This document shows, in pieces, positions 1 to 64,000 of a DNA stretch of 64,000 bases. Positions within the stretch are counted from its first letter, which is position 1, and every line of letters starts with the position of its first letter. The translations under genes and the position numbers were made by a program. The notes under the pieces were generated by a model that did not search any database, was not told the DNA's origin, and saw nothing but the letters and a program-made list of their open reading frames with translations. The DNA lies in assembly GCA_944324915.1 (NCBI GenBank), contig CALUYD010000005.1:1-64000 (forward strand). The letters are read 5' to 3'. The DNA comes from Candidatus Gastranaerophilales bacterium. GTDB lineage: Bacteria; Cyanobacteriota; Vampirovibrionia; Gastranaerophilales; Gastranaerophilaceae.

Positions 1-32
1 AGGAGCTTTGAGTTTGTCTCGAAGCTCCTTTT
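1..32 (+). terminator. Rho-independent terminator of a gene to the left of the window
   Basis: Arms at 1-8 and 22-29 are complementary, the stem continues with GAG/CTC at 10-12 and 18-20, and a T-run follows at 29-32. The T-run orientation fits a plus-strand gene ending just before the window. The stem may extend past the left edge. Confidence 0.6.
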
Positions 33-64
33 GGTGTTAAGGGTGAATTTTTTAGCTTTATACT

Positions 65-148
65 GTCATGCTGAACTTGATTCAGCATCTTATCATATTT
101 ATTTAAGATACTACACTTGGCAAGACCCTGAAATAAATTCAGGGTGAC
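65..148. repeat. 84-nt composite palindromic repeat (REPIN-like), copy 1
   Basis: The element starts GTCATGCTGAAC and ends TTCAGGGTGAC. Its left part is a palindrome (TGCTGAA...TTCAGCA, about 69-90) and its right part a second palindrome (ACCCTGAA...TTCAGGGT, 125-145), joined by about 30 nt of AT-rich sequence. The second palindrome has the inverted layout of the first, so the unit resembles two REP sequences facing each other. A second copy of exactly the same length lies at 308-391. Confidence 0.75.
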
Positions 149-150
149 GG

Positions 151-235
151 TGTGGGTAAGACCCTGAAACGAGTTCAGGGTGACGGGCTTAGTTCAGGGT
201 GACAGGGGAATTCAGAGTGACGGGGTTGTTATATT
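151..235. repeat. Degenerate tandem half-units of the palindromic repeat
   Basis: One full ACCCTGAAACGAGTTCAGGGT palindrome-type unit (about 157-185) is followed by shortened copies of the TTCAGGGTGACGGG half (for example near 189-205 and 209-224). The half-units are about 18-20 nt long and have diverged by single substitutions, which looks like tandem duplication followed by decay. Confidence 0.65.
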
Positions 236-307
236 TGCCATGCTGAACTAGCTAGAAAATAGCGAAAGCGTAATTTTTTGTTCTCTTTGAGCGTTTCAAT
301 ATCTATT

Positions 308-391
308 GTCATGCTGAACTAGTTTCAGCATCTTATTAATTTTATGTATGTGCTTTTAACCTTTAAGACCCTGAAACGAGTTCAGGATGAC
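308..391. repeat. 84-nt composite palindromic repeat (REPIN-like), copy 2
   Basis: Same order as copy 1: GTCATGCTGAACT...TTCAGCATCTTA, an AT-rich spacer, then AAGACCCTGAAA...TTCAGGATGAC. The length is again 84 nt. The spacer differs from copy 1 while the two palindromes are conserved, so selection or mobility acts on the hairpins. One substitution (GGATGAC for GGGTGAC) has slightly broken the right stem. A truncated left palindrome also sits near 237-255. Confidence 0.75.
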
Positions 392-560
392 AAAGTTTAA
401 ATTCAGGGTGGCGGGGTTAGTTTAGGGTGACGGAGTTGGTTTAGGGTGACGGGGTGGGTAAGACCCTGAAACGAGTTCAGGGTGACGGGCTTAGTTCAGG
501 GTGACGGGCTTAGTTCAGTGTGACAAGGTTAGTTCAGGGTGATGGTGTGGGTGATGGTTT
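392..560. repeat. Degenerate tandem half-units of the palindromic repeat, second array
   Basis: Variants of the half-unit TTAGTTCAGGGTGACGGG recur about every 20 nt, with one complete palindromic unit at about 460-488. The array runs into the 3' end of the small minus-strand gene ending at 529 and supplies its last codons and stop. Confidence 0.6.
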
Positions 561-690
561 TCATCCATTTTTCAATTCTAAATTCATAACCTTGAGGTTT
601 ATTTGTTGTAATTGTGTAAATTGATGAAGTAATTAAAAGTATCATTGAAAATATAAAAAATATAGCAATTATTTTTTCTTTTTTAGTCAT
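529..690 (-). CDS. Small single-pass membrane protein, unknown function
   Basis: 53 residues when started at the ATG at 690, which follows AAAGGA at a good distance and lies 2 nt after the stop of the prepilin-like gene. A start at 726 would overlap that gene. Residues about 5-25 form one hydrophobic helix (IIAIFFIFSMILLITSSIY) after a Lys-rich start, so the protein is probably anchored in the inner membrane with a short outer tail. The last codons and the stop lie inside the repeat array, so the original C-terminus may have been replaced. I do not recognise a family. The gene is probably cotranscribed with the prepilin-like gene. Confidence 0.5.
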   Translation of the reverse strand: MTKKEKIIAIFFIFSMILLITSSIYTITTNKPQGYEFRIEKWMKTITHTITLN

Positions 691-692
691 AA

Positions 693-1553
693 TTATTCCT
701 TTTCTTGAATTGATTTTTGAAGCCATTCATCTGCTCTTGCACCAAGCATAACTTTGCCATCTATTCTTATGCCATAACCGAAAGGGTCTTCTCCTTCACC
801 AATTCCATCTATATCCATACAAAAAGTTTTATACATATAAATTGTTTTACCTATTGGAGATGTTCCAGCATATGCTGCAGTGCCATCTTCCTTTATAAAA
901 TAATATGAACCGCCTTCTGGTTCTGGGTTAGTTGAACTTGTACATACATAACTATCACCAGATGGCACACAATTTGCACCATCTACACCATTCCAATATG
1001 CTCTAAATAAGTATTTTTTTATCGGTGTATCATATTTGAAATCTGAGAACGCACCAAAGGTATGTGTTGGTGAAACTTGAAAATAGACAATGTCATCAGA
1101 AGTCACTATTTCAGGATTGACATTAGATTGATTTTTTTCGCAATAATAATCTAAAATTTCTGGGATTGAATTTTTTCCTGATGTAATATATCCAATTTTA
1201 TTTACTTCCCAATCAAGAGAAATATATGCGCCATCCGTGTTATTTTGCGTTCCGCAATTTACGCTTTTAGTATTTAGCATTTCTGCAAAAGTTTTGCAAA
1301 AATAAACAATATCGGAGTCCTTTTCTGTGCTTATATTATTTCCATCTGGCTTATAGCCTAAATCTTCTCCATAATACTCATCAGAATTAACTAATTCCCT
1401 TATAGTGCTCAATAGTGCATTATGTCCTTTTTTAAACTTCATAATATCTTCGTTAGGAGTTGAATTTATTGCCACAGGCAATAATACGGCAGTCAATACT
1501 CCGATGACCGCTAAAACTATCATAATCTCAGCTAGTGTAAAACCTTTTTTCAT
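693..1553 (-). CDS. Type IV prepilin / type II secretion pseudopilin-like protein
   Basis: 286 residues. The N-terminus MKKGFTLAEIMIVLAVIGVL is a class III (prepilin) signal: a short basic leader, the prepilin peptidase site after Gly4, Phe at mature +1, Glu at +5 and a hydrophobic alpha helix. The globular part has Cys pairs and resembles the large prepilin-like proteins that are abundant in Gastranaerophilales; that last point is from memory. Substrate and partners are unknown, and no pilus assembly genes lie nearby. An AGGAG Shine-Dalgarno precedes the ATG. The gene is divergent from an XRE regulator, and the intergenic region carries a 13-bp inverted repeat. Confidence 0.85.
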   Translation of the reverse strand: MKKGFTLAEIMIVLAVIGVLTAVLLPVAINSTPNEDIMKFKKGHNALLSTIRELVNSDEYYGEDLGYKPDGNNISTEKDSDIVYFCKTFAEMLNTKSVNCGTQNNTDGAYISLDWEVNKIGYITSGKNSIPEILDYYCEKNQSNVNPEIVTSDDIVYFQVSPTHTFGAFSDFKYDTPIKKYLFRAYWNGVDGANCVPSGDSYVCTSSTNPEPEGGSYYFIKEDGTAAYAGTSPIGKTIYMYKTFCMDIDGIGEGEDPFGYGIRIDGKVMLGARADEWLQKSIQEKE

Positions 1554-1595
1554 TAATTCTCCTATATAGCTTGTTAGATAATATATAAAATTATA

Positions 1596-1651
1596 TAGAT
1601 TTAATATATTTATTCAATAGATTAAACATATTATTTATTATATTAAATCTA
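1596..1651. promoter_or_regulatory. Candidate operator: 13-bp perfect inverted repeat between divergent genes
   Basis: TAGATTTAATATA at 1596-1608 is repeated in inverted orientation at 1639-1651, and a weaker related copy (ATAGATTAAACATATTA) lies between them near 1617-1633. The position between the prepilin-like gene and the divergent XRE gene suggests sites for the adjacent regulator. This role is inference from position only. Confidence 0.45.
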
Positions 1652-1675
1652 TTTGTTATGAAAAAATAATACAAA

Positions 1676-1681
1676 TATAAT
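1676..1681 (+). promoter_or_regulatory. -10 box of the XRE gene, leaderless arrangement
   Basis: TATAAT ends 6 nt before the ATG at 1688 and no Shine-Dalgarno is present. A start of transcription at or next to the A of the start codon is expected. Confidence 0.5.
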
Positions 1682-1687
1682 TCAATT

Positions 1688-2023
1688 ATGAAAACATCAA
1701 AAAACCAATTAGGTGTTCAAATTGGTCAAAAAATTCAAAATTTAAGAAAACAAAAAGGTTTTAGCCAAGAAAAATTTGCTGAAGCAATTAATATCGCAAC
1801 AACGTCATTAAGCTATATTGAAACAGGCAGGGGTTTTATGACTTTAACTACAATGCAGAAAATTTGCGAAGTTTTAGAAATTGAACCTGTGGAAATATTT
1901 CAGTTTATTTCGGTTAAATCAAATGAAGAAATGTATTCTTATATAGTTTCTAAACTTGAAAATATAAAAGAAAATCCTGAAAGATTAAAATTAGCTTATG
2001 ACATTTTTAAAAATATAATTTGA
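1688..2023 (+). CDS. XRE-family helix-turn-helix transcriptional regulator
   Basis: 111 residues. Residues about 11-67 form a Cro/CI-type HTH_3 domain: GQKIQNLRKQKGFSQEKFAE, then the recognition segment TTSLSYIETGRG and a last helix ending around LEIEPVEIF. The C-terminal 40 residues are charged and helical, perhaps for dimerisation. It is divergent from the prepilin-like gene and is a candidate to bind the inverted repeat at 1596-1651. It ends 31 nt before the SOS cassette, which has its own operator, so joint regulation with that cassette is unlikely. Confidence 0.85.
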   Translation: MKTSKNQLGVQIGQKIQNLRKQKGFSQEKFAEAINIATTSLSYIETGRGFMTLTTMQKICEVLEIEPVEIFQFISVKSNEEMYSYIVSKLENIKENPERLKLAYDIFKNII

Positions 2024-2028
2024 TTTTT

Positions 2029-2048
2029 TATGTACAATCGTACATAAT
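2029..2048 (+). promoter_or_regulatory. SOS-box-like LexA operator overlapping the -10 box
   Basis: TATGTAC (2029-2035), spacer AATC, GTACATA (2040-2046) is a perfect inverted repeat. Its core GTAC-N4-GTAC is close to the cyanobacterial LexA box (RGTACNNNDGTWCB, from memory), although two flanking positions differ. The -10 box CATAAT (2043-2048) overlaps the right arm and ends 6 nt before the ATG at 2055, so repressor bound here would block the promoter directly. Confidence 0.65.
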
Positions 2049-2054
2049 ATTGTT

Positions 2055-2636
2055 ATGGAAAATTTAACTCAAAAACAAAAAGATTTTTTTGAAAATTTAA
2101 AAAATCATTATGGGCAAAATGCTCTATCGAGCTATGAAAAAATTAAAGAAATTTTTGGTTTTAAATCGAAAAATTCTATAAAACAATATTTAGAAGTTTT
2201 TAAAAAAGAAGATTTAATTATTCAAAAGGAAGATAAATTATATATCAATCCTAATCAATTTGGAGCACCCTTGGTTTTAACTTCGGTTAAGGCGGGGTTT
2301 GCTGCTATTATGGATGATAAAATTGAAAAAAGAATTTCTATGGATGATGTATTAGAGATTAATTTGCCATCGAGTTTTGTTTTTAGGGTTTCAGGGGATT
2401 CGATGTGCGAATTAGGGATTTTAGATGGCGATTATGTAATTATTAAAAAAACTCCCGAAGCTAAAATTAATGATGTGGTTTTAGCTGTTGTTGATAATGA
2501 ATTTACTTTAAAAACGTATAAAAAAGACGATAAGGGTTATTATTTGCAGCCTCAAAATAAAGATTATCTTATAATTAGACCAAAATATTCACTGAGTATC
2601 TTTGGTGTTGCAATAGGTATTGCAAGGAGATTTTAA
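2055..2636 (+). CDS. LexA/UmuD-like S24 autocleaving repressor
   Basis: 193 residues. Residues 1-65 resemble the LexA winged-helix DNA-binding domain (LTQKQKDFFENLKNHYG..., KSKNSIKQYLEVF). Residues 75-193 are an S24 peptidase domain with the self-cleavage pair Ala80-Gly81, the nucleophile Ser116 in GDSM, and Lys153 in FTLKTYKK. The C-terminal half looks more like UmuD than LexA (DNEFTLK, LSIFGVAIGIARRF) and the next gene is umuC. The protein could therefore repress its own operon and, after RecA-stimulated cleavage, act as the polymerase V accessory subunit. That double role is inference. The stop overlaps the umuC start (TAATG). Confidence 0.8.
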   Translation: MENLTQKQKDFFENLKNHYGQNALSSYEKIKEIFGFKSKNSIKQYLEVFKKEDLIIQKEDKLYINPNQFGAPLVLTSVKAGFAAIMDDKIEKRISMDDVLEINLPSSFVFRVSGDSMCELGILDGDYVIIKKTPEAKINDVVLAVVDNEFTLKTYKKDDKGYYLQPQNKDYLIIRPKYSLSIFGVAIGIARRF

Positions 2637-3811
2637 TGGATAAAAGAGTAATTGCGCTTGTCGATTGTAATAATTTTTTTGTTGCCTGTGAAAGATTGAG
2701 AAAACCGGAGCTTTTGAATGTTCCTGTGTGCGTTTTATCAAATAATGACGGATGTGTTGTTTCAAGGTCGAATGAAGCAAAAAGAATGGGTGTTCAAATG
2801 GGCGCACCTTATTTTATCTGTAAAAATCAATTTAAAAAAGTTAAATTTTTATCGGGCGATTTGACTTATTATTGTGAAATATCTAAAAGAGTAATGGATA
2901 AATTATATGATTTTACGCCGGATGTTGAGATTTATTCTATTGATGAGGCTTTTTTAGATTTAACAGGCTTGAGAAAGACTTTTAATTGTTCTTATGAGGA
3001 AATAATTGAGCGAATTGTTAGTGAAGTCAAAAGGGATGTTGGGATTGATGTTTCAGTTGGGCTTTCTTATTCAAAAGTTTTAGCAAAATTAGCAAATGAT
3101 AAAGCTAAAAATTTGCAAAAAAATAAAATTGATAAAAAAACTTATAAAATTGGCTTTAGGCAAATTCAAAAAGAGCTTAAAGAAACGCTTATGTCTGAAG
3201 TTTGGGGTGTTGGGAAAAATACAAGTGCGTTGTTAAAAAAGCATCTTATTCAAACTTGTCATGATTTTGTATCACAAGATGATATTTGGATTAAGAAAAA
3301 TTTGGGTAAAGTTGGGCTAGAATTAAAGCAAGAGCTTTTGGGCAATTCTATTCATCAAGTTGTAAGTGTTGCGCAAGCTCCAAAATCGATTTCAAGAAGT
3401 GAAAGTTTTAAGGAATTTCAAACAGATAAAAACTATATTGTGAATGAATTAAAAAGACATATTCATAAAGTATGTAAAAAAATGCGCACAGAAGAACTTG
3501 TTTGCTCTTGCGTTGGTGTAATGTTGAGAACAAAAGATTTTCAAGTTTTTGATTGTAAAATAAATTTGATAAATCCTATAAATTCGGAGTTTGAATTGAT
3601 AAATAAAGCAAAAGAAATGCTTGATAAAATATTTGTTGATGGGGTGATTTATCGCTCTGTAGGCTTTTTTGCAACAAAATTATCGCCTCAAAATTCAAGA
3701 CAAATCTCTTTATTTGATGGTGAATCTTCTATAAAAAAACACGAGTTATCTAAATCTTGGGATAAATTAGAAGAAAAATTCGGAAAAGGAATTATAAAAC
3801 TAGGCGGCTAA
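2636..3811 (+). CDS. umuC: Translesion DNA polymerase V catalytic subunit UmuC
   Basis: 391 residues, slightly shorter than E. coli UmuC (422). It is a Y-family polymerase: the N-terminal motif ALVDCNNFFVACERL carries the first metal-binding Asp (Asp10), and SIDEAFLDL carries the catalytic Asp-Glu pair. The HhH region (EVWGVGKNT) and the little-finger domain follow, and the C-terminus (ISLFDGESS...WDKLEEKFGKGIIKLGG) matches the DUF4113 tail typical of UmuC. The 1-nt overlap with the upstream LexA/UmuD-like gene implies coupled translation and control from the SOS box at 2029. Confidence 0.93.
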   Translation: MDKRVIALVDCNNFFVACERLRKPELLNVPVCVLSNNDGCVVSRSNEAKRMGVQMGAPYFICKNQFKKVKFLSGDLTYYCEISKRVMDKLYDFTPDVEIYSIDEAFLDLTGLRKTFNCSYEEIIERIVSEVKRDVGIDVSVGLSYSKVLAKLANDKAKNLQKNKIDKKTYKIGFRQIQKELKETLMSEVWGVGKNTSALLKKHLIQTCHDFVSQDDIWIKKNLGKVGLELKQELLGNSIHQVVSVAQAPKSISRSESFKEFQTDKNYIVNELKRHIHKVCKKMRTEELVCSCVGVMLRTKDFQVFDCKINLINPINSEFELINKAKEMLDKIFVDGVIYRSVGFFATKLSPQNSRQISLFDGESSIKKHELSKSWDKLEEKFGKGIIKLGG

Positions 3812-3819
3812 AAAATTAA

Positions 3820-3842
3820 AAAGACGGGATTATCCCGTCTTT
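3820..3842. terminator. Bidirectional terminator between umuC and the thioesterase gene
   Basis: AAAGACGGGA (3820-3829), loop TTA, TCCCGTCTTT (3833-3842) is a perfect 10-bp stem flanked by A- and T-rich sequence. It lies between convergent genes and overlaps the minus-strand stop codon at 3841. Confidence 0.8.
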
Positions 3843-4239
3843 AGCGAACAATTTTTATTACCTGTTCAGGTAAACTCCTATATAGTTTTCCACTTTTGTT
3901 GATTGCAACAACTTTGACAGTTGCTTCAATATATATTTTTTGCGTTTTTTTATCTTTAATTGTTTGTTGAAAAGTTAAATAAAACTTTCCATAATCAGAT
4001 ATTTCTGTTTCTATGGTGATTTCATCTTCTAATTTTGCTGAATTTTTATATTTTACATTTAATTCCGCAACAGGAAGAATGATATCATTTTTTTTAAGCT
4101 CGCTTAATTTAGCACCGCCTTTTTCTTCGCAAAGCATTACACGACCCATTTCAAGCCATCTTAGATAACTTCCGTGCCATACAACACCGTACGCATCTGT
4201 GTCTGAGTAAAAAACTTTTGTACTAAAAGCATGCTTCAT
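3841..4239 (-). CDS. YbgC/FadM-like acyl-CoA thioesterase (hotdog fold)
   Basis: 132 residues. The N-terminal motif FYSDTDAYGVVWHGSYLRWLEMGR is the 4-hydroxybenzoyl-CoA thioesterase signature, with the catalytic Asp in TDAYGVVWH. Family members hydrolyse acyl-CoA thioesters; the substrate here cannot be told from sequence. The length is normal for the family. The ATG at 4239 has a TGA-TAAAAT extended -10 ending exactly 6 nt upstream and no Shine-Dalgarno, so the mRNA is probably leaderless. It stands alone on its strand. Confidence 0.88.
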   Translation of the reverse strand: MKHAFSTKVFYSDTDAYGVVWHGSYLRWLEMGRVMLCEEKGGAKLSELKKNDIILPVAELNVKYKNSAKLEDEITIETEISDYGKFYLTFQQTIKDKKTQKIYIEATVKVVAINKSGKLYRSLPEQVIKIVR

Positions 4240-4245
4240 TACTCA

Positions 4246-4251
4246 ATTTTA
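4246..4251 (-). promoter_or_regulatory. Extended -10 of the thioesterase gene, leaderless
   Basis: On the minus strand TGA-TAAAAT is followed by the 6-nt spacer TGAGTA and then ATG (4239). No Shine-Dalgarno is present. Confidence 0.55.
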
Positions 4252-4330
4252 TCATAAAAAAAGCAATACAAGCGATTTTTAGCTAATTTTAAAATAATAT
4301 TTTACTTTTTTGTTTAAATAAAAAAATCTA

Positions 4331-4339
4331 TGTTACAAT
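4331..4339 (+). promoter_or_regulatory. Extended -10 of queD, leaderless
   Basis: TGT-TACAAT ends 6 nt before the ATG at 4346, and there is no Shine-Dalgarno. I saw no preQ1 riboswitch fold in the 106-nt gap upstream. Confidence 0.55.
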
Positions 4340-4345
4340 AAACTT

Positions 4346-4711
4346 ATGTTTGAAGTTCGAGTAGAAACTAATTTTTCATCAGCGCACCATTTGCTTAATT
4401 ACAAAGGCAAATGCGAAAATATGCATGGGCACAATTGGAAAGTTGAAGTCACTGCAAGAGGTGAAAAATTAGATAAATCAAATATTTTAATTGATTTTAA
4501 AACTTTGAAAAAAATAACAAATGAAGTTATGGATTACTTGGATCATAAAGATTTAAATGAATTAGAAGAATTTAAAAATGAAAGTCCAAGTTCTGAATTT
4601 ATTGCAAAATTTATATATTATAAAATTAAAGAACAAATTAAAGAAGTTTATCGCGTAAATGTTTGGGAAACTCCTACTTCAAGAGCAAGTTATTTTGAGA
4701 TAGAGGAATAA
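4346..4711 (+). CDS. queD: 6-carboxy-5,6,7,8-tetrahydropterin synthase / PTPS family (QueD-like)
   Basis: 121 residues, normal for the family. QueD converts 7,8-dihydroneopterin triphosphate to 6-carboxytetrahydropterin in queuosine biosynthesis. Zinc ligands are visible as His14 or His15 in SSAHHLL and His27 and His29 in MHGH; the catalytic Cys is Cys23 in GKCENMHGH. The C-terminal VWETPTSRASY holds the pterin-anchoring Glu. Other queuosine genes are not next door, so a different PTPS activity cannot be excluded. The gene is one nucleotide before uppP and probably cotranscribed with it. Confidence 0.87.
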   Translation: MFEVRVETNFSSAHHLLNYKGKCENMHGHNWKVEVTARGEKLDKSNILIDFKTLKKITNEVMDYLDHKDLNELEEFKNESPSSEFIAKFIYYKIKEQIKEVYRVNVWETPTSRASYFEIEE

Positions 4712-4712
4712 A

Positions 4713-5552
4713 ATGCATACATTGCAGGCAGTAATAACAGGCGCTATTCAAGGACTTAGCGAGTTTTTACCAATTTCAAGTTCAGCGCATATTGTTTTTT
4801 CAAATGAACTATATGAATTGATTACAAAAACAAACGTTTTACAAGAGGTTTCTCAAGAAGAAATTTTCTTTAATATAATGGTTCATTTAGCAACTTTATT
4901 TGCTGTTGTTATTTATTTTTTCAAAGATTTGAAGAAGATTTTTAAAGATTATCTTCTTTCAATTAAAGATAAAAATTTCAAAGATGATAATTTTAAATTA
5001 GTTAATTATATAATGCTTACAACAGTTATAACAGGCGTTATCGGGCTTTTAATTAAAGATAAAGTTGAGCAATTGATTTCAGACCCTCAAAGAATTTGCT
5101 TTTTGTTATTAATTACAGGTTTAATATTGCTATTTAGTGAAAAATTTTACAAAGGAGATAAAAAACTTTCGCTAAAAACTGCAATCTTTGTTGCTATTGC
5201 TCAAGGGTTGGCAGTGTTCCCCGGTTTTTCAAGAAGCGGTTTAACTATATCATGCGCAATATTTAACGGTATGAATAGAGTTGAAGCTGCTCGATTTTCT
5301 TTTTTGATGAGTATTCCTGTAATATTTTTAGCTTCTTTAATATACCCCTTATTTGAGCTTGATTTTGCTTCAATTGCAACTTTTAATCATAAAGCGATAA
5401 TTTTAGGATTTTTAACCTCGTTTGTTGTAGGTTATTTATGTATTAAATATTTTATGAGGCTTTTGGGACAGTTAAGTCTAAGAATTTTTGGTTATTATTG
5501 TTTAATTGCAGCATTTGTGATGTTTGGACTATTTCAATTCTATTATCATTGA
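4713..5552 (+). CDS. uppP: Undecaprenyl-diphosphatase UppP (BacA)
   Basis: 279 residues, close to E. coli BacA (273). It dephosphorylates undecaprenyl pyrophosphate so that the lipid carrier can be reused in peptidoglycan and glycan synthesis. The two signature blocks are present: GLSEFLPISSSAH near residues 14-26 and FPGFSRSGLTI near 169-179. About seven to eight hydrophobic segments are seen. The last 101 nt overlap, tail to tail, the end of the minus-strand phosphoesterase gene. uppS (18824) and murJ (42510) act on the same lipid carrier elsewhere in the window. Confidence 0.94.
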   Translation: MHTLQAVITGAIQGLSEFLPISSSAHIVFSNELYELITKTNVLQEVSQEEIFFNIMVHLATLFAVVIYFFKDLKKIFKDYLLSIKDKNFKDDNFKLVNYIMLTTVITGVIGLLIKDKVEQLISDPQRICFLLLITGLILLFSEKFYKGDKKLSLKTAIFVAIAQGLAVFPGFSRSGLTISCAIFNGMNRVEAARFSFLMSIPVIFLASLIYPLFELDFASIATFNHKAIILGFLTSFVVGYLCIKYFMRLLGQLSLRIFGYYCLIAAFVMFGLFQFYYH

Positions 5553-7053
5553 TAAATTTTAGATTATCCAAACTTTGCATTTTTTTGATGTAGTCTATTG
5601 CAGTTTTGTCTTTATCGAAATTAAATTCTTCATAAGATGATTTAGGCGCTAGATGAGGATATTCGCCATCAGGTTTTATTGTAAAGCTATCTAATACTGC
5701 TGTATATGTAATTTGTTCTGATGGATTGTTGATATCAATTGGAGTTTTGTTGCCTTTTTTATCAACAAAATTTAGTTCTAAAAGATTGCCTTTATCATCA
5801 ACTTTATAAGTAAAACCGCTTACAAATAGCAATCCGGGTTCGCCTGTATCATGCCCCAGCGATTCTTTAGATGCTTGTTTAATTGCATCTACTACTTGTT
5901 TTTGAGTTAGTTGAGCTTTAACTAATTGATTTTTCATAGGAACTGATTCTGTTACATCACGTTCTGTTAATTTGCCTGTTGTAGGAACTTTTCTAATATT
6001 AGCTGCATTTAAAAAAGCGCAATCAGCACCTAGCTCTTCTTTCATTGAATCTACAATTAAATTTGCCCAAGCATGAGGTTTTCTTCTTCTGTTTTCAGGC
6101 ATTGTTTCAATTTCTTTAATTGTTCCTATGGTTGGACTTTTGCCCATTTTTTGTTCTTTTATGTATTCGAGATTTGGACTTTTACTTGTTGATAATAGTG
6201 TTAATTGGTTTGAAATTTTTGATATAATACCTTGAGGATTAAATTCGACATCTAATATGCCGTAATATTTACCATTTTCACCTGCTTGTGTAATAATAAC
6301 AGGTTGATTTGATTTGGACATTACAATATTTTCGCCATGTTGTGCGTTATCTACTACGCTATGAGAATGACCACCTATTATTATATCAACGCCATCTAAA
6401 GCGGCAGCCATTTTCTTATCATTTTCATATCCTGTATGAGAAAGCAAGATTATTCTATCTATGTTTTGATCTTTTAGATTATCTATTTCTTCTTGTAGAG
6501 CTTCAATAGTGTCATCAAAATCCATTACTTCAATGTCTTCTTGAGCAGATTTTTTAGTACATTCTTTAAAATCTAGTGGCATAGCGCCAATGATACCGTA
6601 TTTTGTGCCATTTTCTTCTTTGATAACGGAGCTTTTTGCTATTTTTTTCATTGGGCTGTCGTCATCAAATTTTACATTTGTTGCGACAAAATCAATGTTA
6701 TGACCTTTGTTGAATTCTTCAAAACCATCAGATGTTGCATCAATTTCATGGTTTCCAATACTTGTAGCATCAACACCCATTTGGTTTTGCATAATATCTA
6801 TAACCATTTCATTTTTTTTGACGTCTGCACCTGAAACATTATCGCCACCCGAGAATATAAAAGCATCGTGTTGGTTTGAATTTTTGTTAAAGTTTTTTGC
6901 TGCTTCAATTACGCCGGAGATAGTATCTGTACTTCCGTGCATGTCGTTAAAATAAAATATTTTTAACCTGTTATTTTTAGACGCTAAACTATTTTCGAGC
7001 GGTTTAGTCGAAGTTTTGAAGTTATTAAAACTTGTTCTGTTAACACTAAGCAT
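5452..7053 (-). CDS. 5'-nucleotidase / metallophosphoesterase family protein
   Basis: 533 residues. The N-terminal calcineurin-like phosphoesterase domain shows the metal-binding blocks in order: FNDMHG (about 34-39), SGGDN, GNHEID, LSHTGY and GGHSHS. The C-terminal half is a 5_nucleotid_C domain (residues about 300-500, with LNAANIRK and SGFTY). UshA-type relatives hydrolyse nucleotides or UDP-sugars outside the cytoplasm, yet no ordinary signal peptide is visible. Instead the N-terminus reads MLSVNRTSFNNFKTS and resembles the Ser-Phe leader of four other proteins here. The 3' end overlaps uppP by 101 nt. The exact substrate is unknown. Confidence 0.85.
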   Translation of the reverse strand: MLSVNRTSFNNFKTSTKPLENSLASKNNRLKIFYFNDMHGSTDTISGVIEAAKNFNKNSNQHDAFIFSGGDNVSGADVKKNEMVIDIMQNQMGVDATSIGNHEIDATSDGFEEFNKGHNIDFVATNVKFDDDSPMKKIAKSSVIKEENGTKYGIIGAMPLDFKECTKKSAQEDIEVMDFDDTIEALQEEIDNLKDQNIDRIILLSHTGYENDKKMAAALDGVDIIIGGHSHSVVDNAQHGENIVMSKSNQPVIITQAGENGKYYGILDVEFNPQGIISKISNQLTLLSTSKSPNLEYIKEQKMGKSPTIGTIKEIETMPENRRRKPHAWANLIVDSMKEELGADCAFLNAANIRKVPTTGKLTERDVTESVPMKNQLVKAQLTQKQVVDAIKQASKESLGHDTGEPGLLFVSGFTYKVDDKGNLLELNFVDKKGNKTPIDINNPSEQITYTAVLDSFTIKPDGEYPHLAPKSSYEEFNFDKDKTAIDYIKKMQSLDNLKFINDNRIEIVQTSQMLQLNNNNQKFLDLTVPKAS

Positions 7054-7182
7054 ACTACCATAAAACAGCTGAAGTAAAAAAATTGCCCTTTTATAACAAA
7101 TAATTAATATATTAGGTTGATTTAATTACCGCCTAATTTAATTATACTTGATACGACACAATTGGGGAATAGATTTTTAAAA

Positions 7183-8082
7183 ATGCCTAGTAATTCGAAA
7201 AAAAACTTAAAAGAAACAAAAAAAACATCACTAGAAGTAGTTAAACCGATTAAAACAAAGCCATATAACGATATTGATTTGAATAATTGGAAATTATATG
7301 AAAATGTAAAAACAGGTACATGGTGGGAATTTTCTTCTCGTGAGAAGAAAAATGGTCATAGTTACGATTACCATGGTAATTATATCCCTCAAATTGCAAC
7401 ACAATTATTTGAGCGCTATACAAAGAAAAATGATATAGTTTTGGATTTATTTTTCGGCTCCGGTACTTCAGGTATTGAAGCTAAAAATATGCAAAGAAGA
7501 TGTATCGGCGTTGAATTAAAGCAAGAAATGGTTGATTATGTTTCATCTAAATTTACACCTAAAGAGCTTGTTGTAGATGTGAATATTATTCAAGGCGATA
7601 GCGCTTCTTTGGATACTAAAAATAAAATTCAAGATAGACTTGAAATCATGGGTGAAAAGTTTGCACAGTTTTTAATTTTACATCCTCCTTATGATGATAT
7701 TATTAAATTTTCAGATAAAAAGGAAGATTTATCAAATTGTGCTACAACAGAAGAATTTTATGAGTTATTCAAAAAAGTTGCAAAAAACGGTTATGATTTA
7801 TTAGAACAAAATCGCTTTGCAGCGTTAATTATCGGAGATAAATACGCAAATAGCAGATATATTTCTCTTGGTTTTGAATGCCAAAGAAGAATGGAAGAAC
7901 TTGGATTTGTAACTAAAGCAGTTATTGTAAAAAATATTACAGGTAACGAAAAAGCAAAAGGAAAAACCGCTAATTTATGGCGTTACAGAGCATTATCGGG
8001 CGGATTTAATATATTTGAGCATGAATATATTATGATTTTTCAAAAAACAAAATTAAAGAAAGTTAGAAATACGAATTCCTAG
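7183..8082 (+). CDS. Orphan DNA (N4-cytosine/N6-adenine) methyltransferase-like protein
   Basis: 299 residues from the ATG at 7183; a TTG at 7162 would add 7. The AdoMet-binding motif I is DLFFGSGTSGIEA (about residues 92-104), followed by IGVEL and then a motif IV-like LHPPYDDII. The order I then IV differs from the usual beta class. The usual [DNS]PPY is HPPY here, so the base specificity, or even DNA as the substrate, is uncertain. The N-terminus is Lys-rich. No restriction endonuclease is adjacent. A hairpin terminator follows. Confidence 0.72.
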   Translation: MPSNSKKNLKETKKTSLEVVKPIKTKPYNDIDLNNWKLYENVKTGTWWEFSSREKKNGHSYDYHGNYIPQIATQLFERYTKKNDIVLDLFFGSGTSGIEAKNMQRRCIGVELKQEMVDYVSSKFTPKELVVDVNIIQGDSASLDTKNKIQDRLEIMGEKFAQFLILHPPYDDIIKFSDKKEDLSNCATTEEFYELFKKVAKNGYDLLEQNRFAALIIGDKYANSRYISLGFECQRRMEELGFVTKAVIVKNITGNEKAKGKTANLWRYRALSGGFNIFEHEYIMIFQKTKLKKVRNTNS

Positions 8083-8114
8083 AACAATACAAAGACAATA
8101 AAAGAGAAAAATAT

Positions 8115-8142
8115 GGCTGCTATATTAGCAGCCTTTGCTTTT
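8115..8142. terminator. Terminator between convergent genes
   Basis: GGCTGCTA (8115-8122), loop TAT, TAGCAGCC (8126-8133), then TTTGCTTTT. It fits termination of the methyltransferase gene and may also serve emrB from the other side. Confidence 0.7.
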
Positions 8143-8154
8143 AAGTATATAGAA

Positions 8155-9714
8155 TTAAGATTCTTTGAGATTGTTTGCTTTTTTAATTCCTTTGATTAAA
8201 AAGACTAAAGGAATGATTACAACGCAAGATACTGCACAAAATTCAAATGTATCTTTAAAAGCGCCCATATTTGCTTGTTGCAGCATTTGTTTATAAAGCA
8301 ACGTTTGCGACATATAATTTGCGCTAATCGAATCAACAAATTGTGAAAATACTCCTTGATATGCGCTAACTCTTTCTATAAAGTTATCGTTTAACATATG
8401 AAGATTATCTACAAGATAATTTTGATGAACTTGCGCTTTTCTTGATATTAATGTTGTAACTATTGATGTTCCAATTGCGCCACCTAGGTTTTTTAATAAA
8501 TTTTGTACACCTGAAGCGTTTGTCATTTGTTCTTTGGATAATGTCATTGTGGATAATGTAATAATAGGCACCATACACATTGCCATACCTATACCCATTA
8601 TAAAGTTGGGTATTGCTATATTCATAGTTGAAATGTGTAGGTTTAAGTGGCATAGCATAAAACTTGATGTACTCAAAAGAGTTAAACCTATTATTACGAG
8701 CAGTTTAGCATTGATTTTACTTCCTATTGTTCCTATAAACACAACGGTTGTCATAGCACCAATGCCTCGAGGCATCATAGCAAGCCCCGATAAATAAGCG
8801 TCATAACCCATTAAACCTTGTAAAAATTGAGGCAATATTGCTAATGAAGCTAATAATACCCCTTGCATAACTACTTGAACAATCGTACCAAAGAAGAAAT
8901 TTCCGTCTTTAAATACTGTTATATCAATCAATGAATCTTTCTTTTTTATTTGTATAACAAAGAAAATCACCATAAATAATACTGCAAAAAATGTTAACCA
9001 ACAAACCCAAACAGAGCCGAACCAATCAGCATCGTTACCTTTATCAAGAACTATTTGCATACAAGTTAGCCAACCGATTAGCATATAAAAACCCATACTA
9101 TCCATTTGGACATTTTCTTGTTTTCTTGCATAAGGGGGATCTTCCAGCAATCTTTTAGAAAGATATATTGCACCTATTCCTATTGGTATGTTTATAAAAT
9201 AGATATATGGCCAAGACCAATTAGTTGTTATCCAACCGCCTAATACGGGTCCTATAATTGGAGCTATAACTACAACAAGACCAAATAGAGCCATTGATTG
9301 AGCTCTTTTTTCAACAGGCCACATTTCAAGTGTTATGGCTTGAGCTAAAGGTAAAAGTGCTCCACCGCCAAAACCTTGTAAAACTCTTGTTATTACCATC
9401 ATAGGTAAACTATGAGCTATTCCGCATAGAAATGATGATATTGTAAATAGCGCAACACTAAAGATGAAGAAATTTTTTCTTCCCATTAGTTTACAGAAAA
9501 AATCAACAGATGGAATAACAATTCCTGATGCAATCAGATAACTTGTCAAAATCCAAGTGCTTTCTTGTCTTGAAACGGAAAAAGACCCTGCCATATATGG
9601 AAGCGCAACGTTTGCAATAGTTTCATCCAATACAAACATAAATGCTGCAATCATTAAAGGAATACAAATTATCCAAGGGTTATGTTTTGGTGTCCATTCT
9701 TGAGCTTGTTGCAT
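8155..9714 (-). CDS. emrB: EmrB/QacA-type (DHA2) MFS drug efflux transporter
   Basis: 519 residues with about 14 transmembrane helices. The start WIICIPLMIAAFMFVLDETIANVALPYMAGSFS is the DHA2-family signature with the Asp-Glu motif in helix 1; motif A (GRKNFF) and motif C (APIIGPVLGGW) follow. It exports hydrophobic toxicants by proton antiport, acting with the EmrA-like adaptor encoded directly upstream (its stop abuts this ATG) and with a TolC channel, whose gene lies divergently at 11253. Confidence 0.93.
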   Translation of the reverse strand: MQQAQEWTPKHNPWIICIPLMIAAFMFVLDETIANVALPYMAGSFSVSRQESTWILTSYLIASGIVIPSVDFFCKLMGRKNFFIFSVALFTISSFLCGIAHSLPMMVITRVLQGFGGGALLPLAQAITLEMWPVEKRAQSMALFGLVVVIAPIIGPVLGGWITTNWSWPYIYFINIPIGIGAIYLSKRLLEDPPYARKQENVQMDSMGFYMLIGWLTCMQIVLDKGNDADWFGSVWVCWLTFFAVLFMVIFFVIQIKKKDSLIDITVFKDGNFFFGTIVQVVMQGVLLASLAILPQFLQGLMGYDAYLSGLAMMPRGIGAMTTVVFIGTIGSKINAKLLVIIGLTLLSTSSFMLCHLNLHISTMNIAIPNFIMGIGMAMCMVPIITLSTMTLSKEQMTNASGVQNLLKNLGGAIGTSIVTTLISRKAQVHQNYLVDNLHMLNDNFIERVSAYQGVFSQFVDSISANYMSQTLLYKQMLQQANMGAFKDTFEFCAVSCVVIIPLVFLIKGIKKANNLKES

Positions 9715-10689
9715 CTATTTTACCTTTACTTTAGGAATTACACTCATACCTGAAACGATATTATATTCTTCTTTGTTAATAGGTTCATCAAATACTATTT
9801 TTACAGGTATTCTTTGAACGATTTTTACAAATGAACCAACAGCGTTTTCCGGTGGAAATAAGCTTGATTTTGCGCCGGATGCTCTTTGTATGGAATCAAC
9901 GTGACCTTTAAAAGTTTTATGTTTGTATGCGTCAACTTTTATTGTAACCGGTTGATTAGGTTTCATTTGACCAACTTGATTTTCTTTGAAATTAGCTACA
10001 ATCCATACTTTATCCGGTACTATTGCAAACAATGGAGAACCAACTGAAACATAACTTCCTTTTTCAATTCTTCTATTGGTTACTATACCTGTGTTTGGTG
10101 CTTCAACATTTGTATATTTTAAATTAAGTTGTGCTTGTTTCATTATTGCTTCAAGAGATTTTAAATCAGCGTCAGCAACATTGTTTCCGTCTGCAAAAAT
10201 ATCTTCTTTTGCCTTTATTTGTTTTGCATTTACCGAATCATAATTTGCTTGAGCTCTATCTAAGACTTGCTTTGAAACAGCACCTTGTTCATAAAGTTTT
10301 TTATATCTTTCAAGGTCAAGTTTAGCTAGTGCAATTTCTGAATCTGCTGCTTTTAGATTTGCTTTTGCATTTTTTTGATTTAGCAGAGCTTTTTCATAGT
10401 TTGCTTTTGCTTGTTTATATTTTTCTATATAAACCTCATCATCAATTTTTGCAACTATATCGCCTTTTTTAACTTCTTTGTTATCTTCGATAAAAATTTC
10501 TGTTATATGACCTGCTACTTTTGGAGTGATTTGGATGATATCAGCCTCAACATAAGCATCATCAGTCGATTGATAATGGCTTTCATGAAATAAATATCCG
10601 CCTAAAAGTAGCACTGCTACTATTGAAATAGGTATTAAAAAATTTCTCTTTTTTATTCTTTTTGTTTCGCATTGGGTGTTTTGCGTCAT
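9715..10689 (-). CDS. emrA: EmrA/HlyD-family membrane fusion protein
   Basis: 324 residues. A basic N-terminus is followed by one membrane helix (about 17-35), then the lipoyl/biotinyl half-motif (QSTDDAYVEADIIQITPKVAGHI), a coiled-coil hairpin (about 80-180) and the second lipoyl half (NTGIVTNRRIEKGSYVSVG). It bridges EmrB in the inner membrane to an outer-membrane channel. It lies 11 nt after the MarR gene in the same direction. Confidence 0.93.
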   Translation of the reverse strand: MTQNTQCETKRIKKRNFLIPISIVAVLLLGGYLFHESHYQSTDDAYVEADIIQITPKVAGHITEIFIEDNKEVKKGDIVAKIDDEVYIEKYKQAKANYEKALLNQKNAKANLKAADSEIALAKLDLERYKKLYEQGAVSKQVLDRAQANYDSVNAKQIKAKEDIFADGNNVADADLKSLEAIMKQAQLNLKYTNVEAPNTGIVTNRRIEKGSYVSVGSPLFAIVPDKVWIVANFKENQVGQMKPNQPVTIKVDAYKHKTFKGHVDSIQRASGAKSSLFPPENAVGSFVKIVQRIPVKIVFDEPINKEEYNIVSGMSVIPKVKVK

Positions 10690-10700
10690 TTCATACTCCT

Positions 10701-11165
10701 TTATATGTTTGTTTTTAATGCTTTTGAAATTGTTTCTTTAAAACTTTTTAGTGAGTTTTTAATTTCATCTAGTTTTTCGTCTGTAAAATTTTTTTCTATT
10801 TCTATACATAAGGGTTCTAAAAGTTTATGAGAATCTTCTATCAAGGTTGTACCTTTTTTAGTTATGGAAAGAATTTTCACGGGCTTATTGTTTTTTATAT
10901 CGGGCGTTATTTTGACTAACCCTTTTTCTTCTAGAGATTTTGCAAGTTTTCCTGTGTTTGCTCTATCTTTTAGTAAAATTTTAGCTAAATCCCTTTGACA
11001 GCATTTTTTTAAATCATATATGGTGGTTAATGCTAAATGTTCGGTTGCACTAACTCCGATATTTGCTTCTTTAAAGAATTGTTCAAATAATTTTTCAAAA
11101 TATTTTGCACTTGAGTTTATTTGAAAAAATAATGAATTTTCGTATCTTGTTCTCATAATTTCCAT
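10701..11165 (-). CDS. MarR-family transcriptional regulator of the efflux operon
   Basis: 154 residues with the MarR winged helix: residues about 45-110 hold CCQRDLAKILLKDRANTGKLAKSLEEKGLV and the wing up to ITKKG. It leads the marR-emrA-emrB operon and is divergent from the TolC-family gene, with a palindrome between them at 11184-11201. By analogy with EmrR it would repress both directions and release on ligand binding. An internal ATG at residue 4 is an alternative start. Confidence 0.88.
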   Translation of the reverse strand: MEIMRTRYENSLFFQINSSAKYFEKLFEQFFKEANIGVSATEHLALTTIYDLKKCCQRDLAKILLKDRANTGKLAKSLEEKGLVKITPDIKNNKPVKILSITKKGTTLIEDSHKLLEPLCIEIEKNFTDEKLDEIKNSLKSFKETISKALKTNI

Positions 11166-11183
11166 CTATGTTGCATAAATAAC

Positions 11184-11201
11184 ATGTTGCTTTTGCAACA
11201 T
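11184..11201. promoter_or_regulatory. Candidate MarR operator
   Basis: ATGTTGC (11184-11190), spacer TTTT, GCAACAT (11195-11201) is a perfect inverted repeat in the 87-nt gap between the divergent marR and tolC genes. A further half-site (ATGTTGCA) lies at 11168-11175. Assignment to the adjacent MarR is by position. Confidence 0.6.
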
Positions 11202-11252
11202 TAATATGCTACCATTCAATTATAAAAAATGCAATTAATTTTTGAGGAGAAT

Positions 11253-12611
11253 ATGAAAAAGATACTAGCAGCTAGCATTTTAGCAATATTTTTTACAGGT
11301 TTTTTTGTTGAGCCGGCATGTGCAATTTTAGAAAAAAGTCCGTCTAAAGAAATATATCAACCGACAATTTTGGATTATATTAATTTTGATTGGTGGAAAA
11401 AACAAAATGACGAGCATTTGGAAAAATATATAGTTAGCGCTATTAACAATAACTTAGATATTAAAACAACAGCTCTAAAAGTAGAACAAGCAGGAATTAA
11501 TGTTATGGCAACAAGATCAAAATTGATGCCCAATGTTTCAATTGGAGCTAGTCCTGCGCTATTAAAAATGCCTGAAAGCACAAAATCGGAAGGTACATTC
11601 GCACTTCCTATATTAGCTTTTTGGGAGCTTGATTTATTTGGAAAAAATTGGGATAAAACAAAATCTGCCAAAAAATTATTAAAAGGTATTGAATTTGAAA
11701 CACAAGCAAGTAATATCTCGATTGTTTCTTTGGTTGCAAGCACATATTATAATATTGTTAAACTTGATAAACTGATTGAAATACAAAAAGATTTAGTTTC
11801 TGATAGAGAAAAAATTTATAATTTGATGAAAGTATCTAATGAAGAAGGTATTGTATCTACTGCTGATTTAATTCAAGCAGAAAAATCTTATTCTTTAGCT
11901 CAAAACGATTTAATTGATTACGAAAAAACAAGAAATTCAGCACTTAACGCTCTTGCTGTTTTAATTGGGGATAGTCCTAATAATATAGCTGAATATAAAA
12001 GAATTTCAATTGATAAATTAGGAATTGATTTTAATATTCCAAATTCTGTTTCATCTGAAATTATTGTAAATAGACCTGATTATAAATCTTTAGAATATCA
12101 ATTACAAGCAGCCGGGCTTGATGTAAGAGCTGCTAAAAAAGAATTTTTGCCTACAATTAATATTCTGGGAGCATTAGCTTTTATAGCAACATCAAGCGCA
12201 AGTGCTATGAATTGGGATAATGCATTAAGTTTATTAGCAGGAAGCGTAAATCTTCCCATATTTAGCGGTTTTGCAAGAGTTGCTAATTTAAAATTGAACA
12301 AAAATAAATACGAGCAACTTGTTCAACAATATCAAAAGACAAATTTAATAGCTATTCAAGAAATTAATGATTCATTGTATAACTATAAATCCGATAAAGA
12401 AAAACTTGATAATAATATAAAAGCTCTTAATATTCAAAAGAAAGATTATGAATATTCTAATTCAAAATACAAAGAAGGCGTTATTTCAAAATTGGATTTA
12501 TTACAACAAAAAGAAGCTCTTTTATATATGGAAAAAGTTATGGTGTCATCTAAAACCGATTGTTATTTAGATAAGATAAGTTTATATAAGACATCAGGAG
12601 CAAAAATATAG
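11253..12611 (+). CDS. TolC/NodT-family outer membrane efflux channel
   Basis: 452 residues from the ATG at 11253, which follows GAGGAG at an ideal distance; an upstream in-frame start at 11229 has no such site. A Sec signal peptide (MKKILAASILAIFFTGFFVEPACA) precedes two OEP repeats of about 200 residues with the typical long helices (IVSTADLIQAEKSYSLAQNDL... and VISKLDLLQQKEALLYMEK). It should complete the EmrAB pump across the outer membrane, which is direct evidence for a double-membrane envelope. It is divergent from the pump operon and shares its operator region. Confidence 0.9.
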   Translation: MKKILAASILAIFFTGFFVEPACAILEKSPSKEIYQPTILDYINFDWWKKQNDEHLEKYIVSAINNNLDIKTTALKVEQAGINVMATRSKLMPNVSIGASPALLKMPESTKSEGTFALPILAFWELDLFGKNWDKTKSAKKLLKGIEFETQASNISIVSLVASTYYNIVKLDKLIEIQKDLVSDREKIYNLMKVSNEEGIVSTADLIQAEKSYSLAQNDLIDYEKTRNSALNALAVLIGDSPNNIAEYKRISIDKLGIDFNIPNSVSSEIIVNRPDYKSLEYQLQAAGLDVRAAKKEFLPTINILGALAFIATSSASAMNWDNALSLLAGSVNLPIFSGFARVANLKLNKNKYEQLVQQYQKTNLIAIQEINDSLYNYKSDKEKLDNNIKALNIQKKDYEYSNSKYKEGVISKLDLLQQKEALLYMEKVMVSSKTDCYLDKISLYKTSGAKI

Positions 12612-12613
12612 TA

Positions 12614-12619
12614 TAATAT
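12614..12619 (+). promoter_or_regulatory. -10 box of the matrixin gene, leaderless
   Basis: TAATAT ends 6 nt before the ATG at 12626 (an overlapping TATAAT ends 8 nt before it). It sits right after the stop of the TolC-family gene and there is no Shine-Dalgarno. Confidence 0.45.
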
Positions 12620-12625
12620 TTAAAT

Positions 12626-13189
12626 ATGAAAATATTATTTAAATTTTTAATTTTGGTTTTGGCTATATCTTCTTTTGCGCTTGCAAGAGAAGATTATAGA
12701 ACATATTATTCTGAAGTTGATATTCCTGCTGTTTGGAGAAATCCTAAAGAAATCAAAGTTTGTATTATATATGATGAATTTAAAAATTATATTTTTACAA
12801 GAAGTTTTAAAGCGTGGGATGATGCACTTGGAAGCGATTTGAATTTTAAATATGTGAACAATCAAGCTGAAGCTGATATTGTTGCAAAATTTGTAAATAA
12901 ATTAGACGGAAATCAAGCGGGAATTACAAAAACGGCTTATGTTGAGCAAAACGGCAAAGTTTATCTTGCTAAAGCGGTTATTCAGATATCTAAAAATAGC
13001 CCCATAGGTTTTAGATTTAATGATGCGCAATTAAATAAAATCACTTTGCATGAAATAGGTCATGCAATAGGAATTTTAGGACATAGCGATAATATTAACG
13101 ATATTATGTATTTTTCAACCGCAAGTCAAAGATTAAGTACAATATCGTCTAATGATGTTGATACAGTAAAGAAAATATACGGTTTTTAG
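12626..13189 (+). CDS. Secreted matrixin-type zinc metalloprotease (M10-like)
   Basis: 187 residues. A signal peptide (MKILFKFLILVLAISSFALA) leads a single catalytic domain. The zinc site is HEIGHAIGILGHS: His142, catalytic Glu143, His146 and His153, followed by the Met-turn in NDIMYFS (Met161). The spacing to the third His is one residue longer than in animal MMPs, a variant I associate with cyanobacterial M10 proteins. There is no propeptide Cys switch. The last 4 nt overlap the end of the convergent membrane-protein gene. Confidence 0.88.
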   Translation: MKILFKFLILVLAISSFALAREDYRTYYSEVDIPAVWRNPKEIKVCIIYDEFKNYIFTRSFKAWDDALGSDLNFKYVNNQAEADIVAKFVNKLDGNQAGITKTAYVEQNGKVYLAKAVIQISKNSPIGFRFNDAQLNKITLHEIGHAIGILGHSDNINDIMYFSTASQRLSTISSNDVDTVKKIYGF

Positions 13190-15288
13190 ATATATTTTTC
13201 TGCTGCTAACAGTGCTTTATCTGCTTTTGTCATTAATGCATCATATTCACTTTGTTGCTCAGCGCTTAATGTTGTGCTTTTTGCGCTGAATTCACTTGAT
13301 GGAATATATGTCGCAGTATCAGGTGATTGCTGAGTTGTAGTTTTGTTTTCTGCATTATTATTTATAGTGTTATTATTTGTAGTTGAAGTTATAATTGTAT
13401 TGTTATTTGTTTTGTTGTTTAGTCTGTCTTTATTTGCAGGACTTAATATTTGTCCTTGGCTTGCAGGGCTTTTTGGAGCTTCAATATATTTTACTTCTTT
13501 GCCATCCAATAAATCCAATAATGCTTTAGGATTTTGTGCAATTGTTTGAGCTAATTTTGGATCAGTTTGCAATTTTTGTATTGCTTGAGGATTTTTTTCC
13601 ATTTTTTCCATTAGCTCGCCTTGTGTTATTCCAAGTTCCGGAATAACTTGTTTTTTATGTTCTTCAAGCGCTTTTAATTTTTCTGCCTCATCTTTGTTGT
13701 ATGGTTTTCCGAAGATTTTTTGAACTGCTTTTGATATTACTCCGGATATTTTTGGTGAAATTACAAACATTACTAATATAAATCTCATTGCGCCGCCTAA
13801 ATATCTTGGTAGAAATTTATTTGTTTGTGTAATTGTACCATTTTCAGCTATTGTAGGTAATCCCATACCAATTATTTTACCTATTAATTTTAAAGGATTA
13901 TTTCCTTTAAGATTTTTTAGAGTTGCAATACTGTATACTATGCTTGATGCTAAAGGCATTGAGAATACAAAACTACCAAGACCTGCTACAAATTCATCTG
14001 CTAAGGTTGCAACTTTTTGTTCTTTTGGTGCTTCTTGAACACTGTTAAATAAGCTCATAAGTGCAGGAATAGTAATAAATAAATTCATTGTAGATAAGTC
14101 TGCTACATGGTTTGAGATAGATTCTGTTGTATATAGTGGCGCTTTTTGAATGAATTTACCAAGACCTGTTTGAGCTAAAGTACCATCTGCCATATTAAAT
14201 TTAATTAAAGCATCACCAAGGTTGCCTTTTCCAAAAGGTTTCCAACCTTTAAATATTTTTGAACCTATTGAATCAATTATATTTACAGGAAACCAAGATG
14301 TGATTGGACTTTCTCTATTCATGGTGATATTTTTAAACGTTTCGTCATTATAGATGTCTTCTAGAACTTTGGTTAAGTTTTCTGCATAATCAGAGTTTGT
14401 TTCAAGACCTTTTTGTTTTGCTATTGCTTCTGTTAATTTTCTTGCAAATCCTGCTCTATCAGCATCTGTTTCTATTTCGGTAAAGTTTTTATAGAAATAG
14501 TCAAAATTATCAGAGCCTACTAGTTTTTCTAACATGCCTTTAAATGCTTTGTGGCTTTTTTCTAAGCCTTGCATTAGCTTGTCATAGTCTTCTTGGCTTA
14601 GCTTCTTTTTTATAGCTTCTAATCCTGCTAGATATTGAGGTGAGCTAGGCTCATCAATATATTTTAAAAATTCTAGTGCAGCTTTTTTACCGCCCAAACC
14701 TTTTTTTAGCATGCCAAAATTTTCGCTATGAAATTTCAAATGTAGCGCTTGAACAGTATCTGAAACATTGGCTGCAAATTGTCCTTTTGGGCCGAGAGTT
14801 CTTGCCATTTTTTGAGTGGGTTGAGCTTTTCTATTTTTAAAAGTATCAACTAAGTTATCTTTTAAATTTTTTGTAAAATTAAATTTGTCAAAAAAGCCGC
14901 TAATGCCCTGTTTTATTTTTCCTATGCCTGTGCTAATATTTCCAAAAAATTCACTATTTAAAATCTTTTTATCAATATTTTGGCTAAAAGCAATAATTTG
15001 TTTATTAAATTTATTACCTAATGCTGCAAAACTTAAGACTGTTCCTATCATTAATCCTGCTGAGATTAAAAACTTTTTAGGATCTTCTATACCAAAAGTA
15101 TTTTTTAAAATTCTAAAAACAAAGTTGTCTTTAACACGTTCTTGAGTATTTTTTGCAATTTCAACTGTATCTTGTTTTAATTTTTCTCTATCAACAGCGC
15201 CAAAATTCTCCTGCGATTGAACTCTTTGCTCTATCGCTGGAGAAAGTTGTTGATTATTTGATAAATTTCCAAAAGATACGTTGCTCAT
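13186..15288 (-). CDS. Large membrane protein of unknown function with Ser-Phe leader
   Basis: 700 residues, no family recognised. The N-terminus MSNVSFGNLSNNQ carries the Ser-Phe leader seen in four other proteins here. About four hydrophobic helices are visible: near 93-110 (FLISAGLMIGTVLSFAALG), near 400-420, near 435-460 and near 500-520. Residues 120-330 are soluble and helical. The C-terminus has an Asn/Thr-rich low-complexity stretch around residues 625-665. It is not a phage tape measure: no phage genes are nearby and the length-to-repeat pattern is wrong. Confidence 0.75.
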   Translation of the reverse strand: MSNVSFGNLSNNQQLSPAIEQRVQSQENFGAVDREKLKQDTVEIAKNTQERVKDNFVFRILKNTFGIEDPKKFLISAGLMIGTVLSFAALGNKFNKQIIAFSQNIDKKILNSEFFGNISTGIGKIKQGISGFFDKFNFTKNLKDNLVDTFKNRKAQPTQKMARTLGPKGQFAANVSDTVQALHLKFHSENFGMLKKGLGGKKAALEFLKYIDEPSSPQYLAGLEAIKKKLSQEDYDKLMQGLEKSHKAFKGMLEKLVGSDNFDYFYKNFTEIETDADRAGFARKLTEAIAKQKGLETNSDYAENLTKVLEDIYNDETFKNITMNRESPITSWFPVNIIDSIGSKIFKGWKPFGKGNLGDALIKFNMADGTLAQTGLGKFIQKAPLYTTESISNHVADLSTMNLFITIPALMSLFNSVQEAPKEQKVATLADEFVAGLGSFVFSMPLASSIVYSIATLKNLKGNNPLKLIGKIIGMGLPTIAENGTITQTNKFLPRYLGGAMRFILVMFVISPKISGVISKAVQKIFGKPYNKDEAEKLKALEEHKKQVIPELGITQGELMEKMEKNPQAIQKLQTDPKLAQTIAQNPKALLDLLDGKEVKYIEAPKSPASQGQILSPANKDRLNNKTNNNTIITSTTNNNTINNNAENKTTTQQSPDTATYIPSSEFSAKSTTLSAEQQSEYDALMTKADKALLAAEKYI

Positions 15289-15343
15289 ATTATTATAAAG
15301 TATGCTTTCATTATTTTTTTGCTAAATATATTAAGTTTGTAAA

Positions 15344-15418
15344 TTAGGCAATGCGATATGTTTTATCGTATTCATTAACTTTAGAAATTACTTCTGAAAT
15401 AAATTTAATAACCATCAT
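15344..15418 (-). CDS. 24-residue small protein with a strong Shine-Dalgarno
   Basis: The reading frame MMVIKFISEVISKVNEYDKT followed by YRIA and TAA starts at 15418 (or the adjacent ATG at 15415) 6 nt after AAGGAGAG. The peptide is amphipathic with a conserved-looking NEYDKTYRIA end. It lies 60 nt downstream of the radical SAM gene on the same strand. A 12-bp inverted repeat just upstream pairs with part of the Shine-Dalgarno. The evidence is the ribosome-binding site and the clean frame; expression is unproven. Confidence 0.5.
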   Translation of the reverse strand: MMVIKFISEVISKVNEYDKTYRIA

Positions 15419-15428
15419 AATATTCTCT

Positions 15429-15470
15429 CCTTAAAAATATCTCTTAAGTATATAAAGTATATTTTTAAGG
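15429..15470 (-). promoter_or_regulatory. Hairpin that masks the Shine-Dalgarno of the 24-residue gene
   Basis: CCTTAAAAATAT (15470-15459 read on the minus strand) is perfectly complementary to ATATTTTTAAGG (15440-15429). The second arm ends in the AAGG of the AAGGAGAG ribosome-binding site. No T-run follows, so it is unlikely to be a simple terminator. Confidence 0.5.
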
Positions 15471-15479
15471 AAAAATTGC

Positions 15480-16781
15480 CTATAAATTATTGATTATTTT
15501 TAAAATTTCATCGAAACTGTAACAATCGTTAAGAATATGTATTTTCATATTTTTATTGATTTTTTGAATATCTTTGATTGTTTTTCCGTCTAAAAATTCA
15601 TCAGTATAATTTTCACCGTTTTTTCTTAGCATAACTGATGGAATAATTAGATTTTCAATATGTTTATTTTTTATTGTTTCGATTATGTCTTGACCTACAA
15701 TTAATCCTGCAACATTGATATCATCTCCAAAAAATTTATTTTTTATTTCAATAACTTCAATATCAAGATTTTCTACATCTATTTGTTTTGCAAATTCTTT
15801 GAATAATTTTGCAGGGCTTTTTGCGGTTGCAATGGTGATTTTAGATTTATTTTTAATTCTTTTCTTTAATTTTTTTTGACATTTTTCAAAGCTATCTTTT
15901 AATAATCTTATTGCACCTACACCGTCTTCAATTTGCAGAAAATCGCCATAATATTTTTTATTTGGAATATCAACTCCTGCAAGCAAAAAGAATTCGTCTG
16001 ATGCCATAGCGATTTGTTTTTTGATTTTTTTATTAAACTCATCAACAATTTTTATTGTTTCAAGCGCTACTTTTTTATCGACTTTTTTTAATTCTTCAAC
16101 TCTATATTTTGATATTCCTAATGGCACAATAGCTATTGATTTAATTATTGATTTAAATTGAGATAAATCATCCAGCGTTCTTTTTAGTTCTTTACCATCG
16201 TTGATATCAGGACATAAGACAATTTGAGCGTGTATTTTTGTTTTTATTTTTTTGAATTTTTTTAATTGTTCTATTATATTTCCTGCTTTAGGATTTCTTG
16301 TCATTTTAACTCTTAAATCAGGGTTTGTAGTATGAATTGAAACAAACAGAGGTGAAATATGATATTTTTCAATTCTTTCCCAATCGCTTTGAGTAAAATT
16401 TGTTAAAGTTACATAAGTACCTTGAATATATGATAATCTCCAATCGTCATCTTTTACATAAAGACTATCTCTTAAGCCTTTTGGTTGTTGGTCGACAAAA
16501 CAAAAAATGCAGTGATTTGTACATTTTTTAACATTATCAAAAACAGCCGAAGTGAATACTATTCCTAAATCTTCATCAAAATCTTTTTCTATTTCATATT
16601 CTTCTGGTTCGCCGTTTTTGTGCTCAACCAATAAATTTATAATTTCATCATTTATTATAAAACTGTAATCGATAATATCTTTGGGCTTTATTGAGTTTAT
16701 GCTTAATATCTTATCGCCTTTTTTTATGCCTATTTCGTCCGCTATTGAGTCTTTTATAATTTCTTCTATTTGCATATTCAT
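15480..16781 (-). CDS. PDZ-radical SAM-DUF512 protein (TIGR03279-like)
   Basis: 433 residues. Residues 3-65 form a PDZ-like domain (DSIADEIGIKKGDKILSINS). The radical SAM cluster ligands are Cys87, Cys91 and Cys94 in CTNHCIFCFVDQQPKGLR. A DUF512 domain makes up the C-terminal half, with EFFLLAGVDIP and YGDFLQIEDGVG. The family is known from Cyanobacteria and Clostridia and its reaction is not established. It overlaps the upstream padR gene by 4 nt (ATGA), so the two are translationally coupled. Confidence 0.9.
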   Translation of the reverse strand: MNMQIEEIIKDSIADEIGIKKGDKILSINSIKPKDIIDYSFIINDEIINLLVEHKNGEPEEYEIEKDFDEDLGIVFTSAVFDNVKKCTNHCIFCFVDQQPKGLRDSLYVKDDDWRLSYIQGTYVTLTNFTQSDWERIEKYHISPLFVSIHTTNPDLRVKMTRNPKAGNIIEQLKKFKKIKTKIHAQIVLCPDINDGKELKRTLDDLSQFKSIIKSIAIVPLGISKYRVEELKKVDKKVALETIKIVDEFNKKIKKQIAMASDEFFLLAGVDIPNKKYYGDFLQIEDGVGAIRLLKDSFEKCQKKLKKRIKNKSKITIATAKSPAKLFKEFAKQIDVENLDIEVIEIKNKFFGDDINVAGLIVGQDIIETIKNKHIENLIIPSVMLRKNGENYTDEFLDGKTIKDIQKINKNMKIHILNDCYSFDEILKIINNL

Positions 16782-17269
16782 AATAATTTTATTAACTCAT
16801 TTATTTCTGATATGGTTATTTCAACAGTCTTTTTTTGTGTTTCATTTAGTGTTATATATTCATTTTTTAATCCGTTTTCAAGTTTGATTTTGTGTAATTC
16901 TAAATGATTTAATAAATTTTCTTTAAATGTTATAAATTCGTTTACACTTAATATATCAGAGCAATAAAGAGCAATTTTAACATCATTTATAATATAATAC
17001 GGATTATTAAATTCTAATATTTGCAAACTTTCGCTTAAGTGTTTTTTGCCTGCGGGAGTAATTGAAAATATTTTAGATAACATACCGCCATCAGACATTT
17101 TTTCGCTATATTCAACGCAACCCATTTTCTCAAGCCTTTTAAGCGCAGGATTAAGCGTTCCACAGCTTGTTTTTAAATAGGCAAAAAATAATTCTTCAGC
17201 TATTTTTCCTATGCGATAAATCGTAGCGTCATATTTATTTAAAATATAGAGTATTACAATTTCTATCAT
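16778..17269 (-). CDS. PadR-family transcriptional regulator
   Basis: 163 residues. The winged helix in residues 1-85 is typical: ILYILNKYDATIYRIGKIAEE, then GTLNPALKRLEKMGCVEYSEK and the wing FSITPAGKKHL. The helical C-terminus would form the dimer arm. It is coupled to the radical SAM gene by an ATGA overlap, and is divergent from a membrane glycosyltransferase gene only 37 nt away, with both -10 boxes inside that gap. It could therefore control both. Confidence 0.85.
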   Translation of the reverse strand: MIEIVILYILNKYDATIYRIGKIAEELFFAYLKTSCGTLNPALKRLEKMGCVEYSEKMSDGGMLSKIFSITPAGKKHLSESLQILEFNNPYYIINDVKIALYCSDILSVNEFITFKENLLNHLELHKIKLENGLKNEYITLNETQKKTVEITISEINELIKLL

Positions 17270-17275
17270 ATTTTT

Positions 17276-17300
17276 ATATTATCATAATTTTTGATATATT
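17276..17300. promoter_or_regulatory. Face-to-face leaderless promoters for padR and the glycosyltransferase
   Basis: On the minus strand TGA-TAATAT (17284-17276) ends 6 nt before the padR ATG at 17269. On the plus strand TGA-TATATT (17292-17300) ends 6 nt before the ATG at 17307. Both are extended -10 boxes and neither gene has a Shine-Dalgarno. Polymerase cannot occupy both at once, so the two genes probably compete. Confidence 0.6.
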
Positions 17301-17306
17301 GAAATT

Positions 17307-18764
17307 ATGACATTTTGGCGTTTATTTGATAAAAATATTGCAAAAATTGCTCCTGTGGCTTTTATAGTTTTGACTTTAGTGTTTTCTTTTTTAAGGATTC
17401 CTTTTTATGATGAAGCGCACGCATATATCATTTCTCAATTTGATTTATCTGAGATATTTTATCTGACTCGAATTGAGGGTCATCCGATATTATGGTATTT
17501 AATTTTAAAGCCTTTCAATAATATCAGTTTTTATCCTTATTCGCTAGCTTTAATTAATTGGATTTTTTCTTCAATTATGATTTTTGTTTTTTGGAAAAAA
17601 GCTCCTTTTAATAATTTGATTAAATTTTTACTTACTTTTTCATATCCTTTTTTTCAATATTTTGGAGTTATTTCAAGACCTTACACTTTAGCGGTTTTGG
17701 TTATTTTTTTGATAGTGTCTTTTTATAAAGATTCTCTTAAAAAACCGATTTTATATTCAATATTGTTGGTTTTGTGCGCTAATATAAGCGTTGTATCTTT
17801 ATTTATATCAGGTGCTTTTTTTCTTTTATTTTTATATGAGATTTATAAAACAAAGTGTTTATTAAAAAAGCAATTAATATCTATTTGTTTGATATTTTTT
17901 ATAGGTTTTATTTTATTTATATCTCAGTTTTTATTTGTCGAAGCACCTAAAATGCAGACAGATAATGCACATTTGATTTTTTTAAAAAATCTTTTAAGCT
18001 ATACTATTGCTCCTTTTTTGGGTATTCAAAGTAAAAATATTAATCAAATTTTGCTTCAATTTGTGAGCGCATTTAGCGTATTTTATTTTTCATATATTTT
18101 ATTTAAAAAAAGTAAAAAAGCGTTTTTTATTACGTATTGTTCAATTATTCCAATGATAATAATGTTTTTATTTATATATGTAGGTAATTTTTGGCATTAT
18201 TATTTTATTTTAATTGCTTTTTTGTGTGGATTTTGGATTGATTGGGATAAATTTAAGAATGATAAAATTCTAAATTGTCTTTTAATTGGGTTGATTTTAT
18301 TGAATATGTCATCTTATTCTTTAACTAAAAACGGTAAAAATGAAACAAATCAGCCTATTTTTTATAAAAAAGCGTATGAAATTATATCTAAAAATCCTAA
18401 GTATAAAAATTCAAAGTTATTTTGTTTTAATTATTATTCATATCTTGCCCCCGGGTTATTGGTATATTTAAAAAAAGACAATATTTTCTTTTTTGATAAT
18501 CATAATAATAATTTATTGAGTTTTGAATTTGTTAAAAATCTTCAAAATGTTGATTATAAAACAATTGAGCCTAGCGAATTTATTAAATATTTAGATAAAA
18601 ATAAAGATAATTATTTATTTGCAACATCAAATAAAATAGCAGATTATAACAATTTTAGCTTTGGAGATGATAAATATAAAATAAATCTCAATTTAGTTGA
18701 ATATCATCCTGAATTATATTTGCTTATTTATAAGATTACATATTCTGAAATTAATAAAAGTTAA
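17307..18764 (+). CDS. Multi-pass membrane glycosyltransferase (GT-C fold), paralogue 1
   Basis: 485 residues with about 10 membrane helices and a soluble C-terminal part of about 130 residues. The first loop has IPFYDEAHAYIISQFDLSEI, whose Asp-Glu fits the catalytic acidic pair of GT-C enzymes using polyprenyl-phosphate sugars. A paralogue of nearly equal length lies at 20114, sharing blocks such as SEIFYLTRIEGH and WYLILKPF. uppS, which makes the polyprenyl carrier, lies between them. The sugar and acceptor are unknown. Confidence 0.75.
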   Translation: MTFWRLFDKNIAKIAPVAFIVLTLVFSFLRIPFYDEAHAYIISQFDLSEIFYLTRIEGHPILWYLILKPFNNISFYPYSLALINWIFSSIMIFVFWKKAPFNNLIKFLLTFSYPFFQYFGVISRPYTLAVLVIFLIVSFYKDSLKKPILYSILLVLCANISVVSLFISGAFFLLFLYEIYKTKCLLKKQLISICLIFFIGFILFISQFLFVEAPKMQTDNAHLIFLKNLLSYTIAPFLGIQSKNINQILLQFVSAFSVFYFSYILFKKSKKAFFITYCSIIPMIIMFLFIYVGNFWHYYFILIAFLCGFWIDWDKFKNDKILNCLLIGLILLNMSSYSLTKNGKNETNQPIFYKKAYEIISKNPKYKNSKLFCFNYYSYLAPGLLVYLKKDNIFFFDNHNNNLLSFEFVKNLQNVDYKTIEPSEFIKYLDKNKDNYLFATSNKIADYNNFSFGDDKYKINLNLVEYHPELYLLIYKITYSEINKS

Positions 18765-18823
18765 CTATATAATGTTTGGTTTTTGGTTTAATATAAAAAT
18801 GTTTCGGTTTATATGAGGATAAA

Positions 18824-19549
18824 ATGGAAGCATTAAGCGAAGATAAAATATTAAAAATAATTAAAGATACTAATTTAGAACATATTGCAATAATTATGGA
18901 TGGCAATAGACGCTGGGCAAAGGAGCATTTTTTGCCTTCTATGATGGGACATAAAAAAGGTGTTGATGCGCTCAAAAAAATTACTCGTGCATGTGATGAT
19001 TTTGGGGTTAAATATCTTACTTTATATGCTTTTTCTACTGAAAATTGGAACAGAAAAAAAGAAGAAGTTGATTTTTTAATGGATTTACTTGCAACAACCC
19101 TAAAATCAGAGCTTGATGAATTAAATCAAAATAATGTAAAAATGAATTTTATTGGTGGTTTATCAGCTTTAAATCAAAATTTGCAAGATATATTAGAAAA
19201 ATCTATTGAAGTTACAAAAAATAATACAGGGGTTGTTCTAACTGTTGCTATTAATTATGGTGCTCGAGATGAGATTATTCATGCTATTAAAAATATAATC
19301 AAAGATGGCAAAAAAGAAGATGAAATCACTCAAGAGCTTGTTTCAAACTATTTATATACAAAAAATATTCCTGATCCTGATTTATTAATCAGAACAAGCG
19401 GTGAAAAAAGAATAAGTAATTATTTATTATGGCAGATAGCGTATAGTGAAATATATGTAACTGATACTTATTGGCCTGAATTTAATAAAGAAAAATTAGC
19501 TCAAGCAATTATTGAATTTGGTCTAAGGCAAAGAAGATGGGGTAAATAA
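18824..19549 (+). CDS. uppS: Isoprenyl transferase / undecaprenyl diphosphate synthase
   Basis: 241 residues. It condenses isopentenyl diphosphate with farnesyl diphosphate to C55 undecaprenyl diphosphate. The P-loop-like IIMDGNRRWAKE carries the essential Asp (about residue 25), and the C-terminal block DLLIRTSGEKRISNYLLWQIAYSE plus YWPEF is diagnostic. A GAGGAT Shine-Dalgarno precedes the ATG. The stop overlaps the rdgB start by 1 nt. Confidence 0.95.
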   Translation: MEALSEDKILKIIKDTNLEHIAIIMDGNRRWAKEHFLPSMMGHKKGVDALKKITRACDDFGVKYLTLYAFSTENWNRKKEEVDFLMDLLATTLKSELDELNQNNVKMNFIGGLSALNQNLQDILEKSIEVTKNNTGVVLTVAINYGARDEIIHAIKNIIKDGKKEDEITQELVSNYLYTKNIPDPDLLIRTSGEKRISNYLLWQIAYSEIYVTDTYWPEFNKEKLAQAIIEFGLRQRRWGK

Positions 19550-20142
19550 TGTTAAAAATTACTCTTGCGACAGGAAACAGCCATAAAGTTGATGAAATAA
19601 ATTTAATTGCTAAAGATTATAATATTGAATTTGTTTTGCCAAAAGGCGAATTTAATCCTGTTGAAGATAGTGATAATTTTTTAGGTAACGCTTATTGTAA
19701 AGCAAAATGTGCTTTAAAATCTCAAAGTACGGATTTATATTTAGCGGATGACTCCGGTCTTTGTGTTGATGCGCTTAATGGAGCTCCTGGGATATATAGT
19801 GCAAGATATGCACCAAGCGCAAAAGAAAGAATTAATAAGCTCTTAAATGTAATGAAAAATAAAGAAAACAGAAGCGCAAAGTTTGTATGCGCTATGGTTC
19901 TTGTAAATAAAAATGCTGATATATTGTTTCAAACACAACAAGAATGTCTTGGCTCAATTTTGAAAGAAGAAAAAGGACAAAATGGTTTTGGATATGACCC
20001 TATTTTTTATGTAACATCGCAAGGACAAGGCATGGCTGAATTGTCGGATGTTCAAAAGTCTAAGGTATCTCATAGAGCGAAAGCGCTAAATAAGGTTTTA
20101 GAATGGATTAAAAATGAATACTCTAAAAACCAAGATAAATGA
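19549..20142 (+). CDS. rdgB: RdgB/HAM1 family dITP/XTP pyrophosphatase
   Basis: 197 residues, normal for the family. It hydrolyses non-canonical purine nucleoside triphosphates to monophosphates. Signature blocks are TLATGNSHKVDEI at the N-terminus, LADDSGLCVDALNGAPGIYSARY with the catalytic Asp, GFGYDPIF and SHRAKAL. It overlaps uppS by 1 nt at its start, and its last 29 nt overlap the next glycosyltransferase gene in another frame, which suggests a single operon. Confidence 0.95.
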   Translation: MLKITLATGNSHKVDEINLIAKDYNIEFVLPKGEFNPVEDSDNFLGNAYCKAKCALKSQSTDLYLADDSGLCVDALNGAPGIYSARYAPSAKERINKLLNVMKNKENRSAKFVCAMVLVNKNADILFQTQQECLGSILKEEKGQNGFGYDPIFYVTSQGQGMAELSDVQKSKVSHRAKALNKVLEWIKNEYSKNQDK

Positions 20143-21574
20143 TTATTTATCAAGAAATTGTGTATTGATTTTTGCATTTATTACATTGTTGATAATTTTG
20201 TTTCATACTCCTTTTTGGGATGAAACCCATGCTTTTAGTATTGCAAGGTTAAAGTTATCTGAGATATTTTATCTAACAAGAATAGAAGGTCATACTTTTT
20301 TATGGTATTTGATTTTAAAGCCTTTTAGTTCGCTTAATTTATATCCTTATTCGATGTCATTTTTAAATTGGTTTTTTTGCGTTTTAGCAATTTTTGTTTT
20401 ATGGAAAAAAGCGCCCTTTAGTCCTTTAATAAAAACATTAATTACATTTTCAACTCCTTTTTTATATTATTTTGCGCCCATTGCAAGATGTTATTCTATT
20501 GGAATTTTGTTTTTATTTTTGGCTTGTGCTTATTATAGAAAAAGATTTAAAAAACCTTATTTATTTGCTTTGCTTTTGTCTTTGGCTATGAATACTTCAG
20601 TTATGGCTATGATTGGAGCTTTTTATCTTATTTTAATTTATATTTTTGATTTAATTTTAAAATTAAAACATAGGACTTTTGAACTTAAGAAATTTTATGG
20701 AGTATTATTCATATTTTTAGCTTGTGCGCTATTGATTTTAGCGCAATTTGTCAATTTAAGAAGTATTCCTAAAGATGATTATTTAATGGTTTTAAGTTCT
20801 GTTTTTGGTTGTGTTATTTTTCCTCAAGCGCTGAATTTATTTCCATTAATTTTACATACAGTTACAACAGTTGCTTTTTATTATTTTATTTTTGTAATTT
20901 TTAAAAATACAAAACGTGGTTTTTTCTTTATTTCAATGACTTATTTAACTTTATTTTATGTATTTTTGATGGTTTATAGCGGTAATCATTGGAATCATTA
21001 TTTTTATTTTGTTTATTTTATTATTTTCTTTTGGATTTTTGGAAGAAAAATTTTAAAAATTAAATTTGCAAAGGGTTTATTTATATTGATTTTGGTTCTT
21101 TTTCTTTTTCCTAATGCTGTTTTAGAGGATGGAAAAATGAATTATATTTATTCATCTAAAAGTAAACTTATTGCAAATCAGATAATTAAAAATAATGAAC
21201 TTAAAGAGGCTAAATTGTTCGCTCTTGATTGGTGGAGTGATATTTACCCCGGGGCTTTAGTTTATTTAGAAAAAAATAATATTTTTCTTTATGATCTACA
21301 CAATAGAAAAAGAAATTCTTTTGAAAGCATTAAAGACACTTTTTTAATTGAGCATGAATTAATTGATTTTGATGAATTTTCCAATTATTTGGATAATAAT
21401 TCGTATTTGCTTGTTATTGATTCGCCTACAAAATTGAAATTAAAAAATATTACAGCGATACCAAAAGAAAACGGAGATTTTATTTTTAAAACAAAAAATA
21501 AAAGCTATTATTTGAAATTGGTTGATTTTTCAAAAGATACGAGAATGTGTATATTTAAAATTATCGAAATATAA
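20114..21574 (+). CDS. Multi-pass membrane glycosyltransferase (GT-C fold), paralogue 2
   Basis: 486 residues, same architecture as the protein at 17307. The first loop reads TPFWDETHAFSIARLKLSEIF, retaining the acidic pair. About 10 hydrophobic helices are followed by a soluble tail with SDIYPGALVYLEKNNIFLYD, matching the paralogue's APGLLVYLKKDNIFFFD. The start codon lies inside rdgB. The two copies have diverged throughout, so the duplication is old. Substrates are unknown. Confidence 0.75.
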   Translation: MNTLKTKINDYLSRNCVLIFAFITLLIILFHTPFWDETHAFSIARLKLSEIFYLTRIEGHTFLWYLILKPFSSLNLYPYSMSFLNWFFCVLAIFVLWKKAPFSPLIKTLITFSTPFLYYFAPIARCYSIGILFLFLACAYYRKRFKKPYLFALLLSLAMNTSVMAMIGAFYLILIYIFDLILKLKHRTFELKKFYGVLFIFLACALLILAQFVNLRSIPKDDYLMVLSSVFGCVIFPQALNLFPLILHTVTTVAFYYFIFVIFKNTKRGFFFISMTYLTLFYVFLMVYSGNHWNHYFYFVYFIIFFWIFGRKILKIKFAKGLFILILVLFLFPNAVLEDGKMNYIYSSKSKLIANQIIKNNELKEAKLFALDWWSDIYPGALVYLEKNNIFLYDLHNRKRNSFESIKDTFLIEHELIDFDEFSNYLDNNSYLLVIDSPTKLKLKNITAIPKENGDFIFKTKNKSYYLKLVDFSKDTRMCIFKIIEI

Positions 21575-21581
21575 GTTTTTG

Positions 21582-21590
21582 TGATAATAT
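21582..21590 (+). promoter_or_regulatory. Extended -10 of the permease gene, leaderless
   Basis: TGA-TAATAT ends 6 nt before the ATG at 21597, with six T residues between. No Shine-Dalgarno is present. Confidence 0.55.
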
Positions 21591-21596
21591 TTTTTT

Positions 21597-22892
21597 ATGG
21601 AATTTAACCCTGTTTTAATATCAGTAATAGCTTTGTGCGTATTGTGCTTATTTAAAATTAATGTTCTTTTTTCATTAATGATTAGCGCAATAATTGCTGG
21701 CATGTTAGCTAAAATGCCCATTTCAAGAATAATGGATTTATTTATTCAAGGCATGGGGCAAAATTCTGAAACTGCTCTTAGTTATATTTTATTAGGCGCA
21801 TTAGCTGCTGCAATGACTCATACAGGGCTAACTCAAGTTTTATCAATTAAAATAGCAAATTTTATAAAGGGAAATAAATATCTTTTAATTGCTATTTTGG
21901 TATGTATTTCAATTATGTCACAGAATTTAGTCCCTGTACATATTGCTTTTATCCCTATTTTAATACCGCCATTATTATCTTTAATGAATAAATTAAAAAT
22001 AGATAGGCGCGCAATAGCATGCTCTTTAGCTTTCGGTTTAAAAGCTCCTTATATATCATTGCCATTAGGTTTTGGTCTTATTTTTCAAGGACTTATTGCA
22101 GATAATATGACTCAAAATGGAATTAAGGTTTTAAAAACGGATATTTGGCATTATAGCTGGATTTTAGGTTTTGCAATGTTTATAGCGCTATTAATTGCGG
22201 TTTTTGTAACATATAGAAAACCAAGAGAATATAATAATCAAGATGAAGTAATATTAGATAAACATAGCGATAAATTAACTAAAAAGCACTATATTACCCT
22301 ATTAGGAGCAGTTGTTACTTTGATTGTTCAATTAATAAGCGGGTCATTGCCATTGGGTGCTTTAATTGGTTTATGTGTCATTTTTGGATTTAGAGCCGTA
22401 TCTCATAAGAAAATGGATTTTTTAATGAATGAAGGCGTTGGGCTTATGGGCTATATTGCTTTTGTAATGCTTGTTTGTGCCGGTTATGCTCTTGTATTAA
22501 AAGAAACAGGAGGTATAGAATCTTTGTTGAATTCAATATTACCGCTTGTTGAAAATTCAAAATTGTTGGCGTCTTTAGCGATGTTATTTATCGGTCTTTT
22601 AATTACTATTGGAATAGGTTCATCCTTTGGTACAATACCGATTTTAGCGGTTTTATTTGTTCCTTTGTGTGCAAAATTAGGTTTTTCAACTCCCGCTATA
22701 ATAATTTTGCTTTGTGCAGCAGCTGCCTTGGGTGACGCCGGCTCTCCTGCTTCAGATACAACATTAGGACCAACAGCAGGATTGAATGCTGATAATCAGC
22801 ACAACCACATAAAAGATACTTGCATACCTACATTTGTGCATTTTAATACAGCGCTTATTATAGCGGCTTTAATTGGTGTTTATATCTTTTAA
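21597..22892 (+). CDS. Na+/H+ antiporter-type permease (COG2056/YuiF-like)
   Basis: 431 residues with about 11-12 membrane helices. Features typical of this ion-transporter superfamily group are ISIMSQNLVPVHIAFIPILIPPLL and the late motif GDAGSPASDTTLGPTAGLNADNQHNHI. The predicted ion or amino-acid substrate is not settled for the family. It follows the glycosyltransferase gene by 22 nt but has its own -10 box. Confidence 0.8.
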   Translation: MEFNPVLISVIALCVLCLFKINVLFSLMISAIIAGMLAKMPISRIMDLFIQGMGQNSETALSYILLGALAAAMTHTGLTQVLSIKIANFIKGNKYLLIAILVCISIMSQNLVPVHIAFIPILIPPLLSLMNKLKIDRRAIACSLAFGLKAPYISLPLGFGLIFQGLIADNMTQNGIKVLKTDIWHYSWILGFAMFIALLIAVFVTYRKPREYNNQDEVILDKHSDKLTKKHYITLLGAVVTLIVQLISGSLPLGALIGLCVIFGFRAVSHKKMDFLMNEGVGLMGYIAFVMLVCAGYALVLKETGGIESLLNSILPLVENSKLLASLAMLFIGLLITIGIGSSFGTIPILAVLFVPLCAKLGFSTPAIIILLCAAAALGDAGSPASDTTLGPTAGLNADNQHNHIKDTCIPTFVHFNTALIIAALIGVYIF

Positions 22893-22897
22893 ATAAA

Positions 22898-23218
22898 TTA
22901 AGCGTACATTCTTTGAATTGCTTGGCTTCTTTGTTCTTTAACGCTTTGTTCTTCAGCGTTAATCATTTCAAGTTGCTGTTGCATTCTTTGAAGTTTCGCA
23001 TCCAGAGCTTTTTCTGCTTGATATAAACGCTCTTTTTTCTTTTCCAGAGCTTTCATTTCGGGACTATCAGGTTCCATATCAGAACCAAGACCTACCATCT
23101 CATTAATTTGAGCTGATAAATCCATCTTTGTAGAGGATATCAACTGAATTTGATATTCTAGGTCTGATCTGTAGTTATTAATTTGTGCTAATCGCATTTG
23201 TGCGATTAATAGTCCCAT
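22898..23218 (-). CDS. Coiled-coil protein, unknown function (second of a pair)
   Basis: 106 residues, nearly all predicted helix: two long charged heptad stretches (residues about 5-45 and 55-100) separated by a Gly/Asp/Pro hinge (GLGSDMEPDSPEMK). No signal peptide or membrane segment is seen. It starts 2 nt after its upstream partner's stop, so the two are coupled. The paired basic and acidic helical proteins could form a complex. I do not recognise a family. Confidence 0.6.
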   Translation of the reverse strand: MGLLIAQMRLAQINNYRSDLEYQIQLISSTKMDLSAQINEMVGLGSDMEPDSPEMKALEKKKERLYQAEKALDAKLQRMQQQLEMINAEEQSVKEQRSQAIQRMYA

Positions 23219-23220
23219 AA

Positions 23221-23511
23221 CTATCTCATTTCGTTAAATTTGTTACCTCTTAGAAAAACATGCTCGTTGTTTTGAGCTATTAGTTTTTCCATTTGGCTTA
23301 ATTGATGCATTTGGTATTTGAGTTTATATCTCACCATTTTCCTTTTTTTGTTTATGGAAAGTGCATCTTTTAGCCCTGCAACAAACTCTCTTTTCAAAAG
23401 TTTAATAGGATTATTTCTTCTTAAGTAATTTTTTGAATACGTTAAGAAGGTTTTTAATCTTTTTAAATTTGCTTTGATTGCTTGTTGCAACGGGATTCTC
23501 CTTTTTTGCAT
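23221..23511 (-). CDS. Basic helical protein, unknown function (first of a pair)
   Basis: 96 residues from the ATG at 23511; a TTG at 23523 would add 4 residues but lies inside a short inverted repeat. The protein is strongly basic (many Lys/Arg: KRRIPLQQAIKANLKRLKTF and NKKRKMVRYKLKYQ) and helical. The 5' leader holds the inverted repeat AAGGTAG-TCC-CTACCTT (23522-23538) and no clear Shine-Dalgarno. The basic surface could bind RNA, DNA or the acidic partner; none of this is shown. Confidence 0.55.
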   Translation of the reverse strand: MQKRRIPLQQAIKANLKRLKTFLTYSKNYLRRNNPIKLLKREFVAGLKDALSINKKRKMVRYKLKYQMHQLSQMEKLIAQNNEHVFLRGNKFNEMR

Positions 23512-23521
23512 GAGCTTTATC

Positions 23522-23538
23522 AAGGTAGTCCCTACCTT
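23522..23538 (-). promoter_or_regulatory. Short hairpin in the leader of the coiled-coil gene pair
   Basis: AAGGTAG (23522-23528), TCC, CTACCTT (23532-23538) is a perfect 7-bp inverted repeat 10 nt before the ATG at 23511. It could be a translational control hairpin or a repressor site. Confidence 0.35.
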
Positions 23539-23711
23539 AATAAAAACAACTACATATATAAAATTGACCTAATTGTAAATAATTATTACGATATTATTTT
23601 AATAATATTTACGGTTGTTTTTAATTGAAACTTTAGTTTTTGATACAAAACTTAACAAGTATGTTTAAGATATATTACCGAATGTAATAATTTAACTTTT
23701 ATTTGTTTTTT

Positions 23712-23720
23712 TGTTATAAT
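23712..23720 (+). promoter_or_regulatory. Extended -10 promoter of secDF
   Basis: TGT-TATAAT (23712-23720) with a weak -35 (TTAACT at 23692-23697) 17 nt upstream of the hexamer. Unlike many genes here the secD ATG is 31 nt further and has a GAGGA Shine-Dalgarno, so this is a normal leadered mRNA. Confidence 0.5.
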
Positions 23721-23751
23721 TTGAGCAAATATAATATTTTGAGGATGTCAA

Positions 23752-25062
23752 ATGAAAAATAAGTTAATTCTTTTTTGGACAATTATGGCAATTACTGTTG
23801 CTTCTATTTTTGTCTTATGGAAAAAACCTACTAGTCTTGGTTTAGATTTGGTGGGCGGTTCAAGATTAATGTTGGAAGCTCAAACTTCCGCTGCGGTTCC
23901 TAAAATTACTCCTGAAATAATGGATAGTTTGCAATATGCTATCGAAAACAGGGTAAATGCTATGGGCGTTGGTGAAACAATAGTTCAAAGAGTAGGGTCT
24001 AAAAGACTTTTAGTTGAAATTCCAAACATTACCGACACAACCAAAGCGAAAGAATTCATCGGTCAAACAGCAGAGCTTGAATTTAAAAGACCTGTTGTAG
24101 GTGCAAATGGTGAAATAGGTTGGGAATCAACAGGTTTAACAGGTAAAGATTTAAGAAAATCTTTGGTGGGTTCTGCTCCAACCACAGGCGAGTGGATGGT
24201 TGAGCTTGAATTTAATAATGAAGGGGCTCGTAAGTTTTCTGATTTAACAAAAGAATTAACAGGAAAGCAAATGGCTATTTTCTTTAATGGAAAATTGCAA
24301 TCAGCTCCAAGGGTAAATGAACAAATATCCGGCGGTAGAGCTCAAATTACAGGTGGCGAAGGCGGTTTTGAATATGCCGAAGCTAAAGAAATGGTTGATT
24401 TGTTGAATGCCGGTGCATTGCCTGTTGGCGCACAAATTATTCAAGAAGAATCAGTAGGTCCTACATTAGGTGCCGACAGTATTAAAAAATCAAAAACAGT
24501 TGGATTTATTGGTATTTCTGCTGTTATGATATTTATGATTTTATATTATCGAGTTATGGGCTTAATTTCTTGCTTTGCTTTGATAATATATGCTTTAATA
24601 AACTTTGCAATATTTAAACTTGTTCCTGTAACTTTAACTTTGACGGGTATTGCAGGCTTTATTCTTTCAATCGGTATGGCAATCGATGCTAATATCTTGA
24701 TTTTTGAAAGAACAAAAGAAGAACTGAAAATGGGCAGATCTTTATTTACTGCTATTAACTCCGGTTTTGATAGAGCATTTACAAGTATTTTCGATTCAAA
24801 TGTATCAACTATTATGACTTGTTTGATACTATATTACTTAGGCGCTTCTATGGTAAAAGGCTTTGCTTTGACATTGATTATCGGTGTATGTTTATCAATG
24901 TTCAGTGCAATTACCGTTACTAAAAACTTTATGCATTTAATTTTTGGTTCAAGTGAATTAAAATATCCCGAATTGTTTGGCTTGAAAAAAGAAGATATTG
25001 AAAACGCTTATCAAGCAACAGAAACTAAGCGTGAAAAAGCAAAATTCGGTGTTTTGGATTAA
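23752..25062 (+). CDS. secD: Protein translocase subunit SecD
   Basis: 436 residues, the short form compared with E. coli (615). It forms with SecF an RND-type membrane complex that uses the proton or sodium gradient to help pull proteins out of SecYEG. One N-terminal helix is followed by LGLDLVGGSRLMLEA, a periplasmic domain (about 35-230) and a five-helix RND domain with AIDANILIFERTKEE. It is 15 nt upstream of secF in an operon. Confidence 0.95.
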   Translation: MKNKLILFWTIMAITVASIFVLWKKPTSLGLDLVGGSRLMLEAQTSAAVPKITPEIMDSLQYAIENRVNAMGVGETIVQRVGSKRLLVEIPNITDTTKAKEFIGQTAELEFKRPVVGANGEIGWESTGLTGKDLRKSLVGSAPTTGEWMVELEFNNEGARKFSDLTKELTGKQMAIFFNGKLQSAPRVNEQISGGRAQITGGEGGFEYAEAKEMVDLLNAGALPVGAQIIQEESVGPTLGADSIKKSKTVGFIGISAVMIFMILYYRVMGLISCFALIIYALINFAIFKLVPVTLTLTGIAGFILSIGMAIDANILIFERTKEELKMGRSLFTAINSGFDRAFTSIFDSNVSTIMTCLILYYLGASMVKGFALTLIIGVCLSMFSAITVTKNFMHLIFGSSELKYPELFGLKKEDIENAYQATETKREKAKFGVLD

Positions 25063-25077
25063 TTCTAGGAGAAGAAA

Positions 25078-26055
25078 ATGGCAAATACTAACTTAATAGA
25101 AAATAAATATAAACTAGATATAATTAAATGGAGATATGTATCTTTAATAGTTACAGGTATATTATTAATTCCATGTATTGCTGCAATAATTTATTTAATG
25201 GTTACTCAACCAAATCATGCTCCTTTGAAGTTGGGTATTGATTTTACGGGCGGTACAATATTGCAATATTCAACAGATAAAAAGATGGAAATTAGCGATA
25301 TATCTAAAGTTCGTGTAGATTTAGAAAAAGTCGGAATTAAAAATCCTGTAATTCAAACAACGACTCAATCTTTGAGCGATGATAACGTTAAAAATCTTGT
25401 TTCAATCAGAACAAGTTTTATAAGTGATAAAGAAGGCGCTCAAAAAATTCAAGAAATAACAAATACTCTAGCTGATGATTATAAGGATATTGAGCTTGTT
25501 CAAGTTAATTCAGTAGGTCCTACTTTAGGTTCTGAATTATTGAAAAATACAATGACTGCTTTAATTTTAGCGTTTGTTGCAATGGTTATTTATGTATCAT
25601 TCAGATTTCAAGTTGAATATGGCTGGATTGCACTTCTAACTTTATTTCAAGACGTTCTTTTTGTAGTAGGTATATTTGCTATTAAAGGAATATTCTATGA
25701 TACTGCAATAGATAGCTTATTTATAACTGCGATATTGACTGTTATTGGTTATTCAATCAATGATACAATTGTTGTATTTGACAGAATTCGCGAAAATATG
25801 CGCTTTTTAGCTAAAAAATATTCTTCAAATGAAATTATCAATGCTTCAATTAATCAAACATTGGCTCGCTCAATCAACACAACCGCAACAACATTGTTTA
25901 CACTATTAGCATTGTATTTCTTTGGCGGAGCTACAATTAAAGATTTTGTTTTAGCAATAACAATCGGTGTTACTGCCGGTGCGTTTTCTTCAATATTTAC
26001 AGCTGGAACTGTATTATCAATCGTTAAAGAAAAATTTGCTAAAAAAGCTGCTTAA
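25078..26055 (+). CDS. secF: Protein translocase subunit SecF
   Basis: 325 residues, standard length. Block LKLGIDFTGGTILQY after the first helix, and GYSINDTIVVFDRIREN in helix 4, are SecF signatures; six membrane helices are visible. GGAG before the ATG gives independent initiation. A hairpin terminator follows at 26071. Confidence 0.95.
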   Translation: MANTNLIENKYKLDIIKWRYVSLIVTGILLIPCIAAIIYLMVTQPNHAPLKLGIDFTGGTILQYSTDKKMEISDISKVRVDLEKVGIKNPVIQTTTQSLSDDNVKNLVSIRTSFISDKEGAQKIQEITNTLADDYKDIELVQVNSVGPTLGSELLKNTMTALILAFVAMVIYVSFRFQVEYGWIALLTLFQDVLFVVGIFAIKGIFYDTAIDSLFITAILTVIGYSINDTIVVFDRIRENMRFLAKKYSSNEIINASINQTLARSINTTATTLFTLLALYFFGGATIKDFVLAITIGVTAGAFSSIFTAGTVLSIVKEKFAKKAA

Positions 26056-26070
26056 GAAAAATAATTCATA

Positions 26071-26105
26071 AAAAATGGCGAGATTTATATCTTGCCATTT
26101 TTTTG
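26071..26105 (+). terminator. Terminator of secDF
   Basis: AAAAATGGCGAGA (26071-26083) pairs with TCTTGCCATTTTT (26090-26102) with one G-T pair, followed by further T residues. It directly precedes the radA promoter. Confidence 0.8.
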
Positions 26106-26112
26106 TTAGAAT
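26104..26112 (+). promoter_or_regulatory. Extended -10 of radA, leaderless
   Basis: TGT-TAGAAT ends 6 nt before the ATG at 26119; there is no Shine-Dalgarno. The box abuts the secDF terminator's T-run. Confidence 0.55.
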
Positions 26113-26118
26113 GATTTT

Positions 26119-27492
26119 ATGGCTAAGGTTAAATCAAAATGGGTATGTCAATCTTGCGGATATGAAACTGTTTCATATTTAGGAAGGTGTCCTGAATGTT
26201 CTCAATTTGGAACTTTTGTTGAAGAAATTACATCATCTAAAATTGAACCTCTAAAACCATCTAATATTATTTCAGCCGATACAAAAGTTTCTAAAATAAA
26301 AGAGATTGAATTAGATGAAAAAATAAGATATAAAACAAATATTGATGAATTGGATAGAGTATTAGGCGGCGGTTTTGTTCAAGGCTCTTTGTGTCTTTTA
26401 GCAGGAGACCCCGGGATTGGAAAATCGACTTTGGTTTTGCAAACTACAAAAAATATTTGTGAAAAATTAAAAGTGTTGTATGTTTGCGCTGAAGAAAGCC
26501 CTCTGCAAGTTAAACTAAGAGCAAAAAGGCTTCAAGTTGAGCCTGAAAATCTTTATTTAACTAATCAAACTTGTATTGATGAAGTTATTAATCAAATTGA
26601 TATTTTAAAACCCGATTTTTTAATTGTTGATAGTATTCAATCTGTTTTTTGTGCTAATATTGCTTCTTCATCAGGAAGTGTTTCTCAAATCAGAGAATGT
26701 ACAAATGTTTTAATGCGAATTGCAAAGCAAAAAAATATTACAACGATTATAATAGGACATGTTACAAAAGAAGGTAATATTGCCGGTCCTAAGGTTTTAG
26801 AGCACATGGTTGATTGTGTTATTAATTTTGAGGGTGATAAATATAAACAATATCGCATTTTAAGATGTATCAAAAATAGATTTGGCGCAATATCTGAAGT
26901 TGGTGTATTTAAAATGGAAGATGAAGGATTGATTGAAGTTAATTCTCCATCACAGATGTTGCTAGAGCAACACTCTCAAGCCTCAGGAAGTGCTGTTGTA
27001 GCTACTCTTGAAGGAAGCAGAATATTTTTACATGAAATTCAAGCGCTTGTCGGTTCAACTAACTATTCAAATCCAAGAAGAGTTGCAGTAGGGCTTGAAT
27101 ATAACCGTTTATTGCAGGTTTTGGCGGTATTAGAAAAGAAAGTCGGCTTGAATTTATCTAAACAAGATGTATATGTTAATGTTGTAGGCGGTATTGATAT
27201 AGTTGAACCCAGCTATGATTTAGCTTTAGCTTTGGCTATAATAAGCTCAATTCGTGATATTCCGATAAATAATGATACTATTTTAATTGGTGAATTAGGT
27301 TTATTGGGTGAAATCAGATATGTTGATAATATTGAGCGCAGATTAAAAGAAGCTCAAAAATTAGGTTTTAGAAAAGCTATCATTCCTGTTGTCAGCGAAA
27401 AAACTTCAGCTAAATTATCTCAATTGCCTCTTGAGATAAAGCAAGTGTCAAAATTGACAGATGCTATTATTCAAGGGCTAAAGCAAAATTAA
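26119..27492 (+). CDS. radA: DNA repair protein RadA
   Basis: 457 residues. It is a RecA-related ATPase that promotes branch migration in recombination. The N-terminal zinc finger uses Cys10, Cys13, Cys24 and Cys27; the Walker A is GDPGIGKST (96-104), the diagnostic KNRFG motif is near residue 252, and the C-terminal Lon-type domain contains DLALALAIISS. The length is standard. Confidence 0.96.
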   Translation: MAKVKSKWVCQSCGYETVSYLGRCPECSQFGTFVEEITSSKIEPLKPSNIISADTKVSKIKEIELDEKIRYKTNIDELDRVLGGGFVQGSLCLLAGDPGIGKSTLVLQTTKNICEKLKVLYVCAEESPLQVKLRAKRLQVEPENLYLTNQTCIDEVINQIDILKPDFLIVDSIQSVFCANIASSSGSVSQIRECTNVLMRIAKQKNITTIIIGHVTKEGNIAGPKVLEHMVDCVINFEGDKYKQYRILRCIKNRFGAISEVGVFKMEDEGLIEVNSPSQMLLEQHSQASGSAVVATLEGSRIFLHEIQALVGSTNYSNPRRVAVGLEYNRLLQVLAVLEKKVGLNLSKQDVYVNVVGGIDIVEPSYDLALALAIISSIRDIPINNDTILIGELGLLGEIRYVDNIERRLKEAQKLGFRKAIIPVVSEKTSAKLSQLPLEIKQVSKLTDAIIQGLKQN

Positions 27493-27797
27493 AGAGTAAG
27501 ACAGTTTTTTAAATATCCGATTGTGTGCATTTTATTTTCATATAAGAAACGTACAAAATTTAGGTATTCTATTTGTCTTGATGATAGTGTCAGATTAATC
27601 TCAAAACCGTCCGAGCAGAATGGCTCATAATCATAGATAACATAATTATTATATTTACTTTTCCATTCTTTCTTTTCAATTTTGCAACGATATTCCCAAG
27701 CTAAATTCTCTAGCCAACCAATTGATTCTTTGGCAACATTTTTAAATTCGGCTTGAAAATATTGCTTGTCTTGGTCGTTTTGTTTGTCAATCAGCAT
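27489..27797 (-). CDS. Small soluble protein of unknown function
   Basis: 102 residues, not recognised. It is rich in aromatic and charged residues (ESIGWLENLAWEYRCKIEKK, NYVIYDYEPFCSDGFEI) with no signal peptide or membrane helix. The end overlaps radA by 4 nt, tail to tail. A GGAG ribosome-binding site precedes the ATG, and an 11-bp inverted repeat directly upstream can pair with part of it. Confidence 0.6.
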   Translation of the reverse strand: MLIDKQNDQDKQYFQAEFKNVAKESIGWLENLAWEYRCKIEKKEWKSKYNNYVIYDYEPFCSDGFEINLTLSSRQIEYLNFVRFLYENKMHTIGYLKNCLTL

Positions 27798-27806
27798 AAT
27801 AACTCC

Positions 27807-27843
27807 ATAAATATTTTCATATTTTCTACTCTAAAATATTTAT
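27807..27843 (-). promoter_or_regulatory. Hairpin next to the Shine-Dalgarno of the 102-residue gene
   Basis: ATAAATATTTT and AAAATATTTAT (27843-27833 and 27817-27807 on the minus strand) form a perfect 11-bp stem. The flanking ACTC on one side and GGAGT on the other extend pairing, with one bulged G, over the ribosome-binding site. It resembles the arrangement at 15429-15470. Confidence 0.45.
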
Positions 27844-27918
27844 GAGTGTTTTTAAATAGACTAAGGTGTAATTACAAATTGTCTTTTAAGACATATTCGA
27901 TATTGTTATTGCATATTT

Positions 27919-28791
27919 TTATTCAAAATGGTCAAAACTTTTATATTCAATTTTTTCATTGTCGATATATACGCTACTGCCTTTTTTGCATGTGCCGATT
28001 TTAATAAGTCCTTCTATATTATTGAAATCATCTTCATCTATACAAATAACGAGAGAATAATCTTCGCCTCCATACAACACAAAATCTTTGTTTTTGGTTT
28101 TATGAGGAATTTTATCATATTCAATATCAATTCTTACATTGCTTTTTTGTGAAATTTGAGCTAAACAATCAACAAGTCCGTCTGATGAATCCATCATTGC
28201 ATAAGGTTTTTTTGCTGTTTTTGCAATAAGAGAAGAAATTCTTGGGTATAATTTTGGATTTTTGTGCTGGTTTATAAAGTAGTTATCATAAATCCCTGAA
28301 AATAAATCTTCTAAACCTTGAGCGCTTGAGCCAAATTCTCCAACGCAGGCTACGATATAATTTTCTTTGGCATTTTTTCTTGATGATGGATTTAAATCTT
28401 TATAGCTTCCAAAAATGGTTACTGAAATTACAATTTTATCTGATTTTGTTAAATCTCCGCCTATGATTTTTATATCAAATTCATTTTCGATTGAATTTAT
28501 TCCTTTATAAAATTCATCAACAAAAGTTTCATCTAAACATCCGCTTAAATTTATTGTTGCATATATTGGCTTTGCGCCTGACGCTAAGATGTCTGAAATA
28601 TTTACAAGCAAAGATTTTCTTGCTATTTCATAAGGATTCATAAATTGCATCGAAAAATGAACATCTTCAATTAGGCTATCTGATGAGATAGCGAGCTTAT
28701 ACTCATCTAAATAAGCGCAATCATCCCCTAAATAGTTAGGATTTTTCAGAGTGTTAGATATTATTTTTAAAAATTTTAATTCTTTATTCAT
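27919..28791 (-). CDS. thiL: Thiamine-monophosphate kinase ThiL
   Basis: 290 residues. It phosphorylates thiamine monophosphate to thiamine diphosphate. The AIR synthase/ThiL fold shows GDDCAYLDE near the start, SSDSLIEDVHFS, VNISDILASGAKP, the GGDLTKSD block and MDSSDGLVDCL. The C-terminus is slightly shorter than in E. coli (325). It overlaps aroQ by 8 nt and is the last gene of the minus-strand run. Confidence 0.93.
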   Translation of the reverse strand: MNKELKFLKIISNTLKNPNYLGDDCAYLDEYKLAISSDSLIEDVHFSMQFMNPYEIARKSLLVNISDILASGAKPIYATINLSGCLDETFVDEFYKGINSIENEFDIKIIGGDLTKSDKIVISVTIFGSYKDLNPSSRKNAKENYIVACVGEFGSSAQGLEDLFSGIYDNYFINQHKNPKLYPRISSLIAKTAKKPYAMMDSSDGLVDCLAQISQKSNVRIDIEYDKIPHKTKNKDFVLYGGEDYSLVICIDEDDFNNIEGLIKIGTCKKGSSVYIDNEKIEYKSFDHFE

Positions 28792-29221
28792 TTATTTTGT
28801 TATATAGTCCTAATAGCGCAAGTTTATAGCTTTCTTTTCCAAAGCCTTTAACTACGCCAATACAAGCTGATGAGGTGTATGAGATGTGTCTATATTCTTC
28901 TCTTGCGTTGGGGTTGCTGATGTGTACTTCTACTGCTTTTATTCCCACTCCTTTAATAGCGTCAGCTATTGCAATGCTTGTGTGAGTGTATGCAGCAGGA
29001 TTTATTATCATACCGTCAAAACCTTTTGAATTTTGAATTTTATCAACAATTTCGCCTTCGTGATTTGATTGGAAAAATTCAAAATTAATATTTTCATCAA
29101 TGGTTTTTGAATATTCTATAAGCTCTTTGTTTATATCATCAAGAGTAGTTTTTCCATATATTTCCGGCTCTCTTGTACCTAAAAGATTGATATTTGGACC
29201 ATTTATAACTAATATTTTCAT
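28784..29221 (-). CDS. aroQ: Type II 3-dehydroquinate dehydratase
   Basis: 145 residues, standard for the dodecameric type II enzyme of the shikimate pathway. The motif VINGPNINLLGTREPEIYG holds the catalytic Arg17 and Tyr22; SNHEGEIVDKIQ, INPAAYTHTS and VEVHISNP are the other conserved blocks. It has its own GAGGA site and lies 11 nt after ribD. Confidence 0.96.
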   Translation of the reverse strand: MKILVINGPNINLLGTREPEIYGKTTLDDINKELIEYSKTIDENINFEFFQSNHEGEIVDKIQNSKGFDGMIINPAAYTHTSIAIADAIKGVGIKAVEVHISNPNAREEYRHISYTSSACIGVVKGFGKESYKLALLGLYNKINE

Positions 29222-29232
29222 ATTTCCTCACT

Positions 29233-30285
29233 TTAGTATGTTTTTATTTTACCATTAATCAAGAAATTATCTTCAAATTGTTTTATTTTGACATCTTTTA
29301 ATTTTATTGAATTTTCTATTTCTTCAATATTTAAACCTTTTATAAAATCTAATCCTCCGCCAAATATTTTAGGCGCTATAAAATGATTAATCTCATCAAC
29401 TTCATTATTTTTTATAAGTTCAGAATTAAAGCCTGAACCTGCTTCTGTCATAATTGAATAAATATTCATTTTGTATAATTCTTTAAATAAATTATCAAAA
29501 CTTCCATCAAAAGAAATTTGCTCTATATGTTTTGGTAAATCGATTTTTGAATTGTTTATCAAAATTACTTTAACATCGTCATTAAAAACATTGTAATTAA
29601 GAGGAATTTTGTTGTTGGGATCAAAAATTATTCTTATCGGAGATTTTTTATTTTTTAATCTGACATTTAATTTTGGATTATCAGCTAAGATTGTTCCTGT
29701 TGCAGACATTATTGCTTGATATTCACTTCTTAATTTTTGACAATATAATCTTGCTTTTTCATTTGTTATCCATTTTGATTTTCCGTTATCAAGTGCAATT
29801 TTTCCATCAAGAGTTGAAGCTATTTTAAGCATTATATAAGGTTTTTTGGTTAGAGTATTTTTAAAAAAGACCTTGTTTAAGTCTTTTGCTTCTTTTTCTA
29901 AAACTCCCAAAACTGTTTCAATGCCTGCATTTTGTAATTTTTCTAAACCGCCTGTTGCTTGTTTATTTAAATCAAGCGTTGCAATTATTGCTTTTTTAAA
30001 CCCTGATTTTATAATTAAATCCGCACAAGGTGGGGTTTTCCCCCAATGAGAGCAAGGTTCAAGATTTACAATAATGGTTTTTCCTTTGGTGTTGCCGTTG
30101 GCATTTTTTATTGCATTAACTTCAGCGTGCGCTTGTCCGTATTTTTCATGATAGCCACATGAAATTATTTTATTTTCTTTTTCATCATAAACAATAGCAC
30201 CTACATAAGGGTTTGGAATGTTTTTGCCTTGTGCTTTTTTTGCTAAATTAATACATTTTTGCATTAATTTTTTATACTTGTTCAT
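29233..30285 (-). CDS. ribD: Bifunctional riboflavin deaminase-reductase RibD
   Basis: 350 residues. The N-terminal deaminase has the zinc motif HAE (53-55) and PCSHWGKTPPC (77-87); the C-terminal reductase (about 148-350) has MLKIASTLDGKIAL and TEAGSGFNSEL. It carries out the second and third steps of riboflavin synthesis. Its start overlaps the CpaF-like gene by 14 nt. Other rib genes are not in the window. Confidence 0.95.
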   Translation of the reverse strand: MNKYKKLMQKCINLAKKAQGKNIPNPYVGAIVYDEKENKIISCGYHEKYGQAHAEVNAIKNANGNTKGKTIIVNLEPCSHWGKTPPCADLIIKSGFKKAIIATLDLNKQATGGLEKLQNAGIETVLGVLEKEAKDLNKVFFKNTLTKKPYIMLKIASTLDGKIALDNGKSKWITNEKARLYCQKLRSEYQAIMSATGTILADNPKLNVRLKNKKSPIRIIFDPNNKIPLNYNVFNDDVKVILINNSKIDLPKHIEQISFDGSFDNLFKELYKMNIYSIMTEAGSGFNSELIKNNEVDEINHFIAPKIFGGGLDFIKGLNIEEIENSIKLKDVKIKQFEDNFLINGKIKTY

Positions 30286-31672
30286 TTTGACTTTCTTGTA
30301 TATCTTCTAATTTAATTTCAAAATCGCCTTGCATTTGCGCATTTTTCTTTAATTCATCAAATTTTTCTTGCGCTTTTTGCATTAATTCTTCTTCGTCTAT
30401 TTCTTTTTTAATTTCTTGTTGTTCTTCTGTTTCTATATTTTCATCATTTGGAGTAGGCAAATCTTTTTTGAATTTTTTCAAAATATCAATATTTGTGCCT
30501 TTTTTTGCAAATTGAGCATCAATATCAATACCTTTATGATATGTGTGCTTGTATTCAATATTGAAAATATTATCTCCAATAGGCAGTGAATTATTTTTAA
30601 TATCTTCATAAAATAATGGAGTTATTCCTTGTGATTTATGTTGTTTTAGATAATCCAAAGTAAAAATATCTTGAATAAATTCATCTTCTTTTGATAGATT
30701 TATTTCTTTGATTGATGAAATTTTTCTTCTTCCTAATTCATCTTTTTGAGCTTCAATAATAATATCAAAATTGCTTAAAATTATTGCTTTTGCTTCATGT
30801 AATGCTAAATTATTAGAGTTATTCATCAATATTTGACTTAGTTTTTTAATCGCTTCATCTGAATTATTTGCACATAAAGTTAATATTAAGCCTTTATATT
30901 GAGAATTAATTTTTTCTATTGTTTTATTGATTAAATCTTCATTTTCAGTATTTATTAGTAATTTATCAGGGTTAGAGTTAACTATTGAACTTAAAATCAA
31001 ATCCATTGTTTTTGGATTATCTATTTTTGAAAAATCATAATTTGTGCAGTTTTGAGATGTTATTTTAAATTCGTTTTCGCTATCTATTATAATAGCTCTG
31101 TTATTTGTTGGAATTTTTTTTGCTAAAGCGCTTAAAAGTGTTGTTTTGAGTGTATTTTTGCTTCCGATAATTAGAATATTTTTCTTTATAGCGCAAAATG
31201 CTTCTAATATTAAAGCTATTTCTTTTGATATTGAATGTTCTATTTGCAAGGTTTGAATTGTTGCATGTTTATCTTTGTAGCATTTTATAAATAAACTTGC
31301 AACGTTAGATAATGGAGGTAATGTCGCTAAAACATTTACGCCTGTTTTATAGTTGAATTTAAAAAACGGCGCTTGTTCATCAAGCTCCACACCTTCATTT
31401 TGGGCAATTTTTTTGATTAAATTTTCAAGTTGAACATTATCTCTAAATGTTGATGTGCTTTTTGTGGTTTTTTCTCTGCGCTCAAGATAGATATTTTTTG
31501 CTCCGCTTACAAAAATACTATTTAAATCATCATTAGCTAACAATGTATCTATTGCACCTAGCGTATCTAGTTGTGCTTCTTGTTCTGTTTTATAGTATTT
31601 TGGCTGTTCTTCTTTTTTTGTTTCTTTAATTTGTTGTTTTTGAACCGTATTTAATCTATCTTTTAGTGACAA
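30272..31672 (-). CDS. CpaF/TadA-like secretion ATPase with degenerate active site
   Basis: 466 residues. The layout matches CpaF: an N-terminal domain (about 30-130), then a RecA-like core starting NILIIGSKNTLKTTLLSALA. The Walker A, normally GxxGxGKTT, is G170-SKNTL-K176-TT, so the glycine before Lys is Leu. The usual GEVRG box is LLINTENED, and the His-box HANS is CANNS. ATP turnover is therefore doubtful. Residues 405-466 are an acidic Glu/Lys/Gln-rich tail. It is 1 nt after a CpaE-like gene, but no Tad pilus genes are present. Confidence 0.7.
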   Translation of the reverse strand: MSLKDRLNTVQKQQIKETKKEEQPKYYKTEQEAQLDTLGAIDTLLANDDLNSIFVSGAKNIYLERREKTTKSTSTFRDNVQLENLIKKIAQNEGVELDEQAPFFKFNYKTGVNVLATLPPLSNVASLFIKCYKDKHATIQTLQIEHSISKEIALILEAFCAIKKNILIIGSKNTLKTTLLSALAKKIPTNNRAIIIDSENEFKITSQNCTNYDFSKIDNPKTMDLILSSIVNSNPDKLLINTENEDLINKTIEKINSQYKGLILTLCANNSDEAIKKLSQILMNNSNNLALHEAKAIILSNFDIIIEAQKDELGRRKISSIKEINLSKEDEFIQDIFTLDYLKQHKSQGITPLFYEDIKNNSLPIGDNIFNIEYKHTYHKGIDIDAQFAKKGTNIDILKKFKKDLPTPNDENIETEEQQEIKKEIDEEELMQKAQEKFDELKKNAQMQGDFEIKLEDIQESQNEQV

Positions 31673-31673
31673 T

Positions 31674-32846
31674 TTATTCTTCTCCCATTCTTTTTAGCAA
31701 ATTGAAAACATTATAGTCAAAATTTGCTTTTGAGTTTATTTTATCAAAATCGATTTGTAAAATATCTTTTGCAATTTTTGAATATGATTTTGCGATGTTT
31801 GAGTTTGGATTTACTTCATCTACATTTTTTTCTTGATTTATTGCATCAATTAAAGTCAAATAATTATTTGGTATTGTTGCAAAAATTTCTTTCTTAAGAT
31901 TATTTTCTATATCAGATAAAGTAAGTTCTTGATTTTCAATAAATCTATTTACTATTAGCTTTATTTTATCATTATTACATCCGATTTTGTCAAATAATTC
32001 AAAAGATTTATAGGTATTTTTAACAGATGTTTGATTAGCTAAAATTAACAAAAGTATTAAATTTGAGTTATTTAAAACAGAGATGTTGCATTCATTTGTC
32101 GTGCTTGATGTATCTATTAAAATATAGTCAAAAATATTTTTAAGAGAGTTTATTATTTTTGTAATTGTCTGCATTGTTAAATTGCTTTGCGCAATCGTTT
32201 CTTCGTTTGCTTCAATAGTGTAAATTTCGCTATTTTGATATTTTCCGATTAGTGATAAAAATGATTGTTCAGCTAAATTTTGCATGTTTGATAAAATATA
32301 ATCTAAACCATATTTTTGTTTAATATTAAGATAAGAATTTATATTTTCGCTGCTATATGTTAAATCTAAAATACAAACTCTATCGTCTGTTTGTTTGTTG
32401 ATTTCCCAAGCAAGATTTGTAATAAGAGAGGTTTTTCCTATGCCGCCTTTATTTGTATAAACTGTAATTACTTTACCTTTTTTTTCTTTGAATGTATTTA
32501 TTTTTTTGATTGACATTTCAAGAATGCTCGGCAAAACGGGTTTTAAAAGAAAGTCTACTACTCCTTTTTTTAGAGTTTCATTTACTAAACTTGAATTAAT
32601 TTCATAACTTAAAGCGATAAAGTTAAGATGTTCAAATTGATTTTTAAGAAACGAGATTTTTTCTAAAATTTCATTTGAATTTTTTGAATCAATATCAAAA
32701 ATAATTAAATTAATTTCGTTATAATTTATATCATCAGAATGAAAATCATCTAATGAATTAACAAGCTCAATATCTTGAATATTTTTGAGGCAATTTATTG
32801 TAGATTCTCTTGATTGTGGATTTTTATCAATTATTAGTGTTTTCAT
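31674..32846 (-). CDS. CpaE-like protein: receiver-like domain plus MinD/ParA ATPase
   Basis: 390 residues. Residues 1-118 form a receiver-like domain keeping the acidic pocket Asp7, the phosphoacceptor position Asp51 (LIIFDID) and Lys102 (LLKP). Residues 125-360 form a MinD/ParA ATPase with the deviant Walker A NKGGIGKTS (132-140) and the switch FDYILIDTSS. CpaE proteins localise Tad pilus machinery at the pole. The partner here is a degenerate CpaF, so the pair may do something else. It overlaps cinA by 20 nt. Confidence 0.75.
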   Translation of the reverse strand: MKTLIIDKNPQSRESTINCLKNIQDIELVNSLDDFHSDDINYNEINLIIFDIDSKNSNEILEKISFLKNQFEHLNFIALSYEINSSLVNETLKKGVVDFLLKPVLPSILEMSIKKINTFKEKKGKVITVYTNKGGIGKTSLITNLAWEINKQTDDRVCILDLTYSSENINSYLNIKQKYGLDYILSNMQNLAEQSFLSLIGKYQNSEIYTIEANEETIAQSNLTMQTITKIINSLKNIFDYILIDTSSTTNECNISVLNNSNLILLLILANQTSVKNTYKSFELFDKIGCNNDKIKLIVNRFIENQELTLSDIENNLKKEIFATIPNNYLTLIDAINQEKNVDEVNPNSNIAKSYSKIAKDILQIDFDKINSKANFDYNVFNLLKRMGEE

Positions 32847-33333
32847 TAATACCCCTTATAAAATCTAAAAATTCCTTTAGTGCTTCTTCTACTATATCCA
32901 CTTTTATTTTGTAGCGGTCATTTGTTTGAGCTTCTTTTGAAATATATTTAATTACTTTTATGTTGTTTTTATAGCCAACAGAAATATAAACAAGTCCTAT
33001 TGGTTTTTCTTTACTTCCTCCGCTTGGACCTAAAATTCCTGTTGTTGCAATAGAACAATCTGCATAGTTCAATAATCCCTTTGACATCTCAAAGGCAGTT
33101 TGCTCGCTAACTGCGCCATATTTATCTAAAGTTTCTTTTTTAACATTTAAAAATTTTGTTTTAGCTTCATTAGAATATGTTACAAAGTTTTGTTTTATAA
33201 ATTCGCTTGAGCCTGCAATATCTGTTAAATATGAGCTTATTAAGCCACCTGTGCAACTTTCGGCACTTGATAGAGTTAATTTATTTTTAGTTAAAATATT
33301 TTTAATTTCTGTTAATAATTGATATTTTTCCAT
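32827..33333 (-). CDS. pncC: CinA C-terminal domain protein / nicotinamide-nucleotide amidase PncC
   Basis: 168 residues, the stand-alone form. It would deamidate NMN to NaMN in pyridine nucleotide salvage. Signature blocks are LSSAESCTGGLISSYLTDIAGSS with the catalytic Ser, VSEQTAFEMSKG and ATTGILGPSGGSKEKPIGLVYI. It sits in the minus-strand run between the secreted protein at 33338 and the CpaE-like gene, without functional logic that I can see. Confidence 0.9.
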   Translation of the reverse strand: MEKYQLLTEIKNILTKNKLTLSSAESCTGGLISSYLTDIAGSSEFIKQNFVTYSNEAKTKFLNVKKETLDKYGAVSEQTAFEMSKGLLNYADCSIATTGILGPSGGSKEKPIGLVYISVGYKNNIKVIKYISKEAQTNDRYKIKVDIVEEALKEFLDFIRGINENTNN

Positions 33334-33337
33334 AATT

Positions 33338-34027
33338 TTATGATGGCACGTCTAATCTATCTAATAGGATTATGTTAAAAATTGTACCTTTTGGAATAAC
33401 TATTTCATCGCCATGTTCAAATAAATTAGCAACTATGCTGTATGCTCCTGAACATACAGTAGCCACTGTTCCTCCGATTGCAGCAACAGGGACAAATAAT
33501 ATTTTTGCGCCTGTAAATAAATCATCTCCTGCGGTTGCTCCCCATTTGATTGTTCTAGGTAATATTCCGCCTGATTTTTTGAGGTCTGTTTTTGTAGCAG
33601 TGAAATAGTTGCCGTTTGTTGTAATTGAACCGTCTGATTTTAGAACATAGTTAAAATTGCTTGCAATTCCTGAATTAATTGGTAATTGAGTTCCGTATTT
33701 TGTAACTAAATGGTCTAAATTTAAAATAATTGATGCCGGACGTGATAAACTTCTTGATTGTTTAATTGCAACAACTCTGCCTCTAAATATTGTTTTAGAA
33801 GGTAATATTAATTTATTGTTTACATAAATATCTTTTGTAAGATATGCTTGAAACATATCTCCTTGTGTAATGTTTTTTGTTGTAACATTTTCAGCCATTT
33901 CAAGCTCTAGTTTTGTTCCGTATGGAATATTTATGCCGTCAATATCAGCGTATAATTGATGAGCAGCATATACTTTTGTTGTAATTAATAATGTGCATAA
34001 TATAAGAATTAATTTAAATATTTTCAT
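33338..34027 (-). CDS. Secreted beta-rich protein of unknown function
   Basis: 229 residues. A signal peptide (MKIFKLILILCTLLITTKVYA) precedes a beta-rich domain: IPYGTKLELEMAENVTTKNI, LPSKTIFRGRVVAIKQSRSL and a C-terminal IPKGTIFNIILLDRLDVP that repeats the pattern 'P-x-GT-x-hydrophobic'. A glycine-rich hydrophobic stretch (FVPVAAIGGTVATVCSGAYSIV) lies near 180-202. The repeated motifs suggest a barrel that binds something small or a surface protein. I do not recognise a family. Confidence 0.65.
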   Translation of the reverse strand: MKIFKLILILCTLLITTKVYAAHQLYADIDGINIPYGTKLELEMAENVTTKNITQGDMFQAYLTKDIYVNNKLILPSKTIFRGRVVAIKQSRSLSRPASIILNLDHLVTKYGTQLPINSGIASNFNYVLKSDGSITTNGNYFTATKTDLKKSGGILPRTIKWGATAGDDLFTGAKILFVPVAAIGGTVATVCSGAYSIVANLFEHGDEIVIPKGTIFNIILLDRLDVPS

Positions 34028-34038
34028 TTTCTATCCTT

Positions 34039-34878
34039 TTATTTTAAGTTTCTAATGTCGTTTGCACTTGTTGCGCCAAATTTAGCCGATAAATCATCAA
34101 TATGATGAATTATATAATAAAAAGGCTCTAAATCTCTTTCATTTAAATCAATCATAGCGCCCCAATCCGCTCTTCCGTGGTGAGCTGCTATCATTTTTGC
34201 TATATTATAAAATCCGTTTGTCATACACAACGTATAACCGTATTGTGAATGAGTAAGCCAATCTTTTCTGAATTGTTCGTTATAATCTATAACGCCTGAT
34301 TCAAGATTTATATCGTATTCAAAGATTTTACCTATATCATGCAAAATAGAAGCTGCAATAACTTCTTCTTTATTTAAATGTTTTTTAACTTTTTCTAAAA
34401 CAGTTTGTGCCATTTGAGCACATTCAAGCGTATGAACAACCAAACCGCCAATGTAATTATGGTGCATTTGTTTTGCAGCAGGGCAAACCAAGAATTTTTC
34501 TTTGTCTTTATTTAAATTATCTAAAACGAAATTTTTTAATTTTTCGTCTTTAAATTCATTAACTATTGCTATAATTTCATTGAAATATTCAATTCTTTTT
34601 TCTTCATCCAGTCCTAAAATGGCTTGTTCTAATACTTCAAAATTATTCAAAAGACAGTTGTTATATTTTTCATTATAGCTTGCAGTAATAATTCTGATAA
34701 TATTTCCCACTCTTGTTGAAATATCAGGAGTTCTGTTTAGTGTTTCTTCCCATAAAACGCAATTTAATGTTGATGATGTTTCAATATTTTTTAATTGCAT
34801 CTTCCCCATTTTAGTACCGGCTTTGGTATCGCCTATTGAAAAAGATAAAATTTCATATTTTGCATTTAAATCTAACAT
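34039..34878 (-). CDS. YhaM-like 3'-5' exoribonuclease (OB-fold plus HD domain)
   Basis: 279 residues. The N-terminal 90 residues form an OB-fold-like nucleic-acid-binding region (GKMQLKNIETSSTLNCVLWEE); the HD domain follows with HHNYIGGLVVHTLE, LHDIGK, THSQYGY and AAHHGRADWG as metal ligands. B. subtilis YhaM degrades RNA and single-stranded DNA 3'-5'. The length is about 35 residues shorter than YhaM. The promoter is a leaderless -10 (TAAAAT, 34890-34885). Confidence 0.87.
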   Translation of the reverse strand: MLDLNAKYEILSFSIGDTKAGTKMGKMQLKNIETSSTLNCVLWEETLNRTPDISTRVGNIIRIITASYNEKYNNCLLNNFEVLEQAILGLDEEKRIEYFNEIIAIVNEFKDEKLKNFVLDNLNKDKEKFLVCPAAKQMHHNYIGGLVVHTLECAQMAQTVLEKVKKHLNKEEVIAASILHDIGKIFEYDINLESGVIDYNEQFRKDWLTHSQYGYTLCMTNGFYNIAKMIAAHHGRADWGAMIDLNERDLEPFYYIIHHIDDLSAKFGATSANDIRNLK

Positions 34879-34884
34879 AACTTG

Positions 34885-34890
34885 ATTTTA
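34885..34890 (-). promoter_or_regulatory. -10 box of the YhaM-like gene, leaderless
   Basis: TAAAAT on the minus strand is followed by the 6-nt spacer CAAGTT and the ATG at 34878; no Shine-Dalgarno. This probably starts the operon running down to thiL. Confidence 0.5.
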
Positions 34891-34919
34891 CTACAATTAA
34901 TGATTATGTGCAAAATGTT

Positions 34920-35981
34920 TCAATGGCTTAATCTTTTTTTAAGTTCGATTATTTTTTGATAAGAATTTTCTATATCTTGTTCTTTGATGTTGCCTAGTTT
35001 TATTTCTTTTTTAATTATTTTTTGAATTTTTAGAGCAAGATTTTCATCGTTTTTATCTATATTATTTGAAAACAACAAGATATTTACCCCTGCATTTATA
35101 GAATTTACTATAATATCTCTTAGTGAATAATTTTTTCTTATTGCCCCCATATCATAATCATCAGAGATTATTACACCCTTAAAACCTATTTCATCTTCTA
35201 AAAGTCCTTTTATTGTTTTTTTAGAAAGGCTTGCAGGATATTTATTGTCAATATTGGAGTTAAATATATGAGAAACCATTACCATATTTAATTTGTCATA
35301 TTCTTTTAAATCATAATAAGGTTTAAGCTCTTCATTTTTAAATGTTTTAGTTGCATCAACAAAGCCTTTATGAGTATCCCCTTCGACACTGCCATGACCC
35401 GGGAAATGCTTAATTGATGTAGCTATACCTTGATTATTGTGTTCTTCTATAAAAATTTTTGAGTAATTTGTAACTATATTGGGGTTTATTCCATAGCTTC
35501 TTTCTTTTGTTTTGATAATGGAATTTTGGTTTATTGCTAAATCAACACAAGGTGCAAAATTAAGATTTATTTTAAGGTCTTTTTGAATTTGCGCCATTTT
35601 TGAATATTCTTTTTGAGCTTCTTTATTAGTTAATCTTGAAACTTCGTATGCACTTTTGTGCTTGTAAAAATCATATCTTTGAACATATCCGCCTTCGTTA
35701 TCTATTGATATAAAAGGGGTTATGGGTGATAGGTTTATTAAATTTTCATTCATTTTAATTAAATCTTCTTTTGATTTAATATTTTTTGAAAATAAAATAA
35801 CTCCTGAAATTTCACCTTTTTGTGCTTGTTTTAAAATTTTCTTGTAGCCAAGTGAATTTATATTATCTCCATTAAAGCCCACTATAATCATTTGCCCGAT
35901 TTTACTATCCAAATCGTTTGCATAGGTTATATTTATCAAAGCTAAAAAAGCTAAGAAGATTATTTTAAATTTATTGAACAT
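34920..35981 (-). CDS. nagZ: Beta-N-acetylhexosaminidase NagZ (GH3), secreted
   Basis: 353 residues. The GH3 fold shows FISIDNEGGYVQR, the diagnostic KHFPGHGSVEGDTHKG with the catalytic His/Asp dyad, and the nucleophile in ISDDYDMGAI. It removes N-acetylglucosamine from muropeptides. Unlike cytoplasmic E. coli NagZ, it has a signal peptide (MFNKFKIIFLAFLALINITYA), so it acts outside the cytoplasm. It overlaps the YihY/BrkB-like gene by 11 nt. Confidence 0.92.
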   Translation of the reverse strand: MFNKFKIIFLAFLALINITYANDLDSKIGQMIIVGFNGDNINSLGYKKILKQAQKGEISGVILFSKNIKSKEDLIKMNENLINLSPITPFISIDNEGGYVQRYDFYKHKSAYEVSRLTNKEAQKEYSKMAQIQKDLKINLNFAPCVDLAINQNSIIKTKERSYGINPNIVTNYSKIFIEEHNNQGIATSIKHFPGHGSVEGDTHKGFVDATKTFKNEELKPYYDLKEYDKLNMVMVSHIFNSNIDNKYPASLSKKTIKGLLEDEIGFKGVIISDDYDMGAIRKNYSLRDIIVNSINAGVNILLFSNNIDKNDENLALKIQKIIKKEIKLGNIKEQDIENSYQKIIELKKRLSH

Positions 35982-36849
35982 TTTTTGCTTTTTTCTTTTC
36001 TAAAATTATTAATTTTCTAAGAGTTTGGTTGTTAACTTGTCCGCCAATTAAAAATATTATTGATGAATAATATAGCCAAACCATTAATATGGCAAATGTT
36101 CCGATTGTTCCATATACTTTATTATATGTTCCAAGGGTGTTAACATAAAGTGAAAATGCCCAAGAGCCTATTAACCAAAATACGCAGAAAAATAAAGTCC
36201 CCGGTATAACGCTTTTTCTTTTTATGCTGAAATCTCTTGCAGGTAGTACATAGTAATTTATTGATGCCAATAAAAATAATAAAAGAAAGGCAACAGGCCA
36301 TCTTGTAATTAAGATGGTGTCTATTATATGGGAAGGTATAGAAAAATATGCGCCTATAAAATTCATTATGACTTTACCTAGAACAATTAGATTTATGCTT
36401 ATGAACAAAAAGAATGCATTAACAAAAACCATAAGCATTGCCAAAAAACGCACTTTTATAAAACTTCTGTTTTCTTGGATATTGTTTGCTCGATTTAAGC
36501 CTTTTATAATTACTGCAATAGCGTTTGATGTAAGAAAAATTGTTGCAAAAAAGCCAACTATTGCCATTAATTTTCCGCTTTTAAATATTGAAACTTCTTC
36601 TAATACATTGTTAATTAAAAATATCACCCCTTGAGGAGCTACGGTTGAAAGACCGAAAATAATTTTATTTATAAAAAAAGTTTTTCCAAGCCAGCCAAAA
36701 ATAGCCATTAAAAACAGCATAAAAGGAAAAATTCCAAGAGCTGTCATATAAGCCATTTCGCCTGCTGCGTTGGCGTAATCATCTCTAATGATTGCATTTA
36801 TAAGATTTTGAACATATTCTTTTAAAATTTCATATATCTTTTTCAACAT
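35971..36849 (-). CDS. YihY/BrkB-family inner membrane protein
   Basis: 292 residues with six hydrophobic helices. The family blocks are AAGEMAYMTALGIFPFMLFLMAIFG near residues 27-50 and the end of the domain with YGTIGTFAILMVWLYYSSIIFLIGGQVN. The family was once misnamed ribonuclease BN; its real function is unknown. It is 2 nt from nrnA and overlaps nagZ. Confidence 0.9.
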   Translation of the reverse strand: MLKKIYEILKEYVQNLINAIIRDDYANAAGEMAYMTALGIFPFMLFLMAIFGWLGKTFFINKIIFGLSTVAPQGVIFLINNVLEEVSIFKSGKLMAIVGFFATIFLTSNAIAVIIKGLNRANNIQENRSFIKVRFLAMLMVFVNAFFLFISINLIVLGKVIMNFIGAYFSIPSHIIDTILITRWPVAFLLLFLLASINYYVLPARDFSIKRKSVIPGTLFFCVFWLIGSWAFSLYVNTLGTYNKVYGTIGTFAILMVWLYYSSIIFLIGGQVNNQTLRKLIILEKKKAKNVQ

Positions 36850-36851
36850 AA

Positions 36852-37805
36852 TTATAAAATATTTTTTGCTTCTTCTATTAATAATTCTACTGCACGATTA
36901 ATTTTTTCTTTTATAGTGCAGCCAGCGGCTCTTTTGTGACCTCCGCCGTTAAATTTTTCTGTTATTTTTGTTGCATCAACTTCTTTAGTTCTGATTGAAA
37001 CTTTGATTTTGTTTTGTTGCGTTTCTTTTAAAACAAAAGCTATTTCAACTCCGGATATCGAGCGCAATGTTTCGCAAATTCCTTCGCTATATTCATCTTT
37101 TGCGCTGAATTTTCCAACTATTTCTTTTGTAATTAAAGTATATGCTATTTTATCGTTTAAACAAAATTTTGCATTTGAAACTAGATAATTTTGAAATAAA
37201 ATCAAATTTTTTGGCTTATTTGTGTAGCACAAATCGGCGATTTTTGATGTGTCTATTATTTTTGAAATTTCTGAAGCTATTGCAAATGTATGTGGCGTTG
37301 TGCTTTCGTATTTAAAACAGCCTGTATCTGTTAAAATTGCACTATATAGACCTTGAGCCATTTTGGGGGTAATTTTAATATCCATTTTTTTGAAGAAATC
37401 ATATAACACTTCTCCGGTTGATGAAATACCGCCTTTTATGTAGTTTATTTTTGCAAAACCTGTGTTTGTTTTATGATGATCGATTACGATTGTATTTTCG
37501 CATTTTTCAAAAATAGTTCTTGCTTTATCTATAATTCTATCTATTGAAGCTACATCAAGCGCTATAATTAAATCATATTCATCTTTTAGGGTAGATAAAT
37601 TTTTAGAATTATTTAAATTTTCAAGAAAACTGTATGTGTTTGGAAAATCAAAATTATCTTTAATTTGTATTAAAATATCAGCTTTATCGCCCATAAAATA
37701 TTTAAGCGCACTAGCACAACCCAGAGTGTCGCCATCGGGGTTTATATGTGTTATTATAAGTGCACGATTTGAATTATTTATTAAATTAATAATTTCTTTT
37801 TCCAT
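36852..37805 (-). CDS. nrnA: DHH/DHHA1 phosphoesterase NrnA-like (nanoRNase / pAp phosphatase)
   Basis: 317 residues from the ATG at 37805; an alternative TTG at 37829 adds 8 residues but has no ribosome-binding site. Metal-binding blocks are THINPDGDTLG, ALDVASIDR, IDHHKTN (the DHH motif) and LTDTGCF; DHHA1 ends with FNGGGHKRAAGC. It degrades short oligonucleotides and pAp. A TGT-TATTCT -10 lies 7 nt before the ATG, so this may also be leaderless. It is divergent from the exchanger gene. Confidence 0.9.
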   Translation of the reverse strand: MEKEIINLINNSNRALIITHINPDGDTLGCASALKYFMGDKADILIQIKDNFDFPNTYSFLENLNNSKNLSTLKDEYDLIIALDVASIDRIIDKARTIFEKCENTIVIDHHKTNTGFAKINYIKGGISSTGEVLYDFFKKMDIKITPKMAQGLYSAILTDTGCFKYESTTPHTFAIASEISKIIDTSKIADLCYTNKPKNLILFQNYLVSNAKFCLNDKIAYTLITKEIVGKFSAKDEYSEGICETLRSISGVEIAFVLKETQQNKIKVSIRTKEVDATKITEKFNGGGHKRAAGCTIKEKINRAVELLIEEAKNIL

Positions 37806-37840
37806 TGACAATAGAATAACAGAAAACAAAGGAAAAACAA

Positions 37841-38845
37841 ATGCATTTTTTTACACATTTTACAATAGCTTTAATATCTCTTATTGCAATAGTTTTATCT
37901 TGTGTTTTATTTACAAATGCAATCGAATATTTAGGAAACAAATTAAAATTAGGAAATAATGCAACAGGTTCTATTTTAGCGGTATTAGGAACAGGTTTAC
38001 CTGAAACTATTATTCCTTTGGTTGCAATATTTGAAGTGTGTTTTTTAGATTTAAAAATTCAAACCGCTCAAGATATTGCGCTAGGAGCTGTTTTAGGTTC
38101 ACCTTTTATGTTATCTACTTTCGCAATGTTTTTACTTTTAATTGTTCTTCTTTTGAAGAAAAGAAATAGCTTGAATGTTGATTATAATTTTGTTTTAAGA
38201 GATTATAAATATTTTTTATTAGCGTATAGTTGTGCAATTTTATTTTCTTTTAAATTTTTTGTAAATTATAAAATGTTTTTATCATTTGTATTGATATTGA
38301 TTTATGGAATTTTTGTATATCGAACAATAGTTAAATCAAGAGTTGTTTGTATTGAATGCGAAAGCGAAGAATTGTATTTTTCGCATGGTTTAAAATTGAA
38401 TAAAAATTTTATTCTTTTTGTTCAGCTTTTATTGTCCGTTTCTGTTCTTGTTATATCTTCACATTATTTTGTGGATGAAATAAGATATTTTTCAACTGTG
38501 TTGAATATTTCTCCATCGATTTTAACATTATTAATTGCTCCTTTTGCAACAGAATTGCCGGAATGCATAAATAGTGTTATTTGGTTAAAACAAGATAAGG
38601 ACGATTTAGCAATAGCAAATATTTTAGGCGCAATTGTTTTTCAAACAACCATATTGTGCGCAATAGGAATGATTTTAACTCCTTGGATTTTAAATAGAGT
38701 TCTTTTTATAAATGCAATTTTAACCATACTTTGCGCTATTGTATTTTTGCTTTTGGTTTTAAAAAATAAAAAAATTACTGTAATTAATTTATTATTTTGT
38801 GCCTTTGTATATTTTTTATTTTTGATATATATTTTTATATGTTAG
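37841..38845 (+). CDS. Sodium/calcium exchanger (CaCA family)
   Basis: 334 residues, about ten helices in two inverted repeats. The alpha-1 repeat is GNNATGSILAVLGTGLPETIIPLVA and the alpha-2 repeat is ISPSILTLLIAPFATELPECINSV; both carry the Glu that coordinates cations. The ion specificity cannot be read from sequence. AAAGG precedes the ATG. It is divergent from nrnA with 35 nt between the starts. Confidence 0.87.
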   Translation: MHFFTHFTIALISLIAIVLSCVLFTNAIEYLGNKLKLGNNATGSILAVLGTGLPETIIPLVAIFEVCFLDLKIQTAQDIALGAVLGSPFMLSTFAMFLLLIVLLLKKRNSLNVDYNFVLRDYKYFLLAYSCAILFSFKFFVNYKMFLSFVLILIYGIFVYRTIVKSRVVCIECESEELYFSHGLKLNKNFILFVQLLLSVSVLVISSHYFVDEIRYFSTVLNISPSILTLLIAPFATELPECINSVIWLKQDKDDLAIANILGAIVFQTTILCAIGMILTPWILNRVLFINAILTILCAIVFLLLVLKNKKITVINLLFCAFVYFLFLIYIFIC

Positions 38846-38900
38846 TGTAAATATATTTAGGTGTTATACATACTTATAAAGTTGTTAGGAAGGATAAAAT

Positions 38901-39314
38901 ATGCGAATTACACCAATTAATTTTAGTCGTTCTTTTGTGGGTTCTAAAGAAAACAAAAGAAGAATTGAAGAATTACAAAATGAATATCAAAGAATGCGTT
39001 GGGGCACAGAAGGCTGTAACGGCGGATTGGATTTTGATAAAGAACGTGAATTAAATTCAAGAATTGAATATGACAGATTACTAGATAAAAAAGAACAATT
39101 AAGATGGGCACAAGAAGGTTGCAATGGTTGTCTGTCACCTAAGCAAGAAGCAAGATTGTGTGAACTAGAAAGACGTTTTAGTGATGATACTTGCGATTCT
39201 GAAGAATTGCCGTCAAGAGCTGAACACATTGAAACAAGAAGCGAGTTTAATATGCCAATATATGAAGTATATGGTGTTCCTGCATCAACATTTTACGGTG
39301 ATTGGGCAAATTAA
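38901..39314 (+). CDS. Small protein with duplicated RW-EGCNG motif and Ser-Phe leader
   Basis: 137 residues, no family recognised. The N-terminus MRITPINFSRSFVGSKENK carries the Ser-Phe leader. Two internal repeats of about 38 residues share the pattern RW-x-x-EGCNG-x-L (RMRWGTEGCNGGLDFDKERE near 31-50 and LRWAQEGCNGCLSPKQEARL near 68-87), each embedded in a charged helix. Four Cys in total could form a metal or disulfide site. AGGAAGGA precedes the ATG and a strong terminator follows. Confidence 0.65.
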   Translation: MRITPINFSRSFVGSKENKRRIEELQNEYQRMRWGTEGCNGGLDFDKERELNSRIEYDRLLDKKEQLRWAQEGCNGCLSPKQEARLCELERRFSDDTCDSEELPSRAEHIETRSEFNMPIYEVYGVPASTFYGDWAN

Positions 39315-39330
39315 TAAAACTATTAAATAA

Positions 39331-39358
39331 AAAAAGCTCTCTTTTTAGAGAGCTTTTT
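39331..39358. terminator. Strong bidirectional terminator
   Basis: AAAAAGCTCTCT (39331-39342), loop TTTT, AGAGAGCTTTTT (39347-39358). It serves the 137-residue gene and the convergent MFS gene. Confidence 0.88.
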
Positions 39359-39378
39359 TTATTTAAATGATTTTATAT

Positions 39379-40758
39379 TTATTCTTCTTTTTCTTTTACT
39401 GTTAAAGTAATAAATGCACCTATTATAAGCATTAAAGCTCCGAATAAAAACGCATAATCCCAATGGTTATTTGTATAAATTCCCATAGTGAAAGTTGATT
39501 TATTGATAAACCAAGCTAAAAGTGTGCAAACTATTACTTGAGGAGCTGATATAAAAATATTAAATATACCCATAGCAGAGCCTTCAGTACCTTCTTTTAT
39601 GTATTTTGAAAGCATTGCAAATGGTAGCGCTAATGTTGATGACCAGCCGATACCTGCAAGACCTATTCCTGCAAAAACAACTACCTTATTTGGCATACAA
39701 GCAATTAACAAGTATGATAGCGCCATTATTAAAAGAGAAATAGCATGAACTCTTTTGTTTCCGTTTATTTCTGCCATTTTTGCAATAGGAATAGCAATTA
39801 TAAAACAAATTAAATTAAAGAAAGCAAAACAAATTGAAGAAAAGTTTTGAGCTTCTGCTTGTCTGTCTGCAAATGTAGCTATTATATTTTCAGCTAAATC
39901 TGCGGTGTTTGGAATGCCATATAAAATATGAACAACATATTGTGTAAAGAAAATTAATAAGCTCATTAATCCAATCCAAGTAAAGAATTGAGCAAGGCAA
40001 ATCTTTGTTACTTCAGGGCTAACACCTAAAAATTCTTTAACATTTTGGATAAATGGCTTTGAAGCATATTTTTTTGCTTCTAATTTCTTTTCCATCATTG
40101 CTTCTTTGGATGGAACATTTTCTCTAAAAGTTATACAAGTCCACAGCATGCTCAAAATAAAAGCTAAACCTGCCATGGTAAATTGTGCATCTACTGACAT
40201 TTGATAATCAAAAGCCCATTTTAAAAATGGTGCAACGCCTGCTGAAACAACAGAACCAAGTCCTATTGCAAAACTTAAAAATGAATTTGCAATAGCATGT
40301 TGGCTTTTTTTGATATTATCCGGAACCAATGCTCTATATGGACCTTGAGCAGCATTAACACAAGCATCAATCACCCAAATGAAAATTGCCGCTATAAATA
40401 ATGCAAGCCATGCAGGATTGTTAGATCCAAAAAGACTGCTTATAAATTCACTTTTTGGAAGTAATATTAAACCAATTGCGCCGAATAATGCTCCAAAGAA
40501 TAAATAGGGCAATCTTCTTCCGAATTTTGTAAAGGTGTTATCAGATAGCGCACCAATAATAGGTTGAACAACAATACCTGTAACAGGTCCTGCAAGCCAA
40601 ATTAAGCCATAAAGCAATGGGCTTGCGCCAAGGGATTCTGTTAATGGACCTGATAAAATAATTCTCATTTGCCAAGCAAATTGAAGTCCAAAGAACCCTA
40701 TGCAGAAATTTAGCAATTGTAATGAGCTAAATTTTCTTAGATTATCTTCACTAGACAT
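39379..40758 (-). CDS. MFS transporter, SLC45/GPH-like (probable sugar transporter)
   Basis: 459 residues, 12 helices. The loop 2-3 motif GALSDNTFTKFGRRLPYLFFG and WQMRIILSGPLTESLGASPLLYGLIWLAGPVTGIVVQPIIG are typical of the SLC45/GPH-type symporters that carry sucrose or other glycosides. The substrate is a guess from family. A GGAGG ribosome-binding site precedes the ATG. It stands alone on the minus strand. Confidence 0.82.
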   Translation of the reverse strand: MSSEDNLRKFSSLQLLNFCIGFFGLQFAWQMRIILSGPLTESLGASPLLYGLIWLAGPVTGIVVQPIIGALSDNTFTKFGRRLPYLFFGALFGAIGLILLPKSEFISSLFGSNNPAWLALFIAAIFIWVIDACVNAAQGPYRALVPDNIKKSQHAIANSFLSFAIGLGSVVSAGVAPFLKWAFDYQMSVDAQFTMAGLAFILSMLWTCITFRENVPSKEAMMEKKLEAKKYASKPFIQNVKEFLGVSPEVTKICLAQFFTWIGLMSLLIFFTQYVVHILYGIPNTADLAENIIATFADRQAEAQNFSSICFAFFNLICFIIAIPIAKMAEINGNKRVHAISLLIMALSYLLIACMPNKVVVFAGIGLAGIGWSSTLALPFAMLSKYIKEGTEGSAMGIFNIFISAPQVIVCTLLAWFINKSTFTMGIYTNNHWDYAFLFGALMLIIGAFITLTVKEKEE

Positions 40759-40815
40759 TTTTCCTCCGTAAACATAAACGAAACATTACAATTTTACATT
40801 AATATTTTTTAATTG

Positions 40816-40821
40816 TAAAAT
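40816..40821 (+). promoter_or_regulatory. -10 box of the SpoIID-like gene, leaderless
   Basis: TAAAAT preceded by TTG ends 6 nt before the ATG at 40828; there is no Shine-Dalgarno. It would drive the spoIID-murJ-tsaC operon. Confidence 0.5.
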
Positions 40822-40827
40822 TTAAAT

Positions 40828-42510
40828 ATGAAAATTAAATTATTATTAGTATTATTTTTAAGTTTATTTATTGTTGGAAGTGTGAATGCGGCGCAAGAAA
40901 AGAAGGTCGTACGTGTTGCAATATCTAATCAAAATTTTTCAAAATATGATTATCAAAATATTAAGTTATCATCAAGTGATTATATAAAAATTGTTGATAT
41001 GTCGCAATCGCTTGAAATTGATACAATTGAGCCTCAAAAAATTATTGAGGTTGTTATGGAAAATTCTTTATATAATATTTATGTTGATAACAAATTAAAA
41101 TATGAAAAATTAAACGGACCTTTGCTTTTTAGCTCAAATAAAGAGCTTGAAATTGTTGAATTAAACAGAAAAGGTATCCCTGCAAAATATAAAGGCATGA
41201 TTGAATTATGCCATAGTAAAAATAAAATAATGTTCAATGTGATAAATATTATTGATATGCAAAATTATCTTCGTGGCGTTGTTTCAAATGAAATGCCTAT
41301 AAGTTTTGGCTTGGAAGCATTAAAAGCTCAAAGTGTAGCTGCAAGAAATTATGCAACAAATGCTCAAATAAACCCAAATTATGATGTTGTTGATTCGACT
41401 GCTTCTCAAGTTTATTATGGTGCTAATTCATATAGAGATGTCGCTGATATGGCAGTTGCACAGACTCAAGGAATTTATGCCTTATATGACGAAAATCCTA
41501 TTACTGCGCTTTATTTTTCAACCTCATCAGGTATAACCGATGATTGGGATGATGTTTTTAATAATGGTGTTTATTCCGGAAAACACCCCTATTTAAAAGC
41601 AAAATATGATTTAGATAATAAGCCTGTTAAAACAGATAAAGAAGCAAAAGATTTTTATTCAAAAAAAGATAACGGACTTGATATAAATTCTCCAAAATTC
41701 AGATGGAGTATTGAATTTGACAGAAAAGAACTTGAAAATACTCTACATACAACATTGCAACAACAATCAAAACTTGGATATGTAACACCAAATTATGATG
41801 GTGATATTAAATTAGAAGGTTTAAAAGAAATTAAAATTCTAAACAGAACCCAATCAGGGAAAGTGACAGAGCTTGAAATAATTGCAAAAAGCGGAAGTTA
41901 CAAGATAAAAAATCAACTTGCTATAAGAAGAACATTTAAAAAGAATAATTCAATGCTTTTTAGTACAAATTTTTATGTTGAACCATCTAAAAAAGATGAA
42001 GAAATTTCACCTGATAGCGAAGATAATTCCGGTTTAACAAAATTATTTGATTTTTCATCCGATGAAAAATATCCAATAAGTTTTAAATTTATTGGCGGTG
42101 GTTTTGGGCATGGTGTTGGTATGAGTCAATACGGCGCTTATAATCTTGCAAAACAAGGCAAAAAATATCCTGAAATTTTAAAATATTATTATTCTGATAT
42201 TAAAATTTCAACTATGCCTAAAAAAGTCGAATATTCTGAATATAACATGAATTCTAAAACTGAATTTTATTATGAACCGGAAGTTTACAAGGATGTTTAT
42301 TTGTTGATTAACAATACAAGAAATGTAAGCGAATTTCCTTTTAGAATTAATGATAATCAGTTTTTGGAAACAAGAGATATAGCAAATAAAAAAGTGTTAA
42401 AGATTAATATTACACAATACTTAAAAAAAGGTGTAAATGTTGTTGATTTTCAATCTTTAACTCGTGATAATAGAGGCAAATATATAATTTATCGTGTGGA
42501 ATTTCAATAA
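40828..42510 (+). CDS. SpoIID/LytB-domain protein
   Basis: 560 residues. A signal peptide (MKIKLLLVLFLSLFIVGSVNA) precedes the SpoIID domain: NYLRGVVSNEMPISFGLEALKAQSVAARNYA holds the catalytic Glu, STSSGITDDWDDVF follows, and FIGGGFGHGVGMSQYGAYNLAKQG closes the domain. SpoIID is a peptidoglycan lytic transglycosylase; non-sporulating bacteria use relatives in wall remodelling. The C-terminal 100 residues are an unidentified beta-rich extension. It overlaps murJ by 1 nt, supporting a wall role. Confidence 0.9.
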   Translation: MKIKLLLVLFLSLFIVGSVNAAQEKKVVRVAISNQNFSKYDYQNIKLSSSDYIKIVDMSQSLEIDTIEPQKIIEVVMENSLYNIYVDNKLKYEKLNGPLLFSSNKELEIVELNRKGIPAKYKGMIELCHSKNKIMFNVINIIDMQNYLRGVVSNEMPISFGLEALKAQSVAARNYATNAQINPNYDVVDSTASQVYYGANSYRDVADMAVAQTQGIYALYDENPITALYFSTSSGITDDWDDVFNNGVYSGKHPYLKAKYDLDNKPVKTDKEAKDFYSKKDNGLDINSPKFRWSIEFDRKELENTLHTTLQQQSKLGYVTPNYDGDIKLEGLKEIKILNRTQSGKVTELEIIAKSGSYKIKNQLAIRRTFKKNNSMLFSTNFYVEPSKKDEEISPDSEDNSGLTKLFDFSSDEKYPISFKFIGGGFGHGVGMSQYGAYNLAKQGKKYPEILKYYYSDIKISTMPKKVEYSEYNMNSKTEFYYEPEVYKDVYLLINNTRNVSEFPFRINDNQFLETRDIANKKVLKINITQYLKKGVNVVDFQSLTRDNRGKYIIYRVEFQ

Positions 42511-44114
42511 TGGAAAGCGAAGTATCTAATAAAACAAACTCTCAAGGTCTTATAAAAAGTGCAGGTTTGATTGTTATTGTTATACTTTTATCAAAGATTG
42601 CAGGCTTTTTGAGAGATATTATAGTTGCAAATTATTATGGCGCTAGTTTAGTTTCTGACGCTTATTTTTATGCTTATCAGATACCAGCACTTGCAATAGT
42701 TATATTAGGCGGTATGGGCGGACCTTTTCATAGCGCAACGGTTAGTGTTTTTTCAAAATTAATCAAAAATTTTCAAGAAAAACCAACACCGGAGGTTAAG
42801 CGTCTTTTTAATACTTATGAAACATTTTCTATTCTAATTTTTGGCTCAATTGCGCTTATTTGTTTCTTTTTTCCAACTCAAGTAATGAATATTATTATAT
42901 CTCAAGCGACACCTGAGTTATCAAGTTTGGCTGCGTATCATTTAAAATTAATGTCACCTGTAATATTGGTTGGAGCGCTTTTGGGGCTATATTACGGAAT
43001 ATTAGTTACATATAATAAGTTTTTATTACCAAACATAGCTCCATCAATGCTATCTGTGGGTGTGATTTTAACTTTGGTATTTTCTAAAGGGGATGATACA
43101 GGATTTTATCTTGCAATAGGTACGACAATTGGCGCTATATTGCAATTATTAATGCAATCTCCTGTTATTGTTAAATTGGGCTACACTTTTAAGCCTTGTT
43201 TTGATTTTTTCAATAATAAAAATTTTAACGATATAATGGAATTATTAATGCCGGCATTTTTATCATCAACAATCGGACAAATTGGTATTTATGTTGATAT
43301 TTTCTTTGCATCAGGCTTAGCTGAAGGGCAATGGACAGCTTATGGTTATGCTAATAGAATATTTCAATTTCCCGTAGGACTTATGCTATCTGCATTGTTA
43401 GTTCCTTTATTCCCTTTATTTTCAAGGCTTGTTGCACAAAATAAGCTGGATGAAGTAAGGCATTATTTTAACAAAGGTGTCGGTTCTTTAATTTATGTCG
43501 GCACTTTTATGATGATTTTTATATTTATATCAAGAACTGATTTAATTTCTTTAGCTTTAGAAAGAGGTGCATTTGACCATAGTGCAACTTTAATGGTTTC
43601 TGAAGTATTATTTGTAATTTCACTATCAATCATTCCATATATGTTTAGAGATTCAATTACAAGAATTTATTATTCTTTTAATGATTCAAGAACTCCTTTT
43701 ATGATTGCAATATCATCAATTGCTCTAAAATTTATTTTTAATTCAATTTTGGTTAGATTTTTAGGAATAAATGGTATTGCTTTGTCAACCGTTTTAATTA
43801 CAACAATAAATGCAACATTGTTAGCATTTTTAATTAGAAAAAGAATTTCTCTTGGATATAAGGCATTTGTTAAACAAATTATTAAAATTGTTTTAGCAGG
43901 TTTAATTGCTTTTGGTTTTGGTGTTGCTATTCATCTATTCTTGGGAAAAATTTTAGCTACAACATTTATTTTAAAAATAGTTAAAGTTAGCATTGTATTT
44001 TTCTCATCTTTAGCTGTTTATATTTTATTTTCAATGTTATTTAAAGTTGAATATTTGTTCGATGTAAAAGAAAAATTGGAAGCAAAATTTTTAAAAGGAA
44101 AAACAAATGCTTAA
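42510..44114 (+). CDS. murJ: Lipid II flippase MurJ (MviN)
   Basis: 534 residues with 14 helices of the MOP superfamily. The N-terminal block LSKIAGFLRDIIVANYYGASLVSDAYFYAYQIP is diagnostic, and FPVGLMLSALLVPLFPLFSRL is the later conserved block. It moves lipid II outward for peptidoglycan assembly. Translation is coupled to the SpoIID-like gene (TAATG) and overlaps tsaC by 8 nt. Confidence 0.95.
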   Translation: MESEVSNKTNSQGLIKSAGLIVIVILLSKIAGFLRDIIVANYYGASLVSDAYFYAYQIPALAIVILGGMGGPFHSATVSVFSKLIKNFQEKPTPEVKRLFNTYETFSILIFGSIALICFFFPTQVMNIIISQATPELSSLAAYHLKLMSPVILVGALLGLYYGILVTYNKFLLPNIAPSMLSVGVILTLVFSKGDDTGFYLAIGTTIGAILQLLMQSPVIVKLGYTFKPCFDFFNNKNFNDIMELLMPAFLSSTIGQIGIYVDIFFASGLAEGQWTAYGYANRIFQFPVGLMLSALLVPLFPLFSRLVAQNKLDEVRHYFNKGVGSLIYVGTFMMIFIFISRTDLISLALERGAFDHSATLMVSEVLFVISLSIIPYMFRDSITRIYYSFNDSRTPFMIAISSIALKFIFNSILVRFLGINGIALSTVLITTINATLLAFLIRKRISLGYKAFVKQIIKIVLAGLIAFGFGVAIHLFLGKILATTFILKIVKVSIVFFSSLAVYILFSMLFKVEYLFDVKEKLEAKFLKGKTNA

Positions 44115-44655
44115 ATTAGGTGAAGTTGTAGCATATAAAACAGATACCGTTTGGGGCTTTGGTTGTAACCCTTTGGATGAAGTTGCAGTTAGTAAAATCT
44201 ATGAAATTAAAAAAAGAGATTTAAAAAAACCTTTGATTTTAATGAGTAATAATTTTGATAATTTAAAAAAATATATTAAATTTATTCCAAATTATGCTTA
44301 TGATTTAATTGAAAAATATCTTCCAGGGGGACTAACTTTGATTTTTGAAAAATCAGATTTGTGTCCTGATTTTATTGTTGCAAATGGAAACACAGTAGGA
44401 ATAAGAATTCCTGATAGCGATGATTTTAGAAAACTTTTAGATGATAGAGGTGAAAAAGTCTTAGCAACAACATCTTGTAATTTATCAAATGAAGAACCTG
44501 TTAAAAATTATTCTGAAGCATTGGAAAAATTTTCTGATATAGTTACTGTTGTAAAACCAATTAATGATATTGAAAATGAAAATGTGCCATCGACTGTTTT
44601 GCTTTGTGAAAAAGAAAATTATAAAATTTTAAGACAAGGTGTAATTAAATTATAA
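44107..44655 (+). CDS. tsaC: Threonylcarbamoyl-AMP synthase TsaC/Sua5 family
   Basis: 182 residues, the short TsaC form without the Sua5 tail. It makes threonylcarbamoyl-AMP for the t6A37 modification of ANN-decoding tRNAs. Conserved blocks are GEVVAYKTDTVWGFGCNP, KKRDLKKPLILMS, LPGGLTLIF, VGIRIPD and LATTSCNLSNEEPVKN. It is the third gene of the spoIID-like/murJ operon. Confidence 0.93.
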   Translation: MLKLGEVVAYKTDTVWGFGCNPLDEVAVSKIYEIKKRDLKKPLILMSNNFDNLKKYIKFIPNYAYDLIEKYLPGGLTLIFEKSDLCPDFIVANGNTVGIRIPDSDDFRKLLDDRGEKVLATTSCNLSNEEPVKNYSEALEKFSDIVTVVKPINDIENENVPSTVLLCEKENYKILRQGVIKL

Positions 44656-44723
44656 AATTTAGGCAATTTTTTCTATTTACATGTTTTACATAGTTGTAAT
44701 GCCAAAAAGAAAGGTGATTGATA

Positions 44724-45647
44724 ATGAAACTTCAAAATGTTTCTGCGCAAAGTTTTGGAAATTTAAACTCGGATAAAAAAGCAAAAGGTTCAGGTATAAA
44801 AGGCGGCTCTTTGGCATTATTGGGTGCTGTTGGTGTAAATACTGCTGTTTCAACTTTGTCATTGGGTTCAATGAATTTAATTAGAAAACAAGCAGAGAAT
44901 TTTACAAAAGATGAAATTGAATCAATGAATCGTGCGGCTGATGAAATCTTAAATAATGTTACTAATCTGTCTAAAAAAGGTGTTAAAATATTTGATTATA
45001 GTGATTCTCATAACCTTCCGTTAGCAGTTACAGATTTAGCTGAAAAAATCCCTGAGCGTTTTCAAGATTGTATAGCCGTTTTGGCAACAAAGAATGGAAA
45101 AAATGCCTATTTTAGCTCAAAAGTTCCTAAAAACCTTAAAGGAGCAGGATTGGAAAATTTATTTGAAAATGTTGTCGGAGTAAATAGGCAAATAGCTCCT
45201 AATTTTATATTTCACGAATTAGGACATGCTTTTAATTATCATAATTCCGGTGTACTTAAAGCTATGCAAAAAATAAGACTTTTAGCAATGTTGTTTGGTA
45301 CTGTTATGATGGTATTACCTGCATTTACTAAAAAAGCAGAGGCACAGGATGGAAAAGAACTAACTAAAGCACAAAAAGTTAAGAATTTCATAAGAGAAAA
45401 ATCTCCATTTATTGCGGCAGCTTCCTTTGTACCTATTGTTGCAGAAGAAGCTATGGCTACAATTAGAGGAAATAAATGGGCAAAAGAATTGCTTAGCCCT
45501 GATGCGTTCAAAAAAGTAAGAAATGGTAATTTAATTGCACTATCAACTTATGCTATTGTACTAGCTGCTATGGGATTATCTGCATTGGCTGCAAAGAAAA
45601 TAAAAGACCATTTTGATAATAAAGCCAAAGCAGCTCAACAAGCCTAA
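44724..45647 (+). CDS. Membrane-bound HExxH zinc-protease-like protein with Ser-Phe leader
   Basis: 307 residues from the ATG at 44724, which has AGGTG 7 nt upstream; a TTG at 44718 is less likely. The N-terminus MKLQNVSAQSFGNLNSDKK carries the Ser-Phe leader, then a hydrophobic helix (about 28-48). The zinc site is FIFHELGHAFNYHN (164-168) and a downstream EEAMA at 241-245 could give the third ligand. Further helices lie at about 185-203, 228-243 and 270-290. The arrangement is like membrane gluzincins, but I cannot name the family. Confidence 0.7.
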   Translation: MKLQNVSAQSFGNLNSDKKAKGSGIKGGSLALLGAVGVNTAVSTLSLGSMNLIRKQAENFTKDEIESMNRAADEILNNVTNLSKKGVKIFDYSDSHNLPLAVTDLAEKIPERFQDCIAVLATKNGKNAYFSSKVPKNLKGAGLENLFENVVGVNRQIAPNFIFHELGHAFNYHNSGVLKAMQKIRLLAMLFGTVMMVLPAFTKKAEAQDGKELTKAQKVKNFIREKSPFIAAASFVPIVAEEAMATIRGNKWAKELLSPDAFKKVRNGNLIALSTYAIVLAAMGLSALAAKKIKDHFDNKAKAAQQA

Positions 45648-45675
45648 TTAATTTTAATTAAATTATAAAGTTATT

Positions 45676-45716
45676 TTACGGTATCGGATGAAATTATTGC
45701 CCGATACCGTAATTTT
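45676..45716 (+). terminator. Terminator after the HExxH gene
   Basis: TTACGGTATCGG (45676-45687) pairs perfectly with CCGATACCGTAA (45701-45712) across a 13-nt loop, followed by TTTT. An apparent start at 45688 for the next gene lies inside this hairpin and is therefore rejected. Confidence 0.8.
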
Positions 45717-45756
45717 ATGTAAAAATATTACTGTTGTTTATTTGTGGAATTTAGAT

Positions 45757-46053
45757 ATGAAAAAAGTTTTGTTTATTTTATCTTTTTTGTTGTTGGCGCA
45801 ATTTGCTTATTCAAGAGATGAAGTACCGCTTTTAATGGATACAAGTGCAATTAATGTTGGTTTTGAAGAAGATGACAATTCTTTAATTAATGTTGAAAAT
45901 ATGAAAAAAGCAAAATCGGTAGAACGAGCTAAAAACGAAATGGCGACACCTCAAAATTCAAGAATTAAGCTGGATTCAAGACAAATATATCATCAAAGGG
46001 CGCTTGATTGGGCAACAAAACAAACAAATTCAACTATGATGCCGATTTTTTAA
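45757..46053 (+). CDS. Small secreted protein of unknown function
   Basis: 98 residues from the ATG at 45757. MKKVLFILSFLLLAQFAYS is a clear signal peptide, which decides the start over the longer frame beginning inside the terminator. The mature part is short and charged (MKKAKSVERAKNEMATPQNS) with no recognisable domain. It is 43 nt upstream of the TatD-linked radical SAM gene. No Shine-Dalgarno is evident. Confidence 0.6.
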   Translation: MKKVLFILSFLLLAQFAYSRDEVPLLMDTSAINVGFEEDDNSLINVENMKKAKSVERAKNEMATPQNSRIKLDSRQIYHQRALDWATKQTNSTMMPIF

Positions 46054-46083
46054 AAATATTATTGTTTTAAAAAATGTTAGAGT

Positions 46084-46089
46084 TACAAT
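46084..46089 (+). promoter_or_regulatory. -10 box of the TatD-linked radical SAM gene, leaderless
   Basis: TACAAT ends 6 nt before the ATG at 46096; no Shine-Dalgarno is present. Confidence 0.5.
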
Positions 46090-46095
46090 AAAATT

Positions 46096-46731
46096 ATGGT
46101 AGAAAGTAGTGAAAAATTATTATATTTCTTGGATGATAAGCCATATATAAATATGACAAACGCATGCACAAACGCATGTGTTTTTTGCTTGAGAAATCAA
46201 AAAGATGATGTTCAAGGTGCTAAATTATGGCTTGATAAGGATAATATTACGGCAAAAGCTGTTATAGAGCAAATTGAAGAAAATAAAGAAAAAGTCTCCA
46301 AGAATGATGAAATTGTATTTTGCGGATATGGCGAACCTTTAATTAAAATTAATGAAGTATTAGAGGTTTCAAAATATTTAAAAGAAAATTTTCCAAATAT
46401 TAAAATCAGAATAAACACAAACGGGCATGCAAATGCTATTCATAAAAGAAACGTTGCTCCCGAATTAGCATTATATGTTGATTCAATTTCAGTTAGTTTA
46501 AATGCAGAAAATGAAGAAAATTATAACAAACTTTCAAATCCTAAAATCGATAATGCTTATGAAGAAGTAAAGCGCTTTATCAGAGCTTGTGTTGAAGAAA
46601 AAATTAAAACTACTGCAACTGTTGTATCAAATATTCCAAATTATCCTTTGGATGTTGAAAGATGTGAAGTTGTAGCAAAATCTTTAGGCGCAAAATTTAG
46701 AGCCAGAGATTTTATACCAAATGGCTATTAA
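46096..46731 (+). CDS. TatD-linked radical SAM protein (TIGR04038-like)
   Basis: 211 residues. The N-terminus YFLDDKPYINMTNACTNACVFCLRNQ matches the TatD-associated radical SAM family; the cluster ligands are Cys24, Cys28 and Cys31. EIVFCGYGEPLIK and RINTNGHAN are the later SAM-binding blocks. The reaction is unknown. No tatD gene is adjacent here. The acetate-CoA ligase gene follows by 20 nt with its own GAGGAAAGGA site. Confidence 0.88.
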   Translation: MVESSEKLLYFLDDKPYINMTNACTNACVFCLRNQKDDVQGAKLWLDKDNITAKAVIEQIEENKEKVSKNDEIVFCGYGEPLIKINEVLEVSKYLKENFPNIKIRINTNGHANAIHKRNVAPELALYVDSISVSLNAENEENYNKLSNPKIDNAYEEVKRFIRACVEEKIKTTATVVSNIPNYPLDVERCEVVAKSLGAKFRARDFIPNGY

Positions 46732-46751
46732 AAAAGAGGAAAGGACGCATA

Positions 46752-48914
46752 ATGTTAAGTAAAATTATGAAACCTAAATCAATTGCGGTTATTGGCGCAT
46801 CTACAAAGCCAAAAACAATTGGTTCAGAGTTAATGCAAAGATTAAGAGATTATAAATTCAACGGTAATATTTATCCTGTAAATCCTAAAGGTGGAGTTAT
46901 TGAAGGTTTTCAAGCATATACTTCAGTTTTGGAAATTCCGGGTGAAGTTGATTTAGCAGTTATAATTGTTCCTCAAAAATTTGTTTTGGGTGCAATTGAT
47001 GAATGCAATCAAAAAGGAATTAAAGGAATTTGTATAATTTCAGCAGGCTTTAAAGAATCAGGCAAAGAAGGTGCACAAGCCGAAAAAGAACTTGTTGAAA
47101 AAGTTAAAGAATACGGTATGAGATTAGTTGGTCCAAACTGCTTGGGCGTTTTAAATACAAATCCTTCTGTATCAATGGATGCAACATTCGCTGAAAGTTT
47201 ACCTGTTAGAGGTGATATTGGTTTTGTATCTCAATCAGGTGCTCTAGGTGGCGGTATTTTAAACATTTTAAAAGATTTAAATGTTGGTTTTGCTCAATTT
47301 ATTTCAATAGGCAACCAAGCTGATGTTAACGCAGAAACAGCTCTTGAATATTGGGAAAATGATGATGATGTAAAACAAATTTTGCTTTACATGGAATCAA
47401 TTCAAAATCCTCAAAACTTCAGAAAATTAGCAACAAGAATTTCTAAAAAGAAACCAATCGTTGCGCTTAAAGCCGGTCGTTCTGCTGCAGGTGCTTCTGC
47501 TGCAAGCTCTCACACAGGTTCATTAGCCGGTGCTGATAAAGCAGCAAATGCTTTATTAAATCAATCAGGCGTAATTAGAGAATATTCATTGAAAAATCTT
47601 TTTGCAACAGCAAAAGTATTTTCAAATTGTCCAATTCCAAAAGGCGATAGAGTAGCAATTATTACTAACTCAGGCGGTCCTGGTATTATGGCAACAGATG
47701 CAATTTGTGAATATGGTATGCAAATAGCTAAAATAACAGACGAAACAAAAGAAAAATTAAGAAGTTTCTTGCCTGCTGCTGCATCTGTTAAAAACCCAAT
47801 CGATATGATTGCTTCAGCTCCTATTGAGCATTACATGCAAACATTAGAAACAGTTATAGCTGATGATAATGTTGATATGATTATGGTAATTTATCTTCCA
47901 TTCTTAGGATTGAAAGATATTGACGTAGCTCGTGCAATAATGGAAATTAAGGCTAAAAATCCTCAAAAACCTGTTATTGGCGTATTTATGACAAAATCAG
48001 AATTCTTCTCTAAATTATCTGATATGGATGTTAATATGCCATTCTTTATGTATGCTGAAGAAGCAGCAGAAGGTTTACACAGACTAAATCAACAAAGATT
48101 ATGGCAACAAAGACCTGTTGGTGAAGTTCCTGTATTTGATGTTGATAGAGCTCGTGCAGAACAAATTATGAAAAAATCAATTCAAGAAGGTAGAGCTCAG
48201 TTAACAACTCGAGAATCAATTGATGTATTAGAAGCATATGGTATCAGAGTTTGTATGTCAGGCTTTGCAACTAATATTGATGAAGCAGTTTCTATCGCTA
48301 ATTCAATTGGTTATCCTGTTGTTATGAAAATGACATCAAAAACAACATCTCATAAAACAGATGTTGGCGGGGTTAGAGTTAATATTCAATCAGAAGCTCA
48401 ACTAAGAGATGAATACAATGATTTAATTGCTAAATTAACCGAAAAAGGACTTTTAGAAGGTCTTGAAGGTGTAATTATTCAAGAAATGGTTAAAGGTAAC
48501 CGTGAAATGGTTGCCGGTATTGCAACAGATCCTCAATATGGTCCTATGATGATGTTTGGTTTAGGCGGTGTATTTATCGAAGTAATGAAAGATGTTACAT
48601 TCAGAATTGCACCATTAACTGATGTTGATGCAATGGATATGATTAAATCTGTTAAAGCATATAAATTATTAGAAGGCGCTCGTGGTACAACACCTGCTCA
48701 AATGGACCAAATTCAAGAAACATTATTGAGATTATCTCAATTAGTAACTGATTATCCGTTTATTGATGAATTAGATATTAACCCATTGTTAATTTCAGAA
48801 AAGAATGGCGAAGCTATCGCTGTTGATGGTCGTATTAAAGTACGTCTTGAAGAAGCAATGGATAAATTATCATTTGGTTGCTCTTGTACTTCTTGTCACG
48901 GTTGTTGCCACTAA
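46752..48914 (+). CDS. ADP-forming acetate-CoA ligase with Cys-rich C-terminal tail
   Basis: 720 residues, alpha and beta subunits fused. It makes ATP from acyl-CoA and ADP with release of the acid, typical of fermenters. The CoA-binding domain starts SIAVIGASTKPKTIGSE; the ligase domain has the phosphohistidine region SSHTGSLAGADKAANALLNQSG (His254); the ATP-grasp part has GYPVVMKMTSKTTSHKTDVGGV. The last 13 residues, FGCSCTSCHGCCH, are Cys-rich and unusual for this enzyme. A strong terminator follows. Confidence 0.93.
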   Translation: MLSKIMKPKSIAVIGASTKPKTIGSELMQRLRDYKFNGNIYPVNPKGGVIEGFQAYTSVLEIPGEVDLAVIIVPQKFVLGAIDECNQKGIKGICIISAGFKESGKEGAQAEKELVEKVKEYGMRLVGPNCLGVLNTNPSVSMDATFAESLPVRGDIGFVSQSGALGGGILNILKDLNVGFAQFISIGNQADVNAETALEYWENDDDVKQILLYMESIQNPQNFRKLATRISKKKPIVALKAGRSAAGASAASSHTGSLAGADKAANALLNQSGVIREYSLKNLFATAKVFSNCPIPKGDRVAIITNSGGPGIMATDAICEYGMQIAKITDETKEKLRSFLPAAASVKNPIDMIASAPIEHYMQTLETVIADDNVDMIMVIYLPFLGLKDIDVARAIMEIKAKNPQKPVIGVFMTKSEFFSKLSDMDVNMPFFMYAEEAAEGLHRLNQQRLWQQRPVGEVPVFDVDRARAEQIMKKSIQEGRAQLTTRESIDVLEAYGIRVCMSGFATNIDEAVSIANSIGYPVVMKMTSKTTSHKTDVGGVRVNIQSEAQLRDEYNDLIAKLTEKGLLEGLEGVIIQEMVKGNREMVAGIATDPQYGPMMMFGLGGVFIEVMKDVTFRIAPLTDVDAMDMIKSVKAYKLLEGARGTTPAQMDQIQETLLRLSQLVTDYPFIDELDINPLLISEKNGEAIAVDGRIKVRLEEAMDKLSFGCSCTSCHGCCH

Positions 48915-48930
48915 TATAAATAAAATATTA

Positions 48931-48963
48931 ATTGCACCAAGTATTTTGCTTGGTGCAATTTTT
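48931..48963. terminator. Bidirectional terminator between ligase and helicase genes
   Basis: ATTGCACCAAG (48931-48941) pairs with CTTGGTGCAAT (48949-48959), followed by T residues. It separates convergent genes. Confidence 0.85.
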
Positions 48964-51900
48964 ATATAATATCTAATTTACAAAAATCTCTATATTGGCA
49001 ATATTGGCATTTATTTTCGTTTTCTGTGGGTTCAAAGTTAAATCCTTGCATGTTTTTTATTGCATTTTTATATTTTTCAACAACTTCTTTAACCTCATCT
49101 TCGCTGAATTCTAGAGTTACATTTTTATTTGGTTCTTCAGGAAAAATAAATGTTGTAGATTTAATTTTTTTATTTGTTGTTTTTTCAAGTGCAAATTTAT
49201 AAAATGCCATTTGATTATAATAGTTTTCATAATCTTTGTCAGGTGCAATTGAGCTTTTTGATTTTGCTTTACCTGTTTTATAATCATAAATTATAAATTC
49301 GTCATTAATACAATCAATTCTATCAATAAAGCCTATAAATTTTATATTATCAAGCTCGAAATTAAATTGTTTTTCGACTGCATAAAGCCACTCGATTGGC
49401 GTTGTAATTAATTGATTGTAATATTTTTCAAGCGCTAAGCGTCCTCTTTGAAGATGTATTTCTTTTTGCTCAATTGATGACATAGGAAGTTTTTTAAGTT
49501 CAGAGTTAAATTTTTCAATAACATCATCTTTATTAGGATAGTTTTTGTTTTTAATAGCATAATTAATTGCATATTCAAGAGCACTATGTATAGCACTTCC
49601 ATAGCTTAGAGCGTTAGGGTTTAAATCTTTTGCGCTAAGCTCTAAAATTTTATCGTATAAATATTGTCTTGGACAATTTAGATAAGTATTCAGTGCAGTA
49701 GCTGAATATGCGCGATTGTTTAGCATTGCGGTTATAAAATTATTGAAATCTTTTTTATAATCATAATCTTTTTTAACGATTGTTTTTTTAATATCTTGCC
49801 AAAATTCTTCAATAGTTAATGTTGGCATTTCTTTAATTTCTAAAAGATTTTGAATTTTGGTTATAAAACAAGAAGGAGTTTTATCAATCGGATAAGATAA
49901 ATAAAGCCCATGACGAGCTCTTGTCATACCTACATACATTACTTTTATATTTTGTGATATTTTTTCTTCTTTTAGCTCGTCCTCATTTTTATATTCATCA
50001 GGATTAAGCGGAATTGCTGATTTTATAGAGTTTCTGTTTTTTTCCCACTTTGTATCTGTTAATGTCGGCATAAAAACAAAATCGTATTCTTTACCTTTTG
50101 AGCTATGGTAAGTTGATAATTGTATAGCGTTTAGTGGCATTGGGGCTTTATCTGTTTTAATTTCAATTTCATCTGCGATTGAAATATCTAAATATTCTAT
50201 AAAATCTTCAAGCGAGGTAGTTTTATAAATTTCGCTATAATCAAGCGCTTCATCTATAAATTTTTTAATCCCTGCAATGTTTTCTGTTTTATTTATTTCG
50301 CAATTTAAGTAATAGTCAAAAATTCCTGTTTTAGCGCCTGCTTCAAGGATAATATTTTTTAAATTTTCGCTATTTTTATATTCTTTTAAATATTTAAAAG
50401 TTTTGATAAAATTTTCTATTTTTTCTTTTTCAACAAATTCTTCTTTTATTTCTTCTATGCAATCTATTATTGATTTATGGTTAGTTTTTTGTTGAAAAAT
50501 AAGCTCAAAATCTTTAGGATTTATTGAAAAAGGCTTATTTAAAAGTAATTTAGTAAGTTTATCAGAATATAAATCAATATTACACAAGGCTTTTAAATAA
50601 TAATATAAAACTAATGATGATTTAATCTCAAAAATGCTTTTTCCTTCTTTTAGTTCTGATAAAATATTTCTTTCTTTAAGCATTTGAGAAAAAGTTTCCA
50701 ATTCTTTATTAGAGCGAGTTAAAATTGCAATTTCAGAAAGATTTTTATTGCCGTCTTTATCCTTGGGGCAATCGGGCGAATTTATAATTTCTTCTATTTT
50801 ATTAATTATTTCATTGTATTCTTGTAAAATATTTTGGTATTTTGTTAATTCAACTTTTTTTTCTTTTGCTTTTATTTTTTCATTTTTTGCAATTAAATCT
50901 TTATTTATATTGTATTTTTCAAATTTTGGGTTTATTTCTAATCTTTTATCGTCTTGTTTTGTAAGCTCTCTTGAAATATCGAGAATGCTTTGTGTAGAGC
51001 GCATATTTTCGTTTAGGCAGATAACTTTTGTATCAGCAAAATTTGTTAAATATTTTTCAATAGTATCTAGTTTTGCGCCTTGAAACGAATATACAATTTG
51101 ATCATCATCACCTACAACAAAAATATTTTCACAATTTGATGATAAATGGAAAACTATTTCATTTTGAGATTTGTTTGTATCTTGATATTCATCAACCAAA
51201 ACAAATTCAAATTGCTTTGCAATTTCTTCAAGAAAAATCGGACTTGTTTCAAACTTATCTAAAACCAATGAAATCATATCGTTAAAATCAATAAAATGAT
51301 ATTTTTCCATTTTTGATTGATAAAATTCATATAAATCCCATAATTCTTTTATCTTTTGGATGTTTTCTTCAAATTCAAGAACTTTTTTTTCATCGGTTAT
51401 GGTTTTGTAATTGCCTTTTGCGTGTTTTTCTTCAATTTTTTCTTTTAGTTTATTTAGTTTTGGATACCAATCCTCGTTATATTTTAGATTGTATTCAAAT
51501 TCTTCTTTTGTTAATCTGTTTCTTTTTATCTCATTGATTTTTCTTAAAATATCTTCTATACAGGCATAGGGGTCGTTTTTGCTGTTTTTTAAATATTTTG
51601 GCTTAAATTCATCAATACATTCTTTTAATAAAGCTCTTGAGGTTGTATCTTTGATAATTTTAATATTATCTGATAAATCAAAATAATGGCCGTATTGTTC
51701 GATTAAATTTAAACAGAAGCTGTGATATGTATAAATATTTATATCATTGATATTTTTAATTTCATTATTAAGTCTTTCTTTCATTTCTTTTGCTGCGGTG
51801 TCAGAAAAAGTAAGACATAGGATTTTTTTAGCATCTATATTGTTATTTAGTATATTTTTAATTCTTTGAATGATAGTATATGTTTTGCCTGTTCCGGGTC

Positions 51901-51985
51901 CTGCAAGCACTAAATATTTTCCATAGATATTATTAATACATTCTTGTTGCTTTTGGTTGGGTGTTTTTTCTTTTAGTTCTGTCAT
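48962..51985 (-). CDS. UvrD-type helicase fused to a PD-(D/E)XK nuclease with Fe-S cysteines
   Basis: 1007 residues from the ATG at 51985, which has AAGGA upstream; a TTG at 52012 would add 9. The helicase has Walker A LAGPGTGKT (about 27-35), Walker B VDEYQDTN, motif III GDDDQIVYSFQGA and motif VI YVGMTRARHGLYLS. The C-terminal 260 residues form a Cas4/AddB-like nuclease: ALNTYLNCPRQYLYDKI, GFIDRID, IYDYKTGK, and CQYCQYRDFC, so four Cys could bind a 4Fe-4S cluster. It likely processes DNA ends for recombination. Confidence 0.9.
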   Translation of the reverse strand: MTELKEKTPNQKQQECINNIYGKYLVLAGPGTGKTYTIIQRIKNILNNNIDAKKILCLTFSDTAAKEMKERLNNEIKNINDINIYTYHSFCLNLIEQYGHYFDLSDNIKIIKDTTSRALLKECIDEFKPKYLKNSKNDPYACIEDILRKINEIKRNRLTKEEFEYNLKYNEDWYPKLNKLKEKIEEKHAKGNYKTITDEKKVLEFEENIQKIKELWDLYEFYQSKMEKYHFIDFNDMISLVLDKFETSPIFLEEIAKQFEFVLVDEYQDTNKSQNEIVFHLSSNCENIFVVGDDDQIVYSFQGAKLDTIEKYLTNFADTKVICLNENMRSTQSILDISRELTKQDDKRLEINPKFEKYNINKDLIAKNEKIKAKEKKVELTKYQNILQEYNEIINKIEEIINSPDCPKDKDGNKNLSEIAILTRSNKELETFSQMLKERNILSELKEGKSIFEIKSSLVLYYYLKALCNIDLYSDKLTKLLLNKPFSINPKDFELIFQQKTNHKSIIDCIEEIKEEFVEKEKIENFIKTFKYLKEYKNSENLKNIILEAGAKTGIFDYYLNCEINKTENIAGIKKFIDEALDYSEIYKTTSLEDFIEYLDISIADEIEIKTDKAPMPLNAIQLSTYHSSKGKEYDFVFMPTLTDTKWEKNRNSIKSAIPLNPDEYKNEDELKEEKISQNIKVMYVGMTRARHGLYLSYPIDKTPSCFITKIQNLLEIKEMPTLTIEEFWQDIKKTIVKKDYDYKKDFNNFITAMLNNRAYSATALNTYLNCPRQYLYDKILELSAKDLNPNALSYGSAIHSALEYAINYAIKNKNYPNKDDVIEKFNSELKKLPMSSIEQKEIHLQRGRLALEKYYNQLITTPIEWLYAVEKQFNFELDNIKFIGFIDRIDCINDEFIIYDYKTGKAKSKSSIAPDKDYENYYNQMAFYKFALEKTTNKKIKSTTFIFPEEPNKNVTLEFSEDEVKEVVEKYKNAIKNMQGFNFEPTENENKCQYCQYRDFCKLDII

Positions 51986-52084
51986 TTTTAATCCTTTTTT
52001 CGGTTTTTTCAATTATACCATTTTTTATTTTCTTTTAGCCAATATGCTAATTGAAAAAATTTATAAAAGTTTAAAAATATAATT

Positions 52085-52474
52085 ATGATGAATTTGGATT
52101 GGTATAATAATTTAATTTCGCCTCCTTTAAGCCCGCCTAGCTTTATATTTGCTCCTGTTTGGACTGTTTTATATGTATTGATTTTTATTTCTTTAATAAT
52201 CTATATAAGCAAAAAAGCCCCTGATAAAGGGCTTGGTTATTTTTATTTTTCTATTCAAATGCTTTTAAATTTTCTTTGGACTTCTGTGTTTTTTGGATTT
52301 AAAAATATTTTCTTAGCGCTTGTTGTCATTGTTTTTATGAATATTTTTCTATATATGACAATTAGAAAATTTATGCTTGTTTCAAAAACGGCTTCAATTT
52401 TGTTGTTGCCATATTTTTTGTGGATATTATTTGCATGTTATTTAAATTTAGGATATTTGCTATTAAATAACTGA
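52085..52474 (+). CDS. tspO: TspO/MBR family membrane protein
   Basis: 129 residues with five helices, somewhat short for the family (about 155). The start WYNNLISPPLSPPSFIFAPVWTVLYVLIFISL matches the TspO block that ends with PVWTxLY, and LNFLWTSVFFGFKN the later block. TspO proteins bind porphyrins and cholesterol-like ligands and affect stress responses. A second ATG at 52088 is an alternative start. It abuts the convergent EF-hand gene. Confidence 0.88.
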   Translation: MMNLDWYNNLISPPLSPPSFIFAPVWTVLYVLIFISLIIYISKKAPDKGLGYFYFSIQMLLNFLWTSVFFGFKNIFLALVVIVFMNIFLYMTIRKFMLVSKTASILLLPYFLWILFACYLNLGYLLLNN

Positions 52475-53122
52475 TTATAATTGTTCTTGAGCTAAGCTAT
52501 CTAAATAGTAGCCTTTTAATTCTTCATAAGTTTCAGGTTTAATCATGTTATTTATTAAGTATGAAATAAAGTCTGATGCTTCATCAATATTGAATTTTCC
52601 ATCACCTTGGTCTTTTAGATAACCTTCTTGATTTTCATCAAGGCTGTATCTATCTAAATTTTTATAGAATGACGCCATTTCATCAGCGCTTAGGTAGCCG
52701 TTTTTATCTGAATTTCCCATACCTTCATCAATTATGGTAAATGTTAGGTCGCACATTGTAAGGATTTCAGCATAAGTTTCTTTATCAATTTCATCGCCTA
52801 AAGTTTCTGTTTGAGCTGTTACATATTCTTCAAAACTTATTTGATTATCACCATCAATGTCTGTTGCAAGTATTTCAGCTTTACCTAGTTCTTGAAGTTG
52901 AGCAGAATAATCTTCTTCGTTATTCGGGTCTTTTCCTTCCATGAAATTATATTCATAGCCGATTTTGTCAATATTATCGTAATATTCTTTATACGCATTA
53001 AAAACATCAAGTCCTGTTTGCGCTTCATTTAATTTTTGAGTAGTTTCTACAATATTTGCTTCATGAGACTTTTGCCAAGTTATCATATTGTCAAATACTT
53101 GAATGCCTGTTGTAGTAGTCAT
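52475..53122 (-). CDS. EF-hand calcium-binding protein
   Basis: 215 residues. Three EF-hand-like loops are visible: DIDGDNQISFEE (88-99), NSDKNGYLSADE (137-148) and a shortened DQGDGKFNIDE (171-181). The first two are canonical with Asp/Asn at 1, 3, 5 and Glu at 12. The N-terminal 80 residues are helical with no signal peptide. Bacterial EF-hand proteins may buffer or sense calcium. A GAGGA site precedes the ATG. Confidence 0.8.
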   Translation of the reverse strand: MTTTTGIQVFDNMITWQKSHEANIVETTQKLNEAQTGLDVFNAYKEYYDNIDKIGYEYNFMEGKDPNNEEDYSAQLQELGKAEILATDIDGDNQISFEEYVTAQTETLGDEIDKETYAEILTMCDLTFTIIDEGMGNSDKNGYLSADEMASFYKNLDRYSLDENQEGYLKDQGDGKFNIDEASDFISYLINNMIKPETYEELKGYYLDSLAQEQL

Positions 53123-53231
53123 ATTTTATCCTCGTTTTGTGCGTGTAAATTAATAAAGTATTTTTTTTGAAAGAAATTGACAATGATGTTATAAATCTTT
53201 ACAATTTATTAATAACTAAAATGAGGAAAGT

Positions 53232-54854
53232 ATGAGAGTAGTAATAATTGGTGGCGGTGCAGCTGGTGCAAGTTGTGCTACAAGATTAAGAAGATTGGAT
53301 GAAAATTGCGAAATAATTATTTTAGAGCGCACAGATGAAGTTTCTATTGCTAATTGCGCTTTACCTTATTATTGCTCAGATGTTATAGAAGATAGGGATA
53401 ATATTCTTGTATCTACTCCAATGCGCTTCAAGAATATGTTTAATATTGATGTTTATTTAAATACTGAAGTAATTGATATAAATCGCCTTGAAAAATATGT
53501 ATTAACAAATAATAATGAAAAATTTTACTATGATAAATTAGTTTTAGCGCAGGGTGCAAGTCCAATAAAACCCAATTTTATTCAGGATTTTAAAAATATT
53601 TTTACTCTAAGAACTCTTTTTGATGCGGATAAAATTAAAGATTATATTTCTAAAAATAATCCTCAAAAAGCAGTTGTCATAGGTGCTGGTTTTATTGGTG
53701 TTGAAATGGCTGAAAATCTTGTTCATCTTGGGCTTAAAACAACACTTATTGAAATGAAAGATAAAATCCTAGCACCAATTGATAATGAATTAACTTTAAT
53801 GGCTCAAAATGAAATGAGAAAAAATGGAGTTGAATTGATTTTATCAAATGGTGTAAAAAATATTAATGAATTTGAAATTGAGCTTACAAAAGGCGAAAAA
53901 ATTCAATACGATATTTTGATTTTAGCGCTTGGTGTTAAGCCTGAAATTAAGTTAGCTCAAAAAATTGGACTCGAAGTAAATATTGGAATAAAAGTTAATG
54001 ATAATATGCAAACATCTGATAATGATATTTACGCAGGTGGAGATAGTGTTGAAACGAAGAATTTTGTTTTGGATAATTATTCTTTAGCTTTATTAGCAGG
54101 ACCCGCTAACAGGCAAGGAAGAATTATAGCAGATAATATTTGCAAAATTAAATCGACTTACAAAAAGACTCAAAGTACCTCTGTTGTAAAAGTTTTTGAT
54201 TATACAGTTGCATGTTGCGGTGTTGGCGAGTTTTTGTTAAAAAAAGAAAATGTTGCATATAAAAAAATATTGATATTTAATAACTCACATGCATCATATT
54301 ATCCTAATGCGCAGATGAATTTATATGAATTGCTTTTTGATAATAATGGTAAAATTCTTGGCGCTCAAGGAATTGGAAAAGATGGCGTTGAAAAAAGAAT
54401 TGATGTAATAGCTTCAATTATGAGAAATAATGGATTGGTTCAAGATTTAATCGATAGCGAATTATGCTATGCACCTCCTTATTCATCAGCAAAAGATGCT
54501 GTGAATATTTTAGGAATGTGTGCTGATAATGTTTTAAGAGGGTATTTAAAACCTATTTATTTAGATGACATAAAAGACTCTTATTTAATTGATGTAAGAC
54601 CTTTTGAAATGTATAAGACGGGTTCTGTTGAGGGAGCTATAAATATTCCTCTTGCTCAACTAAGGGCTAAATTAAATCAAATTCCAAAAGATAAAAAAAT
54701 AGTTGTATTTTGCGAAACAGGATACACAAGTTATTTAGCTTCAAGAATTTTGTTACAGAATGGATTTTGCGAAGTTTATTCTCTTATGGCAGGCATGAAG
54801 TTATATAGAGAAATGTTTTATGACTTCAACAATAAGAAAGAAAGTTTTGCTTAA
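53232..54854 (+). CDS. CoA-disulfide reductase with C-terminal rhodanese domain
   Basis: 540 residues. The FAD-binding start RVVIIGGGAAGASCATRLRR and the active-site Cys42 in ANCALPYY are those of single-Cys CoA-disulfide reductases/NADH oxidases; the NAD-binding GAGFIGVEMAENL and the second FAD block YAGGDSVE follow. Residues about 455-535 form a rhodanese domain with the catalytic Cys in VVFCETGYTS. Family members reduce CoA disulfides or persulfides with NAD(P)H. A GAGGAAAG site precedes the ATG. Confidence 0.9.
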   Translation: MRVVIIGGGAAGASCATRLRRLDENCEIIILERTDEVSIANCALPYYCSDVIEDRDNILVSTPMRFKNMFNIDVYLNTEVIDINRLEKYVLTNNNEKFYYDKLVLAQGASPIKPNFIQDFKNIFTLRTLFDADKIKDYISKNNPQKAVVIGAGFIGVEMAENLVHLGLKTTLIEMKDKILAPIDNELTLMAQNEMRKNGVELILSNGVKNINEFEIELTKGEKIQYDILILALGVKPEIKLAQKIGLEVNIGIKVNDNMQTSDNDIYAGGDSVETKNFVLDNYSLALLAGPANRQGRIIADNICKIKSTYKKTQSTSVVKVFDYTVACCGVGEFLLKKENVAYKKILIFNNSHASYYPNAQMNLYELLFDNNGKILGAQGIGKDGVEKRIDVIASIMRNNGLVQDLIDSELCYAPPYSSAKDAVNILGMCADNVLRGYLKPIYLDDIKDSYLIDVRPFEMYKTGSVEGAINIPLAQLRAKLNQIPKDKKIVVFCETGYTSYLASRILLQNGFCEVYSLMAGMKLYREMFYDFNNKKESFA

Positions 54855-54884
54855 TTTTATGGTTTTATTGTAGACAATTTTAAT

Positions 54885-55817
54885 TTATTTTTCTTCTTTG
54901 AATATTATCATTGCGGCAAGCCCAAGAATGATTGAGCCTACAAAAACTTCTGTTGGAAACATCGGCACTAAATTTTTATCTAGTATCATTGGAATTAACA
55001 AAATTGCGCCTGCGGGAGGAAAATTAATTTTTATTTTATTTAAAGTTATAAATAATATAATGCAAGAAATTGCAGTACAAATTGATAGAGGGTAATTTAA
55101 GTAAATATTAAAGAATAATCTTATTGAACTTCCGATAAATGCACTAAAGGTCATTAAGGCTATTATGTATAGAGGTTTTTTTCTTGCAGGGCTTTTTGGG
55201 TTGGACAATTCGCTAAACATTACTATTAATGGCGGAGCTAGGAAATATATTTGGTGTGTTTTAAATGGAATTAAAGCTATTAATGAGAATACAGCTAATA
55301 ATTTTAGCCATTTTATTGTTTGTGTTTTTAAATTAAAATCGCAGGGTGTAAATTTGTTTATTGGTTTAAGATGATTTTTTTCCATTATCCATTGTGCAAA
55401 TATTATTATTAATGCCATAATCATGACCGCTAAAGGGTAGATATAGCTTGTTGTTTTTAGGTAAACAGGTAAAATGCAAGCAGAAATAATAGGTATAAAA
55501 TTAGATTTGCAAAGAGTTAATATAAATCCACAAAAAGCAAAAGATAAGCAAACTTGTATAATTAATGGAAATGGGCAAAATTTAACAATTAAGACACCAA
55601 AAAGTGCTGCAAGTGTCATTAGTATAAAAATTCTTCTTTTGTTTACCCTCCAAGGCTGTTGTTCTGAAATCCAAGCGCCTATTGTTAGTGCGCAAATTTC
55701 AGGGAATATGATCTCTTTTTCTCCACTGAGCTCTGCAAGCCACACCATTGAAATTGCCATTAAAATTCCAAATAAATATCTTTCGGTTCTTATTGTTTTT
55801 AATAATTTAGCTTTCAT
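54885..55817 (-). CDS. HPP-like integral membrane protein
   Basis: 310 residues, about ten helices. The C-terminal half matches the pattern of the HPP family: PPLIVMFSELSNPKSPARKKPLYIIA... and NFPPAGAILLIPMI, where HPPAGATA is usual. The N-terminal half (FPEICALTIGAWI) may be a diverged repeat of it. The role is unknown; one cyanobacterial HPP protein transports nitrite, which is only a hint. Confidence 0.65.
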   Translation of the reverse strand: MKAKLLKTIRTERYLFGILMAISMVWLAELSGEKEIIFPEICALTIGAWISEQQPWRVNKRRIFILMTLAALFGVLIVKFCPFPLIIQVCLSFAFCGFILTLCKSNFIPIISACILPVYLKTTSYIYPLAVMIMALIIIFAQWIMEKNHLKPINKFTPCDFNLKTQTIKWLKLLAVFSLIALIPFKTHQIYFLAPPLIVMFSELSNPKSPARKKPLYIIALMTFSAFIGSSIRLFFNIYLNYPLSICTAISCIILFITLNKIKINFPPAGAILLIPMILDKNLVPMFPTEVFVGSIILGLAAMIIFKEEK

Positions 55818-55867
55818 TGTTTTTGATTTTAAAAAATTGATTTATATTAGTAGAATAAAAATGTATA

Positions 55868-55895
55868 AAAAAAGAGCCTTTCAAAGGCTCTTTTT
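55868..55895 (-). terminator. Terminator of the tRNA-Ala gene
   Basis: AAAAAAGAGCCT pairs with AGGCTCTTTTT around a TTCAA loop. The minus-strand T-run directly follows the encoded CCA end of the tRNA. Confidence 0.78.
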
Positions 55896-55896
55896 A

Positions 55897-55972
55897 TGGT
55901 GGAGGTTAGGAGATTCGAACTCCTGACCCCCTGCGTGCAAAGCAGGTGCTCTACCAGCTGAGCTAAACCCCC
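55897..55972 (-). tRNA. tRNA-Ala (anticodon TGC), CCA encoded
   Basis: 76 nt. The acceptor stem GGGGGTT pairs with AACCTCC (one G-U), then A and encoded CCA. The D-arm (AGCTCAGCTGGTAGAGC), the anticodon stem CTGC/GCAG with loop TTTGCAC, and the T-arm GTTCGAATC are canonical. The anticodon TGC reads alanine codons. Confidence 0.97.
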
Positions 55973-56001
55973 ATGAGGTCTTGTCCCTTAGGACAATTAT
56001 G

Positions 56002-56030
56002 ATATTAAATTAAACAAAAAAAATAATCAA
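56002..56030 (-). promoter_or_regulatory. Sigma-70 promoter of tRNA-Ala
   Basis: On the minus strand TTGATT (56030-56025), 17-nt spacer, TAATAT (56007-56002). A small hairpin TTGTCC-TAAG-GGACAA (55996-55981) lies in the 5' leader before the mature tRNA. Confidence 0.65.
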
Positions 56031-56047
56031 GTCTTTTTTTAAAATTA

Positions 56048-56056
56048 TGTTAATAT
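56048..56056 (+). promoter_or_regulatory. Extended -10 of the GT2 gene, leaderless
   Basis: TGT-TAATAT ends 6 nt before the ATG at 56063; no Shine-Dalgarno. Confidence 0.5.
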
Positions 56057-56062
56057 AATTTT

Positions 56063-57019
56063 ATGACCAATGAAAATAAGTTATTAAAACAACCTAAAGT
56101 ATCTTTAATTATAACTTTTTACAATCTTTGCGAATATATTAATGACTGCGTTTTATCCATATTAAATCAAACTTATCAAAATTTTGAAATAATAATTGTT
56201 GATGACAATTCAAATAATGAAAATGCTGAGATTTTAAAACAATTCAAAAATGAAAAAATTAAAATTATTCATTTAAATGAAAATAAAGGGCAATTATTGG
56301 CGTTTTATGAAGGTTTAGCGTATGCAGAAGGTGAATTTATCTGTATGATTGATGCTGATGATATATTGCTTCCAAATTATCTAAAAACTTTGCTTTTAGC
56401 ACATTTAAATAATAATTTTGCTTTAATTAGCTGTGGATTTGGCGAGATAAATGAAAAAAATGAAATTACTTCTTTTTCAAACAATAAAACTAAAAAAATG
56501 ATAAAATATGATGAAATTGAAAATTTATTCAATAAAAATGATTACTTTGAACTTGTTGAAGTTAAAGCCCCCTTTGGTTTATGGAGTTGGAATACATCGA
56601 CATCGGCAATGTTTAGAAAAAGCGCTCTAGATATTTTAAAATTTTATCCTGATAAAGCATATTGGAAAACGGGAGCAGATAAGGTTATTTTTTCTCTTTT
56701 GCATTTAATTGGAGGCTCTGCGAATATTTCAAGTATAAATTATTTATATAGACACCATAATAAAAATAACTCGCAAACATCCTTATGTACAGGGAATAAA
56801 AAATTTTTAGGTGAAAATTACGTAAATAAAATAATCGCTTGGAATAAAAAAATTAGAATTGATACACTAAAAATGTTTTTAAATAATAAAAATGAATTAA
56901 TTGAAAAATTTAATAAAATTAACTATTTTAAAATGTTATATAGAGTAATTTTTTGCATAAATATAAAAGTATGCGCAAAAATTATAAAAACTTTTGCGCA
57001 TAAATTAATTTGTTTTTAA
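56063..57019 (+). CDS. Family 2 glycosyltransferase
   Basis: 318 residues. The GT-A fold shows VSLIITFYNLCEYINDCVLSILNQTYQNFEIIIVDDNS (13-50) and the metal-binding DADD (97-100) in CMIDADDILLPNYL. The acceptor-side block SWNTSTSAMFRKSALD follows. Donor and acceptor are unknown; no partner genes are adjacent. The end of the gene carries an 11-bp inverted repeat (56970-57002) that may terminate transcription. Confidence 0.87.
   Translation: MTNENKLLKQPKVSLIITFYNLCEYINDCVLSILNQTYQNFEIIIVDDNSNNENAEILKQFKNEKIKIIHLNENKGQLLAFYEGLAYAEGEFICMIDADDILLPNYLKTLLLAHLNNNFALISCGFGEINEKNEITSFSNNKTKKMIKYDEIENLFNKNDYFELVEVKAPFGLWSWNTSTSAMFRKSALDILKFYPDKAYWKTGADKVIFSLLHLIGGSANISSINYLYRHHNKNNSQTSLCTGNKKFLGENYVNKIIAWNKKIRIDTLKMFLNNKNELIEKFNKINYFKMLYRVIFCINIKVCAKIIKTFAHKLICF
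56970..57002 (+). terminator. Possible terminator embedded in the 3' end of the GT2 gene
   Basis: TATGCGCAAAA (56970-56980) and TTTTGCGCATA (56992-57002) form a perfect 11-bp stem inside the last codons. A T-rich stretch follows only after several A residues, so the termination role is uncertain. Confidence 0.4.
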
Positions 57020-57028
57020 TAACACAAT

Positions 57029-57229
57029 CTAAGCTATCACATCAAGTTTTTGTCCGCTACCTTGCATAGGAACTTGATTATTCTTTGCGGTGGGCAGATT
57101 TTGCACAATGTGATTTTGATTTTGTGCTATTTGCGAATTTTGAGCCAGCTTTGAATCGTAAGCATCTCTAGGATTTTTAGATTCATTAGCCTTAAATGAT
57201 AAAGATGTTTGAGATAATCTTGAAATCAT
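57029..57229 (-). CDS. Small protein with Ser-Phe leader, unknown function
   Basis: 66 residues from the ATG at 57229, 6 nt after AAGGAG; a longer frame to 57250 lacks this. MISRLSQTSLSFKANESKNP contains the Ser-Phe leader with little after it, so the leader is nearly a third of the protein. The rest is Gln/Asn-rich and probably unstructured (QNQNHIVQNLPTAKNNQVP). No family recognised. Confidence 0.6.
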   Translation of the reverse strand: MISRLSQTSLSFKANESKNPRDAYDSKLAQNSQIAQNQNHIVQNLPTAKNNQVPMQGSGQKLDVIA

Positions 57230-57337
57230 TATTTTCTCCTTACAACACAATTTTACAAAACACCTGCAAAATATTTTTTGCCATGAACTTATTCATTATA
57301 ACACATGCTATATTTTGTGTAAAATCAATCTTTAGGA

Positions 57338-58168
57338 TTAAATTTTAGAATCAATTATAAAACTTTTAAAGTCTTCTTTTATAAAACCTAGTTTTTCTTC
57401 AATATATTTAAATCCTTCAGAAATAACTTCCACAATAGGATTATCTTCTATTGCCTTCTTAACCTTAATAGCGCCCTTTTTGCTATTTGTTTTTAAAAAT
57501 TTTAAACCGCTTTGAGTTTGAGCAAATTTTGTAGTTTCTTTTACTTCTTTAGTATCTGTATTTATTTCAAAAGTATTAAAACATCTTTTTAAAATAGTTT
57601 TATCATTTTTGCTTTTGCGTGTCGTACTTCTATATAATCTTTGAATTGGCGAATTATCGTATCTTTCTACGCTTCTTTTTACAATTATCTCATCACCATT
57701 ATCTACTATGGTTTCATGAAAAAGTTTTCTAAATAATTCATTTCCGTCTTTATCAAATTTTTTACTTTGTACTAATTTGCCATCTACATAGGTAAGTTCA
57801 AAATAATCTTTCCCATGGGATTTTATTTCACTAATTGGTGTTTTCTGCGCTTTTGCATTTTCCATTAAATCAGCTATTTTTGATTGCAAACTTTCAATTT
57901 GTTCTTTTAATTGTTTTATTATTGCGTCGTCTGTCGTATTTTTTGTTTTTGATTTAGTTAACCCATATAAAACGCTCAAAATCAATGCAGCCGCAATGCC
58001 TATTATAGTTAATCCTTTTGTATTTATTTTCTTTTGTTCTTCTTGAGGTTTATTTGTATTTGGGGCAGGTTGCGTAATACTTTTTTCAAGATTAATATTT
58101 TCTTGTGCTTTTTTAATAGTCGAATTTAAATATCCGAGATTTGCATTGCTTAAAGCCACTTTTTCCAT
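57338..58168 (-). CDS. Single-pass membrane protein of unknown function
   Basis: 276 residues. Residues 1-50 are hydrophilic and Gln/Asn/Pro-rich, a membrane helix lies at about 51-69 (GLTIIGIAAALILSVLYGL), a coiled coil follows (about 80-108, IIKQLKEQIESLQSKIADLMEN), and the outer domain contains a beta motif YFELTYVDGKLVQSKKFDKDGNELFRK like MORN/toxin_YwqK-type repeats. That last comparison is weak. AAAGGG precedes the ATG. Confidence 0.6.
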   Translation of the reverse strand: MEKVALSNANLGYLNSTIKKAQENINLEKSITQPAPNTNKPQEEQKKINTKGLTIIGIAAALILSVLYGLTKSKTKNTTDDAIIKQLKEQIESLQSKIADLMENAKAQKTPISEIKSHGKDYFELTYVDGKLVQSKKFDKDGNELFRKLFHETIVDNGDEIIVKRSVERYDNSPIQRLYRSTTRKSKNDKTILKRCFNTFEINTDTKEVKETTKFAQTQSGLKFLKTNSKKGAIKVKKAIEDNPIVEVISEGFKYIEEKLGFIKEDFKSFIIDSKI

Positions 58169-58241
58169 TTATAACCCTTTCGTTAGCGTTATTTTTTAAA
58201 GGATTATAAACAAAAAAATTGAACATTAACTTAATAAAAAT

Positions 58242-58547
58242 TTACATTATATGTTGCATTAATTTATCAAGCATTTGTCCTTTTGTATGAAAGCCTGCAA
58301 ATTGTGCGCTTGCTATACCGTTTTTAAACAATATAAAACTTGGAAATCCGCTTATACCATATTTTTTAGCGATATCTGGATATTTATCGCAATCAAGTTT
58401 TCCTATCCAAATGCCATTTTCATTTAATTCTTCTAAAATCGGGTGTTGATTGGTGCAATATTTACACCAAGTTGTATAAAAATCAACTAATTTTAATCCG
58501 TTAGATGTTTCTTTTGTAAAATTTTCATTATTTAATTCAACAATCAT
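58242..58547 (-). CDS. Thioredoxin-family protein
   Basis: 101 residues, a minimal thioredoxin fold. The active site is FYTTWCKYCTNQHP with Cys28 and Cys31 (WCKYC instead of WCGPC), and the cis-Pro lies in ISGFPSFILF. It reduces disulfides in the cytoplasm; no signal peptide. AAGGAG precedes the ATG. Confidence 0.92.
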   Translation of the reverse strand: MIVELNNENFTKETSNGLKLVDFYTTWCKYCTNQHPILEELNENGIWIGKLDCDKYPDIAKKYGISGFPSFILFKNGIASAQFAGFHTKGQMLDKLMQHIM

Positions 58548-58631
58548 ATATTTAACTCCTTTGAAATGAGTATATCATTATTTAGAGTTTTGTAAATTAT
58601 CGCTTTGTGCAACGGCTGGTTGTTTATAATC

Positions 58632-58660
58632 TTGAAATAGTGTTATTCAATTGTTATAAT
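58632..58660 (+). promoter_or_regulatory. Promoter of the tmRNA gene
   Basis: TTGAAA (58632-58637), 17-nt spacer, and an extended -10 TGT-TATAAT (58655-58660). Transcription would start near 58667, about 20 nt before the mature tmRNA 5' end, which RNase P would create. Confidence 0.75.
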
Positions 58661-58687
58661 ATAGTAAGCACTTTGATAATTAAATAT

Positions 58688-59072
58688 GGGGATGTAACGG
58701 TTTCGACGGGGTGAAGTTTATCGTTGCGGTTGCATTTCAAGCTGAATAACTTGTTAAACTTTTCAAAAAAATAAACGCAAATAACGTTGTAAAAGCTGAT
58801 TTTGCTCCAAGAGCAATCGCTGCATAATAGCGACAGCCACTCTATACGCCCAGCTTGCCGGTTTATAGGGTAAATTATGCAAGCCGTATTTATGATTTAT
58901 TTAGCGTCATAAGTATGTATTTAGCTAGATAAAGTTGGTAATCTTTAAAATTGCCTTTGAGCTTTGATTGGTTGTGGCAACTTTCCTGTTTTGGCTCAAG
59001 ATAAAAGTGCCTATGAATGTAGATATCGCCTCGATATCATTTCGGACGCGAGTTCGACTCTCGCCATCTCCA
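58688..59072 (+). ncRNA. ssrA: tmRNA (SsrA)
   Basis: 385 nt. The 5' end GGGGATG pairs with CATCTCC at the 3' end (one G-U) and is followed by the typical GTAACGGTTTCGAC; the T-arm GAGTTCGACTCTC closes the tRNA-like domain. CCA is not encoded. The tag frame starts at GCA 58777 and reads ANNVVKADFAPRAIAA, with TAA at 58825 followed by TAG. The tag's hydrophobic Ala-Ala end is a normal proteolysis signal. The ANN start resembles cyanobacterial tags. Confidence 0.97.
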
Positions 59073-59418
59073 TAATTTATTATTTATAAATATATAATCG
59101 AGAGGAGAACTCGCACAAGCCTGTGGCTTGTCGGGAGTTTGAGCGCGAGTGAGCTGAGGGCAATAGCGCAAAGCGTCGAGCTTTGAGCGTGCCCGTTAAA
59201 CGCGAACGAGCAAGACACTCTCGCCATCTCCATACTTTTGAAGTTTGAGCCGTACTCCGACGGAGTAGGTGAAAACGAAAAAGCATACGGATGTGAGTCC
59301 GTGGCGGCGAAACGATGAGTTTCGGCGGACAGGACGAAACTGGACGAAGGCGACGTAGAAATCTTTGATTTCACAGGAGCATAGTTCGATTTTATGGACG
59401 CCATCTCCATAATTTATT
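59057..59418. repeat. Three copies of the tmRNA 3' end bounding two hairpin-rich modules
   Basis: ACTCTCGCCATCTCCATA at the tmRNA end (59057-59074) recurs exactly at 59217-59234, and CGCCATCTCCATAATTTATT (59062-59081) recurs exactly at 59399-59418. The two spacers (about 160 and 177 nt) are far richer in G+C than their surroundings and consist of short stem-loops, for example ACAAGCC/GGCTTGT (near 59115-59131) and TACTCC/GGAGTA (near 59254-59268). tmRNA 3' ends are common integrase attachment sites, so these look like att sites. No integrase is seen in the window. Confidence 0.6.
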
Positions 59419-59479
59419 TATTTATTTATTTATAAAATACACACGGTGCATGATGTATGAGATTTTAAAAAGAGTGAAT

Positions 59480-59838
59480 TTAGAGATTTTTATAATGGTT
59501 AAAAACTTGTTGAGGGCTGAACCATCCCGAATAAATTACTTTTCGTGATACAATTTCCACATCGTTACCTTTTTGTCTCAATTGACATGAAAGCATTGCT
59601 TTTGGATATTTTTTATCTTTAGACCAGCCTACTGCTCCAAGAAATGCAGTTTTGTTATAATCAACTATATATTTTTTTACGGTGATAATTCCATCATAAA
59701 GCGCTAGTGTATCTAATATTATTGTTTGTACTTGTTCGCTTGTTGCATTTTTGATAATTTTTCTGTCAACATCTTTAGCTAATGTCACATTTGTGGCAAA
59801 AATGAAAATTGCTACGAATAAAATAAATATTTTTTCAT
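59480..59838 (-). pseudogene. Secreted small protein gene, frameshifted at a poly-A tract after the start codon
   Basis: An excellent AGGAGG (59850-59845) is followed 6 nt later by ATG (59838). In that frame only MKKYLFYS is made. One extra A in the A6 run after the ATG (59835-59830) would instead give a good signal peptide, MKKIFILFVAIFIFATNV, running directly into the open frame TLAKDVDRKIIKNATSE that ends at 59480. The product would be about 120 residues, family unknown. It may be inactive, phase-variable, rescued by slippage, or an assembly error. Confidence 0.55.
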
Positions 59839-59850
59839 TGTATACCTCCT

Positions 59851-60193
59851 AAATTTAAAATTACTTTGTGATTGATTATATAATTTATTAAATTTATAAA
59901 TTTAATTTTATTTGTTTAATTTTTCTCAGATCATAATTTCTGTAATTCTTTATTTATAGTAGTTTTGATATGTCGTTGCAAATTATAAATATATTAAATA
60001 TAGTAAAACATGAATATTGATTTTTATAAAAATGTAACATTTTAATTTATAATATTTATGTAATATAGAATTTCAACATTCTTCATGTTAGGATATGAAC
60101 ATAATTTGAAAATTATGCAATAAAACAAGGGTGTAATTGCGTAAAATTAAGAAGTAGCAACATAATAAACCAAAGAGAAGTTAAAAGTTTACA
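59851..60193. other. 343-nt AT-rich gap before the HprK/PqqD-like cluster
   Basis: No gene is supported. A TATAAT at 60048-60053 could be a -10 box for the downstream cluster, but no good -35 stands at the right distance. A 12-codon frame at 60085 lacks a ribosome-binding site. An inverted AAATTTATAAATTT stretch lies near 59890-59905. Confidence 0.5.
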
Positions 60194-61072
60194 ATGACAG
60201 ATATTTCAATAATTGTACCTGTATACAACACGGAAGAATATTTGCAAAAATGTTTGGATAGTTTAACAAACCAAACAATGAAAAACATTGAAATTATATG
60301 CATTAATGATGGCTCAACCGATAATTCGTTAAAAATTTTAGAAAACAACGCAACAAAAGACAGTAGAATTAAAATAATTAATCAAGAAAACAAAAAACAG
60401 GGTGCAGCAAGAAACGCTGGGATGAATATTGCAACAGGCGAATATATTGGCTTTGTTGATTCAGATGATTGGGTAGATTTGGATTTCTATGAAAAACTAT
60501 ATAAAGCAGCAAAAAAATATAATTCTGACATTGCATTAGGCACCAATGTTAGAGTAAAAAAATATCAACAAAAAAAACGCATAAATATCACAGAAGAAAA
60601 AAAATACATAACAATTCAAGAAAAATTTGATGCCAATATACAATGGAAAAATCCTTGTCCTACAAACAAGATTTACAAAAAAGATTTATTTATAAATTAT
60701 GGTATTCGATGGCCTGAAGATGTTTATTGTGAAGATAGGATTTTTACACTAAAAGCAATTTATTATGCCAATGGAATTGTGACGGTTCCTGGTGTTAACT
60801 ATTATTATTTTGATAATCCAAAATCAACCGTTAATAATAAAAAAATTCAACACTTTAAAAAATTAAGAACAGATAAAAATAGTGCAAATAGGGAAGTTTT
60901 GTGCTTTTTAAAAGATAACAGCATCAAAGTGAGAGATAAAAACTTTTGGGCAACCACCAAAGAATTTAAATTTTTTGATATTCCGCTTATAAAAATAAAA
61001 GAAAGCTTAAAAACACGAATTGTCTTTCTGTTTGGAGTTATTCCCGTGTTTAAATCAGAAGAAAGGATGTAG
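60194..61072 (+). CDS. Family 2 glycosyltransferase of the HprK/PqqD-like cluster
   Basis: 292 residues. DISIIVPVYNTEEYLQKCLDSLTNQTMKNIEIICINDGSTDNS (3-45), the metal site DSDD (89-92) in GFVDSDDW and a later WPEDVYCEDRIF with the catalytic acidic pair are those of Kdo/EpsJ-like GT2 enzymes. It is the first of four same-strand genes, 12 nt before the nucleotidyltransferase gene, which suggests that a sugar is part of the modified product. The last 40 residues are basic. Confidence 0.85.
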   Translation: MTDISIIVPVYNTEEYLQKCLDSLTNQTMKNIEIICINDGSTDNSLKILENNATKDSRIKIINQENKKQGAARNAGMNIATGEYIGFVDSDDWVDLDFYEKLYKAAKKYNSDIALGTNVRVKKYQQKKRINITEEKKYITIQEKFDANIQWKNPCPTNKIYKKDLFINYGIRWPEDVYCEDRIFTLKAIYYANGIVTVPGVNYYYFDNPKSTVNNKKIQHFKKLRTDKNSANREVLCFLKDNSIKVRDKNFWATTKEFKFFDIPLIKIKESLKTRIVFLFGVIPVFKSEERM

Positions 61073-61084
61073 AAATACGGACCA

Positions 61085-62275
61085 ATGATAGAAGATAAGT
61101 ATAACATTTTAGACATTATAAGAAAAAATCAAGGAATTTTATCGCTTGACAATATTGCGGATTTATTAATTGAGGGTTTTAAATCTGAATTAATGAATGA
61201 CAATGACAGAAATTTAATTAATATGATATTTTCCTCAAATCCTACGCAAGAAAAACTAGATTTATTTCTGCAAAAATGGGATATAGAAGCTGTTGGAGGT
61301 TCCAAAGCTTTAATGCTGGCATATTTTATGAAACTACATCCAGAATTAAAGTTTTCAGAATACGTAGGACCACGTTTAAGCGGACTATTGAGATTTTATA
61401 AGTTTCAAAATATGAAACTTATATCACACTACACCAAAATTTGCAACGAATTGAAGAAAAAAAATATTGCACCATTAATATTAAAAGGCGGAGCAATCAA
61501 GCATTTGCGACCAGAATTTCCAAGAGTTATGGGGGATATAGATGTTTTAGTTAGAGAAAATGAATATCAAAAAGCCGGTAAAATAGCTGAAGAAATGGGA
61601 TATGATTGCGCTTGGGACATACATAGCGTTGATTTACATCCCAAAAATTCTGAAGAAGGAATAATGGATATTCATAAATGCGTATACATGAATACCGGTT
61701 TTGAAAGAAATATAAATGAAGATCTTTTTAACAGAGCAAAAAAAGAAAAGGTTTTTGGGATAGAAACCCTTGTGCCGTCAAATGAGGATTTATTATTCAT
61801 TTCTCTAGTAAATATGACAAGAAATTTAGCCAACAAAACAAGTTGGCATGGAGTGCTGTTTACATTGTTTGATGTTAAACATTTAATTGAGTCAAAGCCA
61901 AATTTTGAATGGAATATTGTTATCGAAAATGCCAGAAAAACAAAAACAGAAATACAAATTTGCTTTGCTACCAAATTTATAAACAATATTGTCCCAAATT
62001 TATTACCAGAAAATATTCAAAAAGAAGCATTATTTAACAAGGAAATCAATGATTATTGTGTTTTGCTAATGTATCAAAGATTTTTCTTGTGGAATATGAA
62101 ACAAAAAAGTCATAACCTCAAAATAAAAGATATTTTTAAGAATTTTAGTAATTTTATTGAATATTTAAAACTAAAACCTAAATACTTTTTTTTAAAATTG
62201 TTTATTTTTAGAAAAAATCCAAAATTAGCAAAATTGATTTTAAAATTAAACGAAAAATATAATATCGGAGAATAA
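61085..62275 (+). CDS. Nucleotidyltransferase-fold protein (NTP_transf_5-like, PF14907)
   Basis: 396 residues. The core starts near residue 128: IAPLILKGGAIKHLRPEFPRVMGDIDVLVREN, with KGG (134-136) and the metal-binding Asp151 and Asp153 of MGDIDVLV, then a helical half with EDLLFISLVNMTRNL. This pattern matches the uncharacterised nucleotidyltransferase family that often accompanies HprK-like kinases and PqqD-like proteins, including in lasso peptide clusters. The substrate is unknown. It ends 2 nt before the HprK-like gene. Confidence 0.78.
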   Translation: MIEDKYNILDIIRKNQGILSLDNIADLLIEGFKSELMNDNDRNLINMIFSSNPTQEKLDLFLQKWDIEAVGGSKALMLAYFMKLHPELKFSEYVGPRLSGLLRFYKFQNMKLISHYTKICNELKKKNIAPLILKGGAIKHLRPEFPRVMGDIDVLVRENEYQKAGKIAEEMGYDCAWDIHSVDLHPKNSEEGIMDIHKCVYMNTGFERNINEDLFNRAKKEKVFGIETLVPSNEDLLFISLVNMTRNLANKTSWHGVLFTLFDVKHLIESKPNFEWNIVIENARKTKTEIQICFATKFINNIVPNLLPENIQKEALFNKEINDYCVLLMYQRFFLWNMKQKSHNLKIKDIFKNFSNFIEYLKLKPKYFFLKLFIFRKNPKLAKLILKLNEKYNIGE

Positions 62276-62277
62276 AT

Positions 62278-63765
62278 GTGAGAATAGATAATCCCAATGC
62301 GGAAGAAAAACAAAAAATATTTAACAATATAGATAATTATTTAGAGCAAAATTATCAAGTTTGCTATGAAAAATTTCTAAATTTAGGAGTAAAAACCATT
62401 CGAATAATTTGTTATTCAAAAGACTTTATACATTTGATTGAAAAACAATTAAATTATGTCTTAGAAAATAATGCAGAAAAATTTGATGCAACATTAAAAA
62501 TTTGGCAAGATGACAACATAAAGATATTTCCAACGAAAATTATTGACAGATTGAATCCTGTTAAAAATTTAAAGTTTAGAATTCAAATGATTGTGGATAA
62601 GATCAAGGATATTGATTTATGGATTTTTGATAGCGAATATTCAAAAATAAATCCGATAATATCTAATAATATTTGGAATGGTATATTTTCTGCTCAAAAT
62701 ATTAAAACCAACACCTTTTATTATGGTGTCAAAGACCTAAATCCTGAAGAAATAATAAAAGAAGGACATATTTTTATTCAACACTTAAACAGAATTTTAA
62801 AAGCAGACAATATAAATATTGTCCATGGTGCAAGTATTGGAATGGATAACAATGGAATTTTATTTTGCGCAAGAGGACAAAGAGGAAAATCTACTTTAAC
62901 AGTTTTATCCATGATAAAAGGTTTTGAGTATGTTTCAGACGACTATTTAATCCTTGAAAGAGAGGGGGATAATCTTTTTGCATACCCCATTTATTCAATA
63001 ATTACTCTTTCACCCAGAATGTATAACGAATTATTTAATGAATTAAAAGAATCAAGATTTTTATTCAATAATGCAAGAAAGGATAAATATGTCATAAGTA
63101 TAAAAAATTTTCATGAAAATTTTAGAAAGAAATATCCAATTAAATTCTGTATGTTTCCGGAAATTGTTTCAGATAAAGAACCAAGCATTACCGAATGCAC
63201 CGAAGAAGAAAAAGGCAGAGCAATTGTTCAACTAATTCAATCAACAGTTTGTCAAATGCAAGATATAAACAACAAAAAAATTATCAAAAAACTTTTTGAT
63301 ATGGTAAAAGATTTTAATTTTTACAAAATCAATCTATGTAACAACATCAATAAAAACACGGAATTTCTAAAAGAATTTACGGAAAACTATCAATATAAAA
63401 AATCTAAAATAAATTTAGGAAATATACTTGTTGATATCACTTTTGATATTGCGAATTTTTTAGACACAAAAACATATACGATTTATACAATGAATAAGTT
63501 TGCAACAGCGGTTTATAAAAACTTACTTGAAGGAGCTTCAAAAGAAAATATAATACAAGCAATATCAACAATAAAAGAAACACCATTATCAGTCATCAAT
63601 GAAATTGATAAATTAATTGAATTTTTAAAGAAAAAAGGATTATTGGAAAATATAATACCGACTGACAAACGTGCCTATATTAATCCAGAATTTGCTAAAG
63701 AGAATGATTATAAACTTTCAGTATTAGAATTTAATGAACACGAAACAAAAGAATTAATAAAATAA
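62278..63765 (+). CDS. HPr kinase-like P-loop protein fused to a PqqD-like domain
   Basis: 495 residues starting at GTG, 7 nt after GGAG; no ATG is near. Residues 1-175 are an N-terminal domain of unknown fold. The kinase core has P-loop ARGQRGKST (about 198-206) and the HprK-type YVSDDYLIL (Asp221-Asp222). Residues about 382-460 form a PqqD-like domain (VDITFDIANFLDTKTYTIYT, then MNKFATAVYKNLLEGASKEN), closely similar to the whole next protein. HprK relatives in lasso clusters phosphorylate a peptide Ser; PqqD domains bind peptides. The combined role is inference. Confidence 0.75.
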   Translation: MRIDNPNAEEKQKIFNNIDNYLEQNYQVCYEKFLNLGVKTIRIICYSKDFIHLIEKQLNYVLENNAEKFDATLKIWQDDNIKIFPTKIIDRLNPVKNLKFRIQMIVDKIKDIDLWIFDSEYSKINPIISNNIWNGIFSAQNIKTNTFYYGVKDLNPEEIIKEGHIFIQHLNRILKADNINIVHGASIGMDNNGILFCARGQRGKSTLTVLSMIKGFEYVSDDYLILEREGDNLFAYPIYSIITLSPRMYNELFNELKESRFLFNNARKDKYVISIKNFHENFRKKYPIKFCMFPEIVSDKEPSITECTEEEKGRAIVQLIQSTVCQMQDINNKKIIKKLFDMVKDFNFYKINLCNNINKNTEFLKEFTENYQYKKSKINLGNILVDITFDIANFLDTKTYTIYTMNKFATAVYKNLLEGASKENIIQAISTIKETPLSVINEIDKLIEFLKKKGLLENIIPTDKRAYINPEFAKENDYKLSVLEFNEHETKELIK

Positions 63766-63780
63766 CAAAGGAGAATAAAA

Positions 63781-64000
63781 ATGAATTATCAATTAAATCA
63801 AGAAAAAATGTTTGCAGATATTACAGATGGAATTGCTATTATTATTAATTCCGAAACAGGTATTTATTATGGCATGAATACATTTGCAACAAATGTCTAT
63901 GAAAACATTATAGCTGGAGCAAGTATCGAAAATATCAAGGCTGAAATTGACAAAATATCAAATTTACCTATTGATTTTGATAATAATTTTAAAATGTTTG
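63781..64000 (+). CDS. PqqD-like protein, cut by the window edge
   Basis: At least 73 residues; the end is outside the window. AAAGGAG lies 8 nt before the ATG. The sequence ADITDGIAIIINSETGIYYG, then MNTFATNVYENIIAGASIEN, has the PqqD pattern (beta-turn-beta, then a Y-x-MN-x-FA-x-x-VY helix) and matches about half of the residues of the domain at the end of the HprK-like protein. Stand-alone PqqD proteins act as recognition elements for ribosomal peptides. It is 15 nt downstream in the same operon. Confidence 0.7.
   Translation, partial: MNYQLNQEKMFADITDGIAIIINSETGIYYGMNTFATNVYENIIAGASIENIKAEIDKISNLPIDFDNNFKMF

Follow-up and report, generated by a model that had tools for sequence, protein, structure and literature searches.

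A cpaE-cpaF gene pair in a 64,000-nucleotide stretch of DNA from Candidatus Gastranaerophilales (the window) is, as synteny shows, the remnant of a Tad operon that still occupies its original locus and around which cpaB, rcpA, tadB, and tadC have been lost. The first-pass annotation had proposed a Tad-derived pair with a non-catalytic CpaF, and this view is now strongly supported by the failure to find Tad elsewhere in the genome, genus-wide fixation, purifying selection, and the ancestral Tad locus. We consider it probable that the two proteins now form a pilus-free positioning module, in which a MinD-like ATPase would be combined with a hydrolysis-dead CpaF, a scaffold being the likeliest role that we can propose for the latter.

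The gene pair and its altered ATPase

Both genes of the pair lie where the first-pass annotation had placed them (see the table), in a tightly packed gene order in which the cinA-type gene overlaps the start of cpaE by 20 nt and the end of cpaF overlaps the start of ribD by 14 nt. cpaF adjoins cpaE in 28/28 loci of the genus. A scan for promoters and terminators gave a signal no higher than in shuffles.

Features of the locus in the window (positions are those of the whole stretch)
Feature	Coordinates	Strand	Details and basis
thiL (presumed name), after aroQ	27919-28791		
aroQ, after ribD	28784-29221		
ribD, downstream flank	29233..30285	(-)	PF01872, PF00383, PF01220; synteny
cpaF-like gene	30272..31672	(-)	466 aa; TTG start 1 nt past cpaE stop
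CpaF former His-box site, Cys267 (TLCAN)	30872..30874	(-)	TLHAN in solved CpaF
CpaF former Walker B/GExRG box, NTENE, residues 241-245	30938..30952	(-)	GEVRG in solved CpaF
CpaF altered Walker A, GSKNTLKTT, residues 170-178	31139..31165	(-)	Alignment with genus members
CpaF N-terminal motif (M)SLKDRL, residues 1-7	31652..31672	(-)	
cpaE-like gene	31674..32846	(-)	390 aa; MinD/ParA ATPase domain preceded by a receiver-like domain; short helix at the C terminus
CpaE C-terminal segment DYNVFNLLKRMGEE, residues 377-390	31677..31718	(-)	Candidate amphipathic membrane-targeting helix
CpaE deviant Walker A, KGGIGKTS, residues 133-140	32427..32450	(-)	Sequence
CpaE receiver-like domain, residues 1-118	32493..32846	(-)	Pfam PF00072, below cut-off
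cinA-type gene, upstream flank	32827..33333	(-)	PF02464, E 4.9e-44; synteny

The CpaF-like protein is matched by the TadA/CpaF/VirB11 models (NCBIfam TIGR03819, E = 2.5e-25, under the curated cut-off) and by the solved CpaF 8rkd (E = 1.2e-26), and its AlphaFold2 model (pLDDT 75.5) has CpaF 8rjf as the nearest fold (E = 3.3e-26). The catalytic Glu is absent, alongside the Walker A Gly, the GExRG box, and the His-box. The first-pass annotation had noted the last three changes, and all three residues or boxes are indeed replaced; however, we refine its account of the P-loop, in which Leu replaces the Gly before the Lys and Lys176-Thr177-Thr178 are retained. Because Lys-Thr-Thr is invariant in the genus (28/28), this loop is better called altered than lost.

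The pair with the altered CpaF P-loop was found in all 28 genus genomes searched, with LKTT in 26. All four catalytic elements, namely, Walker A (GxxxxGK[ST]), the Walker B Glu, the GExRG box, and the His-box, are altered in every one of these 28 CpaFs (catalytic Glu, GExRG, and His each 0/28), and since the same changes recur throughout they represent more than chance. The NTD1 three-helix domain is likewise found in 0/28. K176, T177, T178, D197, and E201 are invariant in an alignment of 19 genus CpaFs sharing 34-84% identity with the CpaF of the window. Asp is common at the position of the old Glu. Open frames of 400-500 aa are present for cpaF in all 28 genomes (G026 being read with a stop at the match edge), and over the same 10 pairs dN/dS is 0.08-0.18 for cpaF and 0.09-0.21 for cpaE; the cpaF values therefore speak against a decaying pseudogene.

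The AlphaFold2 model of CpaE (pLDDT 84.4) finds its best PDB matches in 3ea0, MinD, and also 3fkq (Eubacterium rectale). We considered whether CpaE might be the MinD of its own genome and rejected this, as the true MinD is on contig 12 (C12:37329). The receiver residues in the window are Asp7, Lys8, Asp51, Ser80, and Lys102, and in 19 genus rows D7 and K102 are invariant and D51 is conserved in at least 90%. Thus, the pocket residues Asp7, Asp51, and Lys102 and the intact Walker A of the first-pass annotation are present, but the receiver is atypical because its usual second acidic pocket residue is Lys8. The C-terminal segment, which includes a helix (379-388) predicted at low pLDDT, is conserved in the genus, with N382 and G388 invariant; a different tail is found in most other Tad-less genera. 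By analogy with Caulobacter crescentus CpaE (PMC13170226), this segment is a candidate membrane-targeting helix.

Ancestral Tad locus and loss of the machine

In g52 and g53, a whole Tad operon lies between the same flanks, in the order cinA-[cpaB-rcpA]-cpaE-cpaF-[tadB-tadC]-ribD, and g1 and the g3 genome G091 have the order cinA-cpaE-cpaF-ribD; in other genera, the pair is found among other neighbors. The first-pass annotation had noted that no Tad pilin or secretin genes lie near the pair, and the annotated part of the window (about 25-38 kb) indeed contains no Tad gene. Its suggestion of a search elsewhere in the genome also came out in its favor: no TadB/TadC or TadE was found, and the single T2SSF protein and the single secretin both adjoin PilB. 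A Tad machine elsewhere was accordingly rejected after a genome-wide search for the TadB/TadC platform, TadE, and a secretin. Across the genus, TadE is found in none of the 28 genomes, secretins never exceed one per genome (one in 24, none in 4), and CpaB is absent at the 10 loci read, a count made at the locus level.

The loss of CpaF motifs follows the loss of the Tad machine. The motifs are intact at 19/19 Tad-linked loci, and at Tad-less loci the His and the GExRG box are each retained in 0/87 and the catalytic Glu is retained in 3/87. Relatives with intact motifs, which the first-pass annotation would have counted against its reading, do exist; however, they explain rather than refute the case because they occur only where Tad genes remain.

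The RadA tree, which is of a single gene, rejects a single Tad-less clade; therefore, the Tad pilus machine was probably lost repeatedly in this family of gut-dwelling relatives of cyanobacteria, repeated loss being clearly signaled only by that tree and by synteny. In the first CpaE tree, the genus stood apart from g3 at the end of a long branch, and the second, with two long groups removed, brought g1, g3, and g55 together (support, 63). The CpaF tree, from which g25 and g57 were excluded, joined all of its Tad-less rows (support, 98) and did not reject g1+g3 (P = 0.104). Long branches are present in both the CpaE and CpaF trees, and we attribute the conflict of the CpaF tree with the RadA tree and synteny to long CpaF branch attraction.

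Shrinkage of CpaF beside a retained CpaE

Across the family, CpaF forms a series from intact through degenerate to a remnant of 98-167 aa and, finally, none, and the CpaE P-loop stays throughout. KGGxGK[TS] is found in 75/86 Tad-less pair rows, 9/9 rows with a CpaF remnant, and 10/10 solo rows, and the core GKT is found in every one of these. In eight genera, at least one of the genomes read has a CpaE with no recognizable CpaF next to it, and CpaF is therefore dispensable in places. When partnered and solo CpaEs were compared for a contact site lost along with CpaF, 3/125 conserved columns differed, weakly, and no convincing candidate site emerged.

The one feature common to all CpaF derivatives read beside CpaE in the family is the short N-terminal motif, one g7 ORF being included only after allowing for an over-long start. 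A first pattern, which required S or T in the first place, proved too strict and was widened, after the sequences had been seen, to hydrophobic-x-x-R-[LFIY]; in the form hydrophobic-x-x-R-hydrophobic it occurs near the N terminus in 18/19 Tad-linked CpaFs, 84/87 Tad-less CpaFs, and 10/10 remnants, against 12% (Tad-linked) and 4% (Tad-less) of internal 20-aa windows of CpaF. It is absent from both CpaFs of g25, a genus without CpaE represented by 2 genomes. Outside the order the motif is looser (MFLRNRL, MSLREQL, LFGRK), and we make no claim for its generality. It is quite possible, if short of probable, that a pilus-independent role of the CpaE-CpaF unit predates the loss of Tad and that, upon each loss, CpaE stayed under selection and CpaF became a pseudo-ATPase adaptor, in several lineages in parallel, down to tethers of ~100 residues sharing only an N-terminal CpaE-binding motif.

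Function of the pair and comparison with known systems

The retention of the pair by selection after the loss of Tad suggests a second job apart from the pilus. In a positioning module of the kind that we favor, CpaE, with its intact deviant Walker A, would undergo ATP-driven dimerization and would be held at the membrane by its C-terminal helix. CpaF, whose fold is preserved but whose hydrolytic residues are gone from the sequence, would accordingly play a passive part as a ring or adaptor attached to CpaE, perhaps via the conserved N-terminal motif; in C. crescentus, six CpaE dimers are modeled around a CpaF hexamer (PMC13170226). The positioned client could be something other than a type IV pilus. 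Given the invariance of Lys-Thr-Thr, CpaF may still bind nucleotide, and some use of it could persist.

A stronger form of this last point, in which CpaF is still ATP dependent or nucleotide sensing, with xLKTT binding nucleotide and the Asp at the old Glu position allowing slow turnover or a switch, draws on the invariance of K176, T177, T178, D197, and E201, on the P-loop Leu conserved in 26/28, and on the frequency of that Asp. We regard it as unlikely, as none of the 28 genus CpaFs retains the Glu, GExRG, or His, and since the P-loop Lys is itself gone in g30 (0/7) and g34 (0/2), nucleotide binding cannot be a general function of CpaF in the family. It is quite unlikely that the pair is a borrowed localization module that positions or regulates a retained type IVa pilus or a related secretion system. 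Its own genome does encode PilB, PilC, one secretin, and two PilT-like proteins, and a T2SSF protein is present in 25/28 genus genomes; however, these pil genes (contig 10) are unlinked to the pair (contig 5), three g35 genomes (83-92% complete) keep the pair without a T2SSF protein, and 12/15 genomes of g50 and g56 keep CpaE without one, which disfavors the pilus as an obligate client.

The proposal of a signaling module, made in the first-pass annotation, is weakened. If a histidine kinase acted on the CpaE receiver, with CpaF as a mere anchor, the invariance of Asp7 and Lys102 and the near-invariance of Asp51 in the genus would fit, and the triad is present in the window. Nevertheless, the complete Acid7/Asp51/Lys102 triad is found in only 37/86 Tad-less, 4/9 remnant-linked, and 6/10 solo CpaEs, the second acidic residue is replaced by Lys8, and no kinase gene adjoins the pair in the annotated part of the window, making this reading very unlikely. 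Least probable, and already disfavored, is a drifting remnant kept only by its place in an operon with the overlapping cinA and ribD. The graded shrinkage of CpaF and the long branches in both trees would agree with drift, but the low dN/dS of cpaF, its open frames of 400-500 aa in 28/28 genomes, its invariant residues, the conservation of its derived residues, and the occurrence of the pair among other neighbors in other genera all argue against it.

The family thus allows the natural disassembly of a nanomachine to be followed in stages, from an intact motor through a broken active site and fragments to nothing, with the positioning ATPase retained. The localization half of Tad would thereby be separated from its motor half, a pilus-free function is predicted for TadZ/CpaE, and the short N-terminal CpaF motif is a candidate contact that can be tested. 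For annotation, a CpaE-CpaF pair alone should not be read as a pilus. In the openly available literature, excluding preprints, we found nothing on Tad in Gastranaerophilales or Tad pili in Melainabacteria and nothing on degenerate-Walker pseudo-ATPases of type IV pili.

Among known systems, the pair shares with CpaE/TadZ and CpaF/TadA of the Tad (type IVc) machine the gene order, the folds, the deviant Walker A of CpaE, and an orthologous locus in g52/g53, and its CpaF further shares NTD2, the CTD, and the N-terminal motif. In contrast to Tad, the locus lacks the TadB/C platform, secretin, and CpaB, the genome lacks TadE, and the CpaF has lost NTD1, a three-helix domain, as well as its catalytic residues. 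The CpaF model has a fold in common with secretion ATPases of the VirB11/FlaI/PilT type, but its Walker A Gly, Walker B Glu, GExRG, and His are replaced and no pilus or secretion platform adjoins it. CpaE-CpaF fusions of other Cyanobacteriota (five ORFs, 759-826 aa) combine the same two parts in a single chain, although their CpaF part retains GExRG and the His-box. Finally, CpaE resembles positioning ATPases of the MinD/FleN/ParA type in its P-loop signature, fold, and possible C-terminal membrane helix and differs from them in its added receiver-like domain and its CpaF partner.

The pair in the window and its genome

The genome that carries the window (1.8 Mb, 36 contigs, 99.98% complete) has as near relatives bearing names mostly Candidatus Gastranaerophilales MAGs, several of gut origin. 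Judged by searches for T2SSF (platform) proteins, secretin, and TadE, it is without Tad, the type IVc pilus machine. The check for tad genes elsewhere that the first-pass annotation had proposed recovered a single two-domain T2SSF protein adjoining PilB, a single secretin adjoining PilB/PilC, and no TadE, which was found in none of the 28 genomes of the genus and in 17 of all 58 genomes searched. Among these 58, the window CpaF as a query matched 28/28 genus genomes, including its own, and CpaE adjoins CpaF in each of them.

Features in the window and in locus L007 (contig 10 of the same genome)
Feature	Location	Positions	Strand	Remarks
cpaE	window	31674-32846	minus	overlaps cinA by 20 nt
cpaF	window	30272-31672	minus	one base from cpaE; overlaps ribD by 14 nt
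ORF, 485 aa	window	17307-18764		apparently membrane-segment-rich
ORF, 486 aa	window	20114-21574		similar-looking to the preceding ORF, apparently membrane-segment-rich, co-oriented, slightly separated
PilB-like ATPase, 465 aa (named by eye)	L007	10234-11631		second odd secretion-type ATPase; P-loop GASLSGKTH; GEIRD box missing; directly follows the next two genes
CheY-like regulator (named by eye)	L007	11647-12009		
Sensor kinase-like gene (named by eye)	L007	12017-14053		

Aligned to a solved CpaF (E = 1.2e-26), the window CpaF reads GSKNTLKTT against GGTGSGKTT at Walker A, NTENE against GEVRG at the GExRG box, and TLCAN against TLHAN at the His-box, in agreement with the earlier claim that the Walker A glycine, GEVRG, and His-box are gone. 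For Caulobacter crescentus CpaF, PMC11300603 gives catalytic roles to K287, E312, E357, R359, and H382. Across the 28 genus CpaFs, Lys-Thr-Thr of Walker A is always retained, the residue before this Lys is Leu (26), Phe (1), or Gln (1), and the catalytic Glu, GExRG, and His are present in none. NG86 estimates of dN/dS over 10 pairs are 0.08 to 0.18 for cpaF and 0.09 to 0.21 for cpaE, with dS near saturation for some pairs because pS is 0.53 to 0.71. Past the ATPase core, a segment at about residues 368 to 378 (the NIFNIEYKHTY region) is strongly conserved across the genus as IFDxxYKHTY; it is common to the C-terminus of a g3 CpaF (L088) and was seen in none of the Tad-linked rows viewed.

Erosion of a Tad operon

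Six loci from other families in the order and class carry the pair within cpaB-(rcpA)-cpaE-cpaF-tadB-tadC (rcpA was not found in the single class-level locus), and the operon cpaB-rcpA-cpaE-cpaF-tadB-tadC persists in seven genera of the window's own family (13 loci read, in one of which the contig begins inside rcpA). In four loci of genera g52 and g53, it is flanked, as is the window pair, by cinA on one side and ribD-aroQ-thiL on the other, and in g42 ribD likewise follows tadC. Genus g3 has reduced loci, with the order cinA-cpaE-cpaF-ribD and a CpaF altered only in part (GAKASGKTT, EECKG, TIYAD) in one genome (G091) and cinA-cpaE-ribD in another (G029). Since both the g52/g53 Tad operons and the reduced g3 loci lie between the flanks of the window pair, the pair is the product of in-place erosion of a Tad operon.

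Loss of CpaF motifs tracks loss of the Tad machine. A family search with alignment A1 matched 99/191 genomes, and loci were read from 82 of these; the 106 CpaF loci read comprise 19 with tadB/tadC (Tad-linked) and 87 without (Tad-less; 28 from the genus and 59 others). Each motif is present in 19/19 Tad-linked proteins, whereas among the 87 Tad-less proteins Walker A is intact in 34, its Lys is kept in 76, the catalytic Glu in 3, and GExRG and the His-box His in none. Relatives with intact Walker motifs, which the first-pass annotation had named as a result that would refute its reading, do exist, but a full set of motifs occurs only in the Tad-linked proteins; such relatives account for the case and do not speak against it.

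On a RadA tree (RadA obtained from 27/30 genomes), the window's genus (g1), g3, g52, g53, and g42 form one clade (support 100/100), and the Tad-less genera require four changes, at least three of them forced by starred branches; given the common operon order and flanks, we interpret these changes as losses. The tree rejects a single Tad-less clade (P = 2.8e-7). Counter to it, the CpaF tree groups together all of the Tad-less rows that it contains, and the CpaE trees are undecided on the number of losses.

Further reduction of CpaF and persistence of CpaE

CpaE was detected in 171/191 family genomes (E up to 1e-25), about 75 of which have no CpaF match by A1, and 20 such loci were read. The protein 3' of CpaE is one of 98 to 145 aa with only an N-terminal motif and NTD1 in g8, g37, and g54 (5 loci), one of 126 to 167 aa with this motif and a P-loop piece in g6, g36, and g49 (4 loci), and a CpaF of 315 aa in g34 (1 locus). 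The other 10 loci (g3, g4, g40, g41, g46, g50, g55, and g56) have no recognisable CpaF remnant 3' of CpaE, an absence less sure in one g46 and one g41 locus, which stop 574 and 702 bp past CpaE. NTD1 is missing from 28/28 genus CpaFs, and NTD2 and the CTD are missing from the g8/g37/g54 remnants; therefore, no CpaF domain is universal. The N-terminal motif, hydrophobic-x-x-R-[LFIY] within the first 30 residues, a pattern broadened post hoc with the data already in view, occurs in 18 of the 19 Tad-linked proteins, in 84 of the 87 Tad-less ones, and in all 10 remnants; its background rate in internal 20-residue CpaF windows is 12% for Tad-linked and 4% for Tad-less proteins. The exceptions are the class-level row (f8), one g7 ORF, whose start is over-long and which has KLSSRF at the aligned N-terminus, and both proteins of g25, a genus with CpaF in which the CpaE search of family genomes and locus reading found no CpaE. 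These g25 CpaF-like proteins (L137 and L138) have GKTT and the Walker B Glu. In three g35 genomes (G068, G103, and G129), the pair is present with an unusually long CpaF (about 580 to 600 aa); neither MinD over the family cut-off nor T2SSF was found there, absences made uncertain by completeness of 83 to 92%.

All Tad-less (86/86), remnant-linked (9/9), and solo rows (10/10; CpaE without recognisable CpaF) retain the P-loop GKT of CpaE, and the strict KGGxGK[TS] occurs in 75/86, 9/9, and 10/10 of these and in 18/19 Tad-linked rows. The receiver triad (acid7/Asp51/Lys102) is found in 17/19 Tad-linked, 37/86 Tad-less, 4/9 remnant-linked, and 6/10 solo rows.

A putative pilus-free hub

In the model given for C. 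crescentus (PMC13170226), the CpaF hexamer is surrounded by six CpaE dimers. Five single ORFs of 759 to 826 aa from other Cyanobacteriota (L292, L298, L301, L304, and L306), each a fusion of a CpaE-like ParA domain with a CpaF part that has GExRG and His-box, support a predicted direct contact between CpaE and CpaF. The pair has probably retained such a CpaE-CpaF hub without the pilus, in which CpaE would be the ATP-driven part and CpaF probably a passive scaffold. Bearing on the client of such a hub, CpaE is present and a T2SSF protein absent in 12/15 genomes of g50/g56. That the window CpaE is the MinD of its genome is ruled out, the true MinD being a separate gene. The structural matches of the CpaE model (pLDDT 84.4) are ParA/MinD chains, among which 3fkq from Eubacterium rectale, a TadZ, ranks 42nd.
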